NCBI GenBank assembly: GCA_903902345.1
Contig: CAIUUR010000389.1
Location: 1-33,229 of the forward strand
DNA length: 33,229 bases
Direction: 5' to 3'
Source: an uncultured Geobacteraceae bacterium
GTDB lineage: Bacteria; Desulfobacterota; Desulfuromonadia; Geobacterales; CAIOGM01
The notes under the pieces are model-generated. The model was not told the origin of the DNA and ran no database searches. It worked only from the letters and a program-made list of their open reading frames with translations. The position numbers were made by a program, and so were the translations under genes. Position 1 is the first letter of the stretch. Every line of letters starts with the position of its first letter. Below are positions 1 to 33,229 of the stretch, piece by piece.

Positions 1-1617
<1,617 letters not shown>

Positions 1618-1654
1618 CAAATATATTTCACCACTTTGTAATCTGTTTTTGGAT

Positions 1655-1682
1655 TGTCATCCTGAACGGAGTGAAGTTCTGC
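1655..1682. repeat. Half-copy of the TGTCATCCTGA intergenic repeat
   Basis: The 14 bases TGTCATCCTGAACG at 1655-1668 are identical to the right terminus (reverse-complemented, 15410-15397) of the palindromic element at 15312-15410. It sits in the 90-nt gap between the two tandem kinases and continues with a purine-rich GGAGTGAAG stretch. Only one arm is present, so it is probably a solo or decayed copy. Confidence 0.55.
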
Positions 1683-1707
1683 TTCTGTTTGCCGAGGATA
1701 ATCGACC

Positions 1708-4700
1708 ATGATGAAAAAAAAGAGTGATGCACACCGTCCTCCTGCGATGACTACCTCCCTGCGTAAGCTTGCGGAGGAGCATGCCACGCTGTTACCGGCT
1801 CTTTCGGAATCACTGTCGCCCGATCAGGTGAGCAAAGTGGTTCATGAACTGCGGGTCCATCAGATCGAACTGGAGATGCAGAACAGAGAGCTGCTCCGGA
1901 TACAGGAAGAACTGGAGGTGGCGCGAAGCCGCTATTTCGACCTCTACAATCTGGCGCCGGTGGGGTACCTCACTCTCAATGACTCCGGGCTGATTCAGGA
2001 GGCCAACCTCACCCTTGCCGGCCTGCTGGGGGTTCCCCGGGGAGAACTGCTCTCCCGGAGTTTCTCCCGCTACATCCTCCCCGAAGATCAGGATAGTTAC
2101 TACCTCCATAGTAAACGGCTTCTGACGACGGGTGAGGCGGTGGGTTGCCAGGTTCGGCTCATCACCGGGAGCGCCCCCTTGCCGGTGTTACTCTCCTTTC
2201 GCGTCTACGACTTTCCCCCCGCCCGGAATATCGGCGTCATCGTCACCGATCTGACGGAACGGCTTGCCGCCGAGGTTCGGCTTCTCCAGGCAAATCATGA
2301 GTGGCGCACGACCTTCGACGCCATTCCTGATCCGATTTTCATCCTGGACGCGGAGTACCGGATCACCCGGGTCAACCTCTCCATGGCCCGAGCCATTAAC
2401 AAGGCGCCCAAGGATGCTTTGGGGTTGGTCTGCTACCAGCAGCTTCATTGCGCCGACTCACCCCCCGATTTTTGTCCCCATAAAATGTTACTGGCGGACG
2501 GCCGGGAACATACCGCCGAAATCCGGATCAGCGCCCTTCACGGTTGGTTCCAGGTCACTTCAACTCCTCTCCACGGGATCGATGGACGGCTGTCGGGGAG
2601 TGTTACCGTCGCCCATGACATAACGGACCGCAAGAGAAGGGAGAAGGCGCTGCTCCTCAGTGAAGCCAAGTACCGGGAACTCCACGAGAGCATGAGAGAC
2701 GCCTACGCGAAAGTGGATCTGACGGGAAAGATCATCGAGAGCAATCAACTGTTTCGGGAGCTGGTGGGTTACTCAGCGGAGGAGTTGACCGGAGTGACCT
2801 ATCTGCAGTTGACACCCGCCAAATGGCATGCCATGGAGGAGCAGTTGGTGACGGAACAGGTCTTGCGCCGGGGATTTTCGGACGTCTACGAAAAGGAGTA
2901 CGTCCGAAAGGATGGCACGATAGTCCCCATTGAGTTGCGATCGATTCTGCTTCGGGATGACAAGGGACAACCCGAGGCAATCTGGGGGGTGATTCGGGAT
3001 ATTTCTTTACGTAAGGAGGCCGAGGCCGAACTGCAGGAGATCAACCGCCAGTTGGACGCCGCCCGCCGCCAGGCCGAGTTCGCCAGTCAGGCCAAGAGCC
3101 AGTTCCTGGCCAACATGAGCCACGAAATCCGGACCCCCATGAACGCCATTATCGGCCTGGGACACCTGGCGCTTCAGACCAAGCTCTCCACCCGGCAGCA
3201 GGATTATCTGACCAAGATCACTTCCGCCGCCGATGGGCTACTGCAGCTGCTGAATGATCTCCTGGATCTCTCCAAGATCGAGGCGGGCAAAATGGAACTG
3301 GAAGAGGTCCCCTTCCCCCTCCACCCGCTTCTGGAACAGCTCCTGGGGCTGGCGGGGGTCGGGGCTGCGGCCAAGGGGCTCCGTCTGCTCCTCTCCATCC
3401 ATCCGGAGAGCCCCGAGTACCTGGTGGGTGACCCTCTGAGGCTGGAGCAGGTCCTGCTCAATCTCCTGGGAAACGCCGTAAAGTTCACCCCCACCGGGGA
3501 GGTGGAGCTCTCCGTCCGCCCCCTGACTGAGGAAGGGGAGAAGGTAACCCTGGAATTCTCGGTGCGGGATACCGGCATCGGCCTCTCTCCGGAGCAGAGG
3601 GATTATATCTTCGAGGCTTTCACCCAGGCGGACGGCGCTACCTCCCGTCGTTTCGGAGGCACCGGGTTGGGATTGAATATCTGTCGTCGGTTGGTGTCGT
3701 TCATGGGGGGGGAGATCGGTGTGACCAGCGAACCGGGGAAGGGGAGCACCTTTACCTGTACCGCCCGTTTTTTCCGGGGAACGGCCCCTGAAGCGGAACC
3801 GGAACCGATGCTGGAACCGGCTGCAGTGAAGGAGCTCCTGACCGGGCGCCGGGTTCTGGTGGCGGAAGATCAGGAGGTCAATCAGCAGGTTCTCCGGGAG
3901 ATCCTGGAGCAGGTGGGGGTAATCGTTGCGGTTGCCGCCGACGGACGACAGGCGGTGGCCATGGCGTCCCGGGAGCAGTTCGATGCTCTCCTCATGGATC
4001 TGCAGATGCCGGAACTGGATGGCTACGGTGCGACCCTGTTGCTGAGGCAAAGATGGCCACGGGAACAACTCCCCATCATCGCCATGACGGCTCATGTCAT
4101 GAAAGAAGAGCGGGTGCGCTGTCTGGCCGGCGGCATGAATGATCATCTGGCGAAACCGGTGAATCCTCAGAAACTCTACGCCTGTCTGCTCCGTTGGCTC
4201 CGCCCCGGAGCACCACGACAGTCGTCGTACTCCGGAGACGCCGACCTTGAATACTCCGCTTTCCCTGGGCAAGAGCGGTGGAGCGATAACGACTCTGCGG
4301 AAAAAATCCTCATCGTGGACCATGAGCCCGGCAGAATTACCGCTCTGAACGGGATGTTGCCGGAGCGGTTTACCCGACTTGCCGCCACCGACGGACCCAC
4401 CGCCCTGAAGCTGGCCAAAAGCCATCACCCTGATCTCATTCTCTTGGATACCGAACTGCCCGGGATGGAGAACTACGAACTCTGCACCCTCCTCAAGGAG
4501 GATGCCGCCACGGCGCAGATCCCGGTGATCTTTCTTTCTCTCCACCTGGAGGGGGAGAGTAGGGAGAGGGGGTTTGCCGCAGGGGGGGTGGATTACCTCT
4601 TCAGACCGTTTAGCGCCAGGGAACTGAACGTCCGGGTGAATACCCAGCTGCAGCTTCAGGCGGCCAGGGGTAGGAAAAAAAGATTTCACACGGATGACAC

Positions 4701-4743
4701 GGATAACGGCACGGATCAAGGCGGATCAGGCAAATTTCCGTAA
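1708..4743 (+). CDS. PAS-PAS-PAS hybrid histidine kinase with two receiver domains
   Basis: A 1011-residue protein without evident membrane segments. A coiled N-terminus (residues 15-75) leads into PAS1 (about 75-190), PAS2 (195-310, with Cys242, Cys248 and Cys256) and PAS3 (315-440). HisKA follows with His472 in MSHEIRTPMN, then HATPase_c ([23 protein letters not shown]), REC1 (Glu720/Asp721, acceptor Asp764, Lys817) and REC2 (865-985). REC2 is degenerate: the acidic pair is Asp-His (871-872) and the switch Lys is Arg966, although Asp914 remains. The start is the first ATG of an ATGATG pair, 10 nt after GAGG at 1694-1697. The HisKA-to-REC2 half closely matches the preceding gene. The last ~22 residues run into a CACGGAT repeat and have no counterpart in the paralogue. 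Confidence 0.95.
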   Translation: MMKKKSDAHRPPAMTTSLRKLAEEHATLLPALSESLSPDQVSKVVHELRVHQIELEMQNRELLRIQEELEVARSRYFDLYNLAPVGYLTLNDSGLIQEANLTLAGLLGVPRGELLSRSFSRYILPEDQDSYYLHSKRLLTTGEAVGCQVRLITGSAPLPVLLSFRVYDFPPARNIGVIVTDLTERLAAEVRLLQANHEWRTTFDAIPDPIFILDAEYRITRVNLSMARAINKAPKDALGLVCYQQLHCADSPPDFCPHKMLLADGREHTAEIRISALHGWFQVTSTPLHGIDGRLSGSVTVAHDITDRKRREKALLLSEAKYRELHESMRDAYAKVDLTGKIIESNQLFRELVGYSAEELTGVTYLQLTPAKWHAMEEQLVTEQVLRRGFSDVYEKEYVRKDGTIVPIELRSILLRDDKGQPEAIWGVIRDISLRKEAEAELQEINRQLDAARRQAEFASQAKSQFLANMSHEIRTPMNAIIGLGHLALQTKLSTRQQDYLTKITSAADGLLQLLNDLLDLSKIEAGKMELEEVPFPLHPLLEQLLGLAGVGAAAKGLRLLLSIHPESPEYLVGDPLRLEQVLLNLLGNAVKFTPTGEVELSVRPLTEEGEKVTLEFSVRDTGIGLSPEQRDYIFEAFTQADGATSRRFGGTGLGLNICRRLVSFMGGEIGVTSEPGKGSTFTCTARFFRGTAPEAEPEPMLEPAAVKELLTGRRVLVAEDQEVNQQVLREILEQVGVIVAVAADGRQAVAMASREQFDALLMDLQMPELDGYGATLLLRQRWPREQLPIIAMTAHVMKEERVRCLAGGMNDHLAKPVNPQKLYACLLRWLRPGAPRQSSYSGDADLEYSAFPGQERWSDNDSAEKILIVDHEPGRITALNGMLPERFTRLAATDGPTALKLAKSHHPDLILLDTELPGMENYELCTLLKEDAATAQIPVIFLSLHLEGESRERGFAAGGVDYLFRPFSARELNVRVNTQLQLQAARGRKKRFHTDDTDNGTDQGGSGKFP
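4687..4729 (+). repeat. Degenerate CACGGAT repeat at the 3' end of the kinase gene
   Basis: CACGGAT occurs at 4689-4695, 4698-4704 and 4710-4716, with a further GCGGAT at 4721-4726. This low-complexity stretch encodes the hydrophilic tail (DDTDNGTD) of the upstream kinase. The paralogous first kinase ends before the equivalent point, so the repeat appears to have been added to, or read into, the 3' end. Confidence 0.5.
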
Positions 4744-4842
4744 CCCCTCCTGTCCTCCCCTTTCCTCAAGGGGAGGGACGGCTTGCGTGAACTTCGGTGG
4801 TAGAACGTTCCCCCTCTTGAGACAAGAGGGGGGCAGGGGGAG
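4744..4842. repeat. Imperfect palindromic element with two strong hairpins between convergent genes
   Basis: Two hairpins are visible: CCTCCCCTT at 4754-4762 pairs with AAGGGGAGG at 4768-4776 (9 bp, 5-nt loop), and CCCCCTCTTG at 4810-4819 pairs with CAAGAGGGGG at 4823-4832 (10 bp, 3-nt loop). The right end, reverse-complemented, resembles the left end, so the whole block is an imperfect large palindrome. It lies between a plus-strand and a minus-strand gene that converge and could slow or stop transcription from both sides. Neither hairpin is directly followed by a T-run, so a classic intrinsic terminator is not shown. An intergenic repeat family is the alternative. Confidence 0.5.
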
Positions 4843-4934
4843 TTATGTAAACGGTAAGGCAACGGATCTGATAGTTACGAATCGGCATGCAAATGACGTT
4901 AGATTCACGGTATGTTTTTTTGTTGCGCGCTGCC

Positions 4935-6083
4935 TTACCGGTTCTCCACCGCTGCTTTCATCCTTCTCAGCGCCTCCCGTAGGAGGGTTTTGCTGCAGCC
5001 GAAATTGAGCCGGACAAATCCCGGAGCGTCAAACTCCGCTCCGTCGGAGAGACCGACTCCGGCTCCCAGAAAGAACTTCGCCGGGTCGGTGACGCCGGCG
5101 CCACGGGTGTCGATCCAGGCCAGGTAGGTGGCTTCCACAGGGGTGGTGGAGAGGCCGGGAATAGCGCCGACCACCTCCGTCACCAGATCACGGTTCCCTC
5201 TCAGGTAGGCCAGCAGCGCCTGACGCCAGGACTCCCCACGGCGGTAGGCCGCTTCGGCGGCGGTGAAACCGAGAAGGTTCACGTGGGGGACGATCCTCCC
5301 GGCCGCGGCGGTGAAGCCCCTCCGGAGTTCGGGATCGCTGATCACGGCAAAGGAACAGCCGAGACCGGGGATGTTGTAGCTCTTGCTGGGGGCCAGCAGG
5401 GTAATGGTCCGGCGAGCGATCTCCGGGGAGAGGGTGGCGATGGGGATATGTCGTACCCCCTCATCCAGGATCAGGCCGGCGTGGATGTCGTCGGAGCCGA
5501 TGATCAGATCATGCCGTTCCGCCACAACCGCCAGTTGTCGCAACTCTTCCCGGGACCAGGCGCGTCCCACGGGGTTGTGGGGATTGCAGAGGAGGAGGAG
5601 GCGGCTGCGGGGGGTGATGGCTCGTTCCAGCGCCTCCAAATTGAATTCCCAGCGCCCTTCCGTCAGACGGAGGGGGACCTTCACCAGGCTCCGTTGGGAG
5701 AGGAGGGGGGCCGACATGAAGGGGGGATAGATGGGAGTAAAGGTTATGGCTTCGTCCCCCGGTTCCCCCACGCTTCGGCTGAGGACGTTCAGCCCGCAGA
5801 CCAGTCCCGGCAGCCAGACCAGCCATTCCGCCGGCGCCTCCCAGCCGAAATCCCTTTCCAGATGCTCCAGCACCGCCGCGATCACTCCCGGAGTGGGATG
5901 GGTGTAGCCGAAGACGCCATGCTCTATTCGCTGCTGCAGCGCGGAGATGACCGCGGGGGGTGAGCGGAAGTCCATGTCGGCCACCCAGAGGGGGATGACA
6001 TCCTCCCCGTAGCGGTCCCATTTCTCACTTCCCGTGCACCTCCGGTCAACAATGGTGTCAAAATCAAAAACGGTGTCCGGCAT
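4935..6083 (-). CDS. patB: PatB/MalY-type pyridoxal-phosphate C-S lyase (cystathionine beta-lyase-like aminotransferase)
   Basis: A 382-residue fold-type I PLP enzyme, matching the usual PatB/MalY length of about 390. Family signatures are FDTIVDRR and KWDRYGEDVIPLWVADMDF at the N-terminus, GVFGYTHP, CNPHNPVGRAWS, GSDDIHAGL, and the Schiff-base lysine in APSKSYNIPGL. RLNFGCSK near the C-terminus carries the carboxylate-binding Arg. These enzymes cleave cystathionine or cysteine conjugates to a thiol, pyruvate and ammonia; MalY also acts as a regulator in E. coli. The ATG at 6083 is preferred because GAGGAG (6094-6089) stands 5 nt before it; an in-frame GTG at 6089 overlaps that site. It starts 2 nt after the response regulator stop, so it is probably the last gene of the corrinoid/kinase operon. 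A link through homocysteine/methyl metabolism is speculative. Confidence 0.9.
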   Translation of the reverse strand: MPDTVFDFDTIVDRRCTGSEKWDRYGEDVIPLWVADMDFRSPPAVISALQQRIEHGVFGYTHPTPGVIAAVLEHLERDFGWEAPAEWLVWLPGLVCGLNVLSRSVGEPGDEAITFTPIYPPFMSAPLLSQRSLVKVPLRLTEGRWEFNLEALERAITPRSRLLLLCNPHNPVGRAWSREELRQLAVVAERHDLIIGSDDIHAGLILDEGVRHIPIATLSPEIARRTITLLAPSKSYNIPGLGCSFAVISDPELRRGFTAAAGRIVPHVNLLGFTAAEAAYRRGESWRQALLAYLRGNRDLVTEVVGAIPGLSTTPVEATYLAWIDTRGAGVTDPAKFFLGAGVGLSDGAEFDAPGFVRLNFGCSKTLLREALRRMKAAVENR

Positions 6084-6085
6084 TC

Positions 6086-7456
6086 TCACTCCTCGGTTTT
6101 TTCAATGGTGATAAAGACCCCGTGCTCCACCGGGTCCAGTTCATAAAAACGCCGGATAGCCATGCATTTGAATTTGTCCAGCTCGGTCCCCTTCTTCAGG
6201 AGGAGAACGCCGGACCCGCTGTAGATGTTCCGGCTCAGCATCATGCCGTTCTTCAATTCATCGGGTGATATCTCCTGTTCGGTAACCGCTTCGGCTGCTT
6301 TGCCGATCTCCTTCAGGTAGACTGCGGCGGTGATCCGTTCGAAAGCTTTTTGCAGATTCGGGTCCAATCTGCTCCCGCAGAGTTTTGCCGCCTGCTCCAG
6401 GGCAAGCTCCACGGGGAGAGCTGAGCGACCGGAGACGGCATTGTCGATATAGTCGGCAAAGGCGATGATGCGTGACCCCACGGGAATAGCGGCGGCGGCC
6501 AGCCTGTCGGGGAACCCCCTCCCGTCGAATCTTTCATGGTGGTGGCGGATGAGGATGCCGGCCGGCCGCAGGTATTCGATGACATCCAGCACCATCTGCC
6601 CCCTGACGGCGTGCATGCCGTATTCGCGGTAATCCTGGGGATTCAGCCGCTCGGGGGCTATCCGGAGAATTCGCTCGGAAACTCCCAGCTTGCCGATATC
6701 GTGGAGGAGCGAGGCGATCCTGATGGTCTCCCGCCCGTCGCCGGCGATTCCTTGCTCCTGGGCCGCAGCCTGTGACAACTCCGCCACGTTGCTGGCGTGC
6801 TGAAAGAGATCTTTTCCTCCCAGCTTCACCGTTCCCGCCAGGGCTACGATCATGGATTCGTAGCTCTCCTTCGTTCGGCGCAGGGTGAGCCCCAGTTCCT
6901 CATTTTTCTGCCGGAGGATGGTGGTCTGCTGCAGGACCCGCGCCTTGAGACTATTGTTCCACTCCCGTAGTTCTTCGTTCTGCTGGTGAACGATCTCGTT
7001 CAGCCGACGGTTTTCCACGGTAAGGGAATACTGTTGCATGGCGTCCCGGACCACCATGAGGAGCTCTTCGTCGTTCCATGGTTTTCCCAGATAACGGGAC
7101 AACCCCCCCTTGTTGATGGCGTCGATGGTGGAGTTGAGATCGGAGATGCCGGTCAGCAGTATCCGGACAGCATCGGGGGCTACGCCACGACAGGCTTCGA
7201 GAAATTCCGAGCCGAGCATTCCCGGCATCCGCTGATCCGAGATGATCACTCCCACATTCCGGTCACCGGCCAGGAGCATCAGTCCTTCGCCGCCGGAACG
7301 GGCCGTAATGACCTCGAAATCCTCATCCATAAACAGACGCCGGAGTGACTGGAGGATGTTTTCTTCATCATCAACACAAAGGAGTTGAAACGGCGCCGGA
7401 GCACCTTCGGTCGTCATCACGGTGTAACTCTCATCTAGCTGTTCCTTGATATTCAC
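6086..7456 (-). CDS. Response regulator with C-terminal HD-GYP-like phosphodiesterase domain
   Basis: A 456-residue protein. The receiver domain (about 22-140) has Asp29/Asp30, acceptor Asp74 in SDQRMPG and Lys125 in GKPW. A coiled coil (about 145-200) joins it to an HD domain with LLHDIGKLG (His252/Asp253), EYGMH and HHHERFDGRGFP (305-316). The GYP signature reads GFP and the HP motif is HA, while the presumed metal-binding His and Asp residues remain. HD-GYP proteins hydrolyse cyclic di-GMP; activity here is inferred. A C-terminal segment (ELKNGMMLSRNIYSGSG) is shared with the paralogue at 19635. The GTG start at 7456 overlaps the upstream TGA by 4 nt with no clear Shine-Dalgarno site, which suggests translational coupling to the kinase. 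An internal ATG (7417) is an alternative start. It is the likely phosphate acceptor for one or both adjacent kinases. Confidence 0.9.
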   Translation of the reverse strand: MNIKEQLDESYTVMTTEGAPAPFQLLCVDDEENILQSLRRLFMDEDFEVITARSGGEGLMLLAGDRNVGVIISDQRMPGMLGSEFLEACRGVAPDAVRILLTGISDLNSTIDAINKGGLSRYLGKPWNDEELLMVVRDAMQQYSLTVENRRLNEIVHQQNEELREWNNSLKARVLQQTTILRQKNEELGLTLRRTKESYESMIVALAGTVKLGGKDLFQHASNVAELSQAAAQEQGIAGDGRETIRIASLLHDIGKLGVSERILRIAPERLNPQDYREYGMHAVRGQMVLDVIEYLRPAGILIRHHHERFDGRGFPDRLAAAAIPVGSRIIAFADYIDNAVSGRSALPVELALEQAAKLCGSRLDPNLQKAFERITAAVYLKEIGKAAEAVTEQEISPDELKNGMMLSRNIYSGSGVLLLKKGTELDKFKCMAIRRFYELDPVEHGVFITIEKTEE

Positions 7457-9564
7457 GATTCTGTCGTATTTTCCGGCCTGCGGAGCGGCAGGGCGATGGT
7501 GAAGGTGGCCCCTGCACCCACGGAACTCCGTACCTGAATTGTTCCGCCATGTTTTATCACGATATCATGGGAGATGGATAGCCCCAACCCGGTTCCCCGC
7601 CCTGCTTCCTTGGTCGTATAGAACGGCTGGAAGATTCGGGACAGCTGGGATTCCGGGATGCCGCAACCGGTGTCACTGACGGCGATGTAGACCATGTCGG
7701 TGTCACTGCTGCTCCGTACGGTAATTTTCCCCTGACCGACCATGGCCTGGGCGGCGTTGACCAGCAGATTCATGAGCACCTGGCTGATCTGTTGCTGGTT
7801 ACAGGTGACCAGGGGGAGTTCCCCCAGTTCCAGCGCCAGAGTAGCCACATATTTGATTTCATTGGTTACGATGGTGATCACGCTCCGAATGCACTGATTC
7901 AGGTCGGCCGGCTCCATTCGGCCGAACTCATCGCTCCTCGCAAAGCGCTTCAAGTCGCTGATGATTGCCTTGATCCGTCCGCTCCCGTCGGCGGATTCCC
8001 TGATGATCTGGGGGAGTTCGTTCCTGATCCGGTCGATCTTCAGCTCTCCCCTTCTGGTGGTAATTCTCGCCGCTCCCTGTGGCGTGGAGCTCTCCCGGAG
8101 CTCCTGTTCCAGGGCCGATATGTAGGAGTCGAGACGATCCCAGTATTTTCCCAGGGTCGTGATGTTGCTGGTGATGAAACCCATGGGGTTGTTAATCTCG
8201 TGGGCGATTCCCGAGGCGAGGAGCCCGATGGAAGCCATCTTGTCCTGCTGGAGCATTTGACGCCGGATATCCATGAGCTCTCGTTCCGTGGCGACACGCG
8301 CCGTAATATCTTCCACGAGAACGATGAAGTACTTGACGCCGCCATCCTGGTTTCGCAGGCATTTTACGGTGTTGACCGCATGCACCGTGGCTCCGTCCTT
8401 TTTCAGGTAGCGCTTCTGACACACCGTGTCGTTGATTTCACCGGAAACAGTCCGGTCAAACCGTATGAAGTTGGTGGGAAGGTCATCGGGATGAGTCACT
8501 TCAGGCCAGGTCAGAGTGAGCAACTCTTCCCGTGAGTATCCCAACATTCGGCAGAGGGCGGAGTTTACCGAAGTAAAATGCTTGTCCAGATCGGTGGTCG
8601 CCATCCCCACGGTGGCGTTCTCGAAAAATGCGCGGAAATGCTCTTCACTCCGATGGAGGGCCTGCTGGGCGTTTCGGCGTTCGGTGAAATCCATGGTCTG
8701 GCTGGCAAGAAATGTCCTGTTCCCTCGTTTAAGGGGGAACTTGATGGAGTGAAAATGCCTACCCTTGAACTCGTATTCGAATTCGGAAGGTCCTCCCGCG
8801 GCCAGCACATCAAGATCACCACGATGAATCGTTCCGGCAAATTCCGGAGGAAACAGCTCCTCTGTCCGTCGCCCGATAATCAGCTCAAGGGGTCTGCCCA
8901 GCAACTTCTCGAAGTTCCTGCTGGCCTCAATGACTCTGAGATTCTCATCCTTGATATAGGTGTAAACCGGGCTCTGTTCCACGAAGAGCCGGAACAGCTC
9001 CTTACTCTCCGCCAGGGCTTGTTCAGTACGTTTTTGCGCGACCATACTCCAGAGCACATCGGCCAGAAAGGAGAGCTCCCGCACGTCTTCGTCACCGTAC
9101 GGTTTCGACTTGTTACCCACTCCCAGGAGCGCCACCACCAGATCAGTGCGCAGTACCGGGACGACCAGTTCCCGAAGTATAGCTGCCTGCTGCTCCCGCT
9201 CTCCCTTCCTAGGGCGTATCGTTGCGTAATGGTTGACCATGACCGGTTTTTGCTGATGGACGGAGTCAACCCAGATGCCGCTTTCGCCGATGGGATAAGG
9301 TGTCCCTTTTTCCAGGGTCGTGCAAAAATCCTTCAGTGTTCCCGTGGACCATGCCTGGAGCGACAGGGTGGTCTGATCGGGTTCCACAAAGTGGTAGAAA
9401 CCCATGGGACTTCCGTTGAAGGCGCAGATCTCATCCAGGGAGTACTGCAGCAATTCGTCCAGGCCATGCCCCAGGGCATATTCCATCAGACGGATACGCA
9501 CCATGAGCAGCTCATCGTTTTGTCGTCGCCGGCCGGTACTGTTGGTTCTGTTTACCGATTTCAT
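7453..9564 (-). CDS. GAF-PAS-PAS sensor histidine kinase
   Basis: 703 residues with no membrane segment, so probably cytoplasmic. A GAF domain (about 30-180, with GFYHF, IGESGIWVDSV and ELVVPVL) is followed by PAS1 (about 188-300), PAS2 (about 305-425), a short coiled coil, then an NtrB/ZraS-type kinase core. His455 lies in SGIAHEINNPMGFI, the N-box is NLLVNAAQAM, and the G boxes are DTGCGIP and GRGTGLGLS. It lacks a receiver domain, so it must phosphorylate a separate partner; the response regulator whose GTG overlaps its stop by 4 nt is the obvious candidate. Its ATG overlaps the upstream kinase's TGA by 4 nt and follows GGAGGCAGGAG. The kinase core is a paralogue of the upstream kinase's core (shared HEIN-PxGFI-SN and LGKY). 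Confidence 0.93.
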   Translation of the reverse strand: MKSVNRTNSTGRRRQNDELLMVRIRLMEYALGHGLDELLQYSLDEICAFNGSPMGFYHFVEPDQTTLSLQAWSTGTLKDFCTTLEKGTPYPIGESGIWVDSVHQQKPVMVNHYATIRPRKGEREQQAAILRELVVPVLRTDLVVALLGVGNKSKPYGDEDVRELSFLADVLWSMVAQKRTEQALAESKELFRLFVEQSPVYTYIKDENLRVIEASRNFEKLLGRPLELIIGRRTEELFPPEFAGTIHRGDLDVLAAGGPSEFEYEFKGRHFHSIKFPLKRGNRTFLASQTMDFTERRNAQQALHRSEEHFRAFFENATVGMATTDLDKHFTSVNSALCRMLGYSREELLTLTWPEVTHPDDLPTNFIRFDRTVSGEINDTVCQKRYLKKDGATVHAVNTVKCLRNQDGGVKYFIVLVEDITARVATERELMDIRRQMLQQDKMASIGLLASGIAHEINNPMGFITSNITTLGKYWDRLDSYISALEQELRESSTPQGAARITTRRGELKIDRIRNELPQIIRESADGSGRIKAIISDLKRFARSDEFGRMEPADLNQCIRSVITIVTNEIKYVATLALELGELPLVTCNQQQISQVLMNLLVNAAQAMVGQGKITVRSSSDTDMVYIAVSDTGCGIPESQLSRIFQPFYTTKEAGRGTGLGLSISHDIVIKHGGTIQVRSSVGAGATFTIALPLRRPENTTES

Positions 9565-11507
9565 CTCCTGCCTCCCGATCTCCGCAGTTCATCCGAAATT
9601 CCGCCGACGGGGAGTTTCACGGTAAAGGTCGATCCTGCTCCTTCCCTGCTGGTAACCAAAATCTCTCCCCGGTGTTTTTTGACGATGTCATAGGCGAGGG
9701 ACAGACCGAGACCGGTACCCTTTCCCACCTCTCTGGTGGTGAAAAAAGGGTCGAAGATACGGGGGAGGTTTGTTTCAGGAATGCCGCATCCGGTATCGGC
9801 GATCTGCGCGCAGATGGTTTCGTCCTCCAGCAGGGTGGTGACGGTGATCTCTCCCCCGTCCCCCAGGGCATGGATCGCGTTTGTCAGCAGGTTCATGAAC
9901 AACTGGTTCAATTGCTGAGGATAGCAGAGGGTAGGGGGGATGACGCCGAAGTTGCGCCGGATCTTCATGGAGGGAGTCAGGCAGTTCCTGACCATGATAA
10001 TGGTTTGATCCAGGCAGTTGTTGATGTCGGCATTGGTGGGGGTGTCGCCGTCCGCACCGGCGAACTGTATCAGTTCCCGGATAATCTTATGGACCCGTTC
10101 GGCCCCCGTTCTGGATTCGGAGATCAACTGTCCGCTGTCGGCGAGGATATGTCGGATCTTCAACCGGGTGGAACATTCCTCTACCCGTTCCCGGAGTTGC
10201 GGGATGCCGCATTCCACGAGACAATCGGTCTGAACTTCAATGAATTCCCTGATCCTACCCAGATATTTACCCAGGGTTCCCAGATTGCTGCTGATGAATC
10301 CCAGCGGACTGTTAATCTCATGGGCCACGCCGCCGGCCAGTTGCCCGATGGAGGTCATTTTTTCCTGCTGGAACGCCAGCGCCTTCACATCCCTCAGCTG
10401 GGAATAGGCATCCTGAAGTTCATCGCGCTGAGTACTGATTTTTTTGGTCAGTACGTTCAATTCCTGAAAAATTCGTGCATTTTTAAGGATGATGCCGGAG
10501 AGTTCGCCGGAGGTCAACGCCAGGCTCAGGTACTGTTCCCGATACTTGGGGAGGGTGAGGCCGTCAATGATGATGACTCCCAGTTCATCACCCTTATGAC
10601 CCACCTTGAACAGGAATCTTCCTTCCATTTCATGGGGGAGGGTGTAGTCGGTTTTCAGGGTCATCGCCTGGGCAATAAGTTCGTCTCTGTCGCTCCCCTT
10701 GAATTCTCCCTGAATCGTAACCGTGTCCGGCGCGCCGCCGTTGAGTCGGACGAAGGCTACCCCGTTGGCGGCGAAGAGCGTCTGAAACATGATCAGAATC
10801 CTGCCGACAATCTCTTCTTCCTGGTGGGATTGGGCGATGAGATCCAGCAGGTCAAAGGCCATGACGTAGTCGGCGCAGGTCCGTTGGAGAAGCTCACGGG
10901 AATGAACGCAGGAGTCACCGCGACAGAGCGCCGCGGCGTTCTCGATCCGGAGCCGGAGCAGCTCCAATCCTACGGGAACGACGGTGAAGGGGCGCTGCAC
11001 GAAGGTGGCGAATTGGGCAAGGTCGTTCAGGGAATCACCCCCCACTCCCGTGTCGAGAAGGAGGAGGGAGTTGATGGCTTCGGCGAAAAATTCACCGGCC
11101 AATTCAGCATCCTGGTGGAACCCCAGGACATGAAGATGTTCCCGCCAGTTCCGCAACCAACCGGAGGTGACGATGTAGGCGCCTTCCTGAAGGTAGCGGT
11201 TGACGGCATAAGCGGGGGCCACCAGATGAAAACAAGAGTCCAGACGAATGAACCGACAGGCCGTGGGGATTTCCGACGAACCTTCCAGTTGTGACAGGCA
11301 GCATCCTCCCAGGGTGATGACGACATCGTTAGTGCCGGTAGTCGCATCCAATGTCGACCGAAGTTCCGCTGGTGACAACGGTGGCCGGCCACAGCGGGGG
11401 GGGAACGTGGCGAATTCCAGCCCGGGAAAATCTCCCGACTCCCTCAGGGAGTTGATCTCTTCGCCGTAGAGTTCGCAGACCAGAACGGTGAGTCCTCCTC
11501 CGTTCAT
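9561..11507 (-). CDS. Sensor histidine kinase with DUF1638-like N-terminal domain and a GAF-like domain
   Basis: 648 residues, no evident membrane helix. The N-terminal ~200 residues are not PAS or GAF. They show LGGCC (66-70), RLDSCFHL (88-95) and [13 protein letters not shown] (109-121), which from memory resemble DUF1638, a family often found near corrinoid methyltransferase genes; this assignment is tentative. A GAF-like region (about 220-345) is followed by a coiled coil and a kinase core: His396 in [15 protein letters not shown]-box [17 protein letters not shown] and GKGTGLGLS. There is no receiver domain. The ATG overlaps the upstream methyltransferase homologue's stop by 4 nt (ATGA) with little Shine-Dalgarno sequence, implying translational coupling. 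The context suggests that the N-terminal domain senses the state of the corrinoid/methyltransferase pair or its substrate. That is inference. Confidence 0.88.
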
Positions 11508-12553
11508 GGCGCGGTGTCCGACGCCAGCGGATAGTTGCCGAACGTATGGACGGCGTCGGATATGGCCATGAGCACCTCATCGGGGACTTGCCAGGGGATC
11601 TCTCCATGATTGTCCGCCAGGATGTAGCCGCCGCCGCGCCCACCCTTGGCGATCGCCTCCTGAACCTTGATCCGGGCCTCCTGGGGGCTCCAGCGCCGCA
11701 TCTCGATACCGTTCAAGTTGCCGATGATGCTCAATCGACCGGCTGCCGCCGCTTTGACCTCCGCCAAATCTTCCTGTGAGCTGACACCCAGGGCTGCTGT
11801 TCCTGTCCGGGCCAGAAGCTCCATGATCCCGAGGCAGCGCCCCGATGCCAGATGGGTCGCGGTGGGTCCCTTGATCCGCGCCAGGGTCTCTATGGCCACC
11901 TGAAACCCGGTGGTCTCATAGAGTTCCCGGGGGATAATGGTAGGTGACGCCACCGGATCGAAATAACAGATGGCGCTTGCTCCGGCCTCAAGCTGGGCAT
12001 TGGCCCACTGTACGGCGAATTCCTGATTGACGGTCATGAGTCGTCGAAAGAGATCCGGTCGTTCGTTGAGCAGGTCCAGATAGGTTGCAAACCCCAGTTG
12101 CATGACGGGAAGAGAAAAGGGGGAGATCACTACCCCCAAGATGGGGACCTGGCCGCCGGAGTTCTGTTTCAGCAGGCGAAGAGTCGCCAGAGTACGCTGC
12201 AGGCCGGCGGAATCTTCCAGACGGGGGGGGACAAGATGCAGGATCTCATCCATTCTCCCCAGCGGGGGCTGTCCGGAGTTGGGAGGGCCATCGTCGTAAT
12301 AGATGACCTCACCACCCCATGCCTCGATCTCCTGTGGCGCGAAGTGAAAGCCCGAGAGGCAGTCGTGCCGGTATTTCGCCCGGAGGCGGAGTTGCCCGGT
12401 TGCTACATATTCCGCCCGGGAAAAATACTCCCTGATCCCCATTCCCAGCTCCTTGGCGCCATGGAGGGTTGCCAGCAGGAAAAAAGGGACCCGATCCGGT
12501 TCCTGATGGCTCAGCGAGGTGAGTACGCGTTGCATGGAGTTATATGTTTTCAC
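11504..12553 (-). CDS. Uroporphyrinogen decarboxylase/MtaA-family methyltransferase homologue
   Basis: 349 residues in the URO-D superfamily. The N-terminus SMQRVLTSLSHQEPDRVPFF is the typical family opening, followed by DPVASPTIIP (about 199-208), the GNLNG strand and a closing DNHGEIPWQVPDEV. MtaA/MtbA-type members transfer methyl groups between corrinoid proteins and thiols at a zinc site usually formed by His-x-Cys and a distal Cys. Here the first motif reads His234-Leu-Ala236 and the distal site His316, so zinc binding may be altered or lost. The GTG at 12553 is chosen because GGGAGG stands 6 nt upstream and family homology starts just after it; it overlaps the corrinoid gene by 14 nt. 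True heme-pathway HemE is unlikely, because the context is a corrinoid protein and kinases. Substrate unknown. Confidence 0.85.
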   Translation of the reverse strand: MKTYNSMQRVLTSLSHQEPDRVPFFLLATLHGAKELGMGIREYFSRAEYVATGQLRLRAKYRHDCLSGFHFAPQEIEAWGGEVIYYDDGPPNSGQPPLGRMDEILHLVPPRLEDSAGLQRTLATLRLLKQNSGGQVPILGVVISPFSLPVMQLGFATYLDLLNERPDLFRRLMTVNQEFAVQWANAQLEAGASAICYFDPVASPTIIPRELYETTGFQVAIETLARIKGPTATHLASGRCLGIMELLARTGTAALGVSSQEDLAEVKAAAAGRLSIIGNLNGIEMRRWSPQEARIKVQEAIAKGGRGGGYILADNHGEIPWQVPDEVLMAISDAVHTFGNYPLASDTAP

Positions 12554-13187
12554 CGTGCACCTCCCGGCTGAGACGTTGGACGATGGCGATAGCCCCCGAA
12601 GCCGTAGGGCTGGTGGCGTCGGCGCCGACTTCCTGCCAGAGCTGTTCATCGAACCTGAACGGCGCTCCTCCCACCACCAGCTTGACCTTGAGTCCCAGGG
12701 TATCCAGACGTCGACGAAGCTCTTTCACCCGGAGGGCTGAGGAAAGCATTAACGTGGAGACGAGCAGGATCCGAATTTTTTCCGATTGAACCCTGATAAC
12801 CAGACTCTCCAGGTGCTGCTGACCGAAATCGGTGATCTTGTAGCCACCGGCCCTGAGCACCGAACAGAGTAACCGTTTCCCCAGCAGGTGGGAATCTTCC
12901 AGAACGGCCACAGCTATGTTGGGAGTTTTTTTCAGCTCAGGTCCATCGGAGGGGAGGAGCTCATTCAGCAGCGATTCGCAGATCCGGCCGCTGACATAGA
13001 TCTGGGACAGGGCAACCTCGCCTCGCTCCCACTTGGCGCCGATCAGGTCCAGCACCGGCATGAAGTACTCTTCGGCGAATTCGGTGGGGGTGAGTCCCGA
13101 ATCTTTGTAAATTCTCCGGGTGGCGACCTTGTTGAGGCTCAGAAGCGCCGTTTCCAGTTCATGGTGGAGTCGTTGGGCGTTACTCAT
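12540..13187 (-). CDS. Corrinoid (vitamin B12)-binding protein, methyltransferase-associated type
   Basis: 215 residues. An N-terminal helical cap (about 1-90, B12-binding-2/MtaC-like, with EEYFMPVLDLIGAKWERGEVALSQIYVSGR) is followed by a Rossmann B12-binding domain. The base-off/His-on signature D-x-H-x-x-G is present as DSHLLG, with the later LVSTLML and VVGGAPF loops that complete the classical motif set. The His would replace the lower axial ligand of the cobalamin. The start is ATG 13187, with AGGAG about 6 nt upstream (GGAGCGCCATG). It is the first gene of the minus-strand operon and overlaps the methyltransferase homologue, its presumed partner. An alternative role is a B12-based sensor, as in MerR/CarH-like regulators, but no DNA-binding domain is present. 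Confidence 0.9.
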   Translation of the reverse strand: MSNAQRLHHELETALLSLNKVATRRIYKDSGLTPTEFAEEYFMPVLDLIGAKWERGEVALSQIYVSGRICESLLNELLPSDGPELKKTPNIAVAVLEDSHLLGKRLLCSVLRAGGYKITDFGQQHLESLVIRVQSEKIRILLVSTLMLSSALRVKELRRRLDTLGLKVKLVVGGAPFRFDEQLWQEVGADATSPTASGAIAIVQRLSREVHGENI

Positions 13188-13247
13188 GGCGCTCCTATGC
13201 CGCTTTGGGTGGAGTTTGGGCGGCAGATCACGTCCCGTGCATTTTTG

Positions 13248-13276
13248 AAAATAATCTATTTGGTAGCTTCGTGCAA
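13248..13276 (-). promoter_or_regulatory. Possible sigma70-type promoter of the corrinoid/kinase operon
   Basis: On the minus strand TTGCAC (13276-13271) and TATTTT (13253-13248) are separated by 17 nt, about 60 nt before the corrinoid gene's ATG. Each hexamer matches the consensus only partly. No other promoter-like pair stood out in this divergent region. Confidence 0.35.
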
Positions 13277-13303
13277 GTTCATTCACCCCTGCCGTTATCC
13301 TTG

Positions 13304-13333
13304 TTGCAGAACAACCGGGAGAAATGATACTAT
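13304..13333 (+). promoter_or_regulatory. Possible promoter of the ParB-like gene
   Basis: TTGCAG (13304-13309) is followed after 16 nt by GATACT (13326-13331), or after 18 nt by TACTAT (13328-13333). The predicted transcription start would fall inside the 28-bp palindrome just downstream, consistent with repression from that site. Confidence 0.35.
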
Positions 13334-13335
13334 CC

Positions 13336-13363
13336 TCGTCGTTTCGGTATACCGAAACGACGA
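13336..13363. promoter_or_regulatory. Perfect 28-bp palindrome (operator or parS-like site) upstream of the ParB-like gene
   Basis: The half-site TCGTCGTTTCGGTA (13336-13349) is followed by its exact reverse complement to 13363, with no spacer and no mismatch. It ends 16 nt before the GTG start and just upstream of the Shine-Dalgarno AGGAG. It carries GTTTC and GAAAC arms like canonical parS, but with 8 nt rather than 4 nt between them. Autoregulation by the ParB-like protein is the simplest reading. Confidence 0.8.
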
Positions 13364-13379
13364 AAGGAGAGATTACCTC

Positions 13380-14225
13380 GTGTCACTATTCGGCGCAACG
13401 CAGCAATCCCTCTTCGGGGGGGAAGAACCGGCAGTCGCCATCACGGCGCCTCCCCCCCCACGCTACAAGGCTGCAACCCTTTACAAAATCCCCCTTGAGG
13501 GGGTCAAGCCCGACCCGGCTCAACCGCGGATTCACTTTGACGAGGAGGCTCTGGAGGCGCTGGCGGCGTCCCTCCGTCAGCTGGGGGTGATCCAACCGGT
13601 TTTGTTCCGGGTGAATGAGGGTGGTGAGGCCATTCTTGTCGCCGGGGAACGGCGCTGGCGGGCGGCCGGGCTGGCCGGGCTGAAGACGATACCGGCGCTC
13701 TGCACCGCAGGCGATCCGCTGGAACTCTCCATGGTGGAGAATACGTTGCGCGAGGAGCTGACGGCGGTGGAGCTGGCCGAGGCTTTGGGGCGGTTGAGGG
13801 AACAGCGTGGGTACACCCTGGAGCAACTGTCGGCCCTGGTGGGGAGGGCGCTTTCCACGGTCTCGGAAATTCTCTCCCTTAACCGGCTCCCCCCGGAAAT
13901 ACGGGATGAGTGCCGCAGTAACCCGGCCATGCCCCGCGATATCCTGGTCCGCATCGCCCGGGCCGAAACCCCGGAGGAGATGGTGCGACTCTTTCGGCGA
14001 TATGTTCAGGGCTCTCTGGGCCGGGAGGAGCTCAAGGATCGTGGCCGGCCGGAGCGGACGTTGAAATTCGCCGTACTCGCAAAGCAGTTGACCACGTATC
14101 GCTCCAAAATCAGCGCCATTGAAGTCGCTTCCCTGAAACCGGCCCAACGCAGGAAGCTGAAGCCGCTTCTACAAGCGGCGCTGAGCGATTTGGCTGCCCT
14201 CCTGAAATGCGTCGAGGAGTCATAA
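13380..14225 (+). CDS. ParB/RepB/Spo0J-family partition-like protein without adjacent parA
   Basis: 281 residues. After a low-complexity N-terminus (1-30) comes the ParB/sulfiredoxin-like nuclease fold: IPLEGVKPDPAQPR (37-50), GERRWRAA (89-96, the nucleotide-binding box) and ENTLRE (120-125). A KorB-like helix-turn-helix follows (about 143-166, YTLEQLSALVGRALSTVSEIL), then a C-terminal helical region. Canonical ParB binds parS and spreads as a CTP clamp. Here there is no ParA, gidB or origin nearby, so this is an orphan, perhaps a transcription factor. The GTG at 13380 follows AAGGAGA by 9-10 nt; extending the frame further upstream would read through the palindrome and into the divergent region, and adds no family homology. 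Alternative: a Noc-like or plasmid-derived remnant. Confidence 0.85.
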   Translation: MSLFGATQQSLFGGEEPAVAITAPPPPRYKAATLYKIPLEGVKPDPAQPRIHFDEEALEALAASLRQLGVIQPVLFRVNEGGEAILVAGERRWRAAGLAGLKTIPALCTAGDPLELSMVENTLREELTAVELAEALGRLREQRGYTLEQLSALVGRALSTVSEILSLNRLPPEIRDECRSNPAMPRDILVRIARAETPEEMVRLFRRYVQGSLGREELKDRGRPERTLKFAVLAKQLTTYRSKISAIEVASLKPAQRRKLKPLLQAALSDLAALLKCVEES

Positions 14226-14331
14226 ACATCATGGACCTGTTCCGGAAATACTGATATTCTGCACCTCAGCCAACGAATTGACGGGATTTTTTGCATAACC
14301 TTTACACGATAGATACTAAGGGGAAGAGACC

Positions 14332-14763
14332 ATGGCGGTGGAATGGGGTGAGTATCTCTCCGTGGGAGTTGCACGGATAGATGATCAGCATAAGGAGATT
14401 TTCCGACGAATCAATGCCCTCATGGATGCTATCAATGAGGGAGATGGCGCAACCCAGGTAATCGAGGCGATCAAATTTCTGGAGAATTATACGGTAACCC
14501 ATTTCGCCGACGAAGAAGGACTGATGGCAGAAACCTGTTATTCGGTTCTTGGGCCCCACCGGAAGGAGCATGAGAAGTTTTGTATGGATGTGCAGTTGCT
14601 GAAACAGCGGATAACCACGGAAGGGACCACCAAGATGAATATTCTCAAGACCAGCCAGGCGCTCATCAGCTGGCTCGTCCAGCATATTTTAGCCACCGAC
14701 AAGGCTCTGGCCGCTCATTTGAGCTCTACCTGGAACAACAAAGCTGAAGAGGAGACGACATGA
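14332..14763 (+). CDS. Bacteriohemerythrin
   Basis: 143 residues with the full non-heme di-iron ligand set: His20 (DDQH), His57/Glu61 (HFADEE), His76/His80 (HRKEH) and His118/Asp123 (HILATD). It is a four-helix bundle that reversibly binds O2; in motile anaerobes such proteins deliver, scavenge or sense oxygen. Single-domain and cytoplasmic, with no signal peptide. The start ATG follows AAGGGGAAGAG. The stop overlaps the start of the next gene by 4 nt, so the two are translationally coupled. A second, variant hemerythrin lies at the far end of the window. Confidence 0.95.
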
Positions 14764-15242
14764 ACGTTTGTACCTGCGGCAGCGGCGCCGATTACACCCG
14801 CTGCTGCGAGCCGATCATCACCGGGACGGAACCCGCCCTGACAGCGGAACAACTGATGCGGGCGCGCTATTGCGCCTATACCAAGCTGCAGATGGATTTT
14901 GTTTTCGAGAGCACCCACCCTGATCATCGGGCCACCTTCGACGTCGCAGGAACCAGGGCATGGGCCGAACAGTCCACCTGGCAGGGGTTGGAGATCATCA
15001 GCGCCACCCAGGGGGGGGAGGGCGACGAAGTGGGGGAGGTGGAGTTCATCGCCCGGTACAAGGAGAAGGATATCAATCGGGAGCATCATGAACGGGGGCA
15101 GTTTGAAAAACTGGATGGACGATGGTTTTTCACCGAGGCGATCATGGTCAGGAAGAAGCCTCTCACCGTTGTCAAGGTCGGCCGTAATGACCCCTGTCCC
15201 TGCGGCAGTGGTCTAAAACAAAAAAAGTGTTGCGGGAAATGA
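14760..15242 (+). CDS. ychJ: YchJ-family protein with N- and C-terminal SEC-C zinc motifs (UPF0225)
   Basis: 160 residues, close to the 152 of E. coli YchJ. It has an N-terminal SEC-C-like motif ([13 protein letters not shown]), the family segment [23 protein letters not shown], an NTF2-like middle, and a C-terminal SEC-C motif ([16 protein letters not shown]) identical in layout to the SecA zinc tail. The biochemical role is not established; zinc binding is expected from the Cys pattern. The ATG overlaps the TGA of the hemerythrin gene (ATGA), so the pair is expressed together. Confidence 0.92.
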
Positions 15243-15311
15243 TGGTTGCAACGCACCGTTTAGGTGATGTGTAACAAATAACATACCCGCCTGTTGTCCT
15301 GTTCTTTAGCT

Positions 15312-15410
15312 TGTCATCCTGAGCAACGCGGAGGATCTGCTGTTGAATCAAGCAGGAGCAGATCCTTCACTTACTTCGACTTCGCTCAGCACAAGTCGTT
15401 CAGGATGACA
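15312..15410. repeat. Palindromic TGTCATCCTGA repeat element with nested inverted repeat
   Basis: Perfect 11-bp terminal inverted repeats: TGTCATCCTGA at 15312-15322 and TCAGGATGACA at 15400-15410. A nested pair, GGATCTGCT (15333-15341) and AGCAGATCC (15357-15365), forms a second hairpin. About 99 bp, non-coding, lying 70 nt after the ychJ stop. It looks like a MITE- or REP-like intergenic element; a half-copy occurs at 1655. Confidence 0.75.
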
Positions 15411-15519
15411 GACGGTTGGTATGCTTATTGTTGCCGATCACCGAACTTGTAACCTGCCGGTAGCAGTTGCTCCGCTTCACGTCCCCCCTTATCTGCATCC
15501 TTTGATTCCAAAACGGCAG

Positions 15520-15659
15520 TATCTCTCGCAGAGAAACCAAAAATAACAGCATAGTAGGTCAGTTGAGGCTTTCACCGATCAGGTGACGGCCCGTCGTTGG
15601 TTTATGCTCCACATCTTCTTAATTTTACACGTTTTTCTCTGCGGACTCTGCGAGAGATA
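15520..15659. repeat. 140-bp element bounded by 14-bp inverted repeats
   Basis: TATCTCTCGCAGAG at 15520-15533 is exactly reverse-complemented by CTCTGCGAGAGATA at 15646-15659. The interior is A/T-richer and contains a small TCACC/GGTGA hairpin near 15575. It is a different sequence from the element 110 nt upstream. Non-coding. Confidence 0.65.
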
Positions 15660-15761
15660 GCATTTTTTTCAGGTTGTTTTCTTCTGCCCATAAGAGTGCA
15701 AACTGTCGAGGATGTACCGTCAGCACCGGGCTTTTATGTGATTTTTTTTACATGAAATCAC

Positions 15762-15789
15762 TTGACTAATGAGAGCAATGGCGTACTCT
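15762..15789 (+). promoter_or_regulatory. Possible promoter of the poly-HAMP chemoreceptor gene
   Basis: TTGACT (15762-15767) and TACTCT (15784-15789) are 16 nt apart, about 40 nt before the start codon. The -10 match is weak. The same TTGACT box precedes the chemoreceptor gene at 25631. Confidence 0.3.
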
Positions 15790-15829
15790 TGTGGGTGATA
15801 ACTCTGTTTTATTGCCACAGGAGATCATC

Positions 15830-18800
15830 ATGAAAATGCCCGCCATTGTCAATTTCTATCTCAATTTCTCCGTCAAACTCCGTTTGACCGTCCTCTGTGT
15901 CTGCTACACTCTCGGCGTACTTGCCGTGGAGTTCAGCGGCAGGTTCGGGCAGAACATCCACTATGGCGCCCTTGTTTTTACCGTACTCTTCGGGATTCTC
16001 TTCAGTTGGCTGAATATCTGGTCCATCTGCCAGGCGATCCGGCGGGCCATGGAACACCTTGAGACGATGGCCAGGGGGGATCTTTCCCAGAATATAGAAG
16101 TTTTACGCCACAATGAGATCAGCAGGATGCTTTTCAGCATGAAGACGCTCCAGGAATCGTTTCAGAAGCTCTCCACCGATACGGGAATGCTGATTACGGC
16201 TGCGGTGAACGGAAATCTCTCCACCAGGGCCGACGCAGGGAGACACCACGGAGATTTTGAGAAGATCGTGGCCGGTATTAATGAAATTATGGATACTGTC
16301 ATCGGCCCGTTAAACGTGGCCGCCGATGCTCTCTACAACTTCGGTGACGGCATCGTTCCCAAAGAAATCACCGAAGAGTATCGGGGCGATTACGCGAGGA
16401 TCAAGGCCGGTCTCAGCAGTGTCATCAGCGCCGTCAGTCTGAGGGGGCAGGATCTGGAACTCCTCAATAACGCCGCCCTGCAGGGGAATCTTTCCCTGCG
16501 CGCCGATACGTCCAAATATTCCGGCTACAACAGCAAAGCGCTTACCATCGTCAACGAAATTCTGGATCGACTGACCATTCCACTGGGGGTCGCCGCCACC
16601 TATGTGGACCGGATCTCCAAGGGAGATATCCCGGAGAAGATTACCGAAACCTACAACGGTGACTTCAACACCATCAAGAACAACCTCAATACCTGTATCG
16701 ACGCCATCAACTATCTCATTGCCGACACTGACATGCTGGCCAAAAACGCCGTCCACGGAAAACTGGCGACCCGGGCGGATTTGACCCGGCACCGAGGGGA
16801 CTTTCGCAAGATCGTCTCCGGAATTAACGATACCCTGGACGCCGTCATCGACCCCCTGAACGTGGCCGCCGAGTATGTAAACCGGATCTCCAAGGGAGAT
16901 ATCCCCCCCAAGATCACCGACAGATACCAGGGGGACTTCAACGAGATCAAACTCAATCTCAACAACTGTATCGACAATATCAACGCCCTGGTGGTGGATG
17001 TGGATATGTTGGCCGGTTCCGCCCGGGAGGGAACTCTGGCGAAAAGAGCCGATGTGGCGACTCACCACGGGGATTTCCGAAAGATCGTGGCCGGTTTCAA
17101 TGAGACCCTGGATGCGGTCATCGGTCCCTTGAATGTGGCCGCCACCGCACTGCACAAATTCGGGGAAGGTCTCTCGCCGGAAAGAGTGACCGAGATCTAC
17201 CATGGCGATTATGAAAAGATCAAGATCGGTGTCAACAATGTCATCGAAAATGTGGAAATGCGGGGTTATGACCTGGAATTGCTCAGAAACGCCGCCCTGT
17301 CGGGTAATCTGACCCTGCGGGTGGATGCTTCGAAATACATCGGTTTCAACAGCAGAATGATCGGTACTATCAATGATATTCTGGATAATCTGGTGACACC
17401 GCTGATGATGACCTCCAGTTATATGGCCCGTATCGCCAAGGGAGACATTCCCTCTCGAATCACCGATAGCTATCATGGCGACTTTGATGATATCAAAAAC
17501 AACCTGAATACCTGTGTCGACGCCGTCAACGCCCTCATTGCCGATGCCGGGATGCTGGCCCAGGCTGCACGGGAAGGAAAGCTGAACCTCCGGGCCGATA
17601 CCCGCAGACATCAGGGCGATTTCCGGACCATCATCCAGGGCGTCAACGATACTCTCGACGAAGTTATCGGTCCACTCTCCATGGCGGCGGGTTATGTAGA
17701 CCGGATCAGCAAGGGAGACATTCCGAACAAGATCACCGACCAGTACCATGGTGATTTCAATGTTCTCAAAAACAATCTGAATACCTGTGTGGATGCGGTG
17801 AACAGCCTCATTACCGACGTCTACCTCCAGGCTCAGGCCGCTCTGGAGGGGAGATTGATGATCCGTGCTCATGCCGGTCGGCACCAGGGGGATTTCCGGA
17901 AAATCGTTACCGGTGTCAATACCACCATCGACGCTCTGGTGGGAATCATCGACGCCCTCCCGGCTCCGGTGATGATCGTCGATCGCTCCTTCACCATCAC
18001 CTACATGAACCGGAGCGGCGCACAAGTCGGGGGGAAGAGTCCGGAACAGGTCATCGGCGGTAAGTGTTATGATCATTTCAGGACATCGGATTGCAATACG
18101 GAAAAATGCGCCTGCCGCCGGGCCATGGAGGACGGCCGGATCTCCACCAGCGAGACCGACGCTCAACCCGGGTCGAACGTTCTTGAAATATCCTACACAG
18201 CCAGCCCCCTGCGGGATGGGGAAGGAAAGGTTATCGGCGCCTTCGAGATGGTCACGGACCTGACGACCATCAAACGTCACGCCAGGGCCACCGACAAGAT
18301 CCTGGCATATCAGGCGACCGAAACCGGGAAACTGGCCGACTGTCTGGGAAAACTTGCTCAGGGAGATACCGGTTTCTCGTTACGGGCCGAATCGGGAGAT
18401 CCGGACACCGCCGCCATACGCAACAACTATGAAACCATTTATCATGAGGTTACCAACCTGACCGGTGCGTTGCAAAACATCTCTGCCATTGCCGTTGAGA
18501 TTGCCGGCGGCAACCTTATGGTGGAGCTCAAGGAGCGCTCCCCGGACGACGAACTGACGAAATCCCTCATCGCCATGGTCGGACAACTCATCAGTGTCGT
18601 GAGCGAGGTAAAATCAGCAGCCGACAACGTAGCCGCCGGTTCCCAGGAGATGAGTTCCGGGGCGGAGAACCTTTCCCAGGGGGCTTCGGCCCAGGCCGGC
18701 GCCGCCGAGGAGGCTTCCTCCTCCATGGAGGAGATGACCGCCAACATCAGGCATAGCGCCGACAACGCCCAGCAGACCGAGAAGATTGCCGTCAAGTCCG

Positions 18801-19492
18801 CCGATGACGCCAAGGCCGGGGGGGCGGCCGTGGCCGAGACCGTCGCCGCCATGCGGGAGATTGCCGGGAAGATCACCGTCGTGGAAGAGATCTCCCGGCA
18901 GACCAACATGCTGGCCTTAAACGCCGCCATCGAGGCGGCCCGGGCCGGAGAGCATGGCAAGGGTTTCGCCGTGGTCGCCTCCGAAGTACGCAAGCTGGCG
19001 GAACGGAGCCAGCAGGCGGCCCAGGAGATATCCCAGCTTTCCGCCTCCAGTGTGGAGGTGGCGGAACGGGCCGGGGCGATGCTGACCCGGATGCTTCCGG
19101 ACATTCAGAAAACTTCCGACCTGGTGCAGGAGATTCACGCCGCCAGCAGGGAGCAGGATTCCGGGGCAGGGCAGATCAACAAGGCGATTCAGCAGTTGGA
19201 CCAGGTGATCCAGCAGAACGCCTCCGCCGCCGAGGAGATGGCCTCCACCGCCGAGCAGCTCTCCTCCCAGGCCGAGCAACTCCAGGGCGCCGTGGCCTTC
19301 TTCAAAATAGACAGTGTCACCGCCAAACCCGCACCTCCGGCCAGAGTCCGTCCAACCCGAATCAGTGCCAAGGCGCCTCCCCAAAAAGCTCCTACCTACG
19401 GTGTAGCCAAGAGAACGTCCAGCACTGTGGGGGGGCATGACCTGCATATGGCGTTGCCCGATGACCTGGATAACCACTTCGAGAAGTTCTGA
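15830..19492 (+). CDS. Methyl-accepting chemotaxis protein with poly-HAMP array, Cys-rich PAS and C-terminal pentapeptide
   Basis: 1220 residues. Two membrane helices (about 17-36 and 45-67) are joined by only about 10 residues, so there is no periplasmic sensor. A canonical HAMP follows (68-115). Then come six tandem units of exactly 91 residues (117-662) and half a seventh (663-705), each unit looking like two HAMP-type modules. A PAS domain (about 706-815) carries Cys746, Cys755, Cys760 and Cys762. A further HAMP-like stretch (825-925) leads to the MCP signalling domain, with hairpin tip [23 protein letters not shown] (split by position 1030). A Pro/Ala-rich linker ends in HFEKF (1216-1220), fitting the CheR/CheB-binding pentapeptide pattern. 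The ATG at 15830 follows CAGGAG; an upstream in-frame GTG lacks such a site. The signal is probably cytoplasmic, perhaps redox. Confidence 0.95.
16178..17953 (+). repeat. Coding tandem array of 273-bp units (91-residue poly-HAMP) with an 819-bp superrepeat
   Basis: Units start at 16178, 16451, 16724, 16997, 17270 and 17543, with a partial seventh at 17816. Every unit is 273 bp with no indel. Units 1 and 4 share the F-G-x-G and GDY variant, units 2 and 5 share DLELL-NAAL-GNL, and units 3 and 6 share the RISKGDIP type. The array is therefore two copies of a three-unit block (819 bp). Confidence 0.88.
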
Positions 19493-19634
19493 TCTCCGGG
19501 ATGTAGAGCTATTCTGTGTACTTTGTTCTCCGTTTGGTGTAGATTCTGAAAAGTTTGCCCATGGCCCCATGGCAGCGATGTGGCGCCCGGACAACCGTTA
19601 CTGCCATACTTTTCGGTATCACAAAGGAGATAGC

Positions 19635-20939
19635 ATGACGGATGAATCGCTCCACGTACTCTTCGTGGATGACGAAATCAATATTCTGAAGACCATGACC
19701 CGGCTCTTTCGGGAAGAGCCCTTCAAGGTTCTGACTGCGAGTTCGGGGGTGGAAGGTCTGGAGATCCTCCGTGCCAGTTCCAATGTGGGATTGATCGTCA
19801 GCGATCAGCGCATGCCGGGAATGACCGGCACGGCTTTTCTCCAGGCGGCCTCCGAGATCTTTCCTGATACCCCCCGGATGATCCTCACCGGATACTCGGA
19901 TGTGAATGCTGCCATTGACGCCATCAATCAGGGGGGCGCCTCGCGCTTTCTCATGAAGCCGTGGAATGAGAATGAACTGCGCCTTGCGGTGCGTGACGGG
20001 CTGCAACGGTACCAGCTTATCCAGGAGAACAAACGTCTCAATGAGGTCATCCGCTTGCAAAAAGAAGAGATGGCAGAATGGAACGTCAATCTCAAGGCCC
20101 GGGTGCTCCAGCAGACGACGACGATCAGGAAACAGCTGGAAGAGACACGCCAGCAGAGTGACCGGAGCCAGAAAAAAAGCGACGCCATGGTTCTCCTGCT
20201 GGCCGATCTGCTGGATCGGGGGCACCACCAGATCAGCAAACACTCCCGCAATGTGGCCGCCCTGGCGGGATCCATCGCCGCTACCCTGCACCTCCCGCTG
20301 TATCAGGCCGAGGAAATCAGGAATGCGGCGCTACTTCATGATATTGGCCTCATCGGCATGTCCGAACGGGTGCTCACCAAAAGCAGGGAACTTCTCAGTG
20401 GCGATGATCTCCTGGAGTATCGAACTCATCCGGTGAAAGGACAGGAGACCATCGACACCATCGAAGAGCTGCAGGGGATCGGGAGGCTCATCCGTCATCA
20501 TCACGAAGAGTTTGCGGGGGGCGGTTTTCCCGGAGGGCTTTCCGGAGAAGGGATCTCGTTGGGGGGGCGGATTCTCTTCCTGGCAAATTACATCGACAAC
20601 CAGTACACCCTGCTCACCGGGAAAGATGCCAAATATCAGATAACCAGAAAGGTGGCGGCGGGGATGGGGAGACTATTTGATCCGGCCCTGGCGCAGGCTG
20701 CCAATCAGGCGGTGATGGAGGTCCTGGCGGATCCTCCCACCGCTCAGCAGAGTCACACCGAACAGGAACTGCCCCTCCGTAATCTGGAAGTGGGGATGAT
20801 CTTGACGCGGGATATCTACAGTAACCCGGGGTTATTGGTCCTGGAGCGGGGAACCCGCCTCACCCCCCAGTCGCTGGAGGCGATCCGCCTGCATCAATTG
20901 AGCATTCCGCTGAATACTAAGGCGTATATCCGGAAATAG
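19635..20939 (+). CDS. Response regulator with degenerate HD-GYP-like domain, paralogue of the 6086-7456 product
   Basis: 434 residues. The receiver (5-125) has Asp12/Asp13, acceptor Asp57 in SDQRMPG and Lys108 in MKPW. A coiled coil (about 130-185; NVNLKARVLQQTTTIRKQ is nearly shared with the paralogue) leads to an HD domain: LLHDIGLIG (His235/Asp236), EYRTHP and HHHEEFAGGGFP (288-299). The usual Lys after the HD pair is Leu, the Asp of DGxGYP is Ala, and GYP is GFP. The main His/Asp metal ligands remain, so hydrolysis of c-di-GMP is possible but uncertain. The ATG follows AAAGGAGATAGC. It lies 142 nt after the chemoreceptor and may read out its state or that of an unlinked kinase. Its stop is 4 nt from the convergent livF stop. 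Confidence 0.9.
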   Translation: MTDESLHVLFVDDEINILKTMTRLFREEPFKVLTASSGVEGLEILRASSNVGLIVSDQRMPGMTGTAFLQAASEIFPDTPRMILTGYSDVNAAIDAINQGGASRFLMKPWNENELRLAVRDGLQRYQLIQENKRLNEVIRLQKEEMAEWNVNLKARVLQQTTTIRKQLEETRQQSDRSQKKSDAMVLLLADLLDRGHHQISKHSRNVAALAGSIAATLHLPLYQAEEIRNAALLHDIGLIGMSERVLTKSRELLSGDDLLEYRTHPVKGQETIDTIEELQGIGRLIRHHHEEFAGGGFPGGLSGEGISLGGRILFLANYIDNQYTLLTGKDAKYQITRKVAAGMGRLFDPALAQAANQAVMEVLADPPTAQQSHTEQELPLRNLEVGMILTRDIYSNPGLLVLERGTRLTPQSLEAIRLHQLSIPLNTKAYIRK

Positions 20940-20943
20940 GTTG

Positions 20944-21648
20944 TTATTCTCCCAGATAAGCTCTCCGGACATCCGGATTTTTGGCCAGCTCCCCTGCACC
21001 TCCCGAAAGGACAACTTCTCCTGTTTCCAGCACATAGGCTCGATGGGCGATGGAAAGGGCCATGTTGGCGTTCTGCTCCACCAGCAACACCGTGGCGCCG
21101 CCGGCATTGATCTCCTGAATGAGGGAGAAGATCTGCTCCACCAGCATGGGGGCCAGACCCATGGACGGTTCGTCCAAGAGCAGGAGTTTTGGCCGCGACA
21201 TGAGGGCCCTCCCCATGGCCAGCATCTGCTGCTCCCCCCCGGAGAGAGTCTTGGCCAGCTGCCCGCTTCGCTCGCGCAGGCGGGGGAAACGGTTGAAAAC
21301 CTCAGCGATCTCCTCCTTCACCCCCTTGGCGTCACTCCGGATGTACCCCCCCATCTCCAGATTCTCCAGGACGGACATATTGGCGAAGAGTCGCCGACCT
21401 TCCGGAACCTGGGAAATGCCTTTCCTGACGATGAGGTGGGGAGGGGCGCCGCTAATCTCTTCCCCCAGAAAGCTGATCCTACCGGAGGCCGTGGGGACGA
21501 TTCCCGAGATGGCGTTGAGGATGGTGCTCTTCCCCGCCCCGTTGGCCCCGATGAGCGCCACGATCTCCCCCTGTTCTACCCGGCAGGAGATATCTTTTAA
21601 CGCCTTGATGACATGGTAGTTAACGTACAGATTCTCCAGAACGAGCAT
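20944..21648 (-). CDS. livF: Branched-chain amino acid ABC transporter ATP-binding protein LivF
   Basis: 234 residues, typical for LivF. Walker A GANGAGKST, Q-loop region GISQVPEGRRLF, signature LSGGEQQML, Walker B LLLLDEPSMGLAP and the H-loop region VLLVEQNANMAL are all present. With LivG it forms the ATPase dimer that powers uptake. The ATG at 21648 is chosen because GAGG (21660-21657) is 8 nt upstream and homology begins at once (MLVLENLYVNY); a TTG at 21669 is less likely. Last gene of the liv operon. Confidence 0.96.
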   Translation of the reverse strand: MLVLENLYVNYHVIKALKDISCRVEQGEIVALIGANGAGKSTILNAISGIVPTASGRISFLGEEISGAPPHLIVRKGISQVPEGRRLFANMSVLENLEMGGYIRSDAKGVKEEIAEVFNRFPRLRERSGQLAKTLSGGEQQMLAMGRALMSRPKLLLLDEPSMGLAPMLVEQIFSLIQEINAGGATVLLVEQNANMALSIAHRAYVLETGEVVLSGGAGELAKNPDVRRAYLGE

Positions 21649-21677
21649 GGGGGAGACCTCAATCTTCAAACGGCTGT

Positions 21678-22442
21678 TTACGTGGATTTCCCCAGATATG
21701 CCTCTATTACCTTGGGGTTGTTCCTGACTTCATGGGGTATCCCCTCGGCGATCTTCTCGCCGTAGTCCAGCACGGCGATCCGGTCGGAGATCCCCATGAC
21801 GAACTTCATATCATGCTCCACCAGAAGTACGGTAATGCCGGTGGTGCGAATCCGCTGAACTATTTCCATGAGTGCCCCCTTTTCCTGGGGGTTCATCCCC
21901 GCAGCCGGTTCATCCAGCAGGAGGAGCTGGGGTTTCAGCGCCAGGGCCCGGGCGATCTCCAGGCGGCGCTGTTCTCCGTAGGGGAGATTTCCCGCCGGTT
22001 CGAAGGCCCGATAGGCCAGGTCCACGGTCTGGAGAGAGCTGGTGGCCAGTTCCAGTAATCTCCCCTCTTCCCGCCGTACCCAGGGGGTTAACTTCAACAG
22101 GGAGCCGGTCACTCCCCATTTCCCCTGCGTATGGGCGCCGATAAGGACGTTGTCTAGAACGGAAAGGTCGGAAAAAAGCCTGATGTTCTGGAAAGTTCGG
22201 CCTATTCCTCCTGCAGCGATGCGATGGGTCGGCATTCCGTGAATGGGGCGCCCCAGGAATGAAATCGACCCTGAGGTCGGACGGTAGATACCGGTGATCA
22301 GGTTGAAGATCGTGCTCTTGCCGGCGCCGTTGGGGCCGATCAAGGCGTGAATGCTCCCCTTTGCCACATTCATGGTTACGTTGTTTACCGCTGTGAGACC
22401 GCCGAAGCTGATGGTTACCCCTTCCAGATTCAGTATCGTCAT
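21678..22442 (-). CDS. livG: Branched-chain amino acid ABC transporter ATP-binding protein LivG
   Basis: 254 residues. Walker A is GPNGAGKST, the Q-loop region is GIGRTFQNIRLF (typical of LivG), the signature is LPYGEQRRLEIARAL, Walker B is LLLLDEPAAGMNPQE, and the H-loop region is VLLVEHDMKFVM. The ATG at 22442 overlaps the livM TGA by 4 nt and follows GGTGGAGAC; the open frame upstream of it lies within livM and shows no homology. Pairs with LivF at the cytoplasmic face of LivHM. Confidence 0.96.
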   Translation of the reverse strand: MTILNLEGVTISFGGLTAVNNVTMNVAKGSIHALIGPNGAGKSTIFNLITGIYRPTSGSISFLGRPIHGMPTHRIAAGGIGRTFQNIRLFSDLSVLDNVLIGAHTQGKWGVTGSLLKLTPWVRREEGRLLELATSSLQTVDLAYRAFEPAGNLPYGEQRRLEIARALALKPQLLLLDEPAAGMNPQEKGALMEIVQRIRTTGITVLLVEHDMKFVMGISDRIAVLDYGEKIAEGIPHEVRNNPKVIEAYLGKST

Positions 22443-23365
22443 GGCTGTCTCCACCGTTCCTGGAGCTTTTTCATGCCGGGTTTGCGACCCAACAGCTTGA
22501 GGAAAATTTCCATGAAGTTGATCCCCCCCATGAGCCCATTGGGACGAAATATCATCATGAAGACCAGCAACCCCCCATAGACCAGCATCCGGTAGGTGGC
22601 CATGAACCGGAGAAACTCCGGCGCCGCCGAAAGGAGCGCCGAGCCGATGATGCACCCCGGAATACTCCCCAATCCCCCCAGGACGATCATGCTGAGGATA
22701 TCCACGGATTTGAGAAAACCGAAATCCGAGGGGTTGATAAAGCTGATGAAATGGGCGTAGAGTCCTCCACCGACTCCCGCCAGAAAGGTGCCGATGGCGA
22801 AGGATTGGACCTTGTAGCGGGCCACGTCGATCCCCATGGCTTCGGCGGCGATTTCGTCGCAGCGAATCGCCTTGAGCGCCCGTCCGAAACGCGAGTTCTG
22901 GATGAAGGAGACGAGGGTAATGGCGAGAAACACCACCAGCCAGACGGTTATGGGGAGGGGGGTGGCCGAAATGGGGGGGGGAACCGAAAGGCCGAAGGCC
23001 TTGTTGGTGATCTCCAGGTTGAGGAATATAACTTTGACGATCTCGGCAAACCCCAGGGTACAGATCGCCAGGTAGTCCCCGGTGAGGCGAAGTATGGGAT
23101 AGCCGATGAGGACACCCACCGCCGCGGTGAGCGCGCCGGTGACCAGCAGATTGACGGAGAAGGGGGTCTGGAGCTTGATGGTGAGGAGAGCGCTGGTAAA
23201 GGCGCCTATGCTCATGAACGCAGCGTGTCCCAGGGAGAGTTGCCCGGTGAGGCCGGTGATAACGTTTAGCCCCAGTGCCAGGACGATGGCGATACCAATG
23301 ATGACGACGATCTGGAGCAGATAAGGGTCGATCTGCCCCACCATGGATTGCACTGCTTCACCCAT
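22439..23365 (-). CDS. livM: Branched-chain amino acid ABC transporter permease LivM
   Basis: 308 residues, strongly hydrophobic with about 8-10 predicted membrane helices. Family features include LALGLNVITGLTGQLSLGHAAFM near residues 30-52, LTGDYLAICTLGFAEIVKV, a cytoplasmic coupling loop (NSRFGRALKAIRCDEIAAEAMGID, split at 20 in the family alignment) and GGLGSIPGCIIGSALL. It forms the permease heterodimer with LivH. The ATG follows GAAGGAAGATAG. A possible alternative substrate is another small amide or amino acid, since Liv-type importers vary. Confidence 0.95.
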   Translation of the reverse strand: MGEAVQSMVGQIDPYLLQIVVIIGIAIVLALGLNVITGLTGQLSLGHAAFMSIGAFTSALLTIKLQTPFSVNLLVTGALTAAVGVLIGYPILRLTGDYLAICTLGFAEIVKVIFLNLEITNKAFGLSVPPPISATPLPITVWLVVFLAITLVSFIQNSRFGRALKAIRCDEIAAEAMGIDVARYKVQSFAIGTFLAGVGGGLYAHFISFINPSDFGFLKSVDILSMIVLGGLGSIPGCIIGSALLSAAPEFLRFMATYRMLVYGGLLVFMMIFRPNGLMGGINFMEIFLKLLGRKPGMKKLQERWRQP

Positions 23366-23377
23366 AACTATCTTCCT

Positions 23378-24253
23378 TCAGACTTTCTTCTGAATCTTCT
23401 TTCCCAGAAGCCCGGTGGGCTTCACCATAAGTACGAAGACCAGGATGGTAAAGGCGATGGCGTCGCGATAGGATGAGTAACCGGCGGCGACGCCGAAGAC
23501 TTCGGTAATTCCCAGGAGGAGTCCCCCCAGCATGGCGCCGGGTATGGAGCCGATTCCTCCGAGAACAGCGGCGGCAAAGGCTTTTAACCCTGCCATGAGC
23601 CCCATGTTGAAGGAAACCGCGTTGAAGAGGAGACCCACCAGTACCCCGCCGGCGGCGGCCAGGGCCGACCCCAGGGCAAAGGTGAAGGAGATGATCATGT
23701 TGACATTGATCCCCATGAGCGCAGCGGTGTTGTAATCTTCGGCGGTGGCCCGCATTGCCTTGCCGATCTTTGTCCTCTTGACGATGAACTCCAGGGCTAT
23801 CATGAGGGCTGCAGAGACGCCGATGATGAGGAGTTGCAGGGTGGAGATATCGGCAGTTCCCACCCGGATCTGGTGGACCGGAAAGGCGCTTTCCGGAAAC
23901 CCCTTGGCGTCGGCGCCGAAAATCATCTGCGCCAGGGAGGAGAGGAAGATGGAGACGCCGATGGCCGAGATCAGTGCCGACAGTCGTGACGATTTACGCA
24001 GTGGTCGGTAGGCCACCCGTTCGATGACTATTCCCAACAGCATACAGCTGATCATGGCGATCAGTATGGCCAGAAAGATGTTGAGCTTGAAGGTGCTTAC
24101 CATGAGGAGCCCCACGAAGGCGCCGACCATGAAAATTTCGCCATGGGCGAAGTTGATCAGGGTAATGATCCCGTAGACCATGGTGTATCCCAGGGCAATG
24201 AGGGCGTAGGTTGAGCCTAGGGCAAGGCCGTTGATGAGCTGTTGCAGGAACAT
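23378..24253 (-). CDS. livH: Branched-chain amino acid ABC transporter permease LivH
   Basis: 291 residues, the usual LivH length. The N-terminus FLQQLINGLALGSTYALIAL and GYTMVYGIITLINFAHGEIF are hallmarks of LivH. The coupling loop contains TKIGKAMRATAEDYNTAALM, and AAVLGGIGSIPGAMLGGLLL follows. Integral inner-membrane protein. It starts 8 nt after the livK stop and ends 12 nt before livM, so it is co-transcribed. Confidence 0.95.
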   Translation of the reverse strand: MFLQQLINGLALGSTYALIALGYTMVYGIITLINFAHGEIFMVGAFVGLLMVSTFKLNIFLAILIAMISCMLLGIVIERVAYRPLRKSSRLSALISAIGVSIFLSSLAQMIFGADAKGFPESAFPVHQIRVGTADISTLQLLIIGVSAALMIALEFIVKRTKIGKAMRATAEDYNTAALMGINVNMIISFTFALGSALAAAGGVLVGLLFNAVSFNMGLMAGLKAFAAAVLGGIGSIPGAMLGGLLLGITEVFGVAAGYSSYRDAIAFTILVFVLMVKPTGLLGKKIQKKV

Positions 24254-24261
24254 GGACGCCT

Positions 24262-25446
24262 CTATCGCTGGTCGATCTTGACCGGAACCTTGGCCTTCAG
24301 GGTAAACTTCCCTCCCTTGACCTCCAGGAGCGCCAGGGGTGATTTGATAGGTTCACGGTTTTGCTGCATGCTGATGGTGCCGGAAACTCCTTCGAATTTG
24401 TTGATCCTGGCCAGTGATTCCTTGAAGAGTTTCGGATCGGGGCTGTTGGCGCTCTTTATGGCTGAAGCCAGCAGGAGAATTGCATCGTATCCCTGCGCCG
24501 CGTAGAGACCGGGTTCGGAGCCGTAGCGGCTTTTGAACCCCTCAACGAATTTGGCCGCCACCGGAGTCGCCTGCTCCGGTGAGAAACCGAGGGCGAGCAT
24601 ACTCCCCTCCACTGCGCTCCCGCCCAGTTCCATGAGTTTGGGTGAAAAAAGGCCGTCACCGCCGAACATATTGACTGTGAGCCCCTGTTTGCGGGCTTCC
24701 TTCATGAACAGGGCGCCTTCGGTATAGTAGCCGGAGAAGAAGATTACGTCAGGCTTTGTGGCCTTGATGTTGGTGACCTGGGCGCTGAAATCCTTGTCCC
24801 CATCCTTGATTTTTTCGTCGGCGATGATCCGGATTCCATTCACCTTGGCCGCGGCAAGAAAGGTCTGAGAAAGGCCGACACTGTAATCGTTGTTGTCGGA
24901 GGTGACGACCGCGACGTTCCTGTATCCCCTCTCCTTGGCGAAAAAATTGATGCAGGCGGGAATTGCGATGCTGTCCAGGAGGGTGTCACGGAAGATGAAG
25001 TCACCGTTTTCCACTACCCCTGGTCCGGTGGCGCCGGCGGAGAGGAGCACCACCCGTGCTTTCTGGGCGATGGGGGCGGCAACCTTGGTGATACCGGTGG
25101 TTGGATCCCCCACAATGGCGATGACATTGTCGCGGCTGATCATCTTCTGGGTTACCGAGGCTCCTTCCTGCTTGTCACCCCGGTTGTCAGTCTCGACAAT
25201 CTCGATTTTTTTGCCGAGTACGCCGCCGGCGGCGTTGAGTTCATCGGCTGCCATCTTCATCCCCTCCAGGGTTGGCTTGCCGAACATGGCCACATCACCG
25301 GTGAGCGCACCGAGAAAACCGATTTTTATGGCGCCAGCCTGACCCTTGGAGGGTGCACCCGGCGCGGTCTCATCCACTTTCTTGCAGGAAATCGTCATGG
25401 CAAGCATGGCGGCCAGCAGCAGCGCTGTCGTTTTCTTGAAATACAT
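24262..25446 (-). CDS. livK: Branched-chain amino acid-type substrate-binding protein LivK
   Basis: 394 residues. The signal peptide MYFKKTTALLLAAMLAMTIS is followed by Cys, suggesting a lipoprotein, though the residue at -3 is Thr rather than the usual Leu/Val. The mature part is a periplasmic-binding fold type I (IKIGFLGALTGDVAMFG, DNRGDKQEGASVTQKMI, IVGDPTTGI). The ATG at 25446 stands behind GGAGGAGGATACGG, and the hydrophobic signal begins right after it; the longer frame upstream lacks support. First gene of the liv operon, so it is expected to be made in excess. Binds leucine/isoleucine/valine or a related compound; the exact ligand cannot be read from sequence. Confidence 0.93.
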   Translation of the reverse strand: MYFKKTTALLLAAMLAMTISCKKVDETAPGAPSKGQAGAIKIGFLGALTGDVAMFGKPTLEGMKMAADELNAAGGVLGKKIEIVETDNRGDKQEGASVTQKMISRDNVIAIVGDPTTGITKVAAPIAQKARVVLLSAGATGPGVVENGDFIFRDTLLDSIAIPACINFFAKERGYRNVAVVTSDNNDYSVGLSQTFLAAAKVNGIRIIADEKIKDGDKDFSAQVTNIKATKPDVIFFSGYYTEGALFMKEARKQGLTVNMFGGDGLFSPKLMELGGSAVEGSMLALGFSPEQATPVAAKFVEGFKSRYGSEPGLYAAQGYDAILLLASAIKSANSPDPKLFKESLARINKFEGVSGTISMQQNREPIKSPLALLEVKGGKFTLKAKVPVKIDQR

Positions 25447-25557
25447 CCGTATCCTCCTCCGTTTCGTTTGTACACTGTGGCAACGTATGATTTCTCCAGC
25501 CGATTTATACCCCATCTTCGCTCTTTGCGCCACGGTTTTTACCCGCCTTGATTTTAA

Positions 25558-25586
25558 TTGACTTTATTCGTGCAGGCGAGTATTGA
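25558..25586 (+). promoter_or_regulatory. Possible promoter of the 25631 chemoreceptor gene
   Basis: TTGACT (25558-25563) and TATTGA (25581-25586) are separated by 17 nt, 44 nt before the ATG. The divergent livK promoter must lie in the same 184-nt gap; TATAAA at 25509-25504 (minus strand) is a possible -10 for it, but no convincing -35 was seen. Confidence 0.35.
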
Positions 25587-25630
25587 AGCAGAGCAATTTT
25601 GCGACGTTTTTACTGATTGAGGGGGGTACC

Positions 25631-27223
25631 ATGCGTCTTTGGAATGATATGAAAATCAGTAGAAAGATCGTCATCAGCATTTTAATCATCTCCATCGTCC
25701 TGACCTGCCTGTCGGTCTTCATCGCCATGACCTCCATCAGGAGCATCGAAACGGGTTCCCTGGGGGAGAAGGGGGCCAGCCTTGCCATTATTACCGCGGA
25801 AACGGTGAAGCCGTCCGTGCAATATTCAGTGGGAGAGGAAGTGGATAAGATTCTCGACCGGGTTATTGCCAGTGATGGAGATGTGAGCGTTGCCGCGGTT
25901 GTCCTTCAGGGGCCAACAGGTGATTTTGCCCTGGCACATAAAAAGAGCTCAAAGGAGTATGATTCCTTTAACCTGAGCCGGACTCTAGCTGCACTGAAAG
26001 CAAAGGCGCCTGCACATAAAGGCGCCGTTATTCTTCCCGGTGATGAGCAACTCCAGTTTCTGGCGGTGAAAATCGATCTCACCACCAATGACCTCCTGCA
26101 AAACGGATACCTGGTACTGGGGATGAACAGTGCTCATATCTCGGACAAAATTGCCGCCTCAACGTCGACCATGGCGGGTCTGGGTCTCTTCATGATTTCG
26201 CTGGGGACGGTTTTTGCCTTTTTTATTGCTAAAACGATCACGAAACCGTTGCAGGGAGCCGTGTCTTACGCCAACGCCCTTTCCGTGGGAGATCTCAGCG
26301 TTACGGTCTGCGTTAATTCGGGGGATGAAATCGGCCAGTTGCTGACGGCCATGCAGAACATGGTGCGGAGTCTGCGGGAGATGATTTCCCGGACGGTGGA
26401 GATATCCAACGATATCGCCTCCGCCTCCAGTGAGCTCCAATCCACCTCGGCGCAGATAGCCGCCGGCGCCGAAAATGTGGCGATCCAGGCGGAAGCGGTC
26501 GCCACCGCCAGCGAAGAGATGGCTGCCACCAGTTCGGAAATAGCCAATAATTGCACCATGGCCGCCGACGCATATCAGAACACGACCAATGCCGCCAGCA
26601 GCGGCGCTACGGTTGTCCAGGAGACGATACGGGGAATGTCCATCATTGCCGAGCGCGTAAAGACGACTTCACTGACAATCGATGCCCTTGGCGCACACTC
26701 CGAGCAGATTGGTCATATTGTCGGAACCATAGAGGATATTGCCGATCAGACCAATCTCCTGGCGCTCAATGCCGCCATTGAGGCCGCTCGCGCCGGAGAG
26801 CAGGGGCGTGGTTTCGCGGTTGTGGCCGACGAGGTGCGTGCCCTGGCCGAGCGGACCACCATGGCTACGAGGGAAATAGGGGCGATGATCAAGGCGATCC
26901 AGAACGAGACGCGGGAAGCGGTGAAGGCCATGGATGAAGGTGTTGGCGAGGTGGAAAAAGGGGCGATCTCATCTCACAAATCAGGCCAGGCGCTGGAGGA
27001 TATTCTCAGCAGGATCAACGATGTTGCTACACAGATCAATCAGATCGCTTGTGCGGCAGAAGAGCAGACTTCGACGACAAATGAAGTGACCAACAAGGTC
27101 CAACAGATATCCGAGGTCGTCGTCCATACGGCGCGGGAAGCGGGAAAAACGGCCGGGGCGGCGGCACAGCTTGCCCGGCAGGCTCAAGGATTGCAAGCAT
27201 TGGTAAACCGGTTCAAATTGTAA
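25631..27223 (+). CDS. Methyl-accepting chemotaxis protein, two-TM type
   Basis: 530 residues. TM1 (about 12-34), a 150-residue sensor region of the single-Cache/double-helix kind (about 35-180), TM2 (about 182-205, [20 protein letters not shown]), HAMP ([24 protein letters not shown]), and a signalling domain with hairpin [20 protein letters not shown] and [17 protein letters not shown]. It ends soon after the helical bundle (LVNRFKL), so there is no pentapeptide tether. The ATG follows GAGGGGGGTACC. Ligand unknown. It is divergent from livK, so a link to amino acid taxis is possible but unproven. Confidence 0.94.
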
Positions 27224-27241
27224 CAGAAAAAAGGAGCTTTC

Positions 27242-27586
27242 ATGACCCCAACACCACGTTGCCCCAGCTGCAGTTCGGAATACACCTACGAAGATGGTCA
27301 GCTTTACATCTGTCCTGAATGCGCCCATGAGTGGTCCAGGGTCGGAGATGCCGGGGATGGCCCGGAGTCCACCGGAGGGGTGCGTGACGCCTTCGGTACT
27401 ATCCTTAATGACGGAGATTCGGTGACCATCATCAAGGACCTGAAGGTAAAGGGATCATCGTCGGTGGTAAAGGTGGGGACCAAAGTCAGAAACATTCGTC
27501 TTGTCTCGGGAGATCACGATATCGACTGCAAGATCGACGGGATTGGCGCCATGCAGCTGAAATCGGGTTTCGTCAAGAAGGCTTGA
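27242..27586 (+). CDS. yjdM: PhnA/YjdM-family zinc-ribbon protein
   Basis: 114 residues, the typical length of E. coli YjdM (formerly PhnA). The N-terminal zinc ribbon has CPSC and CPECAHEW, followed by the conserved C-terminal SH3-like domain ([55 protein letters not shown]). Despite its old name there is no phosphonate gene nearby, and the function is not settled. The ATG follows AAAGGAGC by 4 nt, and the gene starts 18 nt after the chemoreceptor stop, so it may be co-transcribed with it. Confidence 0.95.
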
Positions 27587-27659
27587 ATGATCAATGTTGC
27601 AGGGTAGGTACGACGAAGAGTGTACCGCAGCATAGGTTGGTAACGACAAAGGTGAAACA

Positions 27660-28124
27660 ATGACCCATAACGATCTGCTTCGAAGGCTCCGTTACGCGCT
27701 GAAACTTAATGGCGAGACCATTGCTGAATTATGCGCGTTGGGCGGGGAAGAAATTACCCCAATCAACGTGTTGAAGTTGCTGAAAAAAGAGGATGAACCG
27801 GGCTTTGTCGTCTGTGATGACCTGGTGATGGGGGCATTTCTGGACGGTCTCATCACGTCCCGAAGAGGAGCACGGGAGCAATCGGCCGGTAGCGGCAGGG
27901 ATGGAACAGCCGTACTGAACAATAACCTGATTCTGAGGAAGCTCCGGATAGCATTGGAACTGAATGAAGATGCAATGCTTGCGCTGCTGGCAAAAGCAGG
28001 GGTACAACTCTCCAAATCGGAATTATCCGCAATGTTTCGCGCCAGGGGGCAGAAAAATTACAAGATCTGCGGCGATCAGTTCCTCCGCAACTTTATCCGG
28101 GGACTGACCCTTAGTGTTCCTTGA
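27660..28124 (+). CDS. yehS: YehS-family DUF1456 protein
   Basis: 154 residues, matching YehS (about 156). It consists of two copies of the DUF1456 repeat: DLLRRLRYALKLNGETIAEL with LKKEDEPGFVVCDD and FLDGLI, then LILRKLRIALELNEDAMLAL with GQKNYKICGDQFLRNFIRGL. The biochemical role is unknown. The linker (GAREQSAGSGRDG) is low-complexity. The stop overlaps the convergent TVP38 gene stop by 14 nt. Confidence 0.93.
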   Translation: MTHNDLLRRLRYALKLNGETIAELCALGGEEITPINVLKLLKKEDEPGFVVCDDLVMGAFLDGLITSRRGAREQSAGSGRDGTAVLNNNLILRKLRIALELNEDAMLALLAKAGVQLSKSELSAMFRARGQKNYKICGDQFLRNFIRGLTLSVP

Positions 28125-28782
28125 ATTTCCGGTAGGCCACGGGAGACAGGGAGACGAGCAAAATCAGGCCGAGGCCCAACAGCGCCGTTGGTGATACCTT
28201 TCCCCTGACCAGCTCCAGCAGTGAACTGGAGAAGACGATGAAGGCTATGCAGGCGGGGAGCATGCAAAAAAAAGAGGTGATCGCGTACTGGACAAAGGAA
28301 ACCCTGGTCAGGCCGAAGGCGTAGTTCAGGAGATTGAAGGGAAACGCCGGTATGAGGCGGGTGAAGGCAACCACCTTCCAGCCATGTTCAGCGACCTCAC
28401 GATCCAGTTTTTCCCACTTGGGGCCGGTCAGCTTGCTTGCCACCCAGTCACGCGCCAGATACCGCGCCACCAGGAAGGCCAGGCAGGCGCCGATGGTGGC
28501 GCCGGTGATGGAGTAGAGTACTCCCCAGAACGGTCCGAATGCGATTCCCCCCGCGATGGTGATGGGGAGTCCGGGGAGGAGTAGTACCGGAGCCAGGGCG
28601 TAGATCAGGATGTAGATGGCCGGGGCCAGCGCCCCGTAGGGTGCTAGAAATGCCTGCACTCTACCCTGCTGCAGATACTCCGATGCTCCCGACAGGTGTG
28701 CCACGGCAACGGCGGCAATGAGCGTGCTCAGCAGGAACAGGGGATTCCGGAACCGTTTTTTCTGTTTTTTATTTTCAGCCAT
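28111..28782 (-). CDS. TVP38/TMEM64 (DedA-superfamily) membrane protein
   Basis: 223 residues with about five or six hydrophobic segments. Family signatures are PVLLLPGLPITIAGGIAFG, YSITGATIGACLAFLVARYLAR and VVAFTRLIPAFPFNLLNYAFG. E. coli relatives YdjX and YdjZ flank ydjY. DedA-superfamily members are linked to lipid flipping and proton-motive force; the substrate is not known for this one. The ATG at 28782 overlaps the upstream YdjY-like gene's stop by 8 nt and precedes the basic stretch AENKKQKKRFRNP, giving a positive-inside start. No strong Shine-Dalgarno site is seen, so coupling is likely; the upstream extension is rejected. Confidence 0.92.
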   Translation of the reverse strand: MAENKKQKKRFRNPLFLLSTLIAAVAVAHLSGASEYLQQGRVQAFLAPYGALAPAIYILIYALAPVLLLPGLPITIAGGIAFGPFWGVLYSITGATIGACLAFLVARYLARDWVASKLTGPKWEKLDREVAEHGWKVVAFTRLIPAFPFNLLNYAFGLTRVSFVQYAITSFFCMLPACIAFIVFSSSLLELVRGKVSPTALLGLGLILLVSLSPVAYRKFKEH

Positions 28783-29434
28783 GGATACGGTAGATGAGAA
28801 TAACCGGTTGACCGTCCTTGGGGAGGATTGATGCCTTACCCTGGAACTTGGCATTGGGATTGATGAACCGTTTGATGGAGCCAGTCTGGGGGTAGGCCGC
28901 GTTGCTGGTTATGGAGATCCAGCAGCTTTCCAGGCAGGTGATGCAGCCGGTGTTCTGCTCGGCGGAAGCCTTACGGTTGCCGCCGAAGCGGATGGTGAAT
29001 CCTTTGCCCCCACTTTCGGAAAAAATTTCGTTCAGTCCCACCTCTTTTCCCAGCCCGGGCCATGTGGCGCTGACATCCAGAAGATCCCCTTCCACATGCT
29101 TGCCGACGGTCTCCTTGTTCAGGTTGTTGCCGGGCTTTGCGCCAAGCGCCAGAAGTGCGTCATGAAAAGCGAGATGGTTCGCCCAGGAGCGAAGGATGGC
29201 GCGGTCCTGGAAACGGCCGTCCTTGAAAACCACACCCCAATGGACGTTTGACTGGTGAACATTCATCTCGTTCACCTCGGTATAGATAAGGACCCGATTA
29301 GCCTGTTTGTCAACGACCACCGGATTTTCTCTCGTCGGCATGACCCCTTCTTTTGCCGATGCCGTCAGGACAAAGATGAGGGTAGAAAACAGAGCGCCTG
29401 CCACTACTGCCAACATTGCCGTTCTTTTGAGCAC
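28775..29434 (-). CDS. ydjY: YdjY-like exported protein
   Basis: 219 residues. An N-terminal signal peptide (about 1-27, MLAVVAGALFSTLIFVLTASA) is followed by a soluble domain with RENPVVVDKQANRVLIYTEV, NVHQSNVHWGVVFKDG, DALLALGAKPGNN and a cysteine cluster GCITCLESCW (Cys164, Cys167, Cys171). The YdjY domain is annotated in databases as ferredoxin-like; a bound metal or cluster is plausible, but only three clustered Cys are visible. It pairs with a TVP38 membrane protein as ydjY does with ydjX/Z in E. coli. It starts 29 nt after the chemoreceptor stop. Confidence 0.85.
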   Translation of the reverse strand: MLKRTAMLAVVAGALFSTLIFVLTASAKEGVMPTRENPVVVDKQANRVLIYTEVNEMNVHQSNVHWGVVFKDGRFQDRAILRSWANHLAFHDALLALGAKPGNNLNKETVGKHVEGDLLDVSATWPGLGKEVGLNEIFSESGGKGFTIRFGGNRKASAEQNTGCITCLESCWISITSNAAYPQTGSIKRFINPNAKFQGKASILPKDGQPVILIYRIHG

Positions 29435-29463
29435 TTTAAACCTCCTGAATTAGTTATTCAACA

Positions 29464-31128
29464 CTAGAGCCGGAATCGACCGGCCATTCCCTTGAGCTGC
29501 TCCGCCAGGCGGGAGAGTTCCTCGGAACTCATCAGTACCTGGGCACTGCTGGATGAGATCTCTCCGGCGGTCTGGTTGACTTCGGTGATGTCGTGGGCGA
29601 TGGCCTCGGATACCCGCGAGCTCTGGGCCAGACTGTCGTTTACATCGTTGATGCCGTAGGCCGCCTGGGCTATGTTGGTGGCGATCTCCCTGGTGGCAAC
29701 CGACTGTTGGTCGATGGCCACCGCTGTGTTGTTGATCAGTTCGCTCACCTCATGAATCACGCCGGCGATCTTTTCAATATCCGCCACCGTTTCCCTGGTG
29801 GAGATCTGGATGTTTTCGATTTTCTCCCGAATCCCCTCGGTGGCGGCGGCGGTCTGCTGGGCCAGAGCCTTGATCTCGCTGGCCACCACCGTGAACCCTT
29901 TCCCCGCAACGCCCGCCCGGGCCGCCTCGATGGTGGCGTTCAAGGCCAGGAGGTTGGTCTGGGCGGAGATGGCAGTGATGGTCTCGGTGACCTTGCCGAT
30001 CTCCCGGGCGGACTTCCCCAACTCCATTACCTGTCGGGTAATTTCCGAGACTTGGGAGACGGCCTGCCCCGCGATGATCCGGGCGTTGTCCGAACTCCTG
30101 GCGACTTCACCGATGGAACTGGTCATCTCCTCGGTGGCGGTGGCTACCGTGCTGACATTGGACGTGGCGTGATCCATGGCATGTGACACCGACGCCATGC
30201 TGGCGCTCATCTCCTCCGCCGCCGTGGCCACGGAAAGGGTGCGAGCCGAAGAGTGTTCGGCGTTGGAGGTCATCCTGCGTGAAATGGTGGCCAGATTGGT
30301 GGCCGAGGAAGAGAGTGTCTGTACCCCATCGGACATCTCACCGAACATTTTTCGGAGACTACTTCCCATCTCGTTGAGTGCCCTGGCGAGGGCTCCGATC
30401 TCGTCACCCTGATGGATCTGAAGAGTCTGGGTCAGGTCTCCCGCCGCCATTCGGTTGACAAATGCCACCCCTTGTCGCACCGGTCCGGTTATCCCCCTGG
30501 TGATGGCGACCGCAGCAATGATCCCGAAAAGAAACGCGCAAAGTCCGATGCAGATCATCATCGTTACGAGTTTATTCACCTCTTTCACCGCATTCAGGGA
30601 ATTGTCTTTGGCCTCGATAACCTGAGTTTTCTGGAGTTTTTCCGCCCTGGCCGCCAAAATGTCATGAGCCTTGTCAAAATCCTCCATTTTTTTGTTGCCG
30701 GCGACTATCCCCTGGCTCACATAGACGGCGGCCATGAGTTTTCCCTCGGCGTAGAATCGATCAAATGCCGCGCCCAGCTCATCCGCCTCCTTGAGTCCGT
30801 CGGCATCATTGCTTTCCCGAAACATCTTCTGGAAGAGCGCCAGTGATATTCTGAACTGTTTGGCAGCCTTTTCAGCGTCGGCATAACCATCGGCCCGGTG
30901 TGTCGCCGAAACATCGGTGAGGTTTTGAGACACCTCACTGACGGCAATGTTCATTTCATATGCAGCCATCGCCGTGGGGATGGATTCCACCGCAACAGTG
31001 CGGGATACCTGTTCCACGTGTTTGAGTCTAAAGACCGAGATGCCGACGGTCAGGGAGAAAATGAACAGAATCAGACCAAATCCAAGGGATAGCTTACGAC
31101 CGATCGTCAGATTGCTGAACCATTGCAT
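29464..31128 (-). CDS. Methyl-accepting chemotaxis protein, 4HB-type sensor
   Basis: 554 residues. TM1 (about 14-34) and TM2 (about 190-212) enclose a ~150-residue helical periplasmic sensor, probably a four-helix bundle. HAMP ([24 protein letters not shown]) leads to a signalling domain with hairpin [23 protein letters not shown] and [17 protein letters not shown]. The C-terminus [10 protein letters not shown] has no pentapeptide. The ATG follows GAGGACGTTT. The signalling half is highly similar to the next chemoreceptor (31196-32866), while the sensor half differs: duplicated outputs with diverged inputs. Confidence 0.94.
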
Positions 31129-31195
31129 AAACGTCCTCGACAGTTTTTAAAACCCAGCTTGCTTGAATTTTTGTCATCTGTCCAGAAAATATATG

Positions 31196-32866
31196 CTAGA
31201 TTTTGAAGCGCTTGGCCGCTACACCCAGATGTTCCGCCAGTCGGGCCAGTTCACCGGAACTCATCATGACCTGAGCGCTGCTGGTGGCGATCTCTCCGGC
31301 CGCCTGATTCGCCTCGGTGATCTCATGGGCGATGGACTCGGAGACCCGTGAGGTTTGGGCCACGTTATCGTTCACCTCGTGAATACCGTAGGCCGCCTGG
31401 GCGATGTTGGTGGCGATATCCTTGGTTACCACCGACTGCTCCTCAATGGCCACCGCCGTGGCGGTGATCATCTCGCTCACCTCCTGAATCACCCCGGAGA
31501 TCTTTTCGATATCCGCCACCGTCCCCCTGGTGGAACTCTGGATGTTGTCGATTTTCTCACGAATTCCTTCGGTGGCTATGGCTGTCTGTTGAGCCAGTTC
31601 CTTGATCTCGCTGGCCACCACCGTGAATCCCTTCCCCGCCGCGCCTGCCCGGGCCGCCTCGATGGTGGCATTGAGGGCCAGGAGGTTGGTCTGAGCCGAA
31701 ATGGCGGTGATGGTTTCGGTTACCTTGCCGATCTCACGGGCCGCCCTCCCCAGTTCCACCACCTGTCGGGTGATCTCCGATGCCTGAACCACGGCCTGGA
31801 CGGTGATGACCCGGGCCTTTTCCGAACTTCGGGCCACCTCGCTGATGGTGGAGGTCATCTCCTCGGTGGCCGTGGCGACACTGCTTACGTTGCTGGTGGC
31901 GTGATCCATGGCCCCTGCCACCGATGCCAGACTGGCGCTCATCTCCTCCGCCGCCGCTGCCACCGAATGGGCCCGGGATGAAGAGTGCTCGGCGCTGGAG
32001 GTCATCTGCTGGGAGATTGCCGCAAGTTCCGTGGCGGAAGAGGAGAGAGTTTGCACCCCCTCACTCATCTCGCCGAACATCTGGCGAAGACTCCAACCCA
32101 TATCGTTGAGCGCCTTGGCCAGAATTCCCAGTTCGTCCTTTTGCCGGATATCCAGGGTTTGGGTCAGATCTCCCCCCGCCATCCGGTTGGCAAAGGCCAT
32201 CCCCAGATTGATGGGGCGGGTGATGCTCAGCGTGATGATGATACCGAGAGCAACGGAGATGAGTAAGGACACCAGACCGGCCAAGATGAGTTCGCTCTTC
32301 GTCGTTCCGATGTATGCGACAACCTCCTGGAATCGGACAGAGAACCTCTTGTGTTGGTATTCCGACAAATCATCACCGATCTTGGTCAATTCATCCTGTG
32401 TGCTTCTGGCGCTGCCGAAGTATAACTCCGTTGCCTGTTTCTGTTTGCCGGATGAAGCCAGATCCACAATCCGGTCATTCGTGGCGCGGGATTGGGCTAT
32501 TTTGGTTTGGAGTGAGGAAATCAGCTTCTTCCCTTCATCGAAGGTCTCAAGTTTTTCCAGCTCGTCCATGGCCTTGTGGTAGGAGGCTCGCCTCTCCATG
32601 ATGTCCTTCTTGTTTTCGGTCAGTATCCTGGGGGTTGGTGCACTCAGCATCTCAGAAATATCGACATAGATATTGTTTAATGAGACTATGACGGTGTTGG
32701 TCAGTTCCGCCTTTCGGCTTACGACCTGGACGATCTGCTCCGTTGTGCTCTTGATCATTCCCGCGTTGTAGATCCCAAGGCTGAGAATGATCCCAATGAG
32801 TAGGAGTTGGCTGCCGAAGCCAAGACCCAGTCGGCGACCAATTTTTAAATTATTGATAAAATTCAT
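31196..32866 (-). CDS. Methyl-accepting chemotaxis protein, paralogue of the neighbouring receptor
   Basis: 556 residues. TM1 (about 11-33), a helical sensor (about 34-190, with a long charged helix around [20 protein letters not shown]), TM2 (about 192-214, [20 protein letters not shown]), HAMP ([24 protein letters not shown]) and a signalling domain with [23 protein letters not shown]. It ends in AKRFKI without a CheR tether. The ATG follows AAGGGAGCGAGAC. It lies 70 nt after the hemerythrin gene and 67 nt before the second receptor, all in one direction. An O2- or redox-related input through the neighbouring hemerythrin is an inference. Confidence 0.94.
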
Positions 32867-32936
32867 GTCTCGCTCCCTTCTTCAAAGTGGTTAGCACGTG
32901 TCGTATCGGAAAAGCTTGATATTCGGGATATATTTT

Positions 32937-33229
32937 TTACTGCTTGTTGAAATAACAGACAAATTCCTTGTCTAACAAATTGATGTGACGGTTGAACCAG
33001 CGGATGAGATTGCCTTTTATTCGTAATGTTACTTCTCTCGAAGGGCCGTTGTCATTCACAAATATCCGTAATTCGTTAAGATCAGCAAGAAATAATGCGT
33101 GCTGCTTCTGCTGCTCGTCGATTCCCGGATATTTGCAATACTTCTGCATATTCTCTTCATAGCCAAAATGTTTGCTTGTATAGCTGTACAGCGAATTGAA
33201 AAGGTTGTCGAGCATTTCGGCGTCAGCGC
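32937..33229 (-). CDS. Hemerythrin-family protein, N-terminus cut off by the window end; one iron ligand changed
   Basis: About 97 residues are visible; the frame stays open to the window edge, so the ATG at 33215 is probably internal. Ligands recognisable from the family are the HF-x-x-E pair (HFGYE), the second His of the HxxxH motif (QKQH) and HxxxxD (HINLLD). The first His of HxxxH is Gln (Q-Q-K-Q-H), whereas the hemerythrin at 14332 keeps His there. The leading helix with the first His lies outside the window. O2 binding may be altered; a redox or NO-sensing role is possible. Base composition is more A/T-rich than neighbouring genes. Confidence 0.85.
   Translation of the reverse strand, partial: ADAEMLDNLFNSLYSYTSKHFGYEENMQKYCKYPGIDEQQKQHALFLADLNELRIFVNDNGPSREVTLRIKGNLIRWFNRHINLLDKEFVCYFNKQ

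What the first reader, a model, noticed from the sequence alone, without database searches (positions are those of the whole stretch)
4935..13187. Corrinoid protein, methyltransferase homologue, two histidine kinases and an HD-type regulator fused into one operon
Seen: six consecutive minus-strand genes with a 14-nt overlap, three 4-nt overlaps and a 2-nt gap. Known: B12-binding proteins with DxHxxG pair with URO-D/MtaA-like methyltransferases; kinases without receivers need a separate regulator. Inference: the corrinoid/methyltransferase pair acts as, or supplies, a sensory input to the kinases, which drive the REC/HD-GYP-like protein, giving methyl- or cobalamin-dependent control of cyclic di-GMP or another output. 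Coupling a methyl-transfer module to two kinases in translational overlap is unusual.
Basis: partly seen in the sequence, partly recalled or inferred. Interest (0 to 1): 0.85.

Follow-up and report, generated by a model that had tools for sequence, protein, structure and literature searches.

The report
Corrinoid methyltransferase cassette feeding signalling kinases
A vitamin-B12 protein, a methyl-transfer enzyme and an uncharacterised cysteine-rich domain form a cassette, wired directly to sensor kinases or c-di-GMP enzymes in many distantly related bacteria, which suggests an undescribed way for microbes to sense methylated compounds or corrinoid state.

Summary
In detail: six tightly packed minus-strand genes encode a corrinoid protein (B12), a URO-D methyltransferase, HK1, HK2, a REC-HD regulator and PatB. 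DUF1638 genes elsewhere are needed for corrinoid enzymes (PMC5764234).

B12–UROD–DUF1638 is a widespread, horizontally mixed cassette. In the window's order, 78 of 80 such cassettes have a kinase or GGDEF domain fused to DUF1638 (22) or in a following gene (56). Among 80 relatives from about ten phyla, B12 directly precedes UROD in 76, and the next gene is mostly DUF1638–GAF fused to a histidine kinase, hybrid kinase or diguanylate cyclase. Output type changed at least 12 times on the UROD tree, as expected for a sensory input module.

The corrinoid motif DxHxxG is kept. The URO-D lacks the MtaA zinc-thiol ligands but has its own conserved H…DNHGEIP site. DUF1638 carries conserved Cys plus Cys/His. 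HK2 and the regulator are conserved only within the genus; PatB is peripheral.

Best reading: a corrinoid methyl-transfer sensor for two-component and c-di-GMP signalling. Methyl donor and phosphotransfer are inferred, not shown. I found no description in the open-access library.

The parts
12540..13187 (-). Corrinoid protein (B12-binding_2 helical cap + B12-binding domain), 215 aa, DxHxxG motif D98-x-H100-x-L102-G103
   Evidence: Pfam/NCBIfam; DxHxxG invariant in 20 aligned relatives and present in 149 of 151 cassette B12 proteins, the two without it being truncated
11504..12553 (-). URO-D family corrinoid methyltransferase homologue, 349 aa, GTG start; MtaA zinc ligands HxC...C replaced, conserved ATHLASGR and DNHGEIPW
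   Evidence: Pfam URO-D 1.5e-46; alignment; zinc-site census
9561..11507 (-). HK1: DUF1638-GAF-HisKA-HATPase sensor kinase, 648 aa
   Evidence: Pfam DUF1638 aa 47-185, HATPase; AF2 model of aa 1-355; intact HEINSPL H-box and GTGLGL motifs read in the sequence
10923..11507 (-). DUF1638 domain of HK1 (aa 1-195): alpha/beta fold, near-invariant C11, E17, C39, C92 and mostly kept C70
   Evidence: AF2 pLDDT 94.8; residue counts; no PDB sequence relative or fold match at E<=1e-3
10452..10895 (-). Linker helix (aa 182-225 in the model) into the GAF domain of HK1 (about aa 205-352)
   Evidence: Profile match; Foldseek GAF matches, TM to target about 0.7; helix 182-225 in the model
9588..10382 (-). HisKA/HATPase kinase core of HK1 (about aa 376-640)
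7453..9564 (-). HK2: GAF-PAS-PAS-HisKA-HATPase sensor kinase, 703 aa; conserved beside the cassette in the window's genus (4 of 4), with varying sensor domains
6086..7456 (-). REC-HD response regulator, NosR-family c-di-GMP phosphodiesterase (433 bits, cut-off 400); REC Asp in SDQRMPG; HD motif HDIGK and HHHERFDGRGFP (GFP instead of GYP)
   Evidence: conserved in all four genomes of the genus, weaker relative (43%) beside the cassette of G084
4935..6083 (-). PatB-family C-S lyase (aminotransferase fold); peripheral passenger or accessory gene
   Evidence: TIGR04350 over its cut-off; beside the cassette in the window, G002 and, in another position, G031 only

Best explanation
The first three genes are a dedicated sensory input module. 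The URO-D enzyme moves a methyl group between a small methylated compound (unknown) and the cobalt of the corrinoid protein. The methyl or redox state of that corrinoid is read by the DUF1638 domain, through docking and probably through a metal held by its Cys/His residues. The signal passes through the linker helix and GAF domain to the HK1 kinase, and on to the REC-HD regulator, which HK2 may also address, to change c-di-GMP. Shown here: gene order, domain make-up, kept catalytic motifs, output swapping, wide conservation. Inferred: methyl transfer, docking on DUF1638, metal binding, phosphotransfer, c-di-GMP output and the direction of control.
For: In the window's order, 78 of 80 B12-UROD-DUF1638 cassettes have a kinase or GGDEF domain fused to DUF1638 (22) or in a following gene within about 2.6 kb (56); of the other two, one is DUF1638-GAF with no recognised output. 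In 80 relatives from genome contigs, B12 directly precedes UROD in 76. The next gene is DUF1638-GAF-kinase in 31, -hybrid kinase in 10, -GGDEF in 9, DUF1638-GAF with another or incomplete output in 11, and GAF or GAF-kinase without DUF1638 in 10. All ten DUF1638-GGDEF proteins keep GGEEF (two of the ten are the same gene fetched twice). Output type needs at least 12 changes on the UROD tree. Core parts co-vary (Mantel r 0.57-0.72, 0 of 999 permutations as high), the kinase somewhat less (0.50-0.56). The corrinoid motif DxHxxG is kept. No other family recurs in 4 or more loci except response regulators and one unidentified 6-locus cluster that looks like an ABC ATPase. RACo/DUF4445 activase is not found in three cassette carriers (G000, G003, G084), so the module seems not to need it. 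DUF1638 is tied to corrinoid enzymes genetically (PMC5764234; PMC12478193).
Against: No activity, ligand or phosphotransfer has been measured. The methyl donor is unknown. DUF1638 is missing in some cassettes that keep GAF and output (Desulfobacter relatives, magnetotactic Nitrospirota), so DUF1638 cannot be indispensable for coupling. HK2, with its own GAF/PAS inputs, may be the main kinase for the regulator. Conserved co-location cannot by itself tell input from regulated target.
Confidence: 0.6

Rival explanations
1. Metabolic unit under local control: B12-UROD-DUF1638 is a working methyltransferase complex and the kinase senses something else through GAF, controlling expression or physiology of that pathway.
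For: Same protein families as catabolic corrinoid systems; DUF1638 is required for a metabolic enzyme in Phaeobacter; active-site residues of the URO-D are strongly conserved.
Against: No recurrent transporter, second methyltransferase or activase beside the cassettes; RACo not found in three carriers; frequent covalent fusion of DUF1638 to outputs and swaps to diguanylate cyclases.
Confidence: 0.2
2. Corrinoid redox or supply sensor: DUF1638 reads Co(II)/Co(I) or cobamide loading of the B12 protein rather than methylation; the URO-D only sets the resting state.
For: DUF1638 is linked to B12 reactivation in Alphaproteobacteria; conserved Cys and Cys/His positions suggest a redox-active metal; the cassette occurs without RACo, so Co(II) could accumulate as a signal.
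Against: Does not explain why a methyltransferase homologue with a strongly conserved, distinct active site is present in every cassette.
Confidence: 0.15
3. B12-dependent photoreceptor: the corrinoid protein senses light, as CarH and photocobilins do, and drives kinase or GGDEF output in trans.
For: Same cap-plus-Rossmann architecture as CarH; light-responsive B12 domains are found with GAF and GGDEF outputs (PMC11796333).
Against: The CarH EH signature (tested as W-x9-EH) is absent in 151 of 151 cassette B12 proteins; a dedicated methyltransferase homologue accompanies them.
Confidence: 0.03

Closest known systems
MtaA/MtbA/CmuA URO-D methyltransferases with MtaC/MtbC corrinoid proteins
   Same: Same folds and the same two-protein pairing; corrinoid DxHxxG motif kept.
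   Different: Zinc-thiol ligands HxC...C absent in all of about 150 cassette enzymes, present in 15 relatives outside cassettes in the set; no recurrent activase, second methyltransferase or substrate gene beside them; coupled to signalling output.
Type 1 mlp gene clusters (Kountz and Balskus, PMC10418091)
   Same: Soluble CoM-methyltransferase homologues clustered in anaerobes, PatB mentioned as a neighbour in some; possible counterparts with H-C-C URO-D occur in this order (L109, L110, L116).
   Different: Those are read as methyl-sulfur/selenium metabolism; the paper text has no mention of histidine kinases or DUF1638.
Split methionine synthase with DUF1638 and RamA-like protein in Phaeobacter (PMC5764234)
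   Same: DUF1638 works with a corrinoid protein.
   Different: Metabolic, DUF1638 free-standing, RACo-type activase also required; no kinase.
MsmS/RdmS methyltransferase-associated sensor kinases of Methanosarcina (PMC11784639)
   Same: Kinases genetically associated with methyltransferase genes.
   Different: RdmS and MsmS lack the H-box; RdmS was described as thiol-based redox sensing; no corrinoid or URO-D input module or DUF1638 fusion is described in the passages read.
CarH and photocobilin B12 photoreceptors (PMC11796333)
   Same: B12-binding domain used for signalling, with GAF/GGDEF outputs.
   Different: EH signature absent here; sensing inferred to be chemical, with a methyltransferase partner.

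Membership tests
MtaC/MtbC-type corrinoid protein | B12-binding_2 cap + B12-binding domain with DxHxxG cobalt-ligand motif | tested here: met
MtaC/MtbC-type corrinoid protein | Above curated NCBIfam cut-offs (TIGR02370, MtbC, MtaC, MtgC) | tested here: not met
   best 73 bits vs 215 (TIGR02370) and 45 vs 350 (MtbC)
MtaA zinc-dependent thiol methyltransferase | URO-D fold | tested here: met
   PF01208 1.5e-46
MtaA zinc-dependent thiol methyltransferase | Zinc ligands H-x-C ... C | tested here: not met
   window THLASGR / ADNHGEIP; none of about 150 cassette enzymes has C,C
DUF1638 (PF07796) | Pfam gathering score | tested here: met
   41.6 bits, cut-off 27
Two-component histidine kinase (HK1, HK2) | Phospho-acceptor His and N/G-box ATPase motifs | tested here: met
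   HATPase over cut-off, HisKA under cut-off, HEINSPL/HEINNPM and GTGLGL read in the sequence
Two-component histidine kinase (HK1, HK2) | Phosphotransfer to the REC-HD protein | not testable with these tools
   biochemistry needed
HD-GYP / NosR-family c-di-GMP phosphodiesterase | REC + HD domain, family cut-off | tested here: met
   NF053512 433 vs 400 bits
HD-GYP / NosR-family c-di-GMP phosphodiesterase | Canonical HD and GYP motifs | tested here: inconclusive
   HDIGK kept, GYP is GFP
CarH-type B12 photoreceptor | GxxW...EH adenosylcobalamin signature | tested here: not met
   W-x9-EH absent in 151 of 151; signature from PMC11796333
RamA/RACo-dependent corrinoid enzyme system | RACo_C_ter (DUF4445) activase in the genome | tested here: not met
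   not found in G000, G003, G084; these are draft genomes, 98-99% complete

The most novel reading that the evidence does not exclude
A previously undescribed class of signal transduction: a corrinoid methyl-transfer complex (corrinoid protein + URO-D methyltransferase + DUF1638) serves as a dedicated chemosensor of methyl donors, spread horizontally through about ten phyla and plugged into histidine kinases, hybrid kinases or diguanylate cyclases.
Probability: 0.5. Interest if true: 0.92.

Novelty: new variant of a known kind. Interest (0 to 1): 0.82.

Why it matters
Corrinoid methyltransferases are known as metabolic enzymes, while known B12-based sensors are photoreceptors or riboswitches (own knowledge). 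A widespread cassette that joins a corrinoid protein, a methyltransferase and DUF1638 to kinases or diguanylate cyclases would give anaerobes and other bacteria a way to sense methylated compounds or corrinoid state and adjust c-di-GMP or gene expression. It also gives DUF1638, a domain of unknown function, a testable role and candidate metal ligands, and offers one-protein test cases (DUF1638-GAF-GGDEF) in which the idea can be assayed directly.

Tried and rejected
MtaA membership of the URO-D: rejected, zinc ligands absent. CarH-type photoreceptor: rejected, EH signature absent. RNA families and tRNAs: none in the window. Sigma-54 promoter upstream of the corrinoid gene: suspected by eye in a sister genome, but 0 of 161 upstream regions matched the consensus, dropped. 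Internal promoters or terminators: no more matches than shuffles. DUF1638 fold by PDB search: no match at E<=1e-3, and no sequence relative in the PDB. PatB as a core part: rejected, beside the cassette in only three genomes. Recurrent metabolic neighbours that would name the methyl donor: none found. Literature: searches for DUF1638, and for corrinoid with histidine kinase, diguanylate cyclase or sensor, found no description; the library is open-access only. A regex check of kinase motifs over all relatives was too strict to be informative.
Full report
Observation. The window holds six co-oriented minus-strand genes at 13187-4935 with the stated overlaps. Pfam and NCBIfam give B12-binding_2 + B12-binding; URO-D; a histidine kinase (HK1); a GAF-PAS-PAS histidine kinase (HK2); a REC-HD protein that passes the cut-off of the NosR-family c-di-GMP phosphodiesterases; and a PatB C-S lyase. 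A consensus scan finds no more terminator- or promoter-like sites than shuffled sequence would.

The N-terminus of HK1 is DUF1638 (PF07796, 41.6 bits, cut-off 27). It is the only DUF1638 found in this genome. A GAF domain follows (profile; Foldseek matches to solved GAF domains). AlphaFold2 gives confident models of DUF1638-GAF (pLDDT 91.5) and of DUF1638 alone (94.8). DUF1638 is an alpha/beta domain without a sequence relative or a fold match at E<=1e-3 in the PDB. Outside this context DUF1638 has been tied to corrinoid enzymes: a Phaeobacter DUF1638 gene is needed for a split methionine synthase (PMC5764234), and a Ruegeria DUF1638 protein rises on N-osmolytes (PMC12478193). HK1 is therefore a fusion of a corrinoid-linked domain with a kinase.

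Conservation inside the order. The window's URO-D has a tight set of relatives (53% identity or more) in about 20 genomes of the order and a wider set at 24-36% identity. In the window's genus, B12-UROD-HK1-HK2-regulator recurs in all three other genomes; PatB follows in one of them. In the wider set DUF1638 is a separate gene of about 195 aa between UROD and a kinase. Counting unique sites, 78 of 80 B12-UROD-DUF1638 cassettes have a kinase or GGDEF domain fused (22) or in a following gene within about 2.6 kb (56). Of the two exceptions, one is DUF1638-GAF without a recognised output and one lies on a short contig. Five counted URO-D/DUF1638 neighbours without an adjacent B12 gene have no kinase and may be of the metabolic mlp type. 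One locus of the order (L037) has DUF1638-GAF-GGDEF. Kinase fusions of DUF1638 without the GAF signature also occur in three wider-set loci (L128, L134, L150), possibly a separate fusion event.

Conservation across phyla. A scan of genome contigs found 350 relatives of the window URO-D and kept the best 80, at 55-87% identity, in records named as Desulfobacterota, Chloroflexota, Nitrospirota, Alpha-, Beta- and Gammaproteobacteria, Bacteroidota, Verrucomicrobiota, Bacillota, Spirochaetota, SAR324, Riflebacteria and one archaeal bin. Many are metagenome bins, so single labels may be wrong. B12 lies directly upstream of UROD in 76 of 80. The next gene is DUF1638-GAF-kinase (31), DUF1638-GAF-hybrid kinase (10), DUF1638-GAF-GGDEF (9), DUF1638-GAF with another or truncated output (11), GAF or GAF-kinase without DUF1638 (10), DUF1638 alone (3) or none found (6). 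One of the 'other' outputs is a HisKA_2 kinase (L217), one a split HisKA (L206). On the UROD tree, phylum labels need 23 changes (least possible 9) and output type needs 12; the tree was a quick one with many weak branches. Distances of UROD, B12, DUF1638 and GAF correlate (r 0.57-0.72), the kinase somewhat less (0.50-0.56). In the 80 loci, 17 have a GGDEF or HD gene in or beside the cassette. No other gene family recurs in 4 or more loci apart from response regulators and an unidentified 6-locus cluster whose sequence reads like an ABC ATPase. Gene calls were six-frame ORFs, not a trained gene finder.

Active-site evidence. The corrinoid ligand motif DxHxxG is present in 149 of 151 cassette B12 proteins, and the other two are truncated; the CarH signature, tested as W-x9-EH, is absent in all 151 (signature described in PMC11796333). 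All 15 H-x-C...C zinc sites in the set belong to URO-D genes outside cassettes. Cassette enzymes never have the two cysteines, and the window's clade has a conserved H-(S/A)...DNHGEIP arrangement instead. The enzymes look functional but not as thiol methyltransferases. In DUF1638, C11, E17, C39 and C92 are kept in 58-59 of 60 fused forms and C70 in 52 of 60. The stand-alone forms have C10, H38, C67 and C88. A Cys/His exchange at about one of four positions fits a metal site, though no coordinates were available to measure distances.

Activase. RACo_C_ter (DUF4445) occurs in 111 of 141 genomes of the order but was not found in G000, G003 or G084, all cassette carriers reported 98-99% complete. 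The cassette seems not to need that activase.

Mechanism. Most likely the cassette is a sensory input: methyl transfer by the URO-D sets the state of the corrinoid protein, DUF1638 reads it, and the GAF/helix part passes it to the kinase or cyclase. In the window the partner is probably the REC-HD regulator, shared with HK2, acting on c-di-GMP. Only the anatomy and its conservation are shown; every chemical step is inferred. The main rival is a metabolic enzyme under local control; it explains less well the repeated fusion and swapping of outputs and the lack of metabolic neighbours. A second rival is a corrinoid redox or supply sensor, which the present data cannot separate from methyl sensing.

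Novelty. Two-component and c-di-GMP systems and corrinoid methyltransferases are known kinds. Their coupling through DUF1638 as a dedicated, output-swappable cassette was not found in the open-access library. The nearest described ideas are methyltransferase-associated kinases of Methanosarcina (PMC11784639) and B12 photoreceptors (PMC11796333).

Noticed in passing
13336-13363: 28-bp perfect palindrome TCGTCGTTTCGGTATACCGAAACGACGA between the corrinoid gene and a divergent ParB_N/HTH_ParB gene; halves GTTTC/GAAAC recall parS. Unique in the window and not seen at the relatives; perhaps an operator of the ParB-like gene.
   Followed up: partly
19437-20939: ORF with 45% identity to the REC-HD regulator over 416 residues, a second copy of this regulator type in the same window.
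   Followed up: no
15791-19492: 1233-aa protein with many repeated segments of about 90 residues, a PAS-like stretch and a methyl-accepting chemotaxis-like signalling end (seen in the translation).
   Followed up: no
14332-14763: Small hemerythrin-domain protein beside the ParB-like gene; no close relative found at the relatives' cassettes.
   Followed up: no
L174, L175, L176, L180, L181, L207, L224, L227, L235, L244: Cassettes that keep B12, UROD and the GAF domain but have lost or lack DUF1638; in several the GAF protein ends in a Cys-rich IPICxxCKKIRDDxGYW segment instead of a kinase.
   Followed up: partly
L197, L216, L222: Desulfobulbaceae/Electrothrix loci with UROD upstream of B12, two of them (L197, L216) with a second UROD gene downstream of B12.
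   Followed up: no
L036/L220: Geomonas sp. Red32 carries two cassettes about 7 kb apart, one with separate DUF1638 and a hybrid kinase, one DUF1638-GAF with no recognised output.
   Followed up: no
L128:4393-6405, L134:2529-4466, L150:6010-8046: DUF1638-kinase fusions without the GAF signature in the wider clade, possibly an independent fusion.
   Followed up: no
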